Shown piece after piece: positions 1 through 64,000 of a DNA stretch of 64,000 nt; the stretch's first letter is position 1, and each line of letters opens with the position of its first letter. Under the pieces are notes generated by a model that made no database searches, was not told the DNA's origin, and saw only the letters and a list, made by a program, of their open reading frames with translations. The stretch is from Lysobacter sp. (lineage in GTDB: Bacteria > Pseudomonadota > Gammaproteobacteria > Xanthomonadales > Xanthomonadaceae). The stretch covers positions 2,551,234 to 2,615,233 of the forward strand of contig JABFRN010000001.1 of assembly GCA_013141175.1 (NCBI GenBank). Reading direction: 5' to 3'. The position numbers and the translations under genes are program-made.

Positions 1-183
1 CAGGGGGTGGCAGCGCGACAGGCGCCTGGCGGTCATCCAGCTGCCCTTGAGGGCGCCGAAACGCTGGATCGCCTCCATCGAGTATTCCGAGCAGGTCGGG
101 ACGAAGCGGCAACGCTGGCCGAGCAGGGGGCTCACCCACCGTTTGTAGAAGCGGAGTGCGGCGATCAGCAGACGGTCGATCAA
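1..183 (-). CDS. yidD: Membrane protein insertion efficiency factor YidD, 3' end cut by window edge
   Basis: The minus strand reads a small protein that runs off the left edge; 61 codons are visible. It carries the YidD hallmark RFYKRW followed by [10 protein letters not shown] and then the SRCHPL segment, with the cysteine-rich loop intact. YidD is a short inner-membrane-associated factor that helps YidC insert membrane proteins. I chose TTG at 183 because it gives the usual N-terminus ([12 protein letters not shown]) and no ATG or GTG lies upstream in frame. In most bacteria the gene sits in rpmH-rnpA-yidD-yidC, so those genes would be expected beyond or near the left edge, but this cannot be seen here. 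The family call is secure; the exact start is less so. Confidence 0.85.
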
Positions 184-234
184 GTGCGGAATCCAGCGGG
201 GGATGCGGCGGGCGGGCCTCGCGCGAATGCGAGG

Positions 235-263
235 TTGCTGCTGCAGTCTTGGCAGGGTATAAC
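235..263 (+). promoter_or_regulatory. Sigma70-type promoter for the DksA-like gene
   Basis: TTGCTG (235-240), a 17-bp spacer and TATAAC (258-263) make a strong sigma70 match. The predicted transcription start is near 270, about 40 nt before the GTG start at 309. It lies in the divergent gap between yidD and the DksA-like gene. Confidence 0.65.
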
Positions 264-308
264 AGCCCGCTTTCCCGCCTCAAGGGAAGATACGAAGGAT
301 TCTCGGAC

Positions 309-1472
309 GTGGCAGCAAAGAAACCCGTAAAAAAGGCCGTCAAACCACCCGCGAAAGCGGTCGCCAAGAAGCCTGCGGCCAAGAGCGCCGCAAAGCCGGC
401 AGCCAAACCAGCCGCCAAGCCTGTGGCCAAGAAGGCCGTTAAACCGGCCGCCAAGGCCGCTGCCAAGCCGGCGGCGAAGAAGCCCGTGGTCAAGCCTGTG
501 GCCAAGCCCGCTGCGAAGCCGGCGGTCAAGTCGGTTGCCAAGAAGCCCGCCGCCAAGCAGGCCGCGAAACCGGCGGCGAAGTCCGCTCCGGTCGCCAAGC
601 CCGCGCCCAAGGTCGAAGTGAAGGCCCCGGTCGCCAAGCCGGCGCCCAAGGTCGAAGTGAAGGCCCCGGCCGCCAAGCCCGCGCCCAAGGCCGAAGTCAA
701 GACACCCGCCGTCAAAGCACCCGTTGCCAAAGCGCCGGTCGCGAAGCCTGCCGCCAAGGTCGAGACCAAAGCGGCGGCCAAGCCTGCACCGACGCCGGCG
801 CCACCGCCGACTCCGCAGCCGAAGCCCGATCAGAAACCCGATCCCAAGCCGGAACCGAAGCAGCCGGCCAAACCGCCGAAGCCCGCTCCGCGCCCGACCC
901 CCGGCGAACCGGCCCCGAAAGTCGCCGTCAAACCTGCCGTGGTGGTCGCCCCGCGCCCCACCATGGGCAAAGTCGCGGTGGCGGTCACGTCCCGCCCTGC
1001 AACACCTCCCCCGAAAATCCAGGTGAAAGTGATTCCCTACAAAACCGACGAAGCCACCGGCCGCCCGATTCTTCCCGCCGGCTACAAGCCCGCTGCGGAC
1101 GAGGAATACATGAGCGCGCTGCAGCTCGAATATTTCCGCCAGCGTCTGCTGGGTTGGCGCGCCGATCTGATCGAGGAATCGAAACAGACCATCGAGAACC
1201 TCAAGGACGAAGTGCGCGACGTGGGCGACGATGCCGAACGCGCCACCCGCGAAACCGAGAACTCGCTGGAACTGCGCACCCGCGACCGCTACCGCAAGCT
1301 GATCGGCAAGATCGACAGCACCCTCAAGCGCGTGGAAGCCGGCGAATACGGCTACAGCGTTGACTCGGGCGAAGAGATCGGCCTGCATCGCCTCGAAGCC
1401 CGTCTCACCGCCGAGCGCACCATCGACGAGCAGGAACGCTGGGAGCACCTGCAGAAGCAGCAGGGCGATTGA
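309..1472 (+). CDS. dksA: DksA/TraR-family RNA polymerase-binding factor with long Lys/Ala/Pro-rich N-terminus and no zinc cysteines
   Basis: A 387-residue protein. Residues from about 266 onward form a DksA domain: a coiled coil starting MSALQLEYFRQRLL, a tip with GDDAERA, then ELRTRDRYRKLIGKI and IGLHRLEARLTAE. DksA binds the RNA polymerase secondary channel and acts with ppGpp on rRNA and amino acid promoters. Residues 1 to about 250 are low-complexity repeats of KPAAK, VAKPAPKVEVKAP and later PKPDQKPDPKPEP, resembling histone H1 or AlgP tails. The four zinc-finger cysteine positions of E. coli DksA are here Ser350, Ser353, Thr371 and Glu374, so no zinc can be held in the usual way. The GTG start at 309 has GAAGG about 10 nt upstream and avoids an unrelated upstream extension of the frame. 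Long-tailed DksA is common in Xanthomonadaceae. Loss of all four cysteines is the odd point. Confidence 0.85.
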   Translation: MAAKKPVKKAVKPPAKAVAKKPAAKSAAKPAAKPAAKPVAKKAVKPAAKAAAKPAAKKPVVKPVAKPAAKPAVKSVAKKPAAKQAAKPAAKSAPVAKPAPKVEVKAPVAKPAPKVEVKAPAAKPAPKAEVKTPAVKAPVAKAPVAKPAAKVETKAAAKPAPTPAPPPTPQPKPDQKPDPKPEPKQPAKPPKPAPRPTPGEPAPKVAVKPAVVVAPRPTMGKVAVAVTSRPATPPPKIQVKVIPYKTDEATGRPILPAGYKPAADEEYMSALQLEYFRQRLLGWRADLIEESKQTIENLKDEVRDVGDDAERATRETENSLELRTRDRYRKLIGKIDSTLKRVEAGEYGYSVDSGEEIGLHRLEARLTAERTIDEQERWEHLQKQQGD

Positions 1473-1512
1473 CGCGCAGCGATCGATGCGCAACGCATGG
1501 CATCGCAACGAG

Positions 1513-1537
1513 AACCCCGCGGAAACGCGGGGTTTTT
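1513..1537 (+). terminator. Intrinsic terminator after the DksA-like gene
   Basis: A 9-bp GC-rich stem (1513-1521 with 1526-1534) closes a GAAA tetraloop and is followed by a T run. It separates dksA from the convergent beta-glucosidase gene. Confidence 0.8.
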
Positions 1538-1553
1538 CGTGGGCGCGAGGCTT

Positions 1554-3845
1554 TCAGCGCGATCCCGGCGCAGGCGCCTCGCCGGTGACTTCGAATGTCT
1601 TCGCCAGCGTCGCATCCGAGCTGCCGCCCACGAACACGGTGAAGGTGCCGGGCTCGACGACGCGCTGCATCCGCGCGTCGTAGAAGGCCAGCGCATCCGG
1701 CGCGAGATCGAAAGAGAGCGTGCGGCGCTCGCGCGGGCGCAGATGGATACGGCGGAAGCCGCGCAGTTCGCGCACGGGGCGGGTGATGCTGGCGACATCG
1801 TCGCGCAGATACACCTGCACCACGTCGTCGCCCGCGCGCGCGCCGGTGTTCTCGACCGTGATCTCGACGCGCTGGGTGTCGTCCGCGCGCATTTTCGCCT
1901 TGGCGATGCGCAGGCCGTCGTAGCGGAACGTGGTGTAGCTCAGGCCGTAGCCGAACGGATACAGCGGCGTCCACGGCGCATCGATGTACTTCGAGGTGTA
2001 GTGATCGGCTTCGACCGGTGGTCGGCCGGTGTTCTTGTGCGCGTAGTGGATCGGGACCTGGCCGACGTTGCGCGGGAATGTCGTCGGCAGGCGCGCGCCG
2101 GGGTTGTGATCGCCGAACAGCACGTCGGCGATGGCATTGCCCGCTTCGACGCCCGGGAACCAGGCTTCGAGGATCGCGGTCGCGTCGCGCTGCAGCGGTT
2201 CGATCGACAGCGGTCGGCCGTTGAACAGCACCGCGACCGTCGGCTTGCCCGCGGCGCGCACGGCGGCCACCAGCTGCGGCTGCACGCCGGGCAGATCCAG
2301 CGACGTGCGGCTGTTGGCTTCGGCGCTCATGTTTTCGCTTTCGCCGACGAACAGCAGCACCGCATCGGCGTCTTTCGCGATGCGCACCGCTTCGGCGAAA
2401 CCCGAAGTGTCCTGGTCGCGGATCCCGGAACCGCGCGCGTACAGCACGCGGGTCTGCGGTGAAACCGCAGCGCGGACGCCCGCCAGCGCCGTGACCGCGT
2501 CTTCGGCACGGCCTTCCGCCGCCCAGTTGCCGAGCATGTCGCGGGCGTCATCGGCCAGCGGCCCGATCACCGCCAGCGTGCGGATGTTTTTCGACAGCGG
2601 CAGCACATCGCCTTCGTTCTTCAGCAGCACCAGCGTGTCGCGCGCGATCTCGCGCGCGGCGCGGCGATGCGCGGGGGTGAGCGTGCGTTCGCGCTCGCGG
2701 GTTGGGTCGCAATAGCCATACGGATCGGCGAACAGTCCGAGCCGGTACTTCGCGCGCAGGATGCGCCGCACCGAAGTGTCCACGAGCGCCTCGGGCACGC
2801 GCCCGGCGCGCACTTCGGCGGGCAGATCCTTGCGGTAGATGTCGCTGACCATGTCCACGTCGACGCTCGCGTTCAGACCCAGTCTGCCGGCAGCGGCGCG
2901 ATCGGCGGCGATACCGTGGCGCATCAGTTCCATCACCCCGCTGTAATCGCTGACCACGATGCCGTCGAAGCCCCATTCGCGCCGCAGCACCCCATCGATC
3001 AGCGTCGCGTTGGCGTGCATCGGCACGCCCGAGAGTTCGTTGAACGAGGCCATCACCGAGCCCGCGCCCGCGTCGATCGCCGCGCGGAACGGCGGCAGAT
3101 AGACTTCGCGCAGCGTGCGTTCGGAGATGTCGACGGTGTTGTAGTCGCGTCCGGCTTCCGCTGCGCCATAGGCGACGAAATGCTTGGCCGTGGCCAGAAC
3201 CGTATCGTCGGCGCCGAGATCCTTGCCCTGGAATCCGCGCACCCGCGCCGCCGCAAAGGCCGCGCCGAGGAACGGGTCTTCGCCCGCGCCTTCGACCACG
3301 CGGCCCCAGCGCGCGTCGCGACCGATGTCCACCATCGGCGCGAAAGTCCAATGCACGCCGTGCGCGGCGGCCTCGGTGGCGGCGATGCGCGCGCTGCGTT
3401 CGGCGGCGGCCGGATCGAAGCTCGCGGCTTCGGCCAGCGGCACCGGGAAGATCGTGCGGAAACCATGGATCACGTCGTAGGCGAACAGCATCGGGATTCC
3501 GAGCCGGGATTCCTCCACCGCGATCTTCTGCAGCCGGCAGCTGCGCGCCACGCCCTGCATGCCGAGGATCGAGCCGACTTCGCCACGGCGGATCGCCTCC
3601 AGCCCGGCGGTTTCCGCAGCGGGGCCGGTGTCGTTGCCGGGACCCGGCGGCTGGTTGAGCTGCCCCAGCTTTTCTTCGAGCGTCATCCGTTCCAGCAGCG
3701 TCTCGATGAAAGCCGCTTCGCGGTTCGCGGGCGTTTCGCCAGCGGAAGCGCCGACGACGGCCGAAAACAGTGCGGTCGCGATCAGCGACTGGACGATGCG
3801 CTTCGGGCGCGGGGACGGCGTCTTCCGGGTGTTTGCGTGCGGCAT
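1554..3845 (-). CDS. bglX: Periplasmic beta-glucosidase, glycoside hydrolase family 3 (BglX-like)
   Basis: A 763-residue protein, close in length to E. coli BglX. It starts with a cleavable signal peptide (about 36 residues, ending near VVGASA), so it should act in the periplasm. The GH3 N-terminal barrel shows LGIPMLFAYDVIHGFRT, KHFVAYGAAEAGRDYNTV and GFDGIVVSDYSGV. Asp300 in the last motif is the expected nucleophile. A GH3 C-terminal domain and a fibronectin-like domain with YPFGYGLSYTTF follow. It removes terminal beta-glucosyl residues from oligosaccharides. The much longer open frame upstream runs antisense through the MFS gene and is not used; the ATG at 3845 gives the signal peptide. 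A LacI-type operator overlaps its promoter, suggesting sugar-induced expression. Confidence 0.92.
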   Translation of the reverse strand: MPHANTRKTPSPRPKRIVQSLIATALFSAVVGASAGETPANREAAFIETLLERMTLEEKLGQLNQPPGPGNDTGPAAETAGLEAIRRGEVGSILGMQGVARSCRLQKIAVEESRLGIPMLFAYDVIHGFRTIFPVPLAEAASFDPAAAERSARIAATEAAAHGVHWTFAPMVDIGRDARWGRVVEGAGEDPFLGAAFAAARVRGFQGKDLGADDTVLATAKHFVAYGAAEAGRDYNTVDISERTLREVYLPPFRAAIDAGAGSVMASFNELSGVPMHANATLIDGVLRREWGFDGIVVSDYSGVMELMRHGIAADRAAAGRLGLNASVDVDMVSDIYRKDLPAEVRAGRVPEALVDTSVRRILRAKYRLGLFADPYGYCDPTRERERTLTPAHRRAAREIARDTLVLLKNEGDVLPLSKNIRTLAVIGPLADDARDMLGNWAAEGRAEDAVTALAGVRAAVSPQTRVLYARGSGIRDQDTSGFAEAVRIAKDADAVLLFVGESENMSAEANSRTSLDLPGVQPQLVAAVRAAGKPTVAVLFNGRPLSIEPLQRDATAILEAWFPGVEAGNAIADVLFGDHNPGARLPTTFPRNVGQVPIHYAHKNTGRPPVEADHYTSKYIDAPWTPLYPFGYGLSYTTFRYDGLRIAKAKMRADDTQRVEITVENTGARAGDDVVQVYLRDDVASITRPVRELRGFRRIHLRPRERRTLSFDLAPDALAFYDARMQRVVEPGTFTVFVGGSSDATLAKTFEVTGEAPAPGSR

Positions 3846-3875
3846 GCGCGGGACCGTCGGGCCTTGAAAACGCCG

Positions 3876-3904
3876 AATGTAATCGGTTACATCGAATCTG
3901 TCAC
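3876..3904 (-). promoter_or_regulatory. Promoter of the beta-glucosidase gene
   Basis: On the minus strand GTGACA (3899-3904), a 17-bp spacer and TACATT (3876-3881) form a sigma70-type promoter. The predicted start of transcription, near 3869, leaves a leader of about 24 nt before the ATG at 3845. Confidence 0.6.
3878..3891. promoter_or_regulatory. LacI-family-type operator overlapping the bglX -10
   Basis: The 14-bp TGTAATCGGTTACA is a palindrome with central CG, matching the general LacI/GalR pattern TGNAANCGNTTNCA. It covers most of the -10 box of the bglX promoter, the position expected for a repressor that responds to a sugar. No LacI-family gene is in the window, so the regulator must lie elsewhere. 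Confidence 0.6.
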
Positions 3905-3922
3905 CCGCTGTGGACACCAGCG

Positions 3923-5218
3923 CTATTGCAGGTCCTTCAGATTCAACCGGCGCAGGACCGGCAGTTTCCACGCGGTGAATCCGGTCACGCCCAGGGTCAT
4001 GCAGCCGCCCACGATCACGGCGGTGGTCAAGCCCAGCAGCTTCGCCATCGAGCCGGCGTAGAACGCGCCGAGTTCGTTCGATGAGCTGATGAAGATGCTG
4101 TTGATCGACGACACCCGGCCGCGCATGTGGTCGGGCGTCGCCAGTTGCAGGATGGTGGAGCGCAGCACCACGGAGACGCCATCGAACATGCCCGAGAAGA
4201 ACATGCAGGCCACCGACAGCCACAGCGCTTCCGACAGGCCGAAACCGATGATGCACAGTCCGAACCCGGCGACCGCGCACAGCATGTAGCGGCCGGCGTG
4301 GCGTTCGATCGGCCGACGCGCCAGCCACAGCCCGACGATGACCGCACCGGCGGCGGGTGCCGCGCGCAACAGGCCCAGCGCTTCCGGCCCCGCGTGCAGC
4401 ACGTCCTTGATGAAGGCCGGCGCCAGCGACACCGCGCCGCCGAACAGCACCGCGAACATGTCCAGCGCCATCGCGCCCAGCATCACCGGGGTCGCGAACA
4501 CGAAGCGCAGGCCTTCGCCGATGCTGGCGAAGATCGGGCTGCGTTCGTGCGACAGCGCGGGCTCGGTGGTGCGCAGGGTCGCCAGCGCGAGCACCGCGAC
4601 GAGTGCGCACAGGGCGCCCAGCGCGTACGCGGGACCGGCGAGCGCGGTCGATCCTGGCGGATGGAGGGCGAGTGTCTTGGCCAATCCGATCACGCCACCG
4701 CTGATCGCGGGCCCCAGCACCAGCGCCGACTGGAATACCACGCTGCCGATGCCCGAGCCCCGGGTGAACTGCTCGCGCGGCAGCACGCAGGCGAACAGGG
4801 TGTTGTAGACCGGGCCGAGGAAGGCGCGCACCGCGCCGGTGAACATGATCGCGGCGTAGATCAGCCAGAGTCGCGAGTGCACCTGCTGCGCGTCGCCGAA
4901 GACCATGCCCCAGGCGACGGCGGCGAGCAGCACCGGAGTCATCGTCAGACCGAAGCAGGCGATGATGCCGAGCCGCCGTTTCGGCAGGTGGTCGACCAGA
5001 TAGCCGGCGAACGGCGCCACGCAGAAGAACGGCAGCACTTCGGCGAGCCCGATCAATCCGAGCTTCCACGGATCGTTGGTGAGTTCGTATACATGCCAGC
5101 CCACCGCGACCGCCACGATCTGGTACGACAGGATCGTGAACAGCCGGTAGCCCATCAGGCCGAGGAATGCGGGGTTGCGCAGCGGCGGCGCGGCTTGCGG
5201 CTGATCGGTGGCGATCAT
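3923..5218 (-). CDS. MFS transporter (EntS/MFS_3-type exporter)
   Basis: A 431-residue integral membrane protein with about twelve hydrophobic segments. The cytoplasmic loop after TM2 carries the MFS signature (GYLVDHLPKRRLG). A second-half counterpart, ATPDHMRGRVSSINS, is typical of the enterobactin-exporter EntS/MFS_3 group. Related proteins export siderophores or small amphipathic molecules; the substrate here is unknown. The gene lies 19 bp after sufE on the same strand and may be cotranscribed with it. The ATG at 5218 is the first good start after sufE. The frame continues upstream through sufE but without membrane character. Confidence 0.85.
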   Translation of the reverse strand: MIATDQPQAAPPLRNPAFLGLMGYRLFTILSYQIVAVAVGWHVYELTNDPWKLGLIGLAEVLPFFCVAPFAGYLVDHLPKRRLGIIACFGLTMTPVLLAAVAWGMVFGDAQQVHSRLWLIYAAIMFTGAVRAFLGPVYNTLFACVLPREQFTRGSGIGSVVFQSALVLGPAISGGVIGLAKTLALHPPGSTALAGPAYALGALCALVAVLALATLRTTEPALSHERSPIFASIGEGLRFVFATPVMLGAMALDMFAVLFGGAVSLAPAFIKDVLHAGPEALGLLRAAPAAGAVIVGLWLARRPIERHAGRYMLCAVAGFGLCIIGFGLSEALWLSVACMFFSGMFDGVSVVLRSTILQLATPDHMRGRVSSINSIFISSSNELGAFYAGSMAKLLGLTTAVIVGGCMTLGVTGFTAWKLPVLRRLNLKDLQ

Positions 5219-5237
5219 GCGCGCGGACTCCTGCGCA

Positions 5238-5693
5238 TCAGTGCGTGCGTGCGGCGCGTTCGCGCAAAGCGTCCTGCGCGGTGGCCTTGACGAACGCGAG
5301 CAGCGCTGCGAGGCCGTTGTTGCGCGTCGGCGAGAGATGTTTGGCCAGGCCGACATCGGCGATGTAGCGCGCGTCGGCGGTCATGATCTCGTCGGCGCTG
5401 CGGCCGGAATACACGCGCAGCGCGAGGTAGACCAGGCCGGAGACGATCGCCGAGTCGCTGGCGGCGGCGAAGTCGAGGCGGTCGGCGTCGCCCGAGGCTG
5501 CGATCCAGACCATCGATTGGCAGCCGTGCAGGCGATGGGTGTCGTTCTTCAGCGCGTCGTCCATCGGCGGCAGTTTGCGGCCGAGGTCGATCAGGTACTG
5601 GTAGCGCTCGGACCAGTCGCCGAAGAACGCGAATTCGTCGCGGATGGCGTCCTGCGCTTCGGCGGCGGTGGGTTCGAGCGGGAAGGTGGTCAT
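5238..5693 (-). CDS. sufE: Cysteine desulfuration protein SufE
   Basis: A 151-residue SufE/CsdE protein. The active cysteine is Cys58 in RLHGCQSMVW, which accepts sulfur as a persulfide from the cysteine desulfurase SufS and passes it to Fe-S cluster scaffolds. The segment GDWSERYQYLIDLGRKLPP near the N-terminus and the closing GLAKHLSPTRNNGL are family-typical. No suf operon genes are adjacent, so it stands as a lone sufE next to an MFS transporter, as often seen in Xanthomonadaceae. Confidence 0.93.
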   Translation of the reverse strand: MTTFPLEPTAAEAQDAIRDEFAFFGDWSERYQYLIDLGRKLPPMDDALKNDTHRLHGCQSMVWIAASGDADRLDFAAASDSAIVSGLVYLALRVYSGRSADEIMTADARYIADVGLAKHLSPTRNNGLAALLAFVKATAQDALRERAARTH

Positions 5694-5705
5694 TGATTGC
5701 TTTTC

Positions 5706-5823
5706 GTCGGAGCGACTTCAGTCGCGATGCTTCTGGTTTGTACCGGTCTTGAAGAGCTTCCGTCCGCTTCGCGGCCGGGTTCATTTCTTTTGCTGGCCCA
5801 AAAGAAACGAACCAAAGAAAAGG
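5706..5823. repeat. Xanthomonad intergenic repeats: REP palindrome plus AAAGAAAC-rich repeat
   Basis: Between sufE and cysS, 5706-5730 is a REP unit (GGAGCGACTTCAGTCGCGA, a hairpin with TTCA loop). Positions 5781-5823 hold a second short repeat containing TTCTTTTGCTGGCCCAAAAG and AAACGAACCAAAGAAAAGG. The latter can be translated as FLLLAQKKRTKEKG and is familiar from spurious small ORFs in xanthomonad genomes. No gene is called in 5694-5960. Confidence 0.6.
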
Positions 5824-5898
5824 GCCTTCCCCGACGAAGCGAAACTGCCATCGGATGCGGTGCGGGGATTTTCCGACTCGTCATCCATGACTCGGTCG

Positions 5899-5924
5899 GA
5901 AAACGACGCACATCCTGTGCGTCG
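5899..5924 (-). terminator. Intrinsic terminator after cysS
   Basis: On the minus strand CGACGCAC (5911-5904) can pair with GTGCGTCG (5924-5917) around a 5-nt loop and is followed by TTTTCC. It lies about 37 bp past the cysS stop. Confidence 0.6.
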
Positions 5925-5960
5925 CCCGTTGGGTCTGTACCGGCTGTGGGCTTTCAAACA

Positions 5961-7337
5961 TCAAGCCCGCTTCCAGCGCACGCCCTGCGCAGTGTCTTCC
6001 AGCAGGATGCCTTCGTCGGCCAGCTGCTTGCGGATCGCGTCGGCACGGGCGAAATCGCGAGCGGCTTTTGAAGTGTTGCGTTCGTCCACCAGCGACTGGA
6101 TGCGCGCATCGTCGTCGTTCGAGGCGCCGCGCGCGAACCAGGCTTCCGGCGTCTGCTGCAGCAGGCCGAGGGCGATGCCGGCGCCGAGCAATTCGGACTT
6201 CAGCTTCGCGCGTTCGCCCGCGTCGTCGCTCCTGCGCGCTTCGCTGGCGAGGCGGGCGATTTCCGCCAGCGCTTGCGGCGTGTTCAGATCGTCTTCGAGT
6301 ATCGCCTCGATGCCTGCGGAAATCGCGGGCGCCGCTTCGACATCCGCCAGATCCCGCAACGTGCCGTACAGGCGATCCAGCGTCCGCACCGCCTGTTCGA
6401 TCAATCCATCCGACCACTCCAGCGGTTGCCGGTAATGCGCCGAGAGCAGCGCGTAGCGCAGCGCTTCCGGCGGATGTTCGCGAACCAGATCGTGGACGCG
6501 CTGGATGTTGCCGACCGACTTCGCCATCTTGCTGCCGCCGAAATTCAGCATGCCGTTGTGCAGCCACCAGTTCGCGAAGATCCTGCCGCCGTGTGCGCAT
6601 TCGCTCTGCGCGACTTCATTCTCGTGATGCGGAAACTGCAGGTCGACACCGCCGGCATGGATGTCGATGGTCTCGCCGAGATGCGCTTCGGCCATCGCCG
6701 AGCATTCGATGTGCCAGCCCGGGCGGCCGATGCTCCACGGCGATTCCCAACCGGGCAGGCCTTCGGTCGACGGCTTCCACAGCACGAAATCGCCCGGGTT
6801 GCGTTTGTATGGCGCCACTTCGACGCGCGCCCCGGCGATCATGTCCTCGGGGTCGCGTCGCGACAGCTTGCCGTAGCCGGCGAAGGTGTCCACCGCGAAC
6901 AGTACGTGGCCTTCCGCGGCGTAGGCGTGACCTTCGTCGATCAGGTGCTGGATCATCGCGATCATCTGCGGGATGTGCGCGGTCGCCGAGGGTTCGATGT
7001 CCGGCGCGAAATCGCCGCTGACGCCCAGCGCAGCCATGTCGTCGCGATACGCGGCAGCGTACTTGTCGGTGATCGTGGCGATCGGCGTACCGAGTTCCTT
7101 GGCCGCCGCGTTGATCTTGTCGTCGACGTCGGTGATGTTGCGGGCGTAGCGCAGCTGGCCATAGCGGCGGCGCAGCAGCGCGGCGAGCACGCCGAACACC
7201 ACCGGCCCGCGTGCGTTGCCGATGTGCACGTAGTTGTAGACGGTCGGTCCGCAGACGTACATGGTCGGGCAGGTCGGGTCGAGCGGGGCGAACGCTTCGA
7301 CCTGGCGGGTCAGGCTGTTGTAGAGATGCAGGGTCAT
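5961..7337 (-). CDS. cysS: Cysteinyl-tRNA synthetase
   Basis: A 458-residue class I aminoacyl-tRNA synthetase that charges tRNA-Cys in the cytoplasm. Visible marks are the zinc ligand Cys29 in [11 protein letters not shown], the HIGH-type signature HIGN (38-41), the zinc-site segments GWHIECSAM and [12 protein letters not shown], and the KMSKS-type loop KMAKS at 270-274. The length matches the family. The ATG at 7337 was chosen because it gives the standard [12 protein letters not shown] start. The gene has its own promoter upstream and a terminator downstream. Confidence 0.97.
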
Positions 7338-7365
7338 GGGGATGTCGACGCGAGGGGATGGGTCG

Positions 7366-7394
7366 ATTCTAGCGGTCGCGGGACGGTCACGACA
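7366..7394 (-). promoter_or_regulatory. Promoter of cysS
   Basis: On the minus strand TGTCGT (7389-7394), a 17-bp spacer and TAGAAT (7366-7371) make a good sigma70-like match about 29 bp before the cysS ATG. Confidence 0.55.
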
Positions 7395-7441
7395 GCGGCG
7401 GTTCAGCATGCCGGCGGCCGAGGCCCTACACTGGTCGGCCG

Positions 7442-7831
7442 ATGAATCCACCCTCCGCCATCTTCCTGCATCGACTCGGCCTGCCGCTGCTCCTGACTGC
7501 GGCGCTGTCCGCGCAGGCGCAGACCACGGTCATCCAGACGCCCAACGTGCGCACCGAGTACGCGCAGGTGCTGCGGGTCGAGCCGGTCTATCAGACCCTG
7601 CGTGCCTATGCCGTGGAAGAGCGCTGCGACCCGCCGACCGAGGCCGGACAGCCCGGCCGGAACTGCCGTCCGCTGCGGGTGGAGCGCGAGTTCCAGCGAC
7701 CGATCGCCTACGACGTCGATTACATCCATCGCGGCGTCAAATATCGCTCCCGCATCCCGTACGACCCCGGCAAGCGCTTGCGTCTGAAAGTGTCGGTCAC
7801 CCCCGATATCGACGCTGCCGGCAAGCGCTGA
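7442..7831 (+). CDS. Exported hypothetical protein of a xanthomonad periplasmic/envelope family
   Basis: A 129-residue protein with an N-terminal signal peptide that ends around SAQAQ (residue 25). The mature part has two cysteines (in EERCDPP and GRNCRP) and a C-terminal [21 protein letters not shown] segment, shown here in parts: YDVDYIHRG and RSRIPYDPG. This tail pattern occurs in small envelope proteins of the glycine-zipper/17-kDa-antigen neighbourhood, but no zipper is present and no function can be assigned. TACACT at 7427-7432 would place transcription only a few nucleotides before the ATG, so the message may be nearly leaderless. Confidence 0.65.
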
Positions 7832-8039
7832 CAGTCCGCCGACGCAAGCCGCAACGCTTGCAGCCGGTCCCGGCGCATGCGAGCATTCGCCCCCTATGCA
7901 GATCGCGCAGCCCCTCTCGACGACCAGTGCCCGGATGGCCTCCGGCATGACCTCGCGCGCGCGCCGACCGGAACCCCACACGCCTGCTGGGTGATCCGGA
8001 ACCGTCGTCATACGCTGCACCGACAAGATTCCACGATCA

Positions 8040-8064
8040 GGCCCGGCTCACCGCCGGGCCTTTT
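8040..8064 (+). terminator. Terminator-like hairpin upstream of the arginine operon
   Basis: GGCCCGGC (8040-8047) pairs with GCCGGGCC (8053-8060) around TCACC and is followed by TTTT. It lies about 210 bp after the exported hypothetical gene and 59 bp before argF'. It may end the upstream transcript or sit in the arginine-operon leader; see findings. Confidence 0.6.
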
Positions 8065-8068
8065 CTGT

Positions 8069-8098
8069 TTGCGCCGCAAAATTTTCCGCCGCTATTTC
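8069..8098 (+). promoter_or_regulatory. Candidate promoter of the arginine operon
   Basis: TTGCGC (8069-8074), an 18-bp spacer and TATTTC (8093-8098) lie between the hairpin and argF'. This gives a short leader of about 18 nt. The match is moderate. Confidence 0.35.
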
Positions 8099-8122
8099 CT
8101 ACCACCACCGCCGGGATCTTCC

Positions 8123-9127
8123 ATGAAGCACTTCTTGAACACCCAGGACTGGAGCCGCGCCGAACTGGACGCCGCGCTCGCCGATGCCGCACGCTTCAAG
8201 CGCGAAAAGCTCGGCGATGCGCTCAAGGGCAAAAGCATCGCGCTGGTGTTCTTCAACCCGTCGATGCGCACCCGTACTAGCTTCGAGCTGGGCGCATTCC
8301 AGCTGGGCGGCCACGCCGTCGTGCTCGCTCCGGGCAAAGACGCCTGGCCGATCGAATTCGATCTCGGCACGGTGATGGATGGCGACACCGAAGAACACAT
8401 CGCCGAAGTCGCGAAAGTGCTGAGTCGCTATGTGGACCTGATCGGCGTGCGCGCGTTCCCGAAATTCATCGACTGGTCCACCGACCGCGAAGACAAGGTG
8501 CTCAAGGGTTTTGCGAAATACGCGACCGTGCCGGTCATCAACATGGAAACCATCACCCACCCGTGCCAGGAACTGGCGCACGCGATGGCGCTGCAGGAAC
8601 ACTTCGGCACTTCGGACCTGCGCGGCAAGAAGTACGTGCTGACCTGGACCTACCACCCGAAGGCGTTGAACACGGCGGTTGCGAATTCCGCGCTGACCAT
8701 CGCCACGCGCATGGGCATGGACGTGACTCTGCTGTGCCCGACGGCCGATTACATCCTCGATGAGCGCTACATGGGTTGGGCCGGGCGGAACGTCGCCGAA
8801 AACGGCGGCTCGCTGCAGGTGAGCCACGACATCGACAGCGCCTATGCCGGCGCCGATGTGGTCTACGCCAAGAGCTGGGGTGCGTTGCCGTTCTTCGGCA
8901 ACTGGGAACCCGAAAAGCCCATCCGCGACCAGTACAAGCACTTCATGGTCGACGAACGGAAGATGGCGCTGACCAACAACGGCGTGTTCTCGCACTGCCT
9001 GCCGCTGCGCCGGAACATCAAGGCGACCGATGCAGTGATGGACGCGCCGTACTGCATCGCCGTGAACGAAGCCGAGAACCGCCTGCACGTGCAGAAAGCG
9101 GTGATGGCCGTACTCGCGAACCAATAA
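8123..9127 (+). CDS. argF': N-acetylornithine carbamoyltransferase (argF')
   Basis: A 334-residue transcarbamylase that makes N-acetylcitrulline from N-acetylornithine and carbamoyl phosphate (EC 2.1.3.9), in place of ornithine carbamoyltransferase. The carbamoyl-phosphate loop SMRTRTSFELGA, the HPCQELAHA motif and the HCLPLRRN segment are all present. The sequence closely follows my memory of the characterised Xanthomonas campestris enzyme with a two-residue shorter N-terminus. Glu90 (in DGDTEEH) would correspond to its Glu92, which selects acetyl- over succinylornithine. Lys300 (in RRNIKATDAV) would correspond to the carboxylated Lys302. It heads a same-strand block running through proA. 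ATG 8123 fits the family N-terminus; the frame upstream to 7877 is not used. Confidence 0.94.
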   Translation: MKHFLNTQDWSRAELDAALADAARFKREKLGDALKGKSIALVFFNPSMRTRTSFELGAFQLGGHAVVLAPGKDAWPIEFDLGTVMDGDTEEHIAEVAKVLSRYVDLIGVRAFPKFIDWSTDREDKVLKGFAKYATVPVINMETITHPCQELAHAMALQEHFGTSDLRGKKYVLTWTYHPKALNTAVANSALTIATRMGMDVTLLCPTADYILDERYMGWAGRNVAENGGSLQVSHDIDSAYAGADVVYAKSWGALPFFGNWEPEKPIRDQYKHFMVDERKMALTNNGVFSHCLPLRRNIKATDAVMDAPYCIAVNEAENRLHVQKAVMAVLANQ

Positions 9128-9148
9128 TCCTCCCCACGGAATTTCACC

Positions 9149-10348
9149 ATGAGCAGCCAAGACATCGTCCTCGCCTTCTCCGGCGGCCTCGACACCAGCT
9201 TCTGCGTGCCCTATCTCAAGGAGCGCGGCTGGAACGTGCATACGGTGTTCGCCGACACCGGCGGTGTCGATGCCGAGGAGCGCGCCTTCATCGAACAGCG
9301 CGCCGAGGAACTGGGCGTCGCCTCGCACCTCACCATCGACGGCGGCCCGGCGCTGTGGGACGGTTTCGTGAAGCCGTTCGTCTGGGCGGGCGAGGCATAC
9401 CAGGGGCAATATCCGCTGCTGGTGTCCGATCGTTATCTGATCGTCGATGCCGCGCTGGCGCGCGCGAACGCATTGGGCACGAAGACCATCGCCCACGGCT
9501 GCACCGGCATGGGCAACGACCAGGTGCGTTTCGATCTGGCGGTGAAATCCAGCGGCGATTACGTGATCGTTGCGCCGATCCGCGAAATCCAGAAAGAGCA
9601 CACCCAGACCCGCGCCTACGAACAGGCGTATCTGGAAGAACGCGGCTTCGGCGTGCGCGCCAAGCAGAAGGCGTACACGATCAACGAAAACCTGCTCGGA
9701 TTGACGATGTCCGGCGGTGAGATCGACCGTTGGGAAGCGCCGGGCGAGGGCGCGCGCGGCTGGTGCGCACCGCGCAGTGAATGGCCGGAGCAGGCGCTGC
9801 AGATCACGCTGCGTTTCGTCAACGGCGAAGCGGTCGCGATCGACGGCGTCGAGATGCCGGGCGCGCGGATCCTCGCGCAGCTCAACGCGCTGTTCGCGCC
9901 GTACGGCGTCGGTCGCGGGATGTACACCGGCGACACCACCATCGGTCTCAAGGGGCGGATCGTGTACGAAGCGCCGGGCCTCACCGCGCTGCTGGTCGCG
10001 CACCGCGCGCTGGAGGAAGCGGTGCTGACCAAACAGCAGAACCGCTTCAAGCCCGACGTGGCGCGCAAATGGGTGGAACTGGTGTACGAAGGTTTCTATC
10101 ACGACCCGCTGAAGACCGATCTCGAAGCCTTCCTCGCTTCCTCGCAGGCGATGGTCAACGGCGAGATCGTGATCGAAACCCGCGGCGCCCGCGTCGATGC
10201 CGTCGCGGTGCGTTCGCCGCATCTGCTCAACGCCAAGGGCGCCACCTATGCGCAATCGGCGGACTGGGGCGTGGAAGAGGCCGAAGGTTTCATCAAGTTG
10301 TTCGGCATGAGCAGCACGCTCTGGGCCGAAGTGAACAGCAGCCGCTGA
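9149..10348 (+). CDS. argG: Argininosuccinate synthase
   Basis: A 399-residue enzyme that condenses citrulline with aspartate at the cost of ATP. The ATP-pyrophosphatase loop SGGLDTSF is at residues 11-18, followed by [12 protein letters not shown], and [14 protein letters not shown] lies further in. It lies 21 bp after argF' and 6 bp before argE', consistent with one transcript. In this pathway citrulline arrives from N-acetylcitrulline through the argE' product encoded next. Confidence 0.95.
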
Positions 10349-10354
10349 CCGACG

Positions 10355-11452
10355 ATGCTTCCAGACATCCTCCGACATCTCGAAACGCTGGTGTCCTTCG
10401 ACACCCGCAATCCGCCGCGCGCCATCGGCACCGGCGGCATCTTCGATTACCTGCAAGCGCAGCTGCCGGGCTTCGTTTGCAGTGTGACCGACCACGGCGC
10501 GGGCGCGGTGTCGATGCTCGCCGTGCGCGGCGCCCCGACGCGCGTCTTCAACGTGCATCTCGATACCGTGCCGTCCTCCGAAGCGTGGAGCGCCGATCCG
10601 CTGAAGCTGCGCGTCACCGATGAAAAGGCCATCGGCCTCGGTGCCTGCGATATCAAGGGCGCGGCTGCGGGTCTGATCGTCGCCGCGCAGGGTACCGCTG
10701 GCGATGCTGCATTCCTGTTCAGTACCGACGAAGAAGCCAACGACGCGCGCTGCATCGCTGCGTTTCTCGCCAGCGATCACGGGTTCACGGAAGCCATCAT
10801 CGCCGAGCCGACGCGATGCGAAGCGGTGCTCGCGCATCGCGGCATCGCTTCGGTGCTTATGAAATTCCGGGGGTCGGCCGGACACGCTTCCGGTGCGAAT
10901 GCGATCCATGCGAACGCCTTGCATCACGCGATGCGCTGGGGCGCGCAGGCGCTGGATCTGGTCGAAGCCGAATCGCATCGCCGCTTCGGCGGACTGACCG
11001 GCCTGCGCTTCAACATCGGCAAGGTCGAAGGCGGCATCAAGGCCAACGTGATCGCGCCGAGCGCCGAAGTGCGTTTCGGGTTCCGACCGCTGCCATCGCA
11101 TGATATCGACGAACTGCACGCACGATTCCGCGCCTGCGCGACCGAGGATGCGTTCGGTCACTACGGGGAAACCTTCCGTGGACCGCCGCTGCCGGCCGGC
11201 GATGTCGCGGGCGCGGAGGAGCGTCGCCTCGCGGCGCGCGATCTCGCCGACGAACTCGGCTTGCCGATCGGCAACGCGGTGGATTTCTGGACCGAAGCCT
11301 CACTGTTCTCCGCCGCCGGCCTCACCGCATTCGTCTACGGCCCCGGCGACATTGCCCAGGCGCATACCGCCGACGAATGGGTCGCGCTCGAGCAGCTCGA
11401 ACGCTACGCCGCTTCCATCATCCGCATTCTCGACGGAACCGTTTCGACATGA
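10355..11452 (+). CDS. argE': N-acetyl-L-citrulline deacetylase, M20 metallopeptidase family (argE')
   Basis: A 365-residue M20-family deacetylase. Expected metal ligands are seen in order: His68 with Asp70 (FNVHLDTVP), Asp99 (GACDIKG), Glu126 with Glu127 (FSTDEEAND), Glu151 (IIAEPT) and a C-terminal histidine in IAQAHTADE. In Xanthomonas the protein at this place hydrolyses N-acetylcitrulline to citrulline and acetate. The assignment to acetylcitrulline rather than acetylornithine rests on the neighbouring argF' and on operon order. Its stop overlaps the argB start by ATGA, pointing to translational coupling. Confidence 0.88.
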
Positions 11453-12816
11453 GCCCTGCTTTCCACAGCCGCGTCCTCGACCACAAGGTCCACGATCCGC
11501 AGACCCGGCAGACCATCGTCCGGCTGCTGTCGAGCATGGCCGGCGCGAAGGAGATTTCGCAGTATCTGAAGCGTTTTTCGCAATTGGATGCCGCGCGCTT
11601 CGCGCTGGTGAAGGTCGGCGGCGCGGTGCTGCGCGATGACCTCGATGCGCTGACCTCGTCGCTTGCGTTCCTGCAGGACGTGGGGCTCACGCCGATCGTG
11701 ATCCACGGCGCCGGGCCGCAGCTCGACGAAGAACTGTCCGCCGCCGGCATCCAGAAGCAGACCGTCAACGGTTTGCGTGTGACAACACCGGAAGCGCTGG
11801 CGATCGTGCGCCGCGTCTTCCATGCGCAGAATCTGAAGCTGGTGGAAGCGCTGCAGTTGCAGGATGCGCGCGCGACCTCGATCGTCTCCGGCGTGTTCGA
11901 GGCCGATTATCTCGACCGCGACACCTATGGCCTGGTCGGCGAAGTGAAGCGGGTCGATCTTGCGCCGATCTACGCCAGTCTGCAGGCCGGTTCGATTCCG
12001 GTCATCGCCAGTCTCGGCGAAACCATCGGTGGCCAGATCCTCAACGTCAATGCGGACTTCGCCGCGAACGAACTGGTGCAGGTGCTGCAGCCGTACAAGA
12101 TCGTGTTCCTCACCGGCAGCGGCGGGCTGCTCGACGGCGACGGCAAGGTCATCGATTCGATCAATCTCTCGACCGAATACGACGCGCTGATGGCGCAGCC
12201 CTGGATCAACGGCGGCATGCGCGTGAAGATCGAGCAGATCAAGCAGCTGCTGGATGCGCTGCCGCTGTCGTCGTCGGTGTCGATCACGCGGCCGGAAGAG
12301 CTCGCGAAAGAGCTTTTCACCCACAAGGGTTCGGGCACGCTGGTGCGTCGCGGCGAACGCGTGCTGCAGGCGACGCACTGGAGCGAGCTCGACACCGGAC
12401 GCCTGCGTGGACTGATCGAATCCGCATTCGGCCGGACGTTGGTGCCGGACTATTTCGAACGCACCGCGCTGCATCGCGCCTACGTCAGCGAGAATTATCG
12501 CGCTGCGGTCATCCTCACCGAAGAGAACGGCCTGCCGTATCTCGACAAGTTCGCGGTGCTCGACGACGCGCAGGGCGAAGGCCTCGGTCGCGCCGTGTGG
12601 CAGCTGATGCGCGAAGCCCAAACGAAGCTGTTCTGGCGCTCCCGCCACGGCAATCCGGTCAACGCGTTCTACGATGCGGAAGCCGACGGCAGCGTGAAGC
12701 AGGAACGCTGGCGCGCCTATTGGTATGGCCTCGGCGACCTCGATCGCGAAGGCCTGGAGACGATCCGCTACTGCCTCGAACACTGTCGGCAGCGGCCGGC
12801 GACGCTGACGGACTGA
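11449..12816 (+). CDS. argB: Bifunctional N-acetylglutamate synthase/kinase (NAGS-K)
   Basis: A 455-residue fusion. Residues from about 30 to 290 form an amino acid kinase domain ([43 protein letters not shown]). The remainder is a vertebrate-type N-acetyltransferase domain ([32 protein letters not shown]). It would make N-acetylglutamate and then phosphorylate it, the first two steps of arginine synthesis. Such fusions are known from Xanthomonas and Maricaulis and are arginine-sensitive. The ATG at 11449 overlaps the argE' stop. Confidence 0.93.
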
Positions 12817-12821
12817 AGACG

Positions 12822-13439
12822 ATGGACGCTGTCTCGATCACGCCGATCTGGAGCACGCCGACGTTGATCGGTCGCCACGTGCGGCTGGAGCCGCTGCGCG
12901 CCGATCACGCCGATGCGCTGCGTGCAGCCGCCAGCGATGGCGCGCTGTGGGAGCTTCGCTATACGAGCGTGCCGGGGCCGGAAGCGGGCGAGGCCGAACG
13001 CTACATCGATATCGCACTCGCTGCGCGCGATGCAGGCCAGGTGTTGCCGTTCGTGGTGCTCGATGCCTCCGGTGACATCGTCGGCACCACGCGCTTCTAC
13101 GACATCGATCGCGACGTGCCGAGGGTCAAGCTCGGCTACACCTGGTATGCGCAGCGCGTTCAGCGCACCGGGTTGAACACCGAGGCGAAGCTGCTGCTGA
13201 TCGGGCATGCGTTCGCGCAGTGGGCCTGCGAATCGGTCGTGCTGGAAACGAGCCACGAGAATGTTCGCTCGCAGGCGGCCATTCTGCGCCTGGGCGCGAA
13301 GCGCGACGGCGTTCTGCGTGCGAACATGCGCCATCGCGACGGGACGCTGCGCGACACGCACGTGTTCTCCATCCTGCGCAGCGAATGGCCGGCGCTGCGC
13401 AGCCGCCTCGAACGCAAGCTTCAGGAGCGCAACGCATGA
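12822..13439 (+). CDS. GNAT N-acetyltransferase (RimJ/RimL type) inside the arginine operon
   Basis: A 205-residue acetyltransferase starting with the RimJ/RimL-like [32 protein letters not shown] covers the acetyl-CoA-binding turn region and [20 protein letters not shown] is the family's second half. The substrate is unknown; relatives acetylate protein N-termini, antibiotics or amino compounds. It begins 5 bp after argB and its stop overlaps argC (ATGA), so it is translated as part of the arginine operon. A role in acetyl-group handling is tempting but unproven. Confidence 0.85.
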
Positions 13440-14398
13440 GTGCCGGAATGTTTCGTGTCGGGATCGTCGGCGCACGCGGTCATGTCGGCGCCGAACTGAT
13501 CCGCCTGCTCGCCGCGCATCCGCGCTTGGAGTTGGCCTACGTCGGCTCGCGCGAACTCGACGGTCAGCGCCTTTCCGACCACATCGATGCCTATGCGGGC
13601 GAGCTGCGCTATTCGTCGCCTGCGAATGAAGTATTACCCTCGCTGGGTGCCGATGCCGTGGTGCTGGCGCTGCCCAACGGCAAGGCCGCCGCCTGCGTCG
13701 CCGCGTTCGATGCCGCGAACAAGAATCCGGTCATTGTCGATCTGTCCGCCGACTATCGTTTCGACGACGGCTGGTACTACGGCTTGCCGGAACTCACCCG
13801 CACGCGCTATCGCGGCGAGCGTCGGATCAGCAATCCCGGCTGTTACGCGACCGCGATGCAGCTGGCCATTGCGCCGATGCGCGATCTGCTGCAGGGCCCG
13901 GCGCAGTGCTTCGGCGTGTCCGGCTATTCCGGTGCAGGCACCGCGCCGTCGGACAAGAACGATCCGGACAAGCTGCGCGACAACCTGATGCCGTATGCGC
14001 TCACCGGCCACGTGCACGAGCGCGAAGTGACGCGTCAGCTCGGACATCCGGTCGAATTCATGCCGTACGTTGCGGCGCATTTTCGCGGCATCACCATGAC
14101 CGTGAACCTGCATCTGACCGAAGCGACGACGCGCGACGCGGTGATCGCGCGCTACCGCGAGGCGTATGCGGGCGAACCTTTGGTGCGTGTGATCGACGAG
14201 GCGCCGTGGGTCAGCCGCATCGCCGGTCGGCATCACGTCGAGATCGGTGGCTTCACGCTGTCGGAAGACGGGCGTCGCCTCGTCGTGGTGTCGACCGAAG
14301 ATAATCTGTTGAAAGGTGCGGCGACCCAAGCGCTGCAGAATCTTAATATCGCTTTTGGTCTGGATGAATGGACGGGCATTCCATTGGAGTTGCAATAA
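13436..14398 (+). CDS. argC: N-acetyl-gamma-glutamyl-phosphate reductase
   Basis: A 320-residue NADPH-dependent reductase that makes N-acetylglutamate semialdehyde. The nucleotide-binding turn [13 protein letters not shown] is near the N-terminus and the catalytic cysteine is Cys136 in [23 protein letters not shown] and a GHVHEREV segment follow. The start overlaps the end of the GNAT gene. Downstream the operon is interrupted by a 153-bp gap carrying a REP element before argH. Confidence 0.95.
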
Positions 14399-14474
14399 GA
14401 TCTTTGTGTGTCATTCCGAATCCCGGTTCCATCGGATGAGGAATCCGCTTCCCGTTCATGGCATGCGGAGCAGA

Positions 14475-14516
14475 AGCAGGTCCCTCCGTCTGCTGCGCAG
14501 ACGTTCGGGATGACAG
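14475..14516. repeat. 42-bp REP element, copy 1
   Basis: A 42-bp unit beginning AGCAGGTCCCTCCG and ending TTCGGGATGACAG, with an internal palindrome around CTGCTGCGCAG. It is nearly identical to the two arms at 34717-34758 and 34780-34821. It lies between argC and argH with a degenerate partner (GTGTCATTCCGAAT) at about 14408. Confidence 0.75.
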
Positions 14517-14551
14517 ATGGTTTTTTCACGTATCGCTATTGGAACTTCACC

Positions 14552-15838
14552 ATGTCCGATCTTCTCTGGCAAAAACCCGGCGTGAAAGTGGATGCGCGCA
14601 TCCAGACGTTTCTGGCGGGTCAGGACGTGATCCTCGATCGCGAATTCTTCCTGTTCGATATCGAAGCAAGTCGCGCGCACGCCGAAGGCCTGCTGCGGAT
14701 CGGCATTCTCGCCGCCGACGAATTCGCCGGCATCACGGTGGCGCTGACCACGCTCGCCGAGGATTTCCGCAACGGCGACTTCGTGCTGGACGAGCGTTAC
14801 GAGGACTGTCATTCCGCGATCGAATCGCGGTTGATCGAACGCCTCGGCGATGCCGGCCGCAAGATCCACACCGGTCGCAGCCGCAACGACCAGATCCTGG
14901 TCGCGACGCGGCTGTGGCTGAAAGATCGCCTCGCGCGTCTGCACGCGCTGTGCATCGAGTGCGCGGAGGTCGCATTGGCGCGCGCCGAGGCCGAAGCGTC
15001 GGTGCCGCTGCCGGGGTACACGCATCTGCAGCGCGCCGTGGTGTCGTCGCTGGGCATGTGGTGGGCGGCGTGGGCCGAAGGCTACATCGACGACGCGCAG
15101 CGCACGCGCGATACGCTGGCGTGGGTGGATGCCAATCCGCTCGGCAGCGCCGCCGGCTACGGCGTGAATCTGCCGCTGGATCGCGATCACGTCACCGCCG
15201 CGCTCGGTTTCGGCCGGCTGCAGGTATCGGCGGCCTATGCACAGCTGTCGCGCGGCAAGTTCGAGATGGCCGCGATCGAAGCGCTGGGTTCCGCGCTGCT
15301 CGATCTGCGTCGTCTGGCCTGGGATCTGAGTCTGTTCACCAGCGCCGAATTCGCGTTCGTGGCGCTGCCGGCGCAGTACACCACCGGCAGTTCGATCATG
15401 CCCAACAAGCGCAATCCCGATGTGATCGAACTGATGCGCGCGACCTACGCCAGCGTCGCCGCCGCGCGCACCGAGATCGAACAGCTGCTGTCGCTGCCGT
15501 CGGGCTATCACCGCGATCTGCAGTTCAGCAAGGGCGCGATCTTCCATGCCTTCGGTCGCGGTCTCGGCGCGCTGGAATTGTTGCCGGATCTTTTGCGCAA
15601 TCTCGAATGGAAGACCGACGCGATGCGCGCCGCGCTTGATCCGTCTATGTATGCGACCGATCTCGCCGTCGATCTCGCGCGACAGGGGCTGCCGTTTCGC
15701 GACGCGTACAAGCAGGCCGCCGATCCGGCGCGATGGGCGCAGGGCGATCCCGATGCGAGCTTGAACGCGCGCGTCTCGCCGGGCGCTGCAGCGGATCTGC
15801 GGCTTGATCTGCTGCGCACACGATTGCGCAGCGCGTGA
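14552..15838 (+). CDS. argH: Argininosuccinate lyase
   Basis: A 428-residue member of the fumarase/aspartase superfamily that splits argininosuccinate into arginine and fumarate. The superfamily signature [12 protein letters not shown] is intact, as are HTGRSRNDQ and PGYTHLQRA. The ATG at 14552 gives [14 protein letters not shown], the family start; the frame open to 14408 crosses the REP element and is not used. It lies 22 bp before proB. Confidence 0.96.
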
Positions 15839-15860
15839 GATTTCATTGCCCGAGATCCGC

Positions 15861-17093
15861 ATGAGCACCCGCATCGCCTTCGCCGAACAGACACTTCCTG
15901 CGTGGAAGCGTGCCGTGCTGAAAGTCGGCAGCAGCCTGCTGGCCGACGATGGCGGCCTGTCGCCGCGCAATGCGCAGCATCTCGCCGCGTTCGTCGAAGC
16001 GTGCCAGCAGCAGGGCAGGGAAGTGGTCATCGTGTCGTCGGGCGCGGTCGCCGCAGGCCGCGCCATGCTGCATGCCTCGCCGCGACCCGGCGCTGCGATG
16101 GCCGAACGCCAGGCGCTGGCTGCGCTGGGGCAAGCCAAGCTCATGGCGTTCTGGCAGGGATTCTTCGCAAGGCCGGTGGCGCAGGTGCTGCTGACCCACG
16201 ACGACGTGCGCAATCGCCGTCGCTATCTCAATGCGCAGGCGACGCTGCGCGAGCTGCTGCGCTGCGGTGCGCTGCCGATCGTCAACGAGAACGACACCGT
16301 TTCTGTCGACGAACTCAAGCTCGGCGACAACGACACGCTCGGCGCGATCGTGGCTGCGCTGATCGATGCCGATGTGCTGTTCATCGCCACCGATATCGAT
16401 GGTCTTTACGATCGCGACCCGCGCGCCCATGTCGATGCGCGGCCGTTGGCAGCGGTCGCCGATCCCGGCGACGACATCCTTGCGATGGCCGGCGGGGCGG
16501 GCAGTGCGGTCGGCACCGGCGGCATGCGCACCAAGATTCTCGCAGCGCAGCGCGCGGGCGCGGCCGGCATCGACACGGTGTTGTTCAACGGTACGCGCGC
16601 GGCGGTGGCGCATGCGTTGGGCGAGGGGCGGCTCACCGGCACGAGGCTGGTTGCCGGTCGCAGCCGCATCGCTGCGCGCAAGCACTGGCTGCGGCATGCG
16701 CCCGTGGATACGGATGCGGCGATCGTCATCGATGCCGGCGCTGCAGCTGCGCTGATCGATCGCGGCGCGTCGCTGTTGCCGATCGGCGTTGCCGATGCGC
16801 GGGGCGAGTTCCGTCGCGGCGATCTGGTCGAGATCGTGCTGGTCAATAGCACGCTGGTCGATAGCACGCTGGTCGATAGCACGCTGGTCGGAAGCATGCG
16901 CGTTGGCGGCGGGCGCACGCCGTGCGTCGCGCGCGGCGTCACCCAGTATTCCGCCGCCGACATCCGCCGGATCGCGCGCCGGCAGTCGCACGAGATCGAA
17001 GGCATCCTCGGCTACAACTACGGCGAGACCATCGTCCATCGCGACGATCTTTGCCTGCACGCATCGCATCCGAACGAGGCCGCCGATGTCTGA
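15861..17093 (+). CDS. proB: Glutamate 5-kinase with PUA domain
   Basis: A 410-residue enzyme for the first step of proline synthesis. The kinase domain shows [27 protein letters not shown] and [11 protein letters not shown]. The C-terminal PUA domain begins near residue 310 (FRRGDLVEI) and ends [13 protein letters not shown]. The PUA domain is interrupted by a run of STLVD repeats encoded by a 15-bp tandem repeat (16839-16898). The end overlaps the proA start by 8 bp. Coupling of arg and pro genes fits their shared glutamate precursor. Confidence 0.95.
16839..16898 (+). repeat. 15-bp tandem repeat inside proB
   Basis: Four consecutive 15-mers, CTGGTCAATAGCACG, CTGGTCGATAGCACG (twice) and the degenerate CTGGTCGGAAGCATG. 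They encode repeats of the pentapeptide L-V-D/N-S-T in the PUA domain. The period is a multiple of three, so copy changes would keep the frame. Confidence 0.9.
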
Positions 17094-18354
17094 TTCGACG
17101 ATCCGCGCCCAGGCGTTGGCCTGTCGCGATGCCGCGCAAGCGGTCGCTGCGCTGTCCACCGATGCCAAGAACGCCTTGCTGCGGGCGATGGCCGATGCGC
17201 TGGAGGCCGATGCCGAGGCGATCCTCGCCGCCAATGCCGAGGATCTGCGTGCGGCGGAGGCGAAGGGCATCGGCAGCGCGATGCTCGACCGTTTGATGCT
17301 GGATCCGCAGCGGCTCGCGGGTATCGCCGATGCGCTGCGCGAAGTCGCCGCACTGCCTGATCCGGTCGGTCTGGTGACGCGTCGCGATGTGCGGCCCAAC
17401 GGCATCGCGATCGAGCGCGTTCGCGTGCCGCTGGGCGTGATCGCCATGATCTACGAAGCGCGGCCGAACGTGACCGCTGATGCTGCGGCGCTTTGCATCA
17501 AGGCCGGCAACGGGGTGATCCTGCGCGGGGGGTCTGAGGCTGTCGGATCGAATATGGCGATCGTCGGCGCGCTTGAGAGCACCCTATGCGCGCACGGGAT
17601 TCCGGCGGCGGCGATCACGCTGATCGACGATCTGCGCCGCGAGGCGATGGTGGAACTGCTGCAGCTCAACGACATCATCGATCTGGCGATTCCACGCGGC
17701 GGCGAGGGCCTGATCCGCTTCGTCGCCGAACACGCGCGGGTGCCGGTGATCAAGCACTACAAGGGCGTCTGCCATCTGTACGTGGATGCCGCCGCCGATC
17801 TCGATCTCGCGCTGGACCTGCTGCTCGACGGCAAGGTCGCGCGGCCCAGCGCCTGCAATGCGCTGGAAACGCTGCTGGTGCATGCGGAGGTCGCCGCCGA
17901 TTTCCTGCCGCGCGCCGCCGTGATGCTGCGCGAACGTGGCGTCGAACTGCGCGGCGATGCCCGCAGCTGCGCGTTGATCGATGCGAAACCTGCGAGCGAC
18001 GACGACTGGGATGCTGAATTCCTCGACTTGATCCTCGCCGTGCGTGTCGTCGACTCGCTCGACGACGCCATCGCCCACATCCGTCGTCATGGCTCCGATC
18101 ACACCGAAGTCATCGCCACCGGAGACGAAGCCGCCGCCGCACGCTTCGTGCATGCCTTGCGCAGCGCGGTGGTGATGGTCAACGCCTCGTCGCGGTTCTC
18201 CGACGGCGGCGAGTTGGGCCTGGGTGCGGAGATCGGTATCTCGACGACGCGCCTGCATGCCTACGGGCCGATGGGCGCGGAGTCGCTGACCATCGAGCGG
18301 TTTGTCGTGCGCGGGGTGGGGCAGACGCGCAATCTGCGCCATGCCGGAGATTGA
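17086..18354 (+). CDS. proA: Gamma-glutamyl phosphate reductase
   Basis: A 422-residue aldehyde-dehydrogenase-fold enzyme that reduces glutamyl 5-phosphate to the semialdehyde. The catalytic cysteine is Cys257 in [36 protein letters not shown] and [19 protein letters not shown] are family landmarks. The ATG at 17086 overlaps proB; the frame open further upstream is antisense or offset noise. It is the last gene of the arg-pro block. Confidence 0.96.
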
Positions 18355-18648
18355 ACGAAGCTGCATCCACTCCCTCCCTTTCGCGCAGCGAAGGGGGAGG
18401 AGTCAGACTTCAATGCCTCCGCGTGCAGCAACGGATCGATTGATTGGCAGTCACCGTTCTTTTACCCGTCATTCCCGCGAACGCGGGAACCCAGTGTCTT
18501 TGCGCTGCGCGGATGCTGGAAGTCACTGGATCCCCGCGTTCGCGGGGATGACGACGCTTTTTTGAAGCACTCGAAAAAAGTGGGGATACCTCAGGCCAGG
18601 CGCCACTCTCCTTGCGGAGGGCCGCTCTACCGCCCCGTGATTTTTGTA
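18355..18648. other. Intergenic region of about 290 bp with repeats only
   Basis: After proA there is no gene. The stretch holds a hairpin repeat at 18370-18402 (CTCCCTTTCGCGCAGCGAAG core), also seen in variant form at 59477-59506. It also holds a REP pair at 18468-18556. I see no promoter or terminator that I would assign here. Confidence 0.6.
18468..18556. repeat. REP pair (BIME-like) of the ATTCCCGCGAACGCGGGAA family
   Basis: Two inverted palindromic units: TCATTCCCGCGAACGCGGG at the left and CCCCGCGTTCGCGGGGATGA at the right, separated by about 45 bp. The same pair, in similar spacing, occurs at 30289-30376, and decayed versions lie at 36603-36716 and 59553-59580. Confidence 0.8.
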
Positions 18649-18720
18649 GACAACAAAAAAAGCCGACCCAGAGGCCGGCTTTGACATGAAGCAATTGGTC
18701 GGGGAGACAGGATTCGAACC
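18649..18720. repeat. Direct repeat copy A: tRNA-Pro 3' end plus terminator
   Basis: About 71 bp (GACAACAAA through GATTCGAACC) nearly identical to 18791-18861. It includes a terminator palindrome and the T-arm, acceptor and CCA end of a tRNA-Pro, all on the minus strand. The two copies are 142 bp apart and differ only by one A in the A-run. Confidence 0.9.
18653..18682 (-). terminator. Terminator in the duplicated unit
   Basis: Minus strand AAAGCCGG...TCGGCTTT stem (18659-18665 with 18676-18682) followed by a T run. It lies 13 bp past the tRNA-like 3' end. Confidence 0.75.
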
Positions 18721-18783
18721 CGCCCTCGACGATCCCTGCGCGCCGATGAAGTGATGCCGCGCGGGCGGCTGATCTACTCACCG
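18696..18783 (-). pseudogene. tRNA-like remnant sharing the 3' half of tRNA-Pro
   Basis: On the minus strand the last 25 nt (GGTTCGAATCCTG, acceptor strand and CCA) match the intact tRNA-Pro exactly. The 5' part is different: it can be read from CGGTGAG, keeps TAG-ATCAG like a D-arm start, and then has GC-rich sequence without a convincing proline anticodon arm. At 88 nt it is too long for a normal tRNA-Pro. I read it as a broken or recombined tRNA copy; an attachment-site scar is an alternative. Confidence 0.5.
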
Positions 18784-18790
18784 TCGATCC

Positions 18791-18913
<123 letters not shown>

Positions 18914-18928
18914 ACATTGCAGCCGGTC

Positions 18929-18957
18929 ATTCTAAGGACTCGCCTCCGGTCCGGCAA
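18929..18957 (-). promoter_or_regulatory. Promoter of tRNA-Pro
   Basis: On the minus strand TTGCCG (18952-18957), a 17-bp spacer and TAGAAT (18929-18934) give a near-consensus promoter. Transcription would start about 9 nt before the tRNA 5' end. Confidence 0.75.
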
Positions 18958-19081
18958 CCCCGACGGACGCGTTCAGGCGGACTGGGCCGGTTTCGGGACC
19001 GGGCGCCTGTCCGGAAGGGCGGTCGCCGGGCCGGCCACCCGGTAAACTTGCCCGCATCTGCTGCATGCCCCGGAGCTTCAC

Positions 19082-20503
19082 TTGATCAAGCCGCGTACCC
19101 CGCCTGGCGTCCTCGAACTGCTGCCGCGCGACCAGATCGCGTTCCAGCGGATGCTGGACACCATCCGCCGCACCTTCGAGCGCTTCGGCTTCCTGCCGGT
19201 GGAAACGCCGGTGATGGAGCTGTCCGAGGTGCTGCTGACCAAATCCGGCGGCGAAACCGAGCGGCAGGTGTATTTCGTGCAGTCGACCGGCGCGCTGGAC
19301 AAGGAGCGGGATGGATCGTCGCGGCACGCCATGCCCGAAATGGCCCTCCGCTTCGATCTGACCGTGCCGCTGGCGCGCTATGTGGCCGAACACGAGCACG
19401 ACCTCGCGTTTCCGTTCCGCCGCTACCAGATGCAGCGCGTGTATCGCGGCGAGCGCGCGCAGCGCGGCCGGTTCCGCGAGTTCTACCAGTGCGATATCGA
19501 CGTGATCGGCAAGGACGCGCTGAGCACCCGCCACGATGCCGAAATCCCGGCGGTGATCGCTTCGGTGTTCGAGTCGCTGGCGATCGGCGAATTCACCATC
19601 CAGTTCAACCACCGCAAGCTGCTGCGCGGTTTTTTCGAAGGCCAGGGCATCGGCGACGGCGAGCGTCAGGCGTCGGTGCTGCGCGAGATCGACAAACTCG
19701 ACAAGCGTGGCGAACCGGCGGTGCGCGCGACGCTGATCGGCGAGGGTTTCGAACTCACGCCCGAAGTGGCGGATAAGCTGCTCGCGTTCTCGCGCGTACG
19801 CGCCACTGGTCACGATGCCGCGCAGGCGGCGCTGGATGCGCTGGGTGCGGGCACGGCGATGTTCGAGGAAGGTCGCGATGAGCTGCGCGAAGTCCTGCGC
19901 CAGCTGCGCGCGCTGGGCGTCGCCGACAACCGTTTCGCGCTGAACCTGTCGATCGCGCGCGGCCTCGATTACTACACCGGCATCGTCTACGAAACCACGC
20001 TCAACGCGAATCCGGAGATCGGTTCGATCTGTTCCGGCGGCCGTTACGAAAATCTCGCCAGCCACTACACCAAGTCGAAGCTGCCGGGCGTGGGTATTTC
20101 GATCGGTTTGACGCGGCTGTTCTGGCAGCTGCGCGAAGCCGGGCTGGTGGCGACCGCCGACAGCTCGGTGGATGCGCTGGTGTCGCTGATGGATGACAGC
20201 GGCCTTGAAGCTGCGCTGTCGCTGTCGCAGAAACTGCGCGCGGCCGGTCTCAATGTCGAAACGCAGCTCGAACCGCGCAAGCTCGCCAAGCAGATGCAGT
20301 ACGCCGATCGCGCGGGGATCCGTTTCGTGGTGATCCGTGGCGAGGACGAAGTCGCGCGCGGTACGGTCGCGGTGAAGGATCTGCGTCGCGGCGAGCAGTT
20401 CGAGGTGGCCGAGGCCGACCTCGCGCGCACGCTGCTGGTCGAACGCGAACAATGGCGTGCGTTGCCACCGGCCGCTTCTACCCCCACTGAGGTCAAAGCA
20501 TGA
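19082..20503 (+). CDS. hisS: Histidyl-tRNA synthetase
   Basis: A 473-residue class II synthetase. Motif 2 is visible in [19 protein letters not shown], the histidine-binding peptide in [13 protein letters not shown], and motif 3 in [14 protein letters not shown]-terminal anticodon-binding domain follows. The start is TTG at 19082 with CGGAG about 7 nt upstream. The only upstream ATG (19068) runs straight into a stop, so a rare start codon is needed. TAAACT at 19043-19048 is a possible -10. The stop overlaps the next gene (ATGA). Confidence 0.95.
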
Positions 20504-22395
20504 AGCCGATCCGACTCGACGGCCGTTCCTTGACCCGCGACCGTCTGGTCGAAGTCGCTTACGGCGCGCAGGTGATGCTGGACGAGGGCGCGCTGCGCAA
20601 CGTCGCGCACGCCGCCGCGTTCCTGGCCGAACAGGTGCGTCGCGAAGAGCCCATTTACGGCGTGTCGACCGGCTTCGGCAGCAACGCCGACAAGCTGCTC
20701 GGCGCGCACCCGCTGCGCGATGAACTGCCGGGCGCCACGCCATCGGGCCGCTCGCTGCACGAAGAACTGCAGCGCAATCTGATCATCTCGCACGCGGTCT
20801 GCGTCGGCGAACCGTTCGCCGCCGACGTCGTGCGCGCGATGCTGTGCATCCGCATCAACACGCTGCTGCGCGGGCATTCCGGTATCCGCGTGGAAACCCT
20901 GCAGTCGATGACCGCCATGCTCAATGCCGGCGTGGTGCCGGTGGTGCCGCAGCTGGGTTCGGTCGGCGCGTCGGGCGACCTCGCGCCGCTGTCGCATCTG
21001 GCCATAGTGCTGCTCGGCGGCGGCGAAGCCTTCTACGGCGGCGAACGCCTGCGCGGCGACGAAGCGCTGAAGCGCGCGGGCCTGACCCCGGTGACGCTGT
21101 CGTACAAGGAAGGTCTGGCGCTGAACAACGGCACCGCGCAGATGCTGGCGACCGGCGTGCTGGCGCTGCATCGCATGGAAGAACTGCTCGATACCGCCGA
21201 TCTGGCCGCCGCGATGACCATCGACGCCTTCGCCGGCCGTCTCGGTGCGTTCGCCGAGGAAGTGCATGCGCTGCGACCGCATCCGGGCCAGGTCGAAGTG
21301 GCGGCGAATCTGCGCGGCCTGCTCGCCGGTTCCACGCTCGCCGATATTCCGTACCACCTCGTGCCGAAGTTCCGGCCGTGGCTGCCGCAGAGCTGGGATA
21401 CCGATGAATCGCAGGCCTTGAGCTTCGACATCGGCTGGGAGTGGGTGCCCACTTCCCAACGCCACGGCCGCGAAAAATTCTATCGCCGCTTCAAACCGTT
21501 CCGCGGCGGCAAGAAGCACCAGCCGCAGGACAGCTATTCGCTGCGCTGCATCCCGCAGGTTCACGGCGCGGTGCGCGATGCGGTGGCGCAGGCCAAGCGG
21601 GTGTTCGAGATCGAGCTGAATTCCGTCACCGACAATCCGCTGGTGTTCCCGGACGCGCGCGCCGAGCACGTCGAGCAGCAGGTGATCTCCGCCGGTCACT
21701 TCCACGGCATGCCGCTGGCGCTGGCGATGAGCTATGTGAAGGCGGCCATCCCGGTGCTGGCCTCGATCAGCGAGCGCCGGCTCAACAAACTCGTCGATCC
21801 CGCGACCAACGATGGCCTGCCGCCGTTCCTGATCGGCAATGAAGATGCCACCGAATCCGGCTTCATGATCGTGCAGTACACCGCTGCGGCGATCGTCAAC
21901 GATCTCGCCAGCCGCGCGCATCCGGCGTCGGTGTATTCGATCCCGACCAGCGCCAACGCCGAGGATCACGTGTCGATGGGCGCCAACGAAGCCCGGCACG
22001 TGCTGTCGATGGTCGACGATCTCGGCAAGGTGCTGGCGCTGGAGCTGATCACCGCCGCGCAGGCGCTGGATCTGCGCCGCGACATGATCAACGCCGCGCG
22101 CGATCTCGCCGATCGCGCCGATGCCGTGGAGCTTGCGGCGAAAGTGCAGGGCGGCCCGCAGTCCGTCGACGACAGTCATGCGGATTTCCTGGCCGAAGTC
22201 GAAGCGCTGCGCGTCGAGCTGTCGGCCGCCGAACCTTTCCACCCGGGCCGGGCGGTGGCCGCCGCGCACGAGGCGATCCGCGCGCGGGTGCCGTTCCTCG
22301 AACGCGACCGCGCGCTGGATGTCGATCTCGCCGCCGCGATGGTGCTGGTCCGCGAGGGCAGCGTGCTGGCGGCTGCGCATGCGGTGAACGACTGA
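20500..22395 (+). CDS. Aromatic amino acid ammonia-lyase (histidine ammonia-lyase-like), enlarged
   Basis: A 631-residue HAL/PAL/TAL-family lyase. The MIO cofactor triad Ala157-Ser158-Gly159 lies in [15 protein letters not shown], the catalytic Tyr53 in [10 protein letters not shown], and [13 protein letters not shown] and [14 protein letters not shown] follow. Residues [13 protein letters not shown] favour a histidine-type rather than tyrosine-type active site. Classical HutH is about 510 residues. This protein has an extra segment of about 60 residues at roughly 280-340 (rich in W, K and R) and a longer C-terminus. No other hut gene is nearby; instead it is coupled to hisS by an ATGA overlap. 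The substrate is therefore uncertain, with histidine or another aromatic amino acid possible. Confidence 0.82.
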
Positions 22396-22423
22396 GCAAA
22401 CCCAAGCCGCGCTGCGGCATTGC

Positions 22424-22574
22424 CCCTGTGGGAGCGACGGAAGTCGCGAAGCCCGCTAGCTGGTAGAACTCACCACATGCGCAATCAGACAACATCGAAC
22501 GCGCGCATTGTGGTTACAGACCCCGTGATTGTTTCATCGCCGCGGGCTGCGCGACTTCCGTCGCTCCCACAGGG
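22424..22574. repeat. Inverted REP pair (REPIN), GGGAGCGACGGAAGTCGCG type
   Basis: A perfect 25-bp inverted repeat: 22424-22448 (CCCTGTGGGAGCGACGG...) and its reverse complement at 22550-22574, 101 bp apart. Related single units occur at 5706-5730 and 59347-59368. It fills most of the gap between the ammonia-lyase and the his operon. Confidence 0.85.
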
Positions 22575-22616
22575 CGGCAGAGGTCTTCCGCTATGTCCAA
22601 CGGCAGGTTTGCCCGG

Positions 22617-22645
22617 TTGACAGATACGACGCGCATCTCTAATGT
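22617..22645 (+). promoter_or_regulatory. Promoter of the his operon
   Basis: A perfect TTGACA (22617-22622), a 17-bp spacer and TAATGT (22640-22645). Transcription would start near 22652, about 30 nt before the regulator gene. Confidence 0.65.
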
Positions 22646-22664
22646 ATTAGCACGTTAATACATT
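22641..22664. promoter_or_regulatory. Palindromic operator over the his promoter
   Basis: AATGTATTA (22641-22649) and TAATACATT (22656-22664) form a perfect 9-bp inverted repeat with 6-bp centre GCACGT. It is AT-rich in a very GC-rich background and covers the -10 and start site. It is 17 bp before a TrpR-like gene, so autoregulation and control of the his genes by that protein is the likely purpose. Confidence 0.65.
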
Positions 22665-22681
22665 GATTCGCCCGATCCTCC

Positions 22682-23008
22682 ATGAAACAACGCCCCCAGC
22701 CCGTTCCCGACCGCGACGCCGAGGCCGCCCTCGACGCGCTGTCGCGTGCGCTGGCGGGGCTGTCGAAGCCGGGGGCGGTGCGTGCGTTCCTCGTGGACCT
22801 GTGCACGCCGGCCGAACTCGAAGCCATGGCCGACCGCTGGAAAGTGGTGCCGCTGCTGCTCGAAGGCGTGCCGTATCGCGAAATCCACGACCGCACCCTG
22901 GTCAGCGTCACCACCATCGGCCGCGTCGCGCGCACGCTCGAACGCGGCGCCGGCGGCTACGGCCTTGCCATCGAACACCAGCAGCGACCGAGCGGTCGCC
23001 GCGCCTGA
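22682..23008 (+). CDS. TrpR/YerC-like repressor heading the his operon
   Basis: A 108-residue protein of the TrpR-related YerC/YecD family. It has [17 protein letters not shown], then the helix-turn-helix [18 protein letters not shown] followed by [14 protein letters not shown]. TrpR binds DNA as a dimer when its amino acid ligand is present. In this position the protein is plausibly a histidine-responsive repressor of the his operon, as proposed for similar genes by comparative genomics. Evidence here is location (11 bp before hisG) and the palindrome over its promoter. The ligand is inferred. Confidence 0.82.
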
Positions 23009-23019
23009 GGATTCCACCC

Positions 23020-23946
23020 ATGCAACGTACTTCCGCCGCCACCGAGCGCGATCGCCTGCGCATCGCCATCCAGAAGAGCGGGCGGCTCAGCGAACCCGCG
23101 CTGGCGCTGCTCGCCGCCGCCGGCCTGAGCTGGCAGGAGAGTCGCGACAAACTGTTCTACTACGGCGAATCGCTGCCGGTGGACCTGCTGCTGGTCCGCG
23201 ATGACGATATCCCCGGGCTCATCGCCGATGGCGTCTGCGACCTCGGCATGGTTGGACGCAACGTGTTATTGGAACAATCCTATGAACGCGAGTCGCGCGG
23301 CGCGCCGCCGGCGTTCCGCGAATGGCGCGCGCTCGGCTTCGGCCGTTGCCGGCTGATGTTCGGCATTCCCGCCGAGTGGACGTGGGCGCCGGAGACGCAA
23401 TTGCCCGGCAAACGCATCGCGACGAGTTATCCCGCGCTGCTGGCGCGCTGGCTGTCGGACCGCAGCATTCCCGCCGACGTGGTGACCATGTCCGGCTCGG
23501 TCGAGATCGCGCCCCGACTGGGACAGGCCGATCTGGTCTGCGATCTGGTGTCCAGCGGCGCGACCCTCGTCGCCAACGGTCTGAAGCCGATCGAGGTGGT
23601 GCTCGACAGCGAAGCGGTGCTCGCCGGCCCGGCCGATGGTTTCAGCGATGTGCGCGCGGGGATCGCCGATCTGCTGCTGCGCCGGCTCGACGGCGTGATG
23701 AAGATCCGCGACAGCAAGCTGCTGATGTTCCAGGCCTCGCGCGCGGTGTTGCCCGGGCTGATGCAGTTGCTCCCGGACGCCGAACCGCCGACGGTGATGG
23801 CGCTCGACGGTCACCTTGACGGCACCGGCGATGTCGCCCTGCAGGCGCTGTGCCATGGTGTGATGACGTGGCAACGGCTGGAGGATCTCAAACGTGCCGG
23901 CGCGCGTGGTTTGATGGTGGTCCCCGTGGAAAGGATGCTCGCATGA
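23020..23946 (+). CDS. hisG: ATP phosphoribosyltransferase, long form
   Basis: A 308-residue HisG, first and feedback-controlled step of histidine synthesis (ATP plus PRPP to phosphoribosyl-ATP). [18 protein letters not shown] and [13 protein letters not shown] are near the N-terminus, and [14 protein letters not shown] is the PRPP-binding region. The C-terminal regulatory domain of the long form is present, so no separate HisZ is required. ATG 23020 gives the family start; the stop overlaps hisD (ATGA). Confidence 0.95.
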
Positions 23947-25286
23947 ACGCTCCGCTCGCCAACAGAATCGGCCTGAATCTGCTGACCTGGGACACCCTGG
24001 ACGATGCCGGCCGCCGCGCCGCGTTGCGCCGGCCCACGCAGGACTCCGCTGCCGCCGTGCGCCTGGGCGTGGGCAAGATCGTCGCCCGGGTCCGCGCCGA
24101 CGGCGATGCCGCGCTGCGCAAATTCTCGCGTCTGCTCGACCGCGCCGCGCTGGATGTGTTCGAAGTCACGGTGGAGGAATTCCTCGCCGCCGAGGCGTCG
24201 CTGGATCCGACCCTCAAGGCCGCGATCATCGACGCATCGCAACGCATCGATGCCTTCCATCGCGACGGCGGCACGACCGAATACGCGATCGAAACCGCGC
24301 CCGGCGTGCAGTGCAGGCGGGTGGTGCGCCCGATCGCGCGCGTCGGCCTGTACATTCCCGCCGGCAGCGCGCCGCTGCCCTCGACGATGCTGATGCTGGG
24401 CGTGCCCGCGCGCATCGCCGGCTGCGAGGAAGTCGTGGTCTGCACGCCGCCGCGCGCCGACGGCACGGCCGATCCGGCGGTGCTGTTCGCCGCGAGCCAA
24501 TGCGGCGTGCGCCGGGTCTTCAAACTCGGCGGCGCGCAGGCGATCGCTGCGATGGCGATCGGCACCCAGAGCATTCCCGCCTGCGACAAGCTGTTCGGCC
24601 CCGGCAACGCCTGGGTGACCGAAGCCAAGCGCCAGGTGTCGACCGTGGAGGGCGGCCCCGCCATCGATATGCCTGCGGGGCCTTCGGAACTGATGGTGAT
24701 CGCCGATGGCGGCGCCAACCCGGCGTTCGTCGCCGCCGATCTGCTGTCGCAGGCCGAGCATGGCCCGGATTCGCAGGTGATCCTGCTCAGCGACTCCGAT
24801 GTGCTGATCGCGCACGTCGCGCGCGCGCTGGTGATCCAGCTCGCACAGCTGCCGCGCGCCGGAATCGCCCGCGAAGCGCTGGCGCAGTCGCGATTGATCC
24901 GCGTGGCGACGATCTCCGATGCATTCGATGTCAGCAATCGCTACGCGCCGGAACATCTGATCCTCGCGCTGCGCGAGCCGGATGCGTGGCTGGATCGCGT
25001 GCGCGCGGCGGGTTCGGTGTTCCTCGGCGATTACGCCGCGGAAGCGGTGGGCGATTACTGCAGCGGCACCAATCACGTGCTGCCGACCGGCGGCGCAGCG
25101 CGCGCGTGGAGCGGGCTGTCGGTGGCCAGTTTCCAGACCGCGATCAGTGTGCAGAGCGTCTCGGCCGAGGGTCTGCAGCGGATCGGTCCCAGCGCGATCC
25201 GGATCGCCGAGGCCGAAGGACTGCAGGCGCATGCCAACGCGGTGTCGATCCGCATCGCTGCGGCGGAGGCGGAAGCCGCGAAATGA
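23943..25286 (+). CDS. hisD: Histidinol dehydrogenase
   Basis: A 447-residue zinc enzyme that oxidises L-histidinol to histidine in two NAD-dependent steps. Landmarks are [61 protein letters not shown] and APEHL. The Glu-His pair in RYAPEHLIL and His in [13 protein letters not shown] are expected at the active site. Both ends overlap neighbours by ATGA. Confidence 0.96.
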
Positions 25287-26407
25287 GCGCGCCGTTCGCG
25301 ACCCACCCGAAGCCCGGCATCCTCGATCTGGTGCGTGAGGATCTGCGTGCGTTCGCCGGCTACGCCTCCGCGCGCAGCCACGCGCTCGAAGGCTTGCCGC
25401 CGGGAAGCACGGTCTGGCTCAACGCCAACGAATCGCCGTGGACGAATGCCGCGGATACCGACGGTCTGCTGCGCCGTTATCCGCAGCCGCAGCCCGAAGC
25501 GCTGCGCGTGAGATTGGCCGAGGTCTACGGCGTACGTCCCGAGCAACTGCTGATCGGTCGCGGCAGCGACGAGGCCATCGACCTGCTGGTCCGCGCGCTG
25601 TGCCGCGCCGAACACGATCCGATCGTGATCGCTCCACCGGTGTTCGGGATGTACGCGGTCTGCGCGCGTCTGCAGGGCGCGCCGCTGATCGAAGCGCCGT
25701 TGCGCGAGCGACCGGACGGCTGGATGACCGATCTCGCCGCGATGCGCGACCTCGCCGTCGCGCGGCACGCGAAGATCGTGTTCCTGTGTTCGCCCGGAAA
25801 TCCCACCGGCGAGCTGATTCCGCTCGCTGCGGTGCGCGCATTGGCCCAGGCGCTGGCCGGACGTGCGCTGGTGGTGGTCGACGAGGCCTACATCGAATTC
25901 GCCGATGCGCCGTCGGCGGCCACGCTCATCGATGCGTATCCGAACATCGCCGTACTGCGCACGCTCTCGAAGCTGCATGCGCTGGCCGGCGCGCGCATCG
26001 GCTGCGTGCTGGCCGATCCGGCGCTGATCGCGGTGCTGCGTCGCTGCCAGGCGCCGTATCCGGTGCCGCAGCCCTGCGCCGAACTTGCGCTGCGTGCGCT
26101 GGAGCCGGCAGCGCTTGCGGAAGCGTCCGCGCGGGTCGTAACGATCCGCGCCGAACGCGAACGGATGTTCGCGATGCTGCCGCAACTCGATGGCGTACGC
26201 GTGGCGTACCCGAGCGCCGGAAATTTTCTGCTCGCACGATTCGACGACGCCGAAACCGCGTATCGGCGTCTGTTGGCCGCGGGTGTGGTGGTGCGCGACA
26301 TGCGCGCCACGCCGGGGCTCGGCGACGCGCTGCGGATCACGGTGGGCTCGCCCGATGAAAACGATGCGGTGTTCGCAGCGCTGAAGCCGGCGGAGGTTGC
26401 GGCATGA
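25283..26407 (+). CDS. hisC: Histidinol-phosphate aminotransferase
   Basis: A 374-residue fold-type I PLP enzyme. The Schiff-base lysine is Lys230 in [45 protein letters not shown] and VVDEAYIEF are family motifs. It converts imidazole acetol phosphate to histidinol phosphate with glutamate. Overlaps hisD and hisB. Confidence 0.95.
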
Positions 26408-27486
26408 GCGCGACGAAGCCGATCCTCTTCGTCGACCGCGACGGCACGTTGATCCGCGAGCCGGCCGATTTCCAGATCGATGCCTACGACAAACTCGCCT
26501 TCGTCGATGGCGTGATTCCGGCGATGCTGCGCCTGCGCGACGCCGGCTACGATTTCGTGATGGTGACCAACCAGGACGGGCTCGGCACCGAAGCGTTTCC
26601 GCAAGCCGACTTCGACGGCCCGCATGCGCTGATGCTTCAGATCTTCGAGAGCCAGGGCATCCGCTTCCGCGATGTGCTGATCGACCGCAGTTTTCCGCAT
26701 GAGAACTCGCCGAACCGCAAGCCGGCGCTGGGCCTGATGCAGCCGCTGCTGCGCGATCGCAGCATCGACTGGGCGCGCTCGGCGATGGTCGGCGATCGCG
26801 AGACCGATATCCAGTTCGCCGCGAATCTGGACATCCGTGGTTTCAAGCTGAAATCGCCGCAGTTCGGCGACGGCGTCGACTGGGCGCATATCGCGCACGT
26901 CCTCGTCGATGTACCGCGCACCGCGACGATCGAGCGAAAAACCAAGGAAACGCGGATCGTGGTCGAAGTCGATCTCGACCGCGAGGCCGAACCCGACGTG
27001 AAGACCGGACTGGGTTTCTACGACCACATGCTGGAACAGTTGGGCAAGCACGGCGGTTTCGCGCTGCGGCTGCGCTGCGACGGCGATCTGCATATCGACG
27101 AGCACCACACCGTCGAGGATTGCGCGCTCGCGTTGGGGCAGGCGTTGCGCCAGGCGCTGGGCGACAAGCGTGGTATCGGCCGCTACGGCTTCACCCTGCC
27201 GATGGACGAAGCGCAGGCGAGCGCGACGCTGGACTGGTCCGGGCGCCCGCACTTCGTGTTCGACGGTGCGTTCAAGCGCGAGAAAGTCGGCGACCTCGCC
27301 ACCGAGCTGGTGCCGCACGCGTTCCGCTCGCTGTGCGAAACCGCCGGGCTGAATCTGCATCTCTCCGTACGCGGCGACAACGACCATCACCAGATCGAAG
27401 CCTGCTTCAAGGCGGTCGCACGCGCGCTGCGGCAGTCGTTCAAGCGCGAAGGCGATGCGCTGCCGAGCACCAAGGGAACGCTGTGA
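26404..27486 (+). CDS. hisB: Bifunctional histidinol-phosphatase / imidazoleglycerol-phosphate dehydratase
   Basis: A 360-residue fusion of the enterobacterial type. The N-terminal HAD phosphatase has Asp11 and Asp13 in [10 protein letters not shown] and [10 protein letters not shown]. The C-terminal IGPD domain shows [33 protein letters not shown] and [13 protein letters not shown], with the metal-binding histidines intact. Such fusions are typical of gammaproteobacteria. It overlaps hisC by 4 bp and hisH by GTGA. Confidence 0.96.
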
Positions 27487-28115
27487 GTGGCGATGGTCTG
27501 GTCCTGATCGATGCCGGCGGCGCGAACCTCGGTTCGGTGCGCTATGCGCTGGGCCGGATCGGCGCACGGCCGCGTCTCGTGCGCGATGCCGATGAACTGG
27601 GTGCGCCGGAACGGATCATCCTGCCGGGCGTCGGCGCCGCCGCACCGTCGATGGCGCTGCTGCGCGCGCGCGGGCTGGATGCCGCGCTGCGCGCCAGCAC
27701 GGTGCCGCTGCTCGGCGTCTGCGTCGGCATGCAATTGTTGTTCGAGTCGTCGGAAGAGGGCGATGTCGATTGTCTCGGTCTGCTGAAGGGCCGCGTGCGC
27801 AAACTGTCCGGGGGCCCCGGGCTGCGCGTGCCGCATATGGGCTGGAACCGGTTGCGCAAGCGCGTCGATGCGAACGGCGACGGCTCGCCGCTGCTCGATG
27901 GCATCGACGACGGTGCGCACGCCTATTTCGTGCACAGCTACGCGGTGCTGGTCGACGACGAGACCGATGCCTGCGTGCTCGCCGAAAGCGATCACGGCCA
28001 GCGCTTCGCGGCGGTGGTCGGCAGCGGCAAGCGCTACGGCGCGCAGTTCCATCCCGAGCGTTCGTCGGCAGCCGGCCTGCGACTGCTCGACAATTTCCTG
28101 AAGCTTCCCGCATGA
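27483..28115 (+). CDS. hisH: Imidazole glycerol phosphate synthase, glutamine amidotransferase subunit
   Basis: A 210-residue class I glutaminase that feeds ammonia to HisF. The nucleophile is Cys80 in [13 protein letters not shown] and the partner histidine-glutamate pair is in [10 protein letters not shown]. The start is GTG at 27483 overlapping the hisB stop; there is no ATG giving the [13 protein letters not shown]-terminus. It pairs with hisF downstream, with hisA between. Confidence 0.95.
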
Positions 28116-28846
28116 CCTTCGTTCCCTATCCCGCCATCGATGTCCGCGACGGGCGCGTCGTGCGCCTGCAGCAGGGCGATTACGATCGCGAAACCCGCTA
28201 CGCCGACGATCCGTTCGCGGTCGCGATGCGCTATGCCGATGCCGGCGCGCGCTGGCTGCATCTGGTCGATCTCGACGCTGCGCGCGCCGGTGGCTATACG
28301 CTCGCGCCGCTGCTGCGCAGGATCGCCGACGACGGTCGCCTGCGGGTGCAGACCGGCGGCGGCGTGCGCGACGAGGCGGCGGTCGCATCGATGCTCGAAC
28401 ACGGCGCATCGCGCGTGGTGATCGGCTCGTTGGCGGTGCGCGAACCGGCCTCGGTCGAAGCCTGGCTGAAACATTACGGCGCGGAGCGCATCACCATCGC
28501 GCTCGATACCCGGCAGGACGAGGCCGGCGCATGGCAGCTGCCGATCCACGGTTGGACCGAACGCGCGGAACTCGATCTCGATGCCTGTCTGCGCCGCTAT
28601 CGAGACGCCGGCGCGAAGCATCTGCTGTGCACCGACATCGCCCGCGACGGGATGATGCGCGGCCCGAATATCGATTTGTATCGAACGATCGTGGCGCGGG
28701 GAGAAGGCTTCGCGCTGCAGGCCAGCGGCGGCATCCGTGATGTCGCCGATATCGTCATGGCCCGCGAGGCCGGCTGCGCGGGTGCGGTGCTCGGTCGTGC
28801 GCTGCTGGAAGGCGGCATGACCATCGAGGAGGCGCTGGCATGCTGA
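28112..28846 (+). CDS. hisA: ProFAR isomerase (phosphoribosylformimino-AICAR-P isomerase)
   Basis: A 244-residue TIM barrel. Asp10 in [17 protein letters not shown] is the first catalytic acid and ALDTRQD with [14 protein letters not shown] covers the second half. The phosphate-binding loops VQTGGGVRD and [13 protein letters not shown] are present. It overlaps hisH and hisF. Confidence 0.96.
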
Positions 28847-29610
28847 GTGTGCGGATCGTGCCGTGCCTGGATGTGCGCGACGGACGCGTCGTCAAGGGCG
28901 TGCGGTTCCGCGATCACGTCGACATGGGCGATATCGTCGAACTGGCGTGCCGCTATCGCGACGAAGGCGCGGACGAGCTGGTGTTCTACGACATCGGCGC
29001 GAGCCCGGACGGTCGCGCGGTCGATGTCGATTGGGTCGAACGCGTGGCTTCGGTCATCGATATCCCGTTCTGCGTCGCTGGCGGCATCCGCAGCGTCGAC
29101 ACCGCGCGGCGGGTATTGTTCGCGGGCGCCGACAAGGTGTCGATCAACACGCCGGCATTGGAGCGACCGGAGTTGATCACCGAAATCGCCGACGCCTACG
29201 GCAGCCAGTGCGTGGTGGTCGGCATCGATTCGATGCGCGATGCCGACGGCGTCTGGCGCGTGCGCAGCTACACCGGCGATCCGGACAAGACCCAAGCGCT
29301 GCGCAAGTCCACGCTCGACTGGGTGCGCGAGGCGCAGGCGCTGGGCGCAGGCGAGATCGTGCTCAACTGCATGGACAGCGACGGTGTGCGCAAGGGATAC
29401 GACCTCGAACAGCTCAAGGCGGTGCGCGCGATCTGCCATGTGCCGCTGGTCGCGTCCGGCGGCGCCGGTGCGATCGGACATTTCGTCGACGCGTTCCGCG
29501 AGGCGGACGTCGACGCCGCGCTGGCGGCAAGCGTCTTCCACTCCGGCGCGATCGCGATCCCGGAACTCAAGCGCGCACTGCGCGCGCAAGGCATCGAGGT
29601 GCGGCTGTGA
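28840..29610 (+). CDS. hisF: Imidazole glycerol phosphate synthase, cyclase subunit
   Basis: A 256-residue TIM barrel that partners HisH and makes imidazole glycerol phosphate and AICAR. Asp11 in [16 protein letters not shown] and the aspartate in VVVGIDSM are the catalytic acids. [13 protein letters not shown] and [12 protein letters not shown] follow. It overlaps hisA by 7 bp and hisI by GTGA. Confidence 0.96.
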
Positions 29611-30233
29611 ACGAGAACCCCTCCGTCGAGATACCGGAGCTCGATATCGATTCGCTCGCCTGGGACAAGCAGTCCGGACTGCTGCCGGCGATCGTGCAGG
29701 ACGCGGATTCGCGCCGCGTGCTGATGCTGGGCTACATGTCGCGAGAAGCGCTGGTCAGGACGATCGAATCGGGGCAGGTCACGTTCCACAGCCGCAGCAG
29801 GCAGCGGCTGTGGACCAAGGGCGAAAGCAGCGGTCATGTGCTGACGCTGGTGGGACTCGAAGTGGATTGCGACAACGACACCTTGCTGGTGCAGGCACGG
29901 CCGCAGGGGCCGACCTGCCATCTAGGCACCGTGAGCTGTTTTCCGAATGCACCCGGCGATGTGCTCGGCGATCTGGATGCGCTGATCGCCAGGCGTGCGG
30001 TCGATCTGCCCGCCGGCAGCTACACGACGAAGCTGTTCGAGAGCGGCATCAAGCGCATCGCGCAGAAAGTCGGCGAGGAAGGGCTGGAAACCGCGCTGGC
30101 GGCGGTGGTGGAGGACGACGACGCGCTGCTGGGCGAAGCGGCGGATCTGCTCTATCACCTGGTCGTGCTGCTGCGCGCGCGCGGGTTGGATCTCGATGCC
30201 GTGATGCAAACATTGGCGAAGCGACGCAGTTGA
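29607..30233 (+). CDS. hisI: Bifunctional phosphoribosyl-AMP cyclohydrolase / phosphoribosyl-ATP pyrophosphatase
   Basis: A 208-residue HisIE fusion for steps two and three of the pathway. The cyclohydrolase half shows [37 protein letters not shown] and the metal-binding cysteines in [11 protein letters not shown]. The pyrophosphatase half has [20 protein letters not shown] followed by [10 protein letters not shown] and [12 protein letters not shown]. The start is GTG at 29607 overlapping hisF. It closes the his operon. Confidence 0.95.
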
Positions 30234-30288
30234 CAGGGTGTGCCTTCGGCCTGAGCTCTCCCTGCTTCTTCGGGTATTCCAAAATAAC

Positions 30289-30376
30289 GTCGTCATCCCC
30301 GCGAACGCGGGGATCCAGCGACTTTCAAGCTTCTGCGCAGCAAGACCCTGGGTTCCCGCGTTCGCGGGAACGACGA
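30289..30376. repeat. REP pair after the his operon
   Basis: CGTCATCCCCGCGAACGCGG at the left and GGTTCCCGCGTTCGCGGGAA at the right, about 40 bp apart, same family as 18468-18556 but with the two unit types exchanged. It sits in the 238-bp gap between convergent hisI and the GGDEF gene. Confidence 0.8.
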
Positions 30377-30471
30377 GTGAAAGAACGGCTACCGCCGATC
30401 AATCGATCCGTTTGATTTTTCTGAAGGGAAAAGCGTGGGCACCTCAGGCCGAAGGCGCACCCGATGTGCTG

Positions 30472-32307
30472 TCACGCCGCCGTGATCGACGTACGCACGC
30501 AATCCCGGCCGTTGGCTTTCGCGCTGTACAGCGCCTGATCCGCCACCGACAGCGCCGCGTCGGAATCGATGTCGGCGTCCGGCTCGACCGTGTGCACGCC
30601 GATGCTCGCGGAGACGCGCAGGCGGTGTTCGCCGCTGGCGCATGATTCCTCGACCAGCCGCTTGCGGACGTTCTCGGCCACGCTGACCGCGCTGCGCAGA
30701 TCGTGCCCGGGCAGCACGGCCACGAATTCCTCGCCGCCGAATCGCGCCAGCAGCGAGGTCTCGTGCACGCGCAGCGACTGTCCGATCCGCTGCGCCGCCC
30801 AGCGCAGGCAGTCGTCGCCGGCCAGATGCCCGTATTTGTCGTTGATCGATTTGAAATGGTCCAGATCGATCATCAGCAGCGACAGCGGCTGCTTCTGTTC
30901 GCGCGATTCCTTCAGCAGCAGCTCGAAGTTTTCGTGGAAGTGGGTGCGGTTGTAGAGGCCGGTGAGACCGTCTCGACGGCTGGAATCGCGCAGCCGGCGA
31001 TGCGCGTCCTCCAATTGCATCAGCGTGCTGCGCACTTCCTGGGTGCGCTGCGCGACCTTGCGCTCCAACTGCAGATTGGCTTCGGCGGCGATGCGCTCGT
31101 TCTCGTTGCGCAGCGACGCGTAGCGGTAGCTCAATGCGATCGACAGCAGCAGCATTTCCAGCGCCGAACCGATCTGCACGCCGTATTCGGTCATCATGTT
31201 CTTCGGCAGCAGGCCGAAGGCGAGCGCGGCGATCATCGCGGCGCCGGTCAGGAACACCGCCCACGCGACCAGGAACAGCCGTGCCGGCATGTAGCCCCGT
31301 CGCAGAACGACGATCGCGACCGTGACCGTCCACAGCACGCTGACGATCACTGCGCGCGTCGCCCACGGCGTGGCGATGCGATACGGCAGCCACAGCGCTG
31401 CGATGGCCAGCAGCACGCAGACGGCGATGACGCACAGGCTGACGATGTTGCCGCGCGGGAACCGCTTGGGCAGCTCCAGGAAGTTTCGCGAAAACTGCTG
31501 CATGCCGACGATCGCCATGCAGATCGACAGCGGCACCGCGACATTCGCCAGCCACGGACTGTTCGGCCAGAGATGCTCGAAGCTGTAACCGTTGAGCGTG
31601 AACAACACCAGGCCGAACGCGGTGATGTGGAACAGATACCAGAAATAGCTGGCATCGCGCAGGGTGATCCAAAGCACCAGGTTGTAGACGAACAGCGCGA
31701 GCAGGATGCCGTAGTACACGCCCATCACGAACTGCGAGTCGCGCGAGAGCGAGGTGAACGCGGCCGGCGTGTACAGCTCCAGCGGCACCTGCATCGAACT
31801 CTGGCTCTGGGTGCGCACCAGCAGGTCGATGGCTTCGCCCGGCGGCAGCGCGATCCGGAAATTCGGATGGCGATAGGAAATGCTGCGCGCCGAGAACGGC
31901 AGCGCGTCGCCGCTCGCGTGATGGACGACATGCCCGTCCGGATAGCGCAGATACACATCGACGCGGTCGATCAACGCGAAGCTCTGCACCAGCATCCAGT
32001 AGGGTTCGCCGGGATTGCGGTTGACGACCCGGGCGTGGAACCAGTACGCGCCCTGCTGGAATCCGAAGGCGGTCTTGCCGTTGGGCACACGCTCGAAACG
32101 ACCGGCGGCGATCAGCCGCCATGCATCGTCGGCGGAATCGACCGCGCTCTTGTCGTGCAGATAGCTGAGGTAAGGGGTGAGCGGCAGCGCATCGGTGCGG
32201 TCGTCCAATTCCGCCGGTGGCGGATTGGCCGCCGGGCAGCCGATCGCGAACAGCATCGCAATCGTCGCCAGGGCGGTTGCCCACAACCAGGTGCGTCTAA
32301 ACGGCAT
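30472..32307 (-). CDS. 7TM-DISM sensor diguanylate cyclase (GGDEF)
   Basis: A 611-residue membrane protein. An N-terminal signal/anchor (ending near FAIGC) leads to a periplasmic 7TMR-DISM extracellular domain (to about residue 185). Seven membrane helices (about 190-400), a short coiled coil (AEANLQLERKVAQRTQEV) and a GGDEF domain follow. The active motif is GGEEF at 524-528, with DGLTGLYNRTHF and MIDLDHFKSINDKYGH intact, so c-di-GMP synthesis is likely. The usual inhibitory RxxD site before GGEEF is replaced (RVHETSLLARF), suggesting weak product feedback. A clear GGGGGA ribosome site precedes the ATG. Confidence 0.9.
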   Translation of the reverse strand: MPFRRTWLWATALATIAMLFAIGCPAANPPPAELDDRTDALPLTPYLSYLHDKSAVDSADDAWRLIAAGRFERVPNGKTAFGFQQGAYWFHARVVNRNPGEPYWMLVQSFALIDRVDVYLRYPDGHVVHHASGDALPFSARSISYRHPNFRIALPPGEAIDLLVRTQSQSSMQVPLELYTPAAFTSLSRDSQFVMGVYYGILLALFVYNLVLWITLRDASYFWYLFHITAFGLVLFTLNGYSFEHLWPNSPWLANVAVPLSICMAIVGMQQFSRNFLELPKRFPRGNIVSLCVIAVCVLLAIAALWLPYRIATPWATRAVIVSVLWTVTVAIVVLRRGYMPARLFLVAWAVFLTGAAMIAALAFGLLPKNMMTEYGVQIGSALEMLLLSIALSYRYASLRNENERIAAEANLQLERKVAQRTQEVRSTLMQLEDAHRRLRDSSRRDGLTGLYNRTHFHENFELLLKESREQKQPLSLLMIDLDHFKSINDKYGHLAGDDCLRWAAQRIGQSLRVHETSLLARFGGEEFVAVLPGHDLRSAVSVAENVRKRLVEESCASGEHRLRVSASIGVHTVEPDADIDSDAALSVADQALYSAKANGRDCVRTSITAA

Positions 32308-32367
32308 GCATCTCCCCCAGTGATCCGGATCAGCGCGATGTTACTGCAGTCTGGTGGGAGGATGCCG

Positions 32368-32397
32368 TTACGACGGGCGCCGATGGGAAGGCATAAT
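32368..32397 (+). promoter_or_regulatory. Promoter of the metallophosphoesterase gene
   Basis: TTACGA (32368-32373), an 18-bp spacer and CATAAT (32392-32397), about 32 bp before the ATG at 32430. Confidence 0.5.
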
Positions 32398-32429
32398 CCT
32401 GTACTGGCCCGGGCAGTAAAGAGGCGACG

Positions 32430-34064
32430 ATGCGGTTTCGCGATGGTGTGCTGTGGCTGGCGGTGCTTGCCGCAGCCGGGAACGTGCAGGCGTTCGATGA
32501 TGCGCGCACGTTGACCGGCACGGTCTTCGATGACCGCAATGGCGATGGTCGCCAGGGTCGAGGCGAGCCGGGCATTGCCGGGGTGGCGTTGTCGAACGGA
32601 CGTGCGCTGGCGATCACCGACGATCGCGGGCGCTATCGTCTGCCGGTGTCGCCCGGGCAGACGGTATTCGCGATCAAACCGGCGGGGTGGCGCTTGCCGG
32701 GCGATGACCTGGCGCGGCCGGGCGCCTGGCGGCATCTGCCGGCAGCCCGAGCACCGATGGCATCGCCCGCATTGAAGTACGGCGGCATCGCGGCCGGACA
32801 GTGGCCGAGCCGTTTCGATATCGCGCTGCGTCGCGCGCCGGCCGACGATGGTTGGCTGGAGGTGCGCGTGTTCGCCGATCCGCAGGTGAAGTCGTCCGCC
32901 GATGTCGGCTACTACGCCCGCGACATCGTCGACAGCGTGCTTACCGAGAGCGTGCTCGCCGAAGCCGGCGGGGCGCGACGCGCTCCCGAGCTGGGATTGA
33001 GCCTCGGCGATATCGTCGACGACAAGCTGGATCTCTACCCGGCCCTGAACGCCGAAACCCGGCGCATCGGCGTGCCGTGGCTGCATGTTTCCGGGAATCA
33101 CGATCTCGATTTCGATGCGGCGCGCGACGAGGATTCGCTGCAGACGTTCCGCAACACGTTCGGTTCCGATACGTTCGCGTGGGAGGAACACGGGGCGGTG
33201 TTCGTCGGTCTCGACGACGTGATCTATCGCCCCGGCGGCAGTCCGGCGTACATCGGCGGACTGCGCGAAGACCAGTTCGCATTCCTCGAAGCCTACCTGC
33301 CGCGCGTGCCGAAGACGCGCCTGCTGGTGCTGGCGGTGCATATTCCGCTGTTCGAGCCGGAGGGCCGCGACACGTTCCGCGACGACGACCGTGCGCGGCT
33401 GTTCGCGCTGCTGCGCGATTTTCCGAAGATATTGATCCTGAGCGGCCACAACCACAGCCAGCAGCACTGGATGCACGATGCGCGCAGCGGCTGGCAGGGC
33501 GCCGCGCCGCTGCACGAATACAACGTCGGCGCGGCCTGCGGTGCGTACTGGAGCGGCGTGAAGGACGCCGCCGGCATTCCCGATACGACGATGCCCGACG
33601 GCACGCCGAACGGTTACGCCAGCCTCGGTATCGATCGCGATGGCCGCTATGCGCTGGGCTGGCACGCCGCGCGCGATCCGCAGGACGGACAGATCGGCCT
33701 GCATGCGCCGAAGGTGCTGCGACGCGGCGCGTATCCCGCGCATGGCATCTACGCGAATGTGTACATGGGCCGCGAAGACACCCGCGTCGAGTTCAGGATC
33801 GACGACGGCGAATGGAGACCGATGCGCCGCACCGTCGCGCCCGATCCGCGCGTGCTGCGCGAGAACATGCGCGATGCCGATGCCGAGACGCTGCGCGGTT
33901 ACGACCGTTCGGCGGAAGCGACGTTCTCGCCGCATCTGTGGCGCGGCACGTTGCCGACCGATCTCGCGGCCGGCACGCATCGCATCGATGTGCGCGCGTT
34001 CGACGCCTGGCGCGGCGACGTGCACGCACAGGGTGAATATCGTCTGCAGAATGCGGAGCCGTGA
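32430..34064 (+). CDS. Exported calcineurin-like metallophosphoesterase with N- and C-terminal accessory domains
   Basis: A 544-residue protein with a signal peptide ending near NVQA (residue 21). Residues about 27-135 form a beta-rich N-domain with a DxNGDG-like start (VFDDRNGDGRQG). The metallophosphoesterase core has Asp150 (FADPQ), Asp194 (SLGDIVDD), Asn223-His224 (SGNHD), AVHIPLF and SGHNHSQQH. A C-terminal domain (about 420-544) follows. The order fits the MetallophosN-Metallophos-MetallophosC architecture of secreted phosphodiesterases. The substrate is unknown. Confidence 0.87.
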   Translation: MRFRDGVLWLAVLAAAGNVQAFDDARTLTGTVFDDRNGDGRQGRGEPGIAGVALSNGRALAITDDRGRYRLPVSPGQTVFAIKPAGWRLPGDDLARPGAWRHLPAARAPMASPALKYGGIAAGQWPSRFDIALRRAPADDGWLEVRVFADPQVKSSADVGYYARDIVDSVLTESVLAEAGGARRAPELGLSLGDIVDDKLDLYPALNAETRRIGVPWLHVSGNHDLDFDAARDEDSLQTFRNTFGSDTFAWEEHGAVFVGLDDVIYRPGGSPAYIGGLREDQFAFLEAYLPRVPKTRLLVLAVHIPLFEPEGRDTFRDDDRARLFALLRDFPKILILSGHNHSQQHWMHDARSGWQGAAPLHEYNVGAACGAYWSGVKDAAGIPDTTMPDGTPNGYASLGIDRDGRYALGWHAARDPQDGQIGLHAPKVLRRGAYPAHGIYANVYMGREDTRVEFRIDDGEWRPMRRTVAPDPRVLRENMRDADAETLRGYDRSAEATFSPHLWRGTLPTDLAAGTHRIDVRAFDAWRGDVHAQGEYRLQNAEP

Positions 34065-34066
34065 TC

Positions 34067-34657
34067 ATGGCCAACGATGCGAAAACACTTCCCGATGATC
34101 TGCCGGTCCTGCCGTTCGCAGATGCTGCGACGTGGGAGACCTGGCTGATCGCGAACGCTGCGTCGAAAGGCCTGTGGCTGAAGATCGCGAAGAAGGACAG
34201 CGGCATCGCCACCGTCACCTACGATCAGGCGCTGGAGGTCGCGCTGTGCCATGGCTGGATCGATGGCCAGAAGCGCGGCTTCGACAGCGCGTATTTCCTG
34301 CAGCGGTTCACGCCGCGCCGGCCGAAAGGATTGTGGTCGAAGATCAATATCGGCAAGGTCGAACGCCTGGTCGCCGAAGGCCGGATGCGTCCGGCCGGCC
34401 TGCGCGAAGTCGATGCCGCGAAAGCCGACGGCCGCTGGGACGCCGCCTACGATGGTGCGCGCAACATGGAGGTTCCGCCGGAGCTGGCGGCGGCCTTGGC
34501 GAAGAACAGGAAAGCGCGCACGTTCTTCGAGGCGCTGGACAAGACCAACCGCTATTCGGTGTGCTGGCGGGTGCAGACCGCGAAGAAACCGGAGACCAAG
34601 GCCAAGCGGGTCGAGACGCTGGTCGCGATGCTCGCGCGCGGCGAGAAGATCCACTGA
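34067..34657 (+). CDS. YdeI/OmpD-associated family protein
   Basis: A 196-residue cytoplasmic protein of the YdeI/OmpD-associated (bacteriocin-protection-like) family. It has GLWLKIAKKDSGIATVTYDQ, then ALCHGWIDGQKR, a pattern typical of the family, and YFLQRFTPRRPKGLWSKIN. The biochemical role is not established. ATG 34067 has GGAG 8 nt upstream. A GTG at 34061 overlapping the previous stop is the alternative start. Confidence 0.8.
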   Translation: MANDAKTLPDDLPVLPFADAATWETWLIANAASKGLWLKIAKKDSGIATVTYDQALEVALCHGWIDGQKRGFDSAYFLQRFTPRRPKGLWSKINIGKVERLVAEGRMRPAGLREVDAAKADGRWDAAYDGARNMEVPPELAAALAKNRKARTFFEALDKTNRYSVCWRVQTAKKPETKAKRVETLVAMLARGEKIH

Positions 34658-34716
34658 GTACCTGCCCTCGCCATTCCTCAACCCTCAACATCCCGCAGGC
34701 GCAAATAGACAAAACA

Positions 34717-34821
34717 CTGTCATCCCGAACGGCCGCGCAGCGGGCGGAGGGACCTGCTGTTGCGACACCATCGGCCACAAGCAGGTCCCTCCGCCCGCTG
34801 CGCGGCCGTTCGGGATGACAG
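34717..34821. repeat. Perfect 42-bp inverted repeat, REP element copies 2 and 3
   Basis: Left arm 34717-34758 and right arm 34780-34821 are exact reverse complements with a 21-nt centre, able to form a long hairpin. Each arm matches the unit at 14475-14516 except for a few compensating changes within the inner palindrome. It occupies the gap between convergent YdeI-like and C13 peptidase genes. Confidence 0.9.
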
Positions 34822-34887
34822 GATTTTCCAGAGCCGAGATTTTTGGACAGATTGCTCGGCAGACCGCTGGTGATCGATGCTGCAGCG

Positions 34888-35838
34888 CTATTTTTTCGAC
34901 TTGGATGCTTTTTCGTCTTTCTGTTTTGTCGCTTTCTCGGCAGTGGCGGCCGTGTTCTGCGCAGGCGCAGGCACGGTGAAAGCCACCTTCGGGCCCGGCA
35001 CCAGCTGCGATTGCCAAGCTTGCAGGCGCGGCAGGATCTGTTTGCCGATCTCGATCTGTGGCCGCGATGGGCGGAAACCCTCGGCGTCCTCGCGTTCGGC
35101 GATGCGCGTTTTCGCGGTCTCGAATGCGGCGACGAAATCGGTGGTTTCGTTCAGCGCTTCGATGAGCCAGGCGCGGCCGAAATAGGTCGCGTCGGAATCC
35201 GCGCCGCACCCGAACGACGGCCGGTTCCTGTGCGAAGCGGTGAGGATCAGGGTGTTCTCGTTCTTCAGCGCGGAAACGAAGCCGCCGGAATAGCAGGCGG
35301 AAATCACCAGCACGCGGTTGCGGATGCCGGCATCGTCCAGCGCCGCGCGCAGCTCGCGCGGATCGATCAGATCGAAATAGCTCGGCGGCATCTGCACGAA
35401 CAGCTGGTGCTGCGGCGTGCCGTGCATGGTCATGAACAGCAGTAGCACGTCCTGCTCCGGGTCCATCGTCTTGCCGATGCCCGCCAGTGCAGCGCGCAGG
35501 TTCTCCAGCGTCGCCAGCGGCTTCGGTACGCGATCGAGACTGTCCTCATGATTGATCAGCGTCAACACACGACCGCGCGCGCCGAAACGCCCGGTCATCA
35601 GGGTATCGAGGTAGGCGGTCTCGTTGCGGAACACATCCTCGGTGCTGTCGCCGCCGACGCCGACGACATACAGGTCCGGCACGCCCGGGCGCTGCGGCGC
35701 GAGCGCGGACAGCGCGGAGGCGAGCATCGCGCGCTGACGCTCGCGCAGCGCGGGATCGGTCAGTCCTTTCGCCACGACGCTGTCGGTGACGCAGAGCATC
35801 GCCAGTACGCACAGCAGCAGGCAGCGCAGACGGGTCAT
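34888..35838 (-). CDS. Exported C13-family (legumain-like) cysteine peptidase
   Basis: A 316-residue protein with a signal peptide (to about residue 23, SVVA). The catalytic pair is His139 in [12 protein letters not shown] and Cys182 in [12 protein letters not shown], the order and spacing of clan CD peptidases of family C13. The C-terminal 45 residues are Ala/Lys-rich ([13 protein letters not shown]). It should be periplasmic or secreted; its substrate is unknown. The ATG at 35838 overlaps the mtnC stop by 4 bp, so the two are probably cotranslated although their products act in different compartments. Confidence 0.85.
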
Positions 35839-36563
35839 GGTGCGGGCGCGAGTCCTTGGGCAGGGATGTCTTCGGGAGCGATCCGGTCGAAACGCTCGAC
35901 GCGCGGATGGCCGTGCGTGGCGGCGTCGAATCGCGGCTGCGGGTAATCCTCGAGGCGGTCGATCAGCATCGTGCGCATGCCGGCTTCGCGCGCGGCGTCG
36001 AGTTCTTCGACCACATCGGACAGGAACAGGATGTCCTCGGCCGGGCGATCGAGCCGGCGCGCGATCTCGCGATAGCTGCCGGCCTCGCGCTTGTGCCCGA
36101 CTTCGGTATCGAACCAGCCGCCGAACAGCGTGGTGAGGTCGCCGGCATCGGTGTGGCCGAAGAACAGCTTCTGCGCCGGCACCGAACCCGAGGAATACAC
36201 CGCCAGCGGATGCCCGGCGGCATGCCACTGCCGCAGCATCGTGGCGGCATCGGGATAGATGTGCGCGGTGAAATCGGCGTTGTCGTAGCCTTCGCCCCAG
36301 ATCATGCCCTGCAGCGCCTTCAGCGCGGTGTGCTTGCGGTCCTCGTCGATCATCCCCTGCAGGATTTCGACGATGACATCGTCACTGCAGACGGCGCCGT
36401 GCTCGGTCGCGACCGCGTCGAGCCACCTGCGCACGTCATCGCGCAGCCCGTGCTGGCGCACGAACCCCGGCAGCGCGTCGCGCGCGTACGGAAACAGCAC
36501 ATCCTTCACGAACGAGATGCTGCTGGTGGTGCCTTCGATGTCGGTGAGGATCAGTGTGGTCAT
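35835..36563 (-). CDS. mtnC: Enolase-phosphatase E1, methionine salvage
   Basis: A 242-residue HAD-family enzyme. [20 protein letters not shown] at the N-terminus carries the nucleophile aspartate and the E1-specific [35 protein letters not shown] and [16 protein letters not shown] complete the fold. It enolises and dephosphorylates 2,3-diketo-5-methylthiopentyl phosphate to give acireductone. The neighbours mtnD and mtnB supply adjacent steps. Confidence 0.95.
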
Positions 36564-36602
36564 CGCTTGCTGCTGAAAAAATGCGGAGTGGCCTGCTTCG
36601 GC

Positions 36603-36716
36603 TCGTCATTCCCGCGAAGGCGGGAATCCATGCGGGTGCGGTCGTATTTTCCTGGATGGCCAGCCTTCTGCCGTTGTAACGCGCCTTGCGTTTTCGCGGA
36701 AATGACGGATGACAGT
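36603..36716. repeat. REP unit and decayed partner between mtnC and mtnD
   Basis: TCATTCCCGCGAAGGCGGGA at 36605-36624 and a weaker inverted partner (TTTTCGCGGAAATGACGG) near 36692-36709. The repeat separates two genes of one pathway. Confidence 0.6.
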
Positions 36717-37273
36717 CAACCTGCTTGTCCAATGCCATAACGCGGAAACCGCTGCGCGATATCCGTCCCCGTGAAATGTCCGACCCAGCCGTCCGGCTGC
36801 TGGAAAAAACGGATCGCGACGAAACTCGGCTCCGGGCCCATGTCGAACCAGTGCGTGGCGCCATCCGGCACCGAGATCAGATCGCCGGCTTCGCACAGCA
36901 CCTCGAACACCTTGCCGTCGACGTGCAGGCTGAACAGCCCGGAGCCGGCGACGAAGAAGCGCACTTCGTCTTCCCTGTGGACATGTTCGTCGAGGAATTT
37001 CGCGCGCATCGCCTCGCGGTTCGGGTTGTCCGGCGCGATGCTGACGACATCGACGGTGGTGAAGCCGCGCTCGGCGCTGATCCGGTCGATGTCGGCCCGG
37101 TAGGCGGCGATGATCGCTTCGGACGGGTCGCCGGCCTGGATCGGCTGCGCCGCGCGCCACTGCTCGAAATCCACGCCGATCGTCGACAGCGTTTCGGCGA
37201 TCGTCGGGTGGTCGTGGGCGACCGACAGCGGGGCGTCGGGGCGGTCGTCGGCGAAGATGCGCAGGCGGCTCAT
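36716..37273 (-). CDS. mtnD: Acireductone dioxygenase
   Basis: A 185-residue cupin. The metal ligands His-His-Glu lie in [16 protein letters not shown], and the last histidine in [11 protein letters not shown]. It oxidises acireductone to the methionine precursor ketoacid and formate (iron form). The ATG at 37273 gives the standard [12 protein letters not shown] start. Confidence 0.95.
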
Positions 37274-37311
37274 GGCGGGTTGTCCTTGGAAACGATGTCT
37301 GAAGCTTGAAT

Positions 37312-37331
37312 AGGGTGCGCCTTGGCGCACC
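37312..37331. repeat. Small palindromic repeat between mtnD and mtnB
   Basis: TAGGGTGCGCCTTGGCGCACC, an 8-bp stem with a 2-nt loop. This element type (GGTGCGCC/GGCGCACC) is common between xanthomonad genes and may also act as a weak processing or termination signal. Confidence 0.55.
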
Positions 37332-37374
37332 ATCGGAACAATGGGGTCCTGAACATCCGTATCAAGCCGCCGGA

Positions 37375-38010
37375 TCAATGCCGCAGTCGCAGCAGATCCA
37401 GTTCGCAACCCAGCAGGAACTCGAACGCGTCCAGATGCCGCCGCGCTTCGGCCATCGTCCGGCCCCAGGCGTACAGGCCGTGGCCATCGATCAGATAGCC
37501 CCACATCGGGCCGGCGTCGAGCAGGGTCTCGACCTGCGCCGCCAACGCCGGCATGTCCTGGGTGTTCGGCAGCACCGGCAGGTCGAGTTCGGTCTCGTGG
37601 GTGGTATTCCCGGCGAACGCCTTCAGCAGTTCGTAGCCTTCCAGATGCACCTTGCCGGCGTCGCCGTACAGCCGCGAGGCCACGGTCTGGTTGTGCGAAT
37701 GGGTGTGCAGCACGCAGCCGATCTCCGGGAACCGGCGATAGAGCTGGGTGTGGAGCAGGGTTTCGGCGGACGGCCGGTGGTCGCTGCCGACGGCGCGGCC
37801 GTCGAAGTCGACCACCATGATGTCGTCGCGGGTCAGGCGGCCCTTGTCGCGGCCGGAGACGGTGATCGCGGCGTGACGCTCGTCGAGGCGCTGGGAGAAA
37901 TTGCTGCTGGTGGCGGGCGTCCAGCCGGCGACGGCCAGTTCGCGGATGTTGGCGATGAGTTCGTCGGCCAGCACCTGCAGCCGTGCGGTGTCGTAGAGGG
38001 CGATGTTCAT
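37375..38010 (-). CDS. mtnB: Methylthioribulose-1-phosphate dehydratase
   Basis: A 211-residue class II aldolase-family enzyme. [10 protein letters not shown] and [10 protein letters not shown] are at the N-terminal half, and the zinc ligands lie in [14 protein letters not shown] with a further histidine in [11 protein letters not shown]. It dehydrates methylthioribulose 1-phosphate, the step before mtnC. TACACT at 38018-38023 (minus strand) would give an almost leaderless message. mtnA and mtnP are not in the window. Confidence 0.93.
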
Positions 38011-38214
38011 GGCGGGAAGTGTAGCGGAAGGCGTCGCTGTCCCCGGTCGAAATGAGAATGATTCATGTTCGTACGACGGGAAAAACCGCTTGATAGCATG
38101 CGCGCCTCTGGGACGCTGAACGGAACGGTTGCGGCTTGATCCAGCGCAAGGTCGACGACCTCGCCGCGGCCCGATAATTGTTTCCACTTTTCCCACAACT
38201 ACGGTGTTTTCCCC

Positions 38215-38562
38215 ATGTCCCAAGATATGTCCCGTCGCCGTTTCCTGACCATCGCCGTCGTCGCCGCGGCCAGCGCCCCGCTCGCGTTGCGCTCGCTCAG
38301 CGCCGAAGCCGCTGCCCCGGCGCCCGCCGCCGCTGCCAAGCCGCTGCCCAAGCTTGCCGTGACCGACGCGACCGCCAAGGCGCTGGGTTACGCAGAGGAC
38401 GCCACGAAAGTGAAGCACGCCGCTTTCAAGGCCGGCAGCAACTGCGCCAACTGCAATTTCTTCAAGGGCGCGAAAGGCGCGGCTTCCGGCCCGTGCACCC
38501 TGTTCCCGAAGAACAGCGTCGTCTCCAAGGGCTGGTGCAGCGCGTGGGCGAAGAAAGTCTGA
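38215..38562 (+). CDS. High-potential iron-sulfur protein (HiPIP), Tat-exported
   Basis: A 115-residue protein with a Tat signal (SRRRFLT, residues 6-12) and an Ala-rich hydrophobic stretch. The mature part has four cysteines, Cys77 and Cys80 (SNCANCNF), Cys94 (SGPCTLF) and Cys108 (KGWCSAW), which ligate one [4Fe-4S] cluster. It is a periplasmic one-electron carrier. GATAAT at 38173-38178 is a plausible -10 with a weak -35. ATG 38215 is used; a second ATG (38227) directly before the SRRR motif is possible. Confidence 0.92.
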
Positions 38563-38590
38563 TCGCCCACGGTTCCCGGGCATGAAAAAA

Positions 38591-38616
38591 AACGGCGCGG
38601 AATTCCGCGCCGTTTT
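38591..38616. terminator. Bidirectional terminator between HiPIP and the amino acid permease
   Basis: A perfect 24-bp palindrome (AACGGCGCGG, centre AATT, and complement) flanked by an A run on the left and TT-rich sequence on the right. It serves the convergent HiPIP and permease genes. Confidence 0.85.
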
Positions 38617-38663
38617 CGTTTCAGTACCTGTTCCGGAATCGGTTCCCGGAATCAGTTCCGGGA

Positions 38664-40205
38664 TTACGGGCCCGGATCGGGGCCTACGCGCACCAGCGGG
38701 TCGGGCGGCAGCTTTTCGCCGTCACCATGCAGCAAGGATTCGTTGCCCGGTGCCATGTGGCTGCGGTTGCGGGCGTAGATGAAGTAGATGATCAGACCGA
38801 TCACCGCCCAGATGCAGAAGAACTTGATGGTCGGGTTCCAGCCCAGGCTGAAGAACAGCAGCACGCAGCCGCCCATCGCCAGCGGGCCGACGATCCAGAT
38901 CAGCGGCGTGCGGAATGGACGCAAGCGGGCCGGGTCGGTGCGGCGCAGGATCATCACGCCCGCGGCCACCATGAAGAACGCGAACAGCGTGCCGGCATTG
39001 GAGATGTCGGCCAGGATGTCCACCGGGAACACCGCAGCGAAGCAGGCCACGAAGATGCCGGTGATCCAGGTGACGACGTGCGGTGTGTGGTACTTCGGAT
39101 GCACTTTCGAGAACGTCGCCGGCATCAGGCCGTCGCGCGACATCGTGAACAGGATGCGGGTCTGGCCGAACATCATCATCAGCACCACCGACGGCAGCGC
39201 CAGGATGGCAGCGCCGGCGACCAGATCGCCGATTCTCGGCCAGCCGATCTCGCGGAGCACGAACGCCAGCGGTTCCTTCGACATCGACAGTGGGCCGCCC
39301 GGCTGCGCACCCAACGCGCCGACCGCCGCGTAAGCCACCAACAGGTAGAAGACCGTGCAGATGGCGAGCGAACCGATCAAACCGATCGGGATGTTGCGAT
39401 TCGGGTTTTTGGTCTCTTCGGCTGCGGTGGAGACCGCGTCGAAGCCGACGTAAGCGAAGAAGATCGATGCCGCTGCCCCGAGCACACCCACGCCCGACAG
39501 CGGCGTGCCCCAGCCATTGGGCAGCATCGGCGTGAAGTTGACGCTGTTCACCGCCGGGAAGGCCAGTGCGATGAACGCGGCCAGGGCCACGATCTTGATC
39601 ATCACCAGGACCGCAGTGACTTTGGCCGATTTGGATGTGCCCATCACGAGCAGCCAAGTGACCAGCAGCGCGAGCATGAAGGCGATGAGGTTGAAGCCGC
39701 CCTTGTGGGTCACGCCGTCGACCATGTGCACGGACGTGACGCCGTCGACGTGCTCGGTGTAGAACGGGCCGGCGGTCAGGAAATCGGGCAGTCCCATGCC
39801 GTGGAACGCGAGGAAGCCGTTGGCGTAACCGGACCATCCCACCGAAACCGCGCCTGCGGCGACCGCATATTCGAGGATCAGCGCCCAGCCGACCATCCAT
39901 GCGATGAGTTCGCCGAGGACCGCGTACGAATACGTGTAGGCGGAGCCGGAGACCGGCACCATCGCCGCGATTTCCGAATAGATCAGCGCGGTCAACGCGC
40001 AGACGATGCCGGCGATCACGAACGAATACATCATGCCGGGGCCGGCCTTGTTGGCGGCGACGGCGGTGAGGACGAAGATACCGGTGCCGATCACGGCGCC
40101 GACACCCAGCATGGTCAGGTCGAACGCGCCGAGCTGGCGCTTCAGCGATCGCTTTTCGGCGGTCGCCAGAATCAGATCGAGTGGCTTCTTGCGCTGGAAC
40201 AGCAT
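38664..40205 (-). CDS. APC-superfamily amino acid permease (cationic amino acid transporter type)
   Basis: A 513-residue membrane protein with about 12-14 hydrophobic segments. The helix 1 motif [18 protein letters not shown] and the helix 6 region [20 protein letters not shown] are classic for the APC/CAT (YfnA, CtrA-like) group that imports amino acids. Substrate not determined. ATG 40205 has GGGGAG 8 nt upstream; a longer frame upstream lacks membrane or family features. Confidence 0.9.
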
Positions 40206-40269
40206 TGAAAACTCCCCGGAAAGGCTTGCGAATGTCGCCGACGGTGGATGCCGGCACGGTAACTGGGCG

Positions 40270-40298
40270 ACCATACCCGGCCAGCCGTCGTGGCACAA
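40270..40298 (-). promoter_or_regulatory. Promoter of the amino acid permease
   Basis: On the minus strand TTGTGC (40293-40298), a 17-bp spacer and TATGGT (40270-40275), giving a leader of about 58 nt. Confidence 0.5.
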
Positions 40299-40372
40299 GT
40301 TCGGTTTCGGGCGGGGACGCACGATCTCGGCGTCGGCACGTGCGGCGGGCGATAATCCACATCGACCTGCCG

Positions 40373-40945
40373 ATGGTGCGCCGCAGCATGAACCGTTTCG
40401 CTTCCAGCAACCCTTCGCTTGCGGCGGCTTTCGCCGCCTACGATCGCGCGTGGCCGCAGGAGGACGGCGTCGGCACGATGTTCCTGGCGCTGCTGGACGA
40501 TGCCGATGACCCCTTCGTGCGCGCGCGTTTGGCCGGGCATTTCACCGCTTCGGCCTGGCTGGTCGATGGGGGCGGCGAACGTCTGTTGATGACCCATCAC
40601 CGCAAACTCGATCGCTGGCTGCAGCTCGGCGGCCATGCGGATGGCGACCGCGATCTGGCGGCGGTGGCATTGCGCGAGGCGGAGGAGGAGTCGGGGCTGA
40701 GCGATCTGGTGGTGCTGCCGCAGATCTTCGATCTGGACCGGCACTGGATTCCCGAACGCGGCGAGGTACCCGGGCATTGGCATTACGACGTGCGTTACGT
40801 GGTGCGCGCGACCGGCAGCGAGGGTTTTGCGGTCAGCGACGAATCGCATGCTCTGGCATGGCGCGGGATCGCTGATCTGCTCGACGATGCGGGCCTCGAT
40901 CCGTCGATCGCGCGGATGCGCGCGAAATGGGTGGCGTGCCGCTGA
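40373..40945 (+). CDS. NUDIX hydrolase
   Basis: A 190-residue protein with a NUDIX box GGHADGDRDL...ALREAEEESGL; the first glutamate of the canonical box is not conserved but the catalytic REAEEESG core is intact. Such proteins cleave nucleoside diphosphates linked to another group X. The substrate is unknown. The start at ATG 40373 or ATG 40388 cannot be decided, as neither has a strong ribosome site. Confidence 0.82.
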   Translation: MVRRSMNRFASSNPSLAAAFAAYDRAWPQEDGVGTMFLALLDDADDPFVRARLAGHFTASAWLVDGGGERLLMTHHRKLDRWLQLGGHADGDRDLAAVALREAEEESGLSDLVVLPQIFDLDRHWIPERGEVPGHWHYDVRYVVRATGSEGFAVSDESHALAWRGIADLLDDAGLDPSIARMRAKWVACR

Positions 40946-40954
40946 GCGTGCCGG

Positions 40955-41380
40955 TCATTCGATGTCGCTGTCGAGCGCGCCAAGCGCAGCGCTGACGGCG
41001 GTATCGTCGCGGTAGCGGGTGCGCAGCCGCAGCAGTTCGGCATCGCTGCCCGTGCACAGTTCGCGCAGCGCCGTTTCGATCTGGCGGCGGCGTTCTGCGC
41101 CCGGGTCGTCGGCGGGTTCCGGGACGGGTTCGCCGCGGAAATGATCGCAGCCTTCGCGTCGGTCGAGGAATGCGCGGACCTCGTGCGGGTAGTCGCACCA
41201 GTTCGGTTGATCGCTCGGCGCGTCCGGCACTTCGCACCGCGAACGCTCGGCCAGGCTCAGGCGCCCTTCGGGTCGCGGGTCCTCGAACGCCGCGAACGGC
41301 CGGGCGGCGCAGCCACCCAGCGCGCAGACGGCCAGCGCGCATACGAAAAACGCGGCGAGCGGATTCCGCTTCAACGGCAT
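40955..41380 (-). CDS. Small lipoprotein translationally coupled to efpL
   Basis: A 141-residue predicted lipoprotein with signal peptide and lipobox ALGGC (lipid Cys at about residue 25). The mature part has several cysteines (RCEVP, NWCDYP, GCDHF, ELCTG) and the sequence FLDRREGCDHFRGEP seen in a family of small xanthomonad proteins of unknown function. Its ATG overlaps the efpL stop (TAATG), implying coupled translation. Confidence 0.72.
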   Translation of the reverse strand: MPLKRNPLAAFFVCALAVCALGGCAARPFAAFEDPRPEGRLSLAERSRCEVPDAPSDQPNWCDYPHEVRAFLDRREGCDHFRGEPVPEPADDPGAERRRQIETALRELCTGSDAELLRLRTRYRDDTAVSAALGALDSDIE

Positions 41381-41946
41381 TATTCCGCGCGACCGCCGAA
41401 TTCGCCGGTGGTGGTGTTGACCCACACCTTCTCGCCGTTGGTGATGTACTCCGGCACCTGGATTTCGATGCCGGTGTTGAGCTTCGCCGGCTTCGGGCGC
41501 TTGGTCGCGGTACCACCCTTGAGTTCCGGCGGCGTTTCGATCACTTCCAGGATCACGCTCTGCGGCAACTGCAGCGCGACGGGCGAATCGTCGATCACCT
41601 GCACGTAGCAACCGGTGAGGCCATCGGTGATGTAGCCGGCGCCATCGCCGACGACATCGGCATCGAGCATGTACGGGGTGTAGTCCTCGTCGTCGAGGAA
41701 GACGAACGCATCGCCGTCCTTGTAGGAATACGTGGCCTGGCGACGCGCCAACTCGACTTCCTTGAGATCGTCGTCGCCGCCGAGGCTGAGGTCGAATTTG
41801 TTGCCGCCGGGCACGCTGTACATCGTGAAACGGAATTTCACGTTGCCGCCGCGACCCTGCGGCGAGCTGCGCTCGATATCGCGGACCTGGTACACGGTGC
41901 CGTTGTGTTCGACCACATTGCCTTTCTTGATGTCGTAAGCCTTCAT
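41380..41946 (-). CDS. efpL: Elongation factor P-like protein EfpL (YeiP)
   Basis: A 188-residue EF-P paralogue with three beta-rich domains. The loop at residues 28-34 reads SPQGRGG with Arg32 at the tip, as in YeiP/EfpL rather than classical [16 protein letters not shown] and [15 protein letters not shown] are family landmarks. It rescues ribosomes stalled at proline-rich and some other motifs. ATG 41946 is preferred because GGA lies 10 nt upstream and close relatives start at MKA; ATG 41952 is an alternative. Confidence 0.9.
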
Positions 41947-41962
41947 TGCCATGGATTCCGTG

Positions 41963-42087
41963 TAGGGCGGGCTCAAGCCCGTCATTGAGATTGATGCGTC
42001 GTGCGATTCGATGATCGATCGAATCAGCTTCGATCATTGCCTGTTGTGATCGGAAGATGTCGTAACGGCGGGCCAGGGCCCGCCCTG
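41963..42087. repeat. Two GGCGGGC palindromes between efpL and the SDR gene
   Basis: TAGGGCGGGCTCAAGCCCG at 41963-41981 and GGCGGGCCAGGGCCCGCC at 42069-42086, the latter also able to act as terminator stem for the SDR gene ending at 42096. Confidence 0.55.
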
Positions 42088-42095
42088 CGCGCGGG

Positions 42096-42866
42096 TTATT
42101 TCGGCGCCAGCCGCGTCGCGCCATCGAGGCGGATGGTTTCGCCATTCAGATAAGGGTTGCCGAGGATGTATGCGACGAGATCCGCGAATTCTTCCGGTTT
42201 GCCGAGCCGCGATGGAAACGGAATCGAAGCCGACAGCGACTGCTGCACCGACTCCGGCATGCCGTCGACCATCGGCGTCCAGAAAATTCCCGGCGCCACG
42301 GTCATGACGCGGATCCCGAAGCGGGCGAGTTCGCGCGCCATCGGCAGCGTCATCGCGACCACGCCACCCTTGCTGGCGGAATACGCGGCCTGGCCGATCT
42401 GTCCTTCGTAGGCGGCGACCGAGGCGGTGTTGACGATCACCCCGCGCTCGCCATCGCTGCCGGGTGCGTTGTGCTGCATCACCGCAGCAGCGGCCTTGGC
42501 GACGTTGAAGCTGCCGACCAGATTCACCATCACCGTGGTCTGGAACTGCGACAGCGGCATCGCCCCGTCCTTGCCGAGCACGCGGCCCGCGCCGAGGATG
42601 CCGGCGCAGTTGATCGCGACATTGAGGCCGCCGAGAAAGGCGTTCGCCGCGTCGACATTCGCGACCACGCCGGCTTCGTCGCTGACATCGGTGCGGAAGT
42701 ATCGGGCGTTGGCTTCGCCGAGTTCGGCGACGGCGGCGGTGCCCTTGTCGTCGTTGAGATCGAACAGTGCGACCCTGCCGCCCCGGGCCACGAGATGTCG
42801 GGCGACGGCGAGGCCGAGGCCGGAAACGCCGCCGGTGACGATGGCGCGGGTCGAGAGGAGGAGCAT
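42096..42866 (-). CDS. SDR-family dehydrogenase (3-hydroxyacyl-CoA dehydrogenase type II-like)
   Basis: A 256-residue short-chain dehydrogenase. The cofactor loop is TGGVSGLGLA (11-20), with FDLNDD favouring NAD. NCAGI and the catalytic Tyr162 and Lys166 in AAYSASKGG are present. The C-terminal GNPYLNGETIRLDG matches the HSD10/3-hydroxyacyl-CoA dehydrogenase II group of fatty or branched-chain acid oxidation. The substrate is inferred only. Confidence 0.87.
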   Translation of the reverse strand: MLLLSTRAIVTGGVSGLGLAVARHLVARGGRVALFDLNDDKGTAAVAELGEANARYFRTDVSDEAGVVANVDAANAFLGGLNVAINCAGILGAGRVLGKDGAMPLSQFQTTVMVNLVGSFNVAKAAAAVMQHNAPGSDGERGVIVNTASVAAYEGQIGQAAYSASKGGVVAMTLPMARELARFGIRVMTVAPGIFWTPMVDGMPESVQQSLSASIPFPSRLGKPEEFADLVAYILGNPYLNGETIRLDGATRLAPK

Positions 42867-42895
42867 CGAGGGATCCTAGGGCGGTCGAAACCGGG

Positions 42896-42924
42896 ATTTT
42901 AACGCACCGGCCCGGTCCGACAGG
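42896..42924 (-). promoter_or_regulatory. Promoter of the SDR gene
   Basis: On the minus strand a good -10, TAAAAT (42896-42901), about 30 bp before the ATG; the -35 region (42919-42924) is weak. Confidence 0.45.
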
Positions 42925-42972
42925 CGCCCGGTGACCTGCCCGGGGCCCGCGACAGTCGCGTGAAGGTCGTGA

Positions 42973-42978
42973 TATACA
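42973..42978 (+). promoter_or_regulatory. Candidate -10 (TATACA) driving the effector locus
   Basis: TGATATACA resembles an extended -10 element with no clear -35. It lies 88 bp before the orphan effector start and faces into the effector-immunity locus, divergent from the SDR promoter. Confidence 0.4.
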
Positions 42979-43065
42979 GTGGCCGAGCCCCCAACGGCGG
43001 TTCTACCCGCTCCACCGCAATACCCACAACTCTATCCACCAGTCGTATCCAACGAGGAAGCTGTC

Positions 43066-43521
43066 ATGGCTGATACGAGACTGAAGGCAGTGGCCACTGC
43101 CGAACGCCCGCGGACCCTGTCCGTAGGCACAGGAGGGTCCGCAACGGCAGAAGTCGTCGGCGATCTCCAAGGCCATTCCATTTCCGGCCATGCTGTTCGT
43201 GGCCATACGTCTTCCGGCCATGCTGCTTACGGCGCTTCCGCCGTGACCGCTTGCTGCGCGCAGCGCCTTCCGGGCCTCACGCACCCCTTTTTCGCCCACA
43301 CCTCCCCGTCCCTGCGCCCGATCTCCGTTCGGGCCGGTGCCGCCATGCGTTCTGGCGCCCCCCGCCAGACGCAGTCGATGCGGACCGGGCTCCCCTGTTG
43401 CCGTCCAGTCCAGGCGCTTGGGGCGCCGTGGACGGATCGGCAGCGGACGCGAGTCGCACATGCCCTCGGGAAGGTGTCGATGGGCGCGGACCGCGATCCC
43501 TCCATCGTCGAAGCCTGCTGA
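43066..43521 (+). pseudogene. Orphan 5' end of an effector-like gene
   Basis: ATG 43066 starts MADTRLKAVATA, matching the N-terminus of the second effector (MADIRQKAVATA at 47703), with about 30 of 36 bases identical. The leader before the ATG (TCCACCAGTCGTATCCAACGAGG) also resembles that of the second effector. After codon 12 the similarity ends. The open frame continues to 43521 but encodes low-complexity Gly/His/Ser then Arg-rich sequence with no domain, so I take it as the remnant of a deleted or recombined effector gene. Confidence 0.5.
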
Positions 43522-43712
43522 GCGCAGACCCGTCATGCGGCTGGTCTGCCAGGGCTTCCTCCGGGGTTCTGTGTCCGCCGACCGCTGCGGGTCTCCTCCA
43601 TGCTTCGATGGTGCGGGCGATCGAACCGCGGGAACCGCCGCAAGGCCTTCCGAAGTTTCGCCTTCCCGCACGGTCGCGTGTCCGGATTTTCCATATCAGG
43701 AGTTTTGAACCG
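43102..43712. other. About 600 bp with no supported gene upstream of the first immunity gene
   Basis: Open frames exist on both strands but show no family motif, no signal peptide and arginine-rich composition typical of GC-rich noise. A short direct repeat, CTTCCGGCCATGCTG, occurs at about 43210-43224 with a shorter copy about 30 bp before it. Only the ribosome site before 43713 (CAGGAG at 43698) is assigned. Confidence 0.5.
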
Positions 43713-44552
43713 ATGTCGCAACATGCTTCCCTTGTCCTGTTGCTCGCTGTCGCGGCGCTGACCACCGCCTGCAAGCCGTCCGCTCCCGAGGCGGCGATCG
43801 TCGCCTCGGCGCCGCAAGCCGCCGCGTCCGCAGCGGTCCCGCCCGCCACCCGGCCGCCCGCAGCCAGGACTCCCGATGCCGCCAAGGCCGATGCCGCGCG
43901 CATCGTTGCCGACGTGATGCGTGAGCAGTATCCGGACGGCTACGACGAGAAACATGATTGCTGGTCGTTTTCGCGCAAGTCCGCGGACGGCGAGACCGGA
44001 TACTGCATGCGATCCCATCCCGCGCAGTGGGCCGATGGCGAAAACGGGAATTCGTTCTACTTCATCGCCAGCAGCGCAAGCGATATCAACGACGATCTGC
44101 GCTATGCGTATGGATCGGTGGACCCCGGCCTCATGGGCGCATTCAAGGTATCGGTCGCTTCCGACGGCGGATGGACGCTGGAGTCCGCGTCGAAAGCCAT
44201 GGACTTCGGCACGGCGGGCGCATGCGGTTGCGAGGATGCCAGGCTAGTCAGATTGGGGCGCGGCTATTACGGCTGGATGTTCACCAGTGGCGGCATGTGG
44301 CAGGGCGTCGTGGTCTCCAACCACGAGATCGTCGCGCCGCATGATGGCAGTTTCAAGAACCTCAGCGCGATTCCAGAAATACGCGAAGAGGCGCAAGACG
44401 TGCGGTACACGGTCACGGTCGTCGATAGCGATCCGGATATGGATGTCTTTCCGCTGAAGGTGGAAAAATCGGCATCCGGCAAGCAGGCCGGTGAGCGCAT
44501 CGTCGGATTCGACCGCAACAAATGGGCATATGGAACGATTGGCGATTTTTGA
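43713..44552 (+). CDS. Putative immunity lipoprotein paired with effector 1
   Basis: A 279-residue lipoprotein. The signal peptide ends in ALTTAC with Cys20 as the lipid site and Lys at +2, so outer-membrane anchoring is expected. An Ala/Pro-rich tether (residues 22-55) leads to a globular part with DCWSFSRKSADGETGYCM, GACGCED and MWQGVVVSNHEI, with paired cysteines. No enzyme family is recognised. The gene ends 39 bp before a peptidoglycan-degrading effector, the usual order of xanthomonad T4SS immunity-effector pairs. Periplasmic inhibition of that effector is the proposed role. CAGGAG lies 9 nt before the ATG. Confidence 0.7.
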   Translation: MSQHASLVLLLAVAALTTACKPSAPEAAIVASAPQAAASAAVPPATRPPAARTPDAAKADAARIVADVMREQYPDGYDEKHDCWSFSRKSADGETGYCMRSHPAQWADGENGNSFYFIASSASDINDDLRYAYGSVDPGLMGAFKVSVASDGGWTLESASKAMDFGTAGACGCEDARLVRLGRGYYGWMFTSGGMWQGVVVSNHEIVAPHDGSFKNLSAIPEIREEAQDVRYTVTVVDSDPDMDVFPLKVEKSASGKQAGERIVGFDRNKWAYGTIGDF

Positions 44553-44591
44553 TCTTCAACAGACACCGACACCTACCCGAGGGGAAGCGAC

Positions 44592-46754
44592 ATGGCAGGA
44601 AACGATAAATTGGATCAGCGTTGGGATGCATCGAAGCAAGTACTGGTCGATGCCGCGAGAACGGCGGGCGTCGATCCCGACATCATGGTCAAGATTTCCG
44701 GGTTCGAGTCGGGCTTCAATTCCCATGCGAAGCCGGTTTCGAGCGATCCGGACAAGAACAAAGTCACGCAGTTCGACGGCACCAAGGCCATCTCGTCGGC
44801 ATACGGGTATGGCCAGTTCCTCAACGGCACCTGGACCGAAATGGTCCAGAAGTACGGCGAGAAATACGGCATTCCGGATGCCGCCCAGATGACCAGGGAA
44901 CAGGCCAACGCTCCCGCCATCCGCGACAATCCCCAATTGCAGGCGGCGATGCTCGCCGAGTTCACGCGCGAAAACGTCGCCAAGGGCGCGAAGCTGGGAG
45001 GTCCCGATGCGGATGCCAATGTCTACGCCTTCCACAATCTGGGTAGCGAAGACGCGACCAAATTCCTCAACGCGATGCGCGAGAACCCCAGTCAACGCGC
45101 GGATCAGGTGCTGTCGGCGAAAGTCATCAGCGGTAATCCGTCGCTGTACGGAGATGGCAGCCGGACGCTTGCGGAATCCTACAGCGTGATGGGCCAGCAC
45201 ATGGACCGTTACGAGAAATACGCCACAGAGGCGCGCACCATGGCCGGACAAACACCGACGCCGGACAACACGCCGTCGCAACCAACCCCGGGTGCTTCCC
45301 AAAAAGGCGATCCCAACTGGCCGGCGCCGGGCAACTACACCATCAACAAGGCCGACAAGCCACGCGAAGGCGAGGGCGAATTCGGCACGCCGCGCGGCGA
45401 TCACAGGCACGGCGGCATCGACATCGTCGGCAAGGTCGGCGATCCGATCGAATCGATGCGGCCGGGCAAGGTGATCGCGGTGAAGCCCAACAACGGCGAT
45501 GCCGGCAACATGATCACGATCGATCACGGCGGCGGCCTGACCACGACCTACATGCATCTGGACAAGATCAAGGTGCAGTTGGGGCAGGATGTCACGGAAA
45601 ACACGGTCATCGGCACCATGGGCCGCAGCGGCAATACGCCCAAGCAAGGCGACACCCATCTGCATTTCGAGACCCGCGAGAACGGTGTCGCGGTCGATCC
45701 GCGCAAGTACCTGACGCTCCCGGGACAAACCCAGAACCCGAACTCGCAGGGCTCCGCGATGGCCGACGGAAAATTGTCGTCGGGCGACAAGGGTCCGGAG
45801 GTGGAGCGCTTGCAGAAGCAGTTGAACACGCTCGGTTATACCGATGCGGCTGATCGCAAGCTCGGCGAGGACGGCAAGTACGGGAAGAACACCAAGGATG
45901 CGGTGGAACAATTCCAGCGCGAAAACGGCCTGAATCCCACCGGCGTCGCCGATGCCGCGACGCTCAAGATGGCGGACCGCGGCATGACCCGGTTCGCGAT
46001 GAAGGACGACGTGCTGCAGCCCGGCGAGCGCGGCCCCGATGTGCGCAATCTGCAGCAGTCGCTGGCCGATGCGGGCTACAAGGGCACGGACGGCAAGCCG
46101 CTGGCGGTCGATGGCGTTTACGGCGACGGCACGAAAGCCGCCGTCGGGGCCTACCAGAAGGCCAATGGGCTTCCGGAGACCGGCGTCGCGGACAAGGCGA
46201 CGCTGGTGAAGATGGGCGAGATCATCGTGGTGGAAACCCGTGAGGCGAAGCTGCCGACGGACCAGACCAAGCCTGCGGACCAGACCAAGCCGACCGATCA
46301 GGCAAAGCCGGTAGATCAGACCAAGCCGACGGATCAACCGACGCAAACCGACAAGCCACTGCTCTCCAATCCCAACCATCCGGACAACAAGCTGTATCAG
46401 CAGGCGATGTCGAATCTGGAGCAATTGGGGCCGAGCGGCGGATTCAAATCGCGCGAAGAAATGGAGAAGGCCGCCGCTGCGGTGGCGGCGGATGCCAAGG
46501 CCACCGGCCTTCAGAGCATCGATCACGTCAGTCGTACGTCCGCGCCGAACGGCCAGAATTTCCTGGTCGCGGTGCAGGGCGATCCGACGAGTCCGGCGGC
46601 GAAGAATTCCTATATCGATTACGGCCAGGCGGTGAATCAGACGGTTGCGCAGAGCACCGGCATGGCCGAGGCGCAGAAGCCCGCCGTGCAGGCGGCCCAG
46701 CAGACCGACCAGCCGCAGCAGGAGCCGAACAAGGTCGTGGCCGGTGTCCGATAA
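44592..46754 (+). CDS. T4SS antibacterial effector 1: SLT lysozyme-like + M23 peptidase + two PG-binding domains + XVIPCD
   Basis: A 720-residue multidomain protein without a signal peptide. Residues 1-215 are a transglycosylase-like domain with Glu39 in GFESGFN and GYGQFLNGTW. Residues 262-378 are an M23 (LytM-type) endopeptidase with HGGID (His273, Asp277), YMHLD and THLHFE (His356, His358). Two PG_binding_1 repeats lie at 397-462 and 478-542 (GDKGPEVERLQ, GERGPDVRNLQ). A DQTKPTDQ-rich linker (557-589) joins the C-terminal domain 590-690 with NPNHPDNKLYQQA, GLQSIDHV, LVAVQGDP and QAVNQTV, then a Gln-rich tail. The last domain matches the XVIPCD that VirD4 recognises in xanthomonad type IV secretion. 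Predicted role: injected cell-wall toxin. GAGGGGAAG precedes the ATG. Confidence 0.85.
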   Translation: MAGNDKLDQRWDASKQVLVDAARTAGVDPDIMVKISGFESGFNSHAKPVSSDPDKNKVTQFDGTKAISSAYGYGQFLNGTWTEMVQKYGEKYGIPDAAQMTREQANAPAIRDNPQLQAAMLAEFTRENVAKGAKLGGPDADANVYAFHNLGSEDATKFLNAMRENPSQRADQVLSAKVISGNPSLYGDGSRTLAESYSVMGQHMDRYEKYATEARTMAGQTPTPDNTPSQPTPGASQKGDPNWPAPGNYTINKADKPREGEGEFGTPRGDHRHGGIDIVGKVGDPIESMRPGKVIAVKPNNGDAGNMITIDHGGGLTTTYMHLDKIKVQLGQDVTENTVIGTMGRSGNTPKQGDTHLHFETRENGVAVDPRKYLTLPGQTQNPNSQGSAMADGKLSSGDKGPEVERLQKQLNTLGYTDAADRKLGEDGKYGKNTKDAVEQFQRENGLNPTGVADAATLKMADRGMTRFAMKDDVLQPGERGPDVRNLQQSLADAGYKGTDGKPLAVDGVYGDGTKAAVGAYQKANGLPETGVADKATLVKMGEIIVVETREAKLPTDQTKPADQTKPTDQAKPVDQTKPTDQPTQTDKPLLSNPNHPDNKLYQQAMSNLEQLGPSGGFKSREEMEKAAAAVAADAKATGLQSIDHVSRTSAPNGQNFLVAVQGDPTSPAAKNSYIDYGQAVNQTVAQSTGMAEAQKPAVQAAQQTDQPQQEPNKVVAGVR

Positions 46755-46903
46755 TCGGTTGTAGGGGGGCCGTTCATGGGGTTAGATTCCCGGCGCCGGG
46801 GCGCATCGCGTTCCGGCGCCGTTCCGCTGGGTCGGTCGGCTTTGCGGAGCATGGGCCGTGCTGCATGCGGGCATCGCAATCGAATCCAGAGGAGCAGGGC
46901 GTC

Positions 46904-47653
46904 GTGTCGAATATGATGAGAATGCTTGCGCTGTCCGGCATGCTGGCGATCGCCGCCTGCAAGGCCGAACAGCACGCGCCCCCGGTGGAGCGCGCGTCCG
47001 TGCCGGAAGCGGCTGCGCCGGCACAGGGCGGCCAGGGATCAGTCCAGGGGGAACATCGCATGACCGTGTTGAATGAGTTGTTGGCTCTGTTCGCCACTGA
47101 AGACGGTACGCGCTGGCAGTCCTACGACGGCATCGCGGGCGTTGCGTGGCGGGATCCCCAACCCATCGAAACGCCCGAAGTGGCCGATCCCGGCGCACGG
47201 TACTCGCGCTCCGGCACGCTGACGCTCGCGGGATTCGGCGAGACCGACCTGCCTGATGGAAACGTCGGTGCCGATGCCGGCGTGCGTCGCGGCAACGAAG
47301 GCGAATCGGGCGTCACCCTCAGCGGCGACGCCGATCGGGTGAACGAGGTCGCGGTGGTCAAGTTCTATCCGAGCGACGACTACGAGAACATTCTCCGCCA
47401 GCAGTTCCCCGCAGGCGCGACGCTCATGCCGGAAGCCGATCGTTGCGCGCTGGATTTCGGAACGCAGGCCGAAAACTCCGGCAACAACACGTTCTATCGC
47501 ATCGTGATCGGCGCTGCCACGCTCGCCCACGTCGAAGCCTTCATCGATGAGGACGCCGGCCCGTCCGGCCCCGGATCCACCACTTTCGTGTTCTACAGGA
47601 CAAAGCCCGAACAAAGGATTGCGGCAATGCAATGTCATGCGGCCCAGCCATAA
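46904..47653 (+). CDS. Putative immunity lipoprotein paired with effector 2
   Basis: A 249-residue lipoprotein with lipobox LAIAAC (Cys19, Lys at +2). An Ala/Pro/Gln-rich tether is followed by a domain with RWQSYDGIAGVAWRDPQ, LTLAGFGETDLPDG and AIAAMQCHAAQ-like ending (MQCHAAQP). No known family is recognised and it is not obviously similar to the first immunity lipoprotein. GTG 46904 is chosen because GAGGAG lies 9 nt upstream; ATG 46913 is the alternative. The gene ends 49 bp before effector 2. Confidence 0.68.
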   Translation: MSNMMRMLALSGMLAIAACKAEQHAPPVERASVPEAAAPAQGGQGSVQGEHRMTVLNELLALFATEDGTRWQSYDGIAGVAWRDPQPIETPEVADPGARYSRSGTLTLAGFGETDLPDGNVGADAGVRRGNEGESGVTLSGDADRVNEVAVVKFYPSDDYENILRQQFPAGATLMPEADRCALDFGTQAENSGNNTFYRIVIGAATLAHVEAFIDEDAGPSGPGSTTFVFYRTKPEQRIAAMQCHAAQP

Positions 47654-47702
47654 ACGGCTGTGCGCGACCCTCCACCGTCGATATCCATAGAGGAGCGAAC
47701 TG

Positions 47703-49799
47703 ATGGCTGATATCCGACAGAAAGCAGTGGCCACTGCCAATCATTACGACCAAGGCAACATCGCCGGCCTGGATGCTGCGATGACCCGACGCCTGATCGC
47801 GTCCACCGTGCTGACGGAAAGTCATGGCGGGGATCTTGCCGTCACCAACAAGCAGGGCTATGTCGGCCGCTATCAGGCCGGTGCCGGCTGGTTGGCGGAT
47901 GCCGGCTACGTCGATGCCGACAAACTCAAGGCGTCGATGGCGGGCTACAAGAACGAATGGGCCTGGGCGCAGGCCGGAGGCATGACGAAGTTCCTCGAAA
48001 ATCCGTCGAACTGGAACAACGGCCTGAGTCTGGAGAAGTACAAGGCCTCCGACGACCTGCAGGATCGCGCGTTCAAGACCAACTGCGACAAGACCTATCA
48101 GCGCGCGGTCAAGGAAGGCGTGCTGGATGCCGACGATTCGCCGGAAAAAGTCGCCGGGTTCCTCAAGGCGCGGCATATCTCCGGTTACGGCGGCGCCGTG
48201 GCCGCAGCCACCGGCGGTCGCGTGTACGCGGACAGCAACGGCACCAGCAACTACGATTACATGCACGACATCACCCGCAATCGCGATGGCTTGAATCAAG
48301 TCATGTCGCAGGGCGGGCAGGTGCAGTCGCCCGCTTCGAAACCGGCGCCGATGCAGTCATCGGCACCATCGCATTTCGCGGCCAGCGGTTTTCTTGCGCA
48401 GCAGACGCCCGAAGTGCGCGCCTATCTCGATCTGGTCGCATGGAAAGAGGTGCGCCCGGGTCATTCGCTCAATGCGGATGGTTCTCCGGCGGGTTATCGC
48501 GACCGCAATGGCGTGCCGGGCAGCATGGGCACCATGCCCGAGTCGGCGGTCGCCAACAACGGTACGTTCCCGCGCGACGAACTGCAGTACAACGTCGGCC
48601 GCTACCAGATGAAGCAGGTCGACGTGGACGACATGCGCAAGCGCTACGACTCGAAGATCGACGATTTTTCGCCGGAGAGCCAGGACCGCATCGCGGTCGC
48701 GAAGATGAAATACCGCGACGTGGTCGAGCCGCTGCAGAACGGCGATATCCGCACTGCGATCCACAACGGCGGGAAGGAATGGGCGTCGCTGCCGGGTTCG
48801 CCGTACGGACAGGTGCAGCAGGGCTACACCGTCGATAAGGCGGTCGATTACTACAACCAGCGTTTGAGCTTCCACCGTGCGCTCGATCAGGGCCAGACGC
48901 CGCCCGCGCAGACCGATGCGCGGCCGACGCCAAGCCAGGGCGGCGGCATCAACGACACGCTGCTGCTCAAGGGCGAGCGCGGCGAAGGCGTGAAACACCT
49001 GCAGGAAGCGCTCAACAAGGCCGGTATCCGCGATGCGGAGGGCAAACCCCTGCCGACGACCGGCAACTTCGGCGACATGACCGATGCGGCGGTACGCAAA
49101 TTCCAGGAGCAGAAAGGCCTGGAAGTGGACGGCAAGGCGGGCAAGGACACGCTGACCGCACTCGGGATCCATCCGGGCCAGAAGCAGGCAGCGACGACCG
49201 GCAATGTCGCCGAGAGGACCGAACAGGCCGTGCGCGGATACCAGGAGCAGACGACGCCTGGCCAGGGGGGCAATGCCGGCAAGCAGCCTTCGACCGAACC
49301 CGCGAAGACGCCGCCGAGCGGCAATTTCGGCGACAGGACCGAAGAGGCCGTGCGCAAATACCAGGAGCAGGCGCCGACGACCAACGCCACCGACAAGCCG
49401 CTGATCTCGAATGCCGCGCATCCGGACAACAAGCTGTATCAACAGGCGCTCTCGAATCTGGAGCAACTGGGGCCGAGCGGTGGCTTCAAGTCGCGCGAGG
49501 AGATGGAAAAAGCAGCCGCTGCCGTGGCGGTGGACGCCAAGGCGACGGGCTTGCAGAGCATCGATCACATCAGCCGTACGACGGCGCCGAGCGGTCAGAA
49601 TTTCCTGGTGGCGGTGCAGGGCGATCCGACGAGCGCGGCGGCGAAGAACTCCTACATCGACTACGGGCAGGCGGTGAGCCAGACCGTCGATCAGAGCACC
49701 AGGATGGCGCAGCCCTTGCAACCGTCATCGTCGACGCAGAAAGCGCCATCGGAAGAAGCGCCGACGCTGGACAGCCAGACGCGCGGCAAGACGGTTTGA
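47703..49799 (+). CDS. T4SS antibacterial effector 2: two lysozyme-like modules + PG-binding domain + XVIPCD
   Basis: A 698-residue protein without signal peptide. Residues 1-200 form a lysozyme-like module (LTESHGGDLAV with Glu39; GYVGRYQAG). Residues 233-395 form a second one (LVAWKEVRPGHSLNADGSP with Glu249; NVGRYQMKQVD). A PG_binding_1 domain lies at 420-490 (LLKGERGEGVKHLQEALNKA). Two partial copies of its second half (GNVAERTEQAVRGYQEQ, GNFGDRTEEAVRKYQEQ) serve as linker. The C-terminal domain 567-667 is XVIPCD-like and about 88 percent identical to that of effector 1 by my count. The tail is rich in Gln, Ser and Pro. Predicted role: peptidoglycan hydrolase delivered to rival bacteria. 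GAGGAGCG lies 6 nt before the ATG. Confidence 0.83.
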   Translation: MADIRQKAVATANHYDQGNIAGLDAAMTRRLIASTVLTESHGGDLAVTNKQGYVGRYQAGAGWLADAGYVDADKLKASMAGYKNEWAWAQAGGMTKFLENPSNWNNGLSLEKYKASDDLQDRAFKTNCDKTYQRAVKEGVLDADDSPEKVAGFLKARHISGYGGAVAAATGGRVYADSNGTSNYDYMHDITRNRDGLNQVMSQGGQVQSPASKPAPMQSSAPSHFAASGFLAQQTPEVRAYLDLVAWKEVRPGHSLNADGSPAGYRDRNGVPGSMGTMPESAVANNGTFPRDELQYNVGRYQMKQVDVDDMRKRYDSKIDDFSPESQDRIAVAKMKYRDVVEPLQNGDIRTAIHNGGKEWASLPGSPYGQVQQGYTVDKAVDYYNQRLSFHRALDQGQTPPAQTDARPTPSQGGGINDTLLLKGERGEGVKHLQEALNKAGIRDAEGKPLPTTGNFGDMTDAAVRKFQEQKGLEVDGKAGKDTLTALGIHPGQKQAATTGNVAERTEQAVRGYQEQTTPGQGGNAGKQPSTEPAKTPPSGNFGDRTEEAVRKYQEQAPTTNATDKPLISNAAHPDNKLYQQALSNLEQLGPSGGFKSREEMEKAAAAVAVDAKATGLQSIDHISRTTAPSGQNFLVAVQGDPTSAAAKNSYIDYGQAVSQTVDQSTRMAQPLQPSSSTQKAPSEEAPTLDSQTRGKTV
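49198..49372 (+). repeat. Direct repeats in the effector 2 linker
   Basis: Segments at about 49198-49252 and 49318-49372 are near-identical, both echoing the end of the PG_binding_1 domain coding sequence at about 49060-49110. They encode repeats of GN(F/V)...RTE(Q/E)AVR.YQEQ. Confidence 0.75.
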
Positions 49800-49829
49800 T
49801 CGCTCGCGTTTCGATGTTGCAGATACGCC

Positions 49830-49858
49830 AACGGGCCATCCATCGATGGCCCGTTTTT
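49830..49858 (+). terminator. Terminator of the effector locus
   Basis: An 11-bp stem (49830-49840 with 49845-49855) with CATC loop and T run, 30 bp after effector 2. It also lies downstream of the convergent gmk gene. Confidence 0.85.
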
Positions 49859-49895
49859 CATCCGTACCGTAAACCGCCTGCTTCGTGTGCGCCGC

Positions 49896-50507
49896 TCAGC
49901 GCAACAGCCCTTCGATCATTCCCGCATGACGTTTCGTCTGTGCCTCGCGGCGCAGGCGGCTGGCGGTGAAGATCGAACACATCTCCGCGACCGCGGTGTC
50001 GAAGATTTCGTTGACGATCACGTAATCGAACTCGTGGTAGTGCGACATCTCCTCGCGCGCGGCGGCGAGGCGGCGCGCGATGGTGTCTTCGCTGTCCTGC
50101 CCGCGCTTGCGCATGCGCTCTTCCAGCGCTTCGCGCGATGGCGGCAGGATGAAGATGCCGACCGCGTCCGGCACTTTCTCGCGGACCTGGCGCGCGCCCT
50201 GCCAATCGATCTCGAGCAGTACGTCGCGACCGGCGGCCAGCTGCGGTTCCACGGACTGCCGCGCGGTGCCCTTGAAGTCGCCATGCACCAGCGCATGCTC
50301 GAAGAAGTCGCCGGCGTCGATCATGCGCTGGAATTCGTCCGCGCCGATGAAGTGGTAATGCTGGGCGTGGCGTTCCCCCGGGCGCGCCGCGCGCGAGGTG
50401 AACGAGATCGACAGGGCGATGTTCGGATCGCGCGCCAGGCAGGCGTTGACGATACTGGACTTGCCCGCACCCGAAGGTGCCGCGACGATGAAAAGGGTTC
50501 CGCGCAT
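49896..50507 (-). CDS. gmk: Guanylate kinase
   Basis: A 203-residue P-loop kinase that phosphorylates GMP to GDP. The N-terminal loop is APSGAGKSSIV (Lys16). The GMP-binding region has SFTSRAARPGERHAQHYHF and LEIDWQGARQVR. The ATG at 50507 gives MRGTLFIVAAPSGAGKSS; the frame open upstream to 50579 is not needed for the fold. yicC lies 76 bp upstream on the same strand, a common pairing. Confidence 0.95.
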   Translation of the reverse strand: MRGTLFIVAAPSGAGKSSIVNACLARDPNIALSISFTSRAARPGERHAQHYHFIGADEFQRMIDAGDFFEHALVHGDFKGTARQSVEPQLAAGRDVLLEIDWQGARQVREKVPDAVGIFILPPSREALEERMRKRGQDSEDTIARRLAAAREEMSHYHEFDYVIVNEIFDTAVAEMCSIFTASRLRREAQTKRHAGMIEGLLR

Positions 50508-50583
50508 GGGAGTTGACTGGCCGGAGACGTGAGCCGAAGTCGCGGCAGCATGCCTCATCTCCGGTCGCAAGTCATGCAAGGGA

Positions 50584-51444
50584 TCATTCGATGTTCTGCG
50601 ATTGTTCGCGGATCTGGTCGATCAGCACCTTCAGCTCCACCGCCAGCGCCGAGGTCCGCGCATCCACGGATTTCGATCCGAAGGTATTGGCTTCGCGGTT
50701 GAATTCCTGCAGCAGGAAGTCGAGCCGGCGACCCACGGCCTCCTTCTGGCCCAGCACCCGGCGCAGTTCGGCGATGTGGCTGTCGAGGCGGTCGAGTTCT
50801 TCGTCGACATCCAGCTTCTGCAGCGCCATCACCAGCTCCTGCTCGAAACGGCCAGGATCCAGCGGCTGCGGCAGATCGGCGAGGCGGTTCACCAGTTTCT
50901 GCTTCTGGCCGGCGCGGATCGCGGGCATCAGCGTGCGCGCATCGGCGGCGTGGCGGGCGATCGCGTCGACCCGATCGAGGATGTTCGCCGACAGATTCGC
51001 GCCTTCGCGGGCGCGGGCTTCGACGAATTGATCCAGCACTTCATCGAGCAGCGACAGTGCCTCGGCGTGCAGTGCCGCCGGATCGCCGGTCTGGGTCTGC
51101 AGCACGCCGGGAAATTTCAGCAATTCGGTCATTTCCACGCGCAGCGTCGGGAAATGTTCGTGCAGATTGCGCCCGAGCGCGGCGAGATGCGACACCCGCG
51201 CCGGATTCAGCTGCAGCGTCTCGTCGTGATCGCCGTTGCGCAGGCGCATGCCGAGGTCGACCTTGCCGCGCGAGACGAGCTTGGCGACGCGCTCGCGGAT
51301 CGACGGCTCCACCGCCCGCAGTTCGTCGGGCAGACGCACCCCGAGTTCGAGAAAACGATGATTGACGGCGCGTACTTCGCAGCTCAGCGCGCCCCACGGC
51401 GTATTGCGTTCGCCGGCGGCGAAAGCGGTCATGCTGCGGATCAT
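50584..51444 (-). CDS. yicC: YicC/YloC-family endoribonuclease
   Basis: A 286-residue protein with MIRSMTAFAAGE at the start, EVRAVNHRFLELGVRLPDEL, and the C-terminal DUF1732-type segment LDFLLQEFNREANTFGSK. YicC proteins are RNases implicated in sRNA turnover. GAGGAG lies 7 nt before ATG 51444. The gene is divergent from rph, the conserved arrangement in many proteobacteria. Confidence 0.93.
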   Translation of the reverse strand: MIRSMTAFAAGERNTPWGALSCEVRAVNHRFLELGVRLPDELRAVEPSIRERVAKLVSRGKVDLGMRLRNGDHDETLQLNPARVSHLAALGRNLHEHFPTLRVEMTELLKFPGVLQTQTGDPAALHAEALSLLDEVLDQFVEARAREGANLSANILDRVDAIARHAADARTLMPAIRAGQKQKLVNRLADLPQPLDPGRFEQELVMALQKLDVDEELDRLDSHIAELRRVLGQKEAVGRRLDFLLQEFNREANTFGSKSVDARTSALAVELKVLIDQIREQSQNIE

Positions 51445-51681
51445 TCGTTGCTCCTCATCAGGGTTTTCCCCGCCGTGGGTGAACAGGCGTGGTCTTGTCT
51501 GCGAAACCCGCAGCGGTCCGTGGGCATTATCCGCGAAACCCACGGGCCAGCGCGGTGCGGCGACAGGCTGTCAGTCTCGCGCATCGCGGCTTCGGGCGTT
51601 TTGCGCCCACTCAAGCGCGTCGAAACGGGTTGTCCAAGCAGGTTCGAGGGGGTTTGCAGAGGCCGTGGACGGCGCCGATGC

Positions 51682-51687
51682 TAAACT
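51682..51687 (+). promoter_or_regulatory. Extended -10 (TGCTAAACT) of rph
   Basis: TG-C-TAAACT with TAAACT at 51682-51687, 29 bp before the rph ATG. The -35 region is unclear. The 272-bp gap between yicC and rph holds nothing else I can assign. Confidence 0.45.
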
Positions 51688-51716
51688 GCCGCGCTTTCCA
51701 GCAGGCCACCCTTCGA

Positions 51717-52442
51717 ATGAGCATCGTCCGTCCCAGTGGCCGCACGCCCGAACAACTGCGTCCCGTCAAGATCGAGCGCGCATACACCCGCCACGCCGAG
51801 GGTTCGGTGCTGGTCTCCTTCGGCGATACCCGCGTGCTGTGCACCGCCAGCGTCGACAACAAGGTGCCGGGCTTCATGCGCGGCAAGGGCGAGGGTTGGA
51901 TCACCGCCGAATACGGCATGCTGCCGCGCGCCACCCACACCCGCAGCGACCGCGAGGCCGCGCGCGGCAAGCAGGGCGGACGCACGCTGGAAATCCAGCG
52001 ACTGATCGGTCGCTCGCTGCGCGCCTGCGTCGATCGCGGCGCCTTGGGCGAACGCACCATCACCCTCGATTGCGACGTGCTGCAGGCCGACGGCGGCACC
52101 CGTACCGCAGCGATCACCGGCGCCTACGTCGCGCTGGTGGATGCGGTGCGCTTTCTGCAGAAGCGCAAGGACATCGCCAAGGATCCGATCCACGGCGCGG
52201 TCGCCGCGGTCTCGGTCGGCATCTATCGCGGCGTGCCGGTGCTGGACCTGGACTACGCCGAAGACAGCGATTGCGATACCGACATGAACGTGGTGATGAA
52301 CGATGGCGGCGGTTTCATCGAACTGCAGGGCACCGCCGAAGGCCATGCGTTCCGCCGCGACGAGCTGGATGCATTGCTGGGCCTGGCCGAGCGCGGCATC
52401 GCCGAACTGTTCGCCGCACAGCGCGCTGCGCTGGCGGGTTGA
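51717..52442 (+). CDS. rph: Ribonuclease PH
   Basis: A 241-residue phosphorolytic 3'-5' exoribonuclease that trims tRNA 3' ends. [48 protein letters not shown] and [20 protein letters not shown] are diagnostic. ATG 51717 gives the standard N-terminus; the longer frame upstream is not used. Confidence 0.96.
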
Positions 52443-52469
52443 TCGCGCGGTGAGCCGGGTTTCACGCCG

Positions 52470-52874
52470 ATGAAGCGGCACATCGCCTGTTTCGCGCTGG
52501 TCGTCGACGACTACGACCGCGCGATCGCGTACTACACCGGTGTGCTCGGCTTCGAGCTGCGCGAAGACGCCCCGCGCGAAGCGGCACCCGGCCAGCCGCC
52601 GAAACGCTGGGTGGTCGTGGCGCCGGCCGGTGCCGAAACCGCGATCCTGCTGGCGCAGGCGTCGAACGATGCGCAGCGCGCGCGGATCGGCGACCAGACC
52701 GGCGGGCGCGTCGGATTCTTCCTGCACACCGACGACTTCCGCCGCGATCACGCGGCGATGCTCGCCAAGGGCGTGCGCTTCGTCGAATCGCCGCGCGAAG
52801 AGGACTACGGCATCGTCGCGGTGTTCGAGGATCTGTACGGCAATCGCTGGGATCTGCTGGAACTCAAGGGATGA
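52470..52874 (+). CDS. VOC-family protein (glyoxalase/bleomycin-resistance fold)
   Basis: A 134-residue single VOC domain pair: [20 protein letters not shown] opening and [18 protein letters not shown] closing, with expected metal-ligand positions. Substrate unknown. It overlaps rdgB by 4 bp (ATGA) and follows rph by 27 bp, so it is part of an rph-VOC-rdgB-hemW unit. Confidence 0.86.
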
Positions 52875-53488
52875 AACTGGTGCTGGCCAGCGGCAACGCA
52901 GGCAAACTCGCGGAACTGCGCGATCTGCTCGGCAATGCCGGCATCGATCTGCATGCGCAGTCGGAATTCGGCGTGGAGGATGCGGACGAAACCGGCCTCA
53001 CCTTCGTCGAGAACGCGATCCTCAAGGCGCGCCATGCCGCGCGTGCGACCGGATTGCCGGCGCTGGGCGACGATTCCGGCCTTTGCGTCGACGCGCTCGA
53101 CGGTGCGCCCGGACTCTACAGCGCACGTTATGCCGGTACCCACGGCGATGCCGGCGCGAACATCGCCAAACTGCTTGATGCGCTGCGCGATGTGCCGGAA
53201 CAGCGGCGTAATGCGCGTTTCGTCTGCGTGCTCGCGCTGCTGCGCCACGCCGAGGACCCGCAGCCGCTGATCGCCGAAGGCGTGTGGGAAGGCCGCATCC
53301 TGTCCGCGCCGCGCGGCGAGGGCGGTTTCGGTTACGACCCGGTGTTCTTCGATCCGGATGTCTTCGGCCACGGTCGCGGCATGGGCGCGGCCGAACTGGA
53401 TGCCGCGTTCAAGAACCGCATCAGCCATCGCGGTCGTGCGCTGGCGCTGCTGCGCGACAAACTCCTCGCTGCGGTACATCGCGCCTGA
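52871..53488 (+). CDS. rdgB: XTP/dITP pyrophosphatase
   Basis: A 205-residue HAM1-family enzyme that removes non-canonical purine nucleotides. [16 protein letters not shown] at the start, [27 protein letters not shown] and [10 protein letters not shown] with SHRGRAL are the signature segments. It is joined to hemW by TGATG. Confidence 0.95.
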
Positions 53489-54702
53489 TGTTGAGCCTGC
53501 CGCCGCTCGCGCTGTACGTGCATCTGCCCTGGTGCGTGCGCAAATGCCCGTACTGCGATTTCAATTCCCACGAGACCCGCGGCACGCCGCCGTTCGATGC
53601 CTACGTCGATGCGCTGATCGCCGATCTCGACCACGATCTGCCGCTGGTCTGGGGCCGCACGGTGCAGACCGTGTTCTTCGGCGGCGGTACGCCGAGCCTG
53701 TTTCCGGCGGCGGCGGTCGATCGCTTCCTGCAGGCGGCCAGCGCGCGGCTGCGGTTCGCGCCCGGTGCCGAGATCACGCTGGAAACCAATCCCGGTACCG
53801 CCGAACACGGTCGTTTCGAGGATTACCGCAAGGCCGGCGTGAACCGGCTGTCGTTCGGCATCCAGAGTTTCGACGATGGCTGCCTGCAGCGGCTCGGCCG
53901 GATCCACGACAGCGCCCAGGCCGAGGCGGCGGTGAAACTCGCGCAGGACGCGGGCTTCGACAACCTCAATCTGGATCTGATGTACGCGCTGCCGGAGCAG
54001 ACGCTGGCGATGGCCGGACGCGATCTCGAACGCGCGTTCGCGCTGCAGCCCGCGCATATCAGCCACTACCAGCTGACCCTGGAGCCGAACACGGTGTTCG
54101 CAGCGCGTCCGCCGGGTGGCATTCCCGACGACGACGCGGCCTGGGACATCCAGGAACACTGCCAAGCGATGCTCGCCGACGCGGGCTACGCACAGTACGA
54201 GATCAGCGCCTACGCGCGCCCCGGCCGGCAGTGCGCGCACAACCTCAACTACTGGCGGTTCGGCGATTACCTCGGGATCGGTGCGGGCGCGCACGGCAAG
54301 ATCAGCCTGCCGGCGAGCGACGCTGGCCGCACGCCGGAAGAAAGCATCCCGGATGAGGGCCGGGACCGGGTGCTGCGACGGTGGAAGCACAAGCACCCCG
54401 CGACCTATCTGGTCCACGCCGGCACCCCGGCCGCGATCGGCGCGGATGCGTTCATCGCGCCGGAGCAGCGGCCGTTCGAGTTCATGCTGAACGCCCTGCG
54501 CCTGCGCGAGGGCTTCGCGCTCGACCATTTCGAGGCCCGCACCGGGCTGTCGCAGGTGGCCATCGACGAGCCGCTGGGTCGCGCAATCGCGCACGGATGG
54601 CTGTGCCGGGACGGCGCGCGGGTCGTGCCCAGCGAATCGGGCCTGCGCTTCGCCAACGACGTGATTTCCCTGTTCCTGCCGGCCGATGGCGCCGGCGGAT
54701 GA
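53488..54702 (+). CDS. hemW: Radical SAM heme chaperone HemW
   Basis: A 404-residue radical SAM protein with CVRKCPYCDF (Cys16, Cys20, Cys23), FFGGGTPSLF and a HemW-type C-domain. HemW resembles coproporphyrinogen oxidase HemN but acts as a heme-binding chaperone; the fourth cysteine of the HemN cluster motif is absent here (Phe25), supporting HemW. ATG 53488 overlaps rdgB by one base. Confidence 0.93.
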   Translation: MLSLPPLALYVHLPWCVRKCPYCDFNSHETRGTPPFDAYVDALIADLDHDLPLVWGRTVQTVFFGGGTPSLFPAAAVDRFLQAASARLRFAPGAEITLETNPGTAEHGRFEDYRKAGVNRLSFGIQSFDDGCLQRLGRIHDSAQAEAAVKLAQDAGFDNLNLDLMYALPEQTLAMAGRDLERAFALQPAHISHYQLTLEPNTVFAARPPGGIPDDDAAWDIQEHCQAMLADAGYAQYEISAYARPGRQCAHNLNYWRFGDYLGIGAGAHGKISLPASDAGRTPEESIPDEGRDRVLRRWKHKHPATYLVHAGTPAAIGADAFIAPEQRPFEFMLNALRLREGFALDHFEARTGLSQVAIDEPLGRAIAHGWLCRDGARVVPSESGLRFANDVISLFLPADGAGG

Positions 54703-54807
54703 CCCGGTCCCGGTGCCAGCGATCGCGTTTGTTGCACTGCAGCAATTGGCTCGCGACGGCCGAACATGTTAAGAAATGCGGTTACCGTCGCACTTCGACA
54801 GGCTGAG

Positions 54808-57489
54808 ATGGCTGCACCGACCGACCCCCAGGATCACACCGCGCCACGGACCTTGGCCTCTGCCGGGTTGCCGCGTCGCGTGCGTCGAACGCTCGAGCGT
54901 GCGCTGGCGCTGTTCAGCGAGGAGCTGGAGCGCAATCTCGTCACCACGGTGACCGAGTTCGAGGAAGAGCTGTTCCGCCTGGCCGACCGCATCGGCACCA
55001 TCGGCGGAGGCTCCACCGATTACATGCACACCCTGCGCATCGTGCGTTTGAACCGTCACGATCTGGTGCCGCGCTTCATGCAGGTGGTGGAAACCGGGCT
55101 GGCGGGCATCCGCAAGCCGATGCTGTTCTCGGCGACGTCGCGTCCGGCCACGACGCCCGCGCCGATGGTGAACTTCCGGAATCTCAGCCTCGTCGACGAA
55201 TCGGTGATGGACGAGGGTGCGGTGCTGCATGCGATCGCTTCGCGCCAGGAATCGCGCGCGAATCTCGTGCTGCACCTGTTGGGCCAACGTTTCGGCGTGC
55301 TTGCGGCGGCACCCGCTTTCGACAGCGAGCGGATTCCGCTCGGTCCGCAGGCGCTGTGCCGTGCGATCCGTCATGCCACCGAAAGCGTGCAGTTGGATCA
55401 TGGTGCACGGCTGTTGTTCTATCGGATCTTCGATCGCCGGGTGATGATCCAATGCCTGGGGCTGGCCGAGAAACTGGATGCGCTGCTGGTCGAAGAAGGC
55501 GTGTTGCCCGGCTTGACCTATGTGCCGATGCGCACCCGCGCAGCCGGCGCAGGCGGTGGCGACAGCGATACCGATAACGACGAAGACGGCGAAAACGAAG
55601 ACCCCGCCGAAGGCGCGGGCGCAGGCAAGTCGACACAGGGCGCGCGTCCCGGCGGTGTTCAAGGCGGCGGCCCGCGTGGCGGGGCACCGCAAGCGCAGGG
55701 CGGCGGCCCGCAGGCCAGGGGTCAGCCGGGTGCGCAGAGCTGGATGTCCGGGTCCGGATCGCCCGGCGGTCAACTCGCCGGCTCCGACGACGCGGGTGCG
55801 TATGCGGACGAGGGCAGCAACGACCCCAATCGCCCATTCACCACGTGGATGGGCCAGCCGATGCCGAGCGCGGCGGTCGCCAATGAACAGGCGGCGTACC
55901 ACGATCTCCAGCAGTTGCTGTCGCGTCGTCGCGCCGAGGCCGAGCGCCACAATCCGATTCCGCCCAACCAGCGGCCGGAGCGGACCATCGTTACCCGCGA
56001 TCTGCTGCAGACGCTGGGCCGGATGGATGCCGAGCCGATGTCCGGCGGCAACGTGCCGGATATCGAGGACATCAAGCAATCGCTGCTGGCGCAAGCGCGC
56101 CAGCAATACGGCAAACCGGTCGCGCTGGCGCCCAGCGACAGCGACACCTTCGATCTCGTCGGACTGCTCTACAGCCATCTGCAGCGCGAAATCCGCGACG
56201 ACGCGCCGGCTGCGGCGCTGGTCAAGCGCATGCAGCTCACCCTGCTGCGGGTCGCCCTGCAGGACCGTGCGTTCTTCGTCCGCCCGAACCACCCGGCGCG
56301 GCAACTGCTGAGCACGGTGTCGGAAACCGCCGCGAAATGGCTGGCCGACGACGACTTCGATCCGCAACTGCTGGCGCCGCTGCAGCAGGCGGTGACCCAT
56401 GCGGTCAAGAATTACGACGGCAACCTCGAGGTTTTCGAGCAGAGCAACAAACAACTGCAGGCGCATATCGACACCCAGGTGCGTCGCGCCGAAACCCTCG
56501 AAAAGCGGCACGTCGAAGCCGCGCGCGGCAAGGAAAAACTCGAAGCCGCGAAACTGCGCGCCGAGCAGGTGCTGACCGAAATCATCGGCGAAGCGCCGCT
56601 GCCGAGGTTCACCCGTGCGCTGTTGAACCAGGCCTGGGCCGATGTGCTGACCCTGACCTTCCTGCGCCACGGCGAAGGTTCGGAAGAGTGGAACCGGCAG
56701 ATCGACGCGACCCGTCAGATCATCGCCGCCTGCACCGATCGCGATCCCAACGCCGAACACCCGGCGCTGAAGGCGCATGTGGAATCGGCGCTGAAGCAGG
56801 TCGGCTATCACGAGGACGAAGCCGAGGTCATCGCCAAACGCCTGTCCAGCAACGTGCGCGACGAGGAAGACGGCGAGTCGCGCACCGAACTGACGATGAA
56901 ACTCAAGGCGCGCGTGCGCCTGGGCGAGGATTCCCAGAAGGCGCGCAAGCCCGACCTGCCCGCGCGCTCCCCGCACGAGCAGGAGTGCTACGAACAGTTG
57001 CGCCTGCTGCCGTTCGGCACCTGGATGGAGTTCGTCACCAATCAACAGGGCGACGTGGTCCGTCGTCGCATGTCGTGGTTCAGCCCGGTCACCGACAACG
57101 CGCTGTTCGTCAACCAGCGCGGCCAGCGCATCGGCGAGCACTCGCTCGACAGCCTCGCGCGGATGATGGCCAAGGATCAGGTCCGGATCGTCACCGTGCA
57201 GCGTGCCGGTCTGGTCGATCGCGCCTGGAGCGCCGCGATGAATGCGCTGCGCGCCCTGACCGGGCACCGCGAGGAGCATCCCGAGGACGAACCCGGCGAA
57301 GCCGCCGCCCAAGCCGATATCGCCGTGCGTTCCGGACCTGCTGCGCCGATCGATGCGACAGTGACGGCACCGGAAGGGACCTTCGTCCGTTCCGTGCCCA
57401 GTACGGAGCCGGGCAACCCGAGGGCGGTGCCGTATCCCGGTCTGATCGGCGATGAATCCGCCGGATTGCCGCCCAAAGGAAGTGCGTGA
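54808..57489 (+). CDS. DUF1631 family protein
   Basis: An 893-residue cytoplasmic protein of the DUF1631 family. The N-terminal part (to about 240) is helical (RRVRRTLERALALFSEELER). A low-complexity Gly/Gln/Ala-rich stretch with an acidic run (TDNDEDGENEDPAEG) spans about 255-345. The C-terminal two thirds contain LLPFGTWMEFVTNQQGDVVR and KLSWFSP-like RRRMSWFSPVTDNALFVNQRG, which resembles a PilZ-like beta fold. The next gene encodes a PilZ protein and overlaps by one base, hinting at a c-di-GMP connection. ATG 54808 or ATG 54766 could be the start. Confidence 0.8.
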   Translation: MAAPTDPQDHTAPRTLASAGLPRRVRRTLERALALFSEELERNLVTTVTEFEEELFRLADRIGTIGGGSTDYMHTLRIVRLNRHDLVPRFMQVVETGLAGIRKPMLFSATSRPATTPAPMVNFRNLSLVDESVMDEGAVLHAIASRQESRANLVLHLLGQRFGVLAAAPAFDSERIPLGPQALCRAIRHATESVQLDHGARLLFYRIFDRRVMIQCLGLAEKLDALLVEEGVLPGLTYVPMRTRAAGAGGGDSDTDNDEDGENEDPAEGAGAGKSTQGARPGGVQGGGPRGGAPQAQGGGPQARGQPGAQSWMSGSGSPGGQLAGSDDAGAYADEGSNDPNRPFTTWMGQPMPSAAVANEQAAYHDLQQLLSRRRAEAERHNPIPPNQRPERTIVTRDLLQTLGRMDAEPMSGGNVPDIEDIKQSLLAQARQQYGKPVALAPSDSDTFDLVGLLYSHLQREIRDDAPAAALVKRMQLTLLRVALQDRAFFVRPNHPARQLLSTVSETAAKWLADDDFDPQLLAPLQQAVTHAVKNYDGNLEVFEQSNKQLQAHIDTQVRRAETLEKRHVEAARGKEKLEAAKLRAEQVLTEIIGEAPLPRFTRALLNQAWADVLTLTFLRHGEGSEEWNRQIDATRQIIAACTDRDPNAEHPALKAHVESALKQVGYHEDEAEVIAKRLSSNVRDEEDGESRTELTMKLKARVRLGEDSQKARKPDLPARSPHEQECYEQLRLLPFGTWMEFVTNQQGDVVRRRMSWFSPVTDNALFVNQRGQRIGEHSLDSLARMMAKDQVRIVTVQRAGLVDRAWSAAMNALRALTGHREEHPEDEPGEAAAQADIAVRSGPAAPIDATVTAPEGTFVRSVPSTEPGNPRAVPYPGLIGDESAGLPPKGSA

Positions 57490-57836
57490 TGAGCAGCAAA
57501 GACCACCGCCGTTCGCCGCGGCGCAAAGTCGCCGAGACCGTGCTGGTCAGCGACGTGATGACCGAAGAAATCGTCGGCCGCATCGGCAACCTGTCCGAAG
57601 GCGGCATGCTGCTGATGGCCAGCGCGCCGCTGACCGAGGATGCGCTGTACCAGTTCCGCTTCCGCTTGCCCGGCGTCGACGGTGCCGACATCGAAGTCGG
57701 CGCGCACCTGCTGTGGGTCGATCGCGCCAGCTCGCCGGGACAGTCCTGGGCGGGATTCCGTTTCATCTCGCTCACCGACGCGCATCGCGCACGCCTCAAT
57801 GGCTGGGTCGAAGCGCCGGGTTCGCACTACGATTGA
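57489..57836 (+). CDS. PilZ-domain protein, likely c-di-GMP receptor
   Basis: A 115-residue single-domain protein. The c-di-GMP-binding RxxxR lies in RRSPRRKVAE and the second motif NLSEGG (D/N-x-S-x-x-G) follows about 25 residues later. Both are intact, so ligand binding is likely. Translation is coupled to the DUF1631 gene by TGATG. Output unknown. Confidence 0.88.
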   Translation: MSSKDHRRSPRRKVAETVLVSDVMTEEIVGRIGNLSEGGMLLMASAPLTEDALYQFRFRLPGVDGADIEVGAHLLWVDRASSPGQSWAGFRFISLTDAHRARLNGWVEAPGSHYD

Positions 57837-58007
57837 TGACGCGATGGTGTCCGGCCGTCGCGTCGCTGGACCGATCCCGCGACATGCATCGTCGCGGTCG
57901 CCGTTTCTTCCCGCAGGATGCGCTCCAGCAGAATGCGCTCCAGGCGTTGTGTCGCTTCCACCCGCGTTCCGCCGAATCTCCCCCGAATCCATTCCGAGCG
58001 AACCGTC

Positions 58008-59339
<1,332 letters not shown>

Positions 59340-59810
59340 TGTTCTTGTGGGAGCGGCGGAAGCCGCGATTGGATCTTGCCGAAACGGAAAGCATCGCAGC
59401 TTGCGTCGCGTCTGCAAGGGCAAAGCGCCGTGTGCTTGGACGAGCAAGCATCACGAAGCAAATGCACCCCCTCCCAGCCTCCCCCTGCGCGATGCGCAAG
59501 GGGAGGAGAAGGACGTCGCGAAGTCCGCAAGAATTCCAGAAGAGCGAAGACGCTGGATGCCCGCGTGCGCGGGCATGACGCTGCGCACACGGTCTTCTGA
59601 TCTTCCGCTGGCGGCAAGCGATATTTTTCTTTCCGATGGAGTCCGGTTTCACCCGGATACCGCGTTTGTCATGTCTGTTCGCGGGGTGAGCCTCGTGTCG
59701 CCGCCACGAAAGCGGTGAGCGTTCGGCTGTCTCCCCACGTCCTCGCGACGCGAGGCTGCCGGTCCGGGCTGCATCGCATCAACCGCATCATTCCATCGGA
59801 AGGAGTTTTC
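59340..59810. other. 470-bp intergenic region made of REP-type repeats
   Basis: It contains a REP unit (TGTGGGAGCGGCGGAAGCCG, 59346-59365), a hairpin repeat at 59477-59506 (CTCCCCCTGCGCGATGCGCA), and half of the CCCGCG-type REP at 59553-59580. No gene is supported. The AAGGAG ribosome site of the next gene is at 59800-59805. Confidence 0.6.
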
Positions 59811-62042
59811 ATGCATCTTCGCGTCCTGACCTACAACGTCCAATGTCGTCCGATCGTCGACAACGTCGACAACGGAGTCCGCGCCGAAGAGATCGCGCGC
59901 CGCATCGTGGCATCGCATTGGGATTTCGATATCGTCTGCCTGAACGAGGTGTTCGCCGACACCGCCCGCGAGAAGTTCGTCGCCGGGCTCAAGACGAAGT
60001 ATCCCCATTACGTGGAAAGCATCGGCGGCGAGCGCGGTTTCGCGTCGTCGCTGGCTGACACGGACAGCGCGGGTTTCGTCGCGCTTTCCGTCGGTCTTCG
60101 TGTGCTCACGCTGGGGTTGATCGACGTGTTCGGAACATCGCAGGACAGCGGGCTGATGTTGTTCAGCCGTTTTCCGTTCGATCGAAAGCCCAATCCGGAC
60201 GATGCCGCGACGACGCTTCCGGCCCTCAACTGGAAGCCCTATTCGCAGCGCACCAACGACGATGCGCTGTCCGAAAAAGGCGCGCTGGCGATCCGCCTGC
60301 TGCTGCCCAGCGGCGACAAATACGTGGTCAGCGCCACCCACATGCAGGCCAGCGACAAGGACGACGATGAGGATTCCGGGATCCGTCTTTCGCAGTTCGA
60401 AGAGGCTTGGGGCAATCTGCAGCCGCTGCTGTCCGAAGGCGGCAGTCAGTACGATTTCGTGCATTGCGGCGACGTGAACGTGGACGGCGCCATGACCCTG
60501 CCGAACGCCGGTGATGCCGGCACCGAGTGGAAAGCGCGTTTCTCCCAGCCCATGAGCGGCCCCGCCGATTATTGGGATGCGGTCGCCTTCGAGCAGAGTC
60601 CGCATCTGTGGGAATACCGCAGTCCTGGCCTGACCCATCCGGTGGATCCCGGCATCACCGCGCCCACGGCCAATGGCGATCGTCGTTACGACTACTTCCT
60701 GACCCGGCCGGGGACCGGCAACCGCACCCTGCAGCACGCGTTCATCGATCATCCGCTGTGCGTGACGATGCAGACGTTGTCGTTCACCAGCGATCATTGG
60801 CCGGTGGTCGCCGACTTCATGCCCGATCATCGCGGTCCTGGCACCAGCGCCGCGCGCGGAATTCCCGTGGCCTGCGACGAGACGTCACCGTCTTTCGGTA
60901 CCAGCGGGAGGCTGCGTGCCGGCGAGATCGACTGGTTCTGCGTGACCAAGCCGGGCACCTACGAATTCGCGACGTTCGGTGCCGACATCACACTGTATGG
61001 CGAGGCCAATCTCAGTCGCCCCTTGGCGATCTACCAGACGCTGGATCGCGGCGCCGAACGCAGCGTCAAATATCTGTTGCCGGATGCGCCCGTGTTCGTG
61101 AAGGTGCAGTCGCCGGATCGCCATGCGACGCCGGATTACGCCTTGAACATCCGTCGCTTTCTCGGCACCAGCCTGAGCGACGCGATCGGACTGGTGCGTC
61201 GGGTGACGGAAACGTCGAATCATCGCATCGGCTTTCCCGACAGCGACTACGAGTGCCTCCTGGGCGACGGCGAACGCGGCGAACCGGTGGTGGACGCCCG
61301 TTACTTCGAATTCGATGTCCTGCCCACGACGAGCGGAAAGCCGCAGGAAGTCCGTCTGACAGGTGCATCCAGCAGTGGCGGTGCGTCGATGCGTCTGATC
61401 ATCGGCCAGCAGGTCGCGCCGGACGTGCTCGATGTCATGGCCAATACCCAATACGGGACAGGCGCGTTTTCGCTGGTGGTGGAGCTGAAGGCGGGCCACT
61501 ATTTCGTGGTCGCGCAGCGTCACCCGGGCAGCGGTTTTGCGGGCTCGGACTTCTCGCTGTCGTGGGACTCGAATGTTTCGGTGCTCTATACGCCGGCGGG
61601 ATACGAGAAAGGCGCCAACCCGGAAGGGTTCAATCCCTTGGCCGGGTTCCCGCCGCCGCAATCCGTCATCCTGAAATGCGTCGAGGAAACCGACAGTCCT
61701 TTCGATATCGGCTCGGATGATATCGCGGTGCAGATGCTTGTCGACGACATGAGCGTCGTCGTCATCAAGAACAGTGAGCTCGGAGAATTCGATACCAACG
61801 CTCCCCGCCCGCTCGATCCGTGGATCCCGTCCATCATCACTTACGTCGATCGGCTGCAGCTCAAGATCGTCGAGGAAGACAGCGTCGAGAACGATCATGG
61901 CAGTCTCGAATTCGCGATGGCGGCGAAATACCGCAGCGGTGCGCGTCCCGGCGCCACGCCGCTCGATCCGGGTGCGATGATCGTGACCGAGCGCGCGGAC
62001 TTCAGCGGCGGCACCTACACGTTGACGTTGACGCTGGTGTGA
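59811..62042 (+). CDS. Large endonuclease/exonuclease/phosphatase-fold protein with beta-rich C-terminus
   Basis: A 743-residue protein. Residues 1-340 form an EEP domain of the DNase I/sphingomyelinase fold: LTYNVQCRP, IVCLNEVF (Glu46), SATHMQAS (His177), HCGDVNVDG (Asp221, Asn223) and TSDHWPVVADF (Asp328, His329). All catalytic positions are kept. Residues from about 350 to 743 are a large, probably beta-rich region of unknown type with segments like AGEIDWFCVTKPGTYEFATF, resembling pre-peptidase-type domains. There is no signal peptide or XVIPCD, so location is unclear. Phosphodiesterase or sphingomyelinase-like activity is likely; substrate unknown. AAGGAG lies 6 nt before the ATG. Confidence 0.78.
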   Translation: MHLRVLTYNVQCRPIVDNVDNGVRAEEIARRIVASHWDFDIVCLNEVFADTAREKFVAGLKTKYPHYVESIGGERGFASSLADTDSAGFVALSVGLRVLTLGLIDVFGTSQDSGLMLFSRFPFDRKPNPDDAATTLPALNWKPYSQRTNDDALSEKGALAIRLLLPSGDKYVVSATHMQASDKDDDEDSGIRLSQFEEAWGNLQPLLSEGGSQYDFVHCGDVNVDGAMTLPNAGDAGTEWKARFSQPMSGPADYWDAVAFEQSPHLWEYRSPGLTHPVDPGITAPTANGDRRYDYFLTRPGTGNRTLQHAFIDHPLCVTMQTLSFTSDHWPVVADFMPDHRGPGTSAARGIPVACDETSPSFGTSGRLRAGEIDWFCVTKPGTYEFATFGADITLYGEANLSRPLAIYQTLDRGAERSVKYLLPDAPVFVKVQSPDRHATPDYALNIRRFLGTSLSDAIGLVRRVTETSNHRIGFPDSDYECLLGDGERGEPVVDARYFEFDVLPTTSGKPQEVRLTGASSSGGASMRLIIGQQVAPDVLDVMANTQYGTGAFSLVVELKAGHYFVVAQRHPGSGFAGSDFSLSWDSNVSVLYTPAGYEKGANPEGFNPLAGFPPPQSVILKCVEETDSPFDIGSDDIAVQMLVDDMSVVVIKNSELGEFDTNAPRPLDPWIPSIITYVDRLQLKIVEEDSVENDHGSLEFAMAAKYRSGARPGATPLDPGAMIVTERADFSGGTYTLTLTLV

Positions 62043-62046
62043 TGCC

Positions 62047-63408
62047 CTAGACCGGGCTTCGCGGGGCGCGCGCTTTTTCGCGCGCTTCGCGATGCGCGGT
62101 TTCGGCAAGGACTTTGAACTGGCGTTCGCGTTTGAGCCACAGTTCGTTGTTCGTGTCTTCCTCGACGTCCGTCTGCGGGATCTGGCCGAAGGCGATCCGC
62201 ATCGGCGCGGCCTGCTGCGACAACGCATGCTGCATCGCGCCGAAGTAGAGCGCGTTGTTTCCGTAGCGCTGGTTGATTTTGTCGAGGACCACGCTCGTTT
62301 CCCGGCTGCGCTGGCGTTCGGGCATGAGTTCGCCGCTGATCTGGCCACGGGGTTCGAGATGCACCAGCGTCACCGCCACCGACAGCGGCGGATAGCGTTT
62401 CGGATTCCAGCGGCCGTTTGCGAGCGCGCGTTCCAGTGCCTCGAGTTCGTGGCCGAGGAGCTTCAGGAACGTGGGCGTGTCGTCGATCGGTGCGAACGAC
62501 AGGTCGCGTTCGAAGCGCTTGTCCATGCCGACGAAGCGCATGCGGATCGACAGCCCACCGGCGAGGAAGGCTTCCTTGCGCAGGCGCATCGCGGCTTTCG
62601 CCAGCAGTTTGAACAGCACCGAACGCGCGCCGTCGTAATGGCGCAGTTCCGGGCCGAGCACATGCGAATGCCCGACCGAGCCGCGCTGGCTTTCGCGTCG
62701 CGGCAGGTGATGGCCGCGCAGTTGCAGCCAATAGCGGTCGCCTTCGACGCTGCCCCACGCGGCGCGCAGGTGGTCGCGGGTGGCGGCGCAGAGTTGCTCG
62801 GTCGTGCGGATGCCGGCGCGATGCAGGCGCCGCTCCATCGACGGGCCGATGCCGCAGAAATCGCGCAGCTCCAGTGCGTGCAGCGCGTGCGGCAGATCGG
62901 CCATTTCCAGCACCGTCAGCCCGTCGGGTTTGCGCATGTCCGATGCGGTCTTGGCGAGAAATTCATTGGGCGCGATACCGATCGAACAGCGGATCGCATC
63001 GAAACCGCGATCGAGCAGGGTGCGTTTGATGTTGCCGGCGATGGTTTCGGCATGCGCGCGCTGGCGCTCGCGGCCGAGCAGCCAGCAGGGCACTTCATCG
63101 ATGGAGCCGGGTTTGTCGTGCGGGATGCAATCGCCGATGGCGTCCATCAGTTGGTGATGCACTTCGACATAGCGCGCGGGCCGACCTTCGAGCAGCACGA
63201 TGTCCGGACATTTCTCGCGCGCTTCCCACACCGGCGTGCCGGTCTTCACGCCGAAGGCCTTGGCCTCATAGCTCGCCGCGATGCAGCAGGTGGTTTCCGC
63301 CATCACCGGCACCACGCCGACCGGGCGACCGCGCAGTCGCGGGTCGTCCTGCTGCTCCACCGAGGCGAAGTAGGAATTGAAATCGACGAAGAGGCAGCGC
63401 AGGGTCAT
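62047..63408 (-). CDS. Y-family DNA polymerase (DinB/UmuC-like)
   Basis: A 453-residue translesion polymerase. Asp9 in LFVDFNSYFASVEQQ and Asp104-Glu105 in GSIDEVPC are the catalytic acids, so it is not the inactive ImuB type. AASYEAKAFGVKTG, CSIGIAPNEFLAKTASDM and LRDFCGIGPSMERRL follow, then a little-finger domain and a C-terminal extension with RQRSRETSVVLDKIN and YFGAMQHALSQQAAPMRIAF. No clear LexA box is seen upstream. No imuA, umuD or dnaE2 lies next to it. The converging neighbour stops only 4 bp away. Confidence 0.9.
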   Translation of the reverse strand: MTLRCLFVDFNSYFASVEQQDDPRLRGRPVGVVPVMAETTCCIAASYEAKAFGVKTGTPVWEAREKCPDIVLLEGRPARYVEVHHQLMDAIGDCIPHDKPGSIDEVPCWLLGRERQRAHAETIAGNIKRTLLDRGFDAIRCSIGIAPNEFLAKTASDMRKPDGLTVLEMADLPHALHALELRDFCGIGPSMERRLHRAGIRTTEQLCAATRDHLRAAWGSVEGDRYWLQLRGHHLPRRESQRGSVGHSHVLGPELRHYDGARSVLFKLLAKAAMRLRKEAFLAGGLSIRMRFVGMDKRFERDLSFAPIDDTPTFLKLLGHELEALERALANGRWNPKRYPPLSVAVTLVHLEPRGQISGELMPERQRSRETSVVLDKINQRYGNNALYFGAMQHALSQQAAPMRIAFGQIPQTDVEEDTNNELWLKRERQFKVLAETAHREAREKARAPRSPV

Positions 63409-63721
63409 GGGCGGGTCGCAGCGTGTCTGCGGCGCGTCCGCCCCAACGGCGCGTGCGGATGGATCGGTCGAGTCGCCTGTCGCCGGACCGGCTGGATCGA
63501 TTATGGCACCGTCTGCCCGGTCGCGCGCTAAAGCGGCTTCCGGATTGCTTTTCGCGGGGCTGATGGTGGGAAGTGTGAGCGGATGCCATTTTGCGCATGA
63601 ATGCGCGCCCGTTCCCGGCCGACGGGCCTTGCCATACTCGCCACGCGTCCGGACCCGTGAGGTCGGCGTCGGGAGCTTGGGGAGCCTGCATGGGATATCC
63701 ATCATCAGGGAGTATGGAAAG
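63409..63721. other. 313-bp divergent intergenic region
   Basis: Between the Y-family polymerase and the last gene I see no ORF with coding character. CATACT at 63633-63638 could be a -10 for the rightward gene, with a poor -35. No LexA-type palindrome was found. Confidence 0.4.
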
Positions 63722-64000
63722 ATGAAGAAGTTGATTCGACGCGCCTGTGCAGGCGCAGCGATGGCGCTGCTGAGCCTCAGTGTCCAGGCGCAGACGTACA
63801 CCGGCGTCCAAGGGCCGGGGTGGCGCGAGATCGCGATGCCGCTTGCCAGTACCAGCTTGAGAACCGCGCAAACGGTAGGCACCTACACCACCCGCAACGC
63901 GGTGCTGATCGAGATCGACAGCCCCGCCGGTCTGGCGTATGCGCCGATTCCTTCGGCGGCCAAGGACAATATCCTCAGCGACGGATTCGGCGACGGTCCG
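63722..64000 (+). CDS. Exported protein of unknown function, 3' part beyond window
   Basis: The first 93 codons are visible. An N-terminal signal peptide with KKLIRR and a hydrophobic core ends at about VQAQ (residue 24). The mature start, TYTGVQGPGWREIAMPL, matches no family I recognise. A GGGAG-like site lies about 10 nt before the ATG. Function unknown. Confidence 0.7.
   Translation, partial: MKKLIRRACAGAAMALLSLSVQAQTYTGVQGPGWREIAMPLASTSLRTAQTVGTYTTRNAVLIEIDSPAGLAYAPIPSAAKDNILSDGFGDGP

What the first reader, a model, noticed from the sequence alone, without database searches (positions are those of the whole stretch)
43713..49858. Two tandem effector-immunity pairs of a bacteria-killing type IV secretion system
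Seen: lipoprotein (43713), multidomain wall hydrolase (44592), lipoprotein (46904), second wall hydrolase (47703), then a terminator. Both hydrolases end in a domain with NP/AAHPDNKLYQQA, TGLQSIDH, FLVAVQGDP and QAV.QTV followed by a Gln-rich or Gln/Ser-rich tail. Established knowledge: this is the pattern of XVIPCD, the signal recognised by VirD4 in the X-T4SS of Xanthomonas, Stenotrophomonas and Lysobacter, whose toxins are paired with periplasmic lipoprotein inhibitors. Inference: this is a two-toxin antibacterial island, and the particular domain combinations and both lipoproteins may be new families.
Basis: partly seen in the sequence, partly recalled or inferred. Interest (0 to 1): 0.88.

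Follow-up and report, generated by a model that had tools for sequence, protein, structure and literature searches.

The report
Two antibacterial wall-cutter and immunity pairs
A relative of the soil bacterium Lysobacter carries, side by side, two genes for cell-wall-cutting weapons that a type IV secretion system probably injects into rival bacteria, each preceded by a lipoprotein gene that probably protects the owner; comparison with relatives suggests that each lipoprotein is matched to one of the two blades on its weapon.

Summary
Both hydrolases end in a Pfam X-Tfes_XVIPCD domain (E 1.6e-23 and 1.2e-22), the genome has VirB/VirD4 genes of the bacteria-killing type and 20 XVIPCD places above cut-off, and each hydrolase follows a lipoprotein gene. 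It is an ordinary kind of locus: two X-Tfe/X-Tfi pairs.

Relatives show something less ordinary. Lipoprotein 1 tracks the N-terminal transglycosylase domain of effector 1 (14 of 14 from the toxin side); lipoprotein 2 tracks the N-terminal unnamed domain of effector 2 (19 of 22; 10 of the 11 places not used before). A third lipoprotein in this genome is two such modules fused, and matches an effector with two warheads. Over 89 pairs, 109 of 113 immunity modules sit beside the predicted warhead (shuffles at most 58). The second warheads here, an M23 peptidase and a lambda-type lysozyme domain, have no module beside them; that M23 stands outside the M23 group that has one. The site also holds different cassettes in related species.

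The parts
43713..44552 (+). LP1: lipoprotein, presumed immunity protein (X-Tfi) matched to the N-terminal transglycosylase-like domain of effector 1
   Evidence: lipobox by eye; no Pfam/NCBIfam family; homologue upstream of the SLT domain in 14 of 14 SLT places found from the toxin side
44592..46754 (+). E1: effector 1 (X-Tfe), 720 aa
   Evidence: domain scan
44613..45224 (+). E1 SLT domain, related to endolysin gp144 / lytic transglycosylase (phage phiKZ, name recalled)
   Evidence: PDB 9xps and 3bkh, E about 5e-10; Pfam SLT_4 just under cut-off; profile place
45405..45701 (+). E1 Peptidase_M23 domain, metal-ligand columns intact, outside the LP3C-linked M23 group
   Evidence: PF01551 E 1.7e-26; columns; trees
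45792..46205 (+). two peptidoglycan-binding domains of E1
   Evidence: PF01471; profile places
46368..46661 (+). E1 XVIPCD, presumed VirD4 recognition signal
   Evidence: PF20410
46904..47653 (+). LP2: lipoprotein, presumed immunity protein matched to the N1 domain of effector 2
   Evidence: no Pfam/NCBIfam/PDB family; homologue upstream of N1 in 19 of 22 N1 loci found from the toxin side
47703..49799 (+). E2: effector 2 (X-Tfe), 698 aa
47703..48299 (+). E2 N1 domain, unnamed, lysozyme-like by motif only (invariant Glu39, nearly invariant GRYQ)
   Evidence: alignments A1, A3; no Pfam or PDB relative
48378..48887 (+). E2 lambda-lysozyme-like (GH104, name recalled) domain
   Evidence: PDB 8kea E 2.3e-26, 1am7 and 3d3d E 3e-12
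48978..49154 (+). peptidoglycan-binding domain of E2 (the full-length one)
   Evidence: PF01471, profile place
49410..49712 (+). E2 XVIPCD
   Evidence: PF20410
49830..49858 (+). intrinsic terminator-like hairpin with T run
42096..42866 (-). left border gene of the cassette site: short-chain dehydrogenase
   Evidence: PF00106; synteny
49896..50579 (-). right border gene of the cassette site: guanylate kinase (gmk)
   Evidence: PF00625; synteny

Best explanation
These are two effector/immunity pairs of the Xanthomonadales-like bacteria-killing type IV secretion system. VirD4 would recognise the C-terminal XVIPCD of each effector; the T4SS would deliver it into the periplasm of a rival; the PG-binding domains would anchor it and the other domains would cut glycan strands (E1 SLT; E2 N1 and the lambda-type domain) and peptides (E1 M23). 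LP1 and LP2 would sit in the owner's periplasm and block at least the N-terminal domain: LP1 the SLT domain, LP2 the N1 domain. In this effector family immunity looks modular, one lipoprotein domain per warhead, with modules fused or set side by side when warheads are fused. The second warheads here (E1 M23, E2 lambda-type domain) have no module of their own in the operon; how they are tolerated is open. Shown: sequence homology, gene order, module-warhead linkage. Inferred: secretion, toxicity, binding, and which domain is inhibited.
For: XVIPCD by Pfam. Genome: 23 XVIPCD matches, 20 over cut-off; VirB1-, B2-, B4-, B6- and D4-like proteins by Pfam, VirB10 by PF03743, B7-, B8-, B9- and B11-like genes by position and reading only, B8 with a tail rich in Ala, Gln, Gly and Pro and a large B7-like lipoprotein. 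Module linkage, modules directly upstream of an effector: LP1-SLT 14/14, LP2-N1 19/19, LP3N-MUR 35/38, LP3C-M23 41/42; 109 of 113 in all, 10000 shuffles mean 42.0, max 58; collapsed by genus 43 of 47, shuffles max 29. Toxin-side searches: SLT 14 of 14 with LP1; MUR 29 of the 30 loci given (of 44 places) with LP3N and/or LP3C in the 1.5 kb flank; N1 19 of 22 with LP2 directly upstream, 11 of the 22 being places already counted, 10 of the 11 others positive. M23 trees: the 15 LP3C-linked domains part from the window's group at 100/100, and again with long rows left out.
Against: With the XVIPCD of the same gene held constant, distance correlation stays for LP1, LP2 and LP3N (partial r 0.63, 0.61, 0.74) but not for LP3C with M23e1 (-0.19) and not clearly for M23e3 (0.43 against 0.47 for the XVIPCD). 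23 lipoprotein ORFs of these families have no recognised warhead ORF directly downstream and 14 of 103 effector ORFs have no such lipoprotein directly upstream. The N1-type effector E4 lacks an LP2 upstream in six genomes of the genus including this one. LP1 and LP2 might also block the second warheads.
Confidence: 0.85

Rival explanations
1. One lipoprotein neutralises the whole two-bladed effector: LP1 covers SLT and M23, LP2 covers N1 and the lambda-type domain, as reported for bifunctional T6SS wall hydrolases with one immunity protein.
For: Only one lipoprotein lies before each effector here. Bifunctional T6SS effectors that appear to need a single immunity protein are mentioned in PMC12135965 (passages).
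Against: LP1 and LP2 homologues occur with SLT- or N1-bearing effectors that have neither M23 nor the lambda-type domain, so these second warheads do not explain them; related SLT effectors with another M23 type carry an extra LP3C module.
Confidence: 0.3
2. The second warheads are covered in trans, for instance E1's M23 by the LP3C half of the lipoprotein LP3 at C1:3592354-3593214 of the same genome.
For: LP3 is found in 10 of 11 sampled genomes of the genus; the one without is rated 75% complete.
Against: E1's M23 lies outside the M23 group that has LP3C beside it, so LP3C may not recognise it; no candidate is known for the lambda-type domain.
Confidence: 0.25
3. Chromosomal wall-remodelling enzymes with lipoprotein regulators, not weapons.
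For: M23, SLT and PG-binding domains also occur in housekeeping enzymes.
Against: XVIPCD on both; no signal peptide on the effectors by eye; different contents at the same site in related species; SLT in only 14 of 297 family genomes at E 1e-10 and LP2 in only 21 of 297 at E 0.001.
Confidence: 0.03

Closest known systems
X-Tfe/X-Tfi pairs of Xanthomonas citri and Stenotrophomonas maltophilia (e.g. XAC2609/XAC2610, Smlt3024/Smlt3025)
   Same: C-terminal XVIPCD, wall hydrolase and PG-binding domains, immunity gene upstream, usually a lipoprotein (PMC6536674 sections 13-14 read; PMC10933484 abstract and section 11; PMC6759196 passages)
   Different: Other toxin domains (GH19 in XAC2609) and no detected homology of the immunity proteins; here two catalytic domains per effector, with linkage pointing to one immunity module per warhead
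T6SS double-blade (WHIX) effectors
   Same: Two toxic domains on one delivered protein, each needing its own immunity protein (PMC12135965, abstract and passages)
   Different: T6SS delivery; two immunity proteins. In the X-T4SS family the modules can be fused in one lipoprotein, and in this window the second blade has none beside it
Bifunctional T6SS wall hydrolases such as TseP (amidase plus lysozyme)
   Same: Two wall-cutting activities in one effector (PMC11893102, search listing and start of abstract only)
   Different: T6SS; different enzymes; its immunity arrangement was not read by me
Polyimmunity proteins of polymorphic toxin systems
   Same: Immunity domains fused in one protein (PMC3482391, abstract and passages)
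   Different: Polyimmunity loci are described there as a backup against varied toxins; here the fused modules match the fused warheads of the neighbouring effector

Membership tests
X-Tfe (Xanthomonadales-like T4SS effector) | C-terminal XVIPCD | tested here: met
   PF20410 over cut-off in E1 and E2
X-Tfe (Xanthomonadales-like T4SS effector) | X-T4SS encoded in the same genome | tested here: met
   VirB1-, B2-, B4-, B6-, D4-like, VirB10; B7, B8, B9, B11 by reading only; B3 and B5 by position only (no Pfam match)
X-Tfe (Xanthomonadales-like T4SS effector) | VirD4-dependent secretion and killing | not testable with these tools
   needs experiment
X-Tfi (immunity protein) | lipoprotein gene directly upstream of the cognate X-Tfe | tested here: met
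   same order in relatives; lipobox judged by eye
X-Tfi (immunity protein) | binds and inhibits the cognate toxin | not testable with these tools
   complex prediction unavailable
XAC2610-type X-Tfi | homology to solved XAC2610 (PDB 4QTQ per PMC10933484) | tested here: inconclusive
   LP1 and LP2 profiles give only weak, unrelated PDB matches (best E 0.044 ribosomal protein for LP1, 0.25 oxygenase for LP2); a distant relation by fold is not excluded and 4QTQ was not compared directly
Double-blade effector (one immunity protein per toxic domain) | a cognate immunity module for each of the two warheads | tested here: not met
   no LP3C-like module beside E1's M23 and none known for E2's lambda-type domain; for E3/LP3 elsewhere in the genome both modules are present
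gp144-type lytic transglycosylase (E1 N-domain) | sequence homology to a solved member | tested here: met
   9xps, 3bkh E about 5e-10 over residues 66-202; catalytic Glu not checked against it
lambda lysozyme family, GH104 (E2 middle domain) | sequence homology to lambda lysozyme | tested here: met
   1am7, 3d3d E 3e-12 over part of the domain; activity not testable; family number recalled

The most novel reading that the evidence does not exclude
In X-T4SS weapons immunity is written as a code: one lipoprotein module per warhead, fused or separate as the warheads are, while a second class of warheads (the E1-type M23 group, the phage-type lambda-lysozyme domain) is carried without any module. 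The owner would then have to tolerate an unguarded blade, for example because it only works after the first blade has cut, because it is held inactive until delivery, or because the lipoprotein on the first domain shields it.
Probability: 0.45. Interest if true: 0.68.

Novelty: new variant of a known kind. Interest (0 to 1): 0.52.

Why it matters
It gives a simple, testable rule for which part of a multi-domain injected wall hydrolase an immunity protein recognises, assigns four unnamed lipoprotein modules to four kinds of warhead, and points to unguarded warheads as the odd cases to study. It would also help to annotate immunity genes, orphan ones included, from sequence. The locus itself is one more pair of pairs of a well-known system.

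Tried and rejected
Recent copying of the XVIPCD between E1 and E2: within the last 480 bases 273 of 320 (85%) are identical between E1 and E2, no more than with the orthologues in the nearest relative (86% and 89%), so the sharing is old. LP2-like remnant upstream of the N1 paralogue E4: tblastn found nothing convincing. Common origin of the four lipoprotein modules: profile-profile comparison found none (LP1/LP2 probability 0.3%; highest LP1/LP3C 9%). N1 as a detectable relative of SLT, MUR or the lambda-type domain: not found (highest 5%, with MUR), nor in the PDB. Anti-phage defence: no PADLOC match. Of 19 weak LP1 matches (E 1e-5 to 1e-3) I fetched 4 (L120-L123); none showed an LP1 domain; the other 15 were not examined and may hold distant relatives. 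The first M23 tree carried a long-branch warning; rebuilt without four long rows, and without one, the 15 LP3C-linked domains still part from the window's group at 100/100 and 100/99, while the exact place of L243 and L248 is unsure.

Mistakes mended: one search translated minus-strand loci without turning them; redid it. Rows dropped: in the recount two of 105 effector ORFs, one a second view of the same place and one the second half of a broken gene; still hold them. Own-genome loci L028-L045 were not entered in the pair counts. Of 25 LP2 places, 19 have N1 directly downstream; of 17 strong LP1 places, 14 have SLT. Not all LP3 places listed were fetched; I chose mainly the better-scoring ones. 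One search repeated at a higher limit with the same result.
Full report
The locus. Four + strand genes lie between a short-chain dehydrogenase (42096-42866, -) and guanylate kinase (49896-50579, -): LP1 (43713-44552), E1 (44592-46754), LP2 (46904-47653), E2 (47703-49799). The gaps LP1-E1 and LP2-E2 are 39 and 49 bases, E1-LP2 149 bases, and a hairpin with a T run closes the group at 49830-49858.

Domains. E1: a domain related to endolysin gp144 and a lytic transglycosylase of known structure, Peptidase_M23, two PG_binding_1, XVIPCD. E2: an N-terminal domain N1 without Pfam, NCBIfam or PDB relative, a lambda-lysozyme-like domain, PG_binding_1, XVIPCD. N1 has an invariant Glu39 and a nearly invariant GRYQ, which recalls lysozyme-like folds; that is inference. 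The M23 metal-ligand columns (H, D, H, HxH) are intact in E1. LP1 and LP2 have no convincing match to any family or solved structure.

The secretion system. The genome (one contig, 4155120 bases) has 23 XVIPCD matches, 20 above cut-off. VirB4-, B6-, B2-, B1- and VirD4-like genes are at C1 about 4.106-4.115 Mb, with B3- and B5-like genes by position only; VirB10 with B7-, B8-, B9- and B11-like neighbours, these by reading, at C1 about 0.112-0.118 Mb. Ten of the 18 other effectors above cut-off were scanned: calpain-like protease, lipase 3, GH-E nuclease and Tle1-like domains appear, some matches below their cut-offs, and several have no named toxin domain.

Relatives from the lipoprotein side. 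In 297 genomes sampled from the family (own genome included), LP1 homologues are in 35 genomes at E 0.001, with 17 places at E 1e-28 or better; LP2 homologues in 21 genomes, 25 places. I fetched the 16 other strong LP1 places plus 4 weak ones and the 24 other LP2 places. SLT follows LP1 in 14 of 17, N1 follows LP2 in 19 of 25. In these places M23 beside LP1 and the lambda-type domain beside LP2 occur only in this genus. A search with the lambda-type domain found 29 places in 22 genomes; four, all in this genus, are in frames of 687-918 aa, the other 25 in frames of 163-364 aa that look like phage endolysins (by length; not read). One of the four, G137, has it with an M23 domain and no recognised lipoprotein upstream.

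A third lipoprotein shows the rule. The genome has a second island, E4-LP3-E3 at C1 about 3.591-3.596 Mb. LP3 homologues are in 62 of 297 genomes and many matches stop near residue 150 on one side or the other, so LP3 is two modules, LP3N and LP3C. Forty neighbourhoods, then sixteen more, of the places listed were fetched. Stand-alone LP3N lies before effectors with a lysozyme-like domain (MUR, which has a weak profile match to the lambda-type domain), stand-alone LP3C before M23 effectors, fused LP3N-LP3C before M23+MUR effectors (13), LP3N and LP3C as separate neighbours before MUR+M23 effectors (2), and LP3C-LP1 fused before SLT+M23 effectors (3: G189, G204, G216).

Counts. 103 effector ORFs, 89 with one of these lipoproteins directly upstream; 109 of 113 modules have the predicted warhead, shuffles mean 42.0, max 58. 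Exceptions: LP3N before SLT (L106), LP3C before a short SLT ORF near a contig end (L115), LP3N-LP3C before M23 only (L180, cut by a contig end; L181). Read from the warhead: SLT 14/14, N1 19/19, MUR 35/35, M23 39/44, lambda-type 0/3. The five M23 are E1 in the window, G013 and G061, one in L187 of the same M23 group, and L194, where an LP3C piece lies in another frame. Because loci were picked by lipoprotein, I repeated it from the toxin side: SLT 14 places, all with LP1; MUR 44 places, 30 given as loci, 29 of them with LP3N and/or LP3C in the 1.5 kb flank, the miss cut off on that side; N1 in named genomes 22 loci, 19 with LP2 directly upstream.

The unguarded blades. In a tree of 26 M23 domains of the E1 type, 15 from loci with LP3C (14 directly upstream, one about 700 bases off) stand apart at 100/100 from 11 others: two M23 proteins without XVIPCD and 9 effector domains including the window's, none of these nine with LP3C directly upstream. 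The split stays when long rows are left out, with 7 of the 9 then kept. In the nine the M23 comes after another N-terminal region. So E1's M23, like E2's lambda-type domain, looks like an added blade without its own module. Whether LP1/LP2 cover it, LP3 does in trans, or it needs no cover is open.

Co-variation. Distances between lipoprotein module and warhead correlate (r 0.63 to 0.91). Holding the XVIPCD of the same gene constant, LP1-SLT 0.63 (n 11), LP2-N1 0.61 (n 16) and LP3N-MUR 0.74 (n 25) stay, but LP3C-M23e1 is -0.19 (n 15) and LP3C-M23e3 0.43 (n 21; 0.47 for the XVIPCD). This supports three of the four pairings beyond shared ancestry and not the fourth.

The site. The dehydrogenase and/or gmk-yicC genes border effector cassettes in related genomes with different contents: LP1-E1-LP2-E2 in G013, LP2-E2 alone in G061, two other M23 effectors in G137, E4-LP3-E3 in G089 and G115; with only the gmk side in the stretch, E4, an M23 effector and LP3-E3 in G172, and an M23 effector with LP3-E3 in G204. 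So this is a site where cassettes differ within the genus. XVIPCD ends of E1, E2 and E3 share 81-85% DNA identity, which could serve recombination; that is inference.

Known or new. X-Tfe/X-Tfi pairs are well described (PMC6536674 sections 13 and 14 read; PMC6759196 passages; PMC10933484 abstract and section 11). One immunity protein per blade is known for T6SS double-blade effectors (PMC12135965, abstract and passages), and fused immunity domains are known as polyimmunity proteins (PMC3482391, abstract and passages). In the listings, which cover open-access papers only, I saw no paper on matched, fused immunity modules in the X-T4SS.

Noticed in passing
G000 C1 about 112.6-117.6 kb and 4.106-4.115 Mb (L048, L025): The X-T4SS genes are split: virB7-11-like genes in one place, virB1-6-like genes and virD4 in another, about 150 kb apart if the contig is circular. 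A passage of PMC6536674 says Xanthomonadales loci seem to have one operon with all eleven VirB genes.
   Followed up: partly
L027:3227-4285 (C1 about 3.591 Mb) and relatives L143, L174, L247, L248, L249: The N1-type effector E4 has no LP2 gene directly upstream in six genomes of the genus, though G137 (L133) has one; three of the six (G089, G115, G172) have no LP2 match.
   Followed up: partly
window 43066-43107, in ORF 42979-43521: The reading MADTRLKAVATAER resembles the start of N1, and a similar one recurs at the same site in G137 (L243); possibly the remnant of a lost effector.
   Followed up: no
L106, L135, L137, L246, L280, L281, L187, L196: Some SLT, N1, MUR or M23 effectors lack a clear XVIPCD match and end in a different or diverged C-terminus, several with a PAPPMQ or APTPxxQ motif and a Gln-rich tail; maybe a diverged recognition domain.
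   Followed up: partly
L282:7801-9807 (Rhodoferax MAG): An N1 domain sits at residues 401-600 of a 668-aa ORF without XVIPCD or any Pfam match: the domain may be used by another delivery system.
   Followed up: partly
L107, L114, L116, L178, L179, L198, L200, L204 and others: 23 lipoprotein ORFs of these families lie without a recognised warhead directly downstream; some may be orphan immunity genes, others are broken, at ends of the stretch, or beside effectors of other types.
   Followed up: partly
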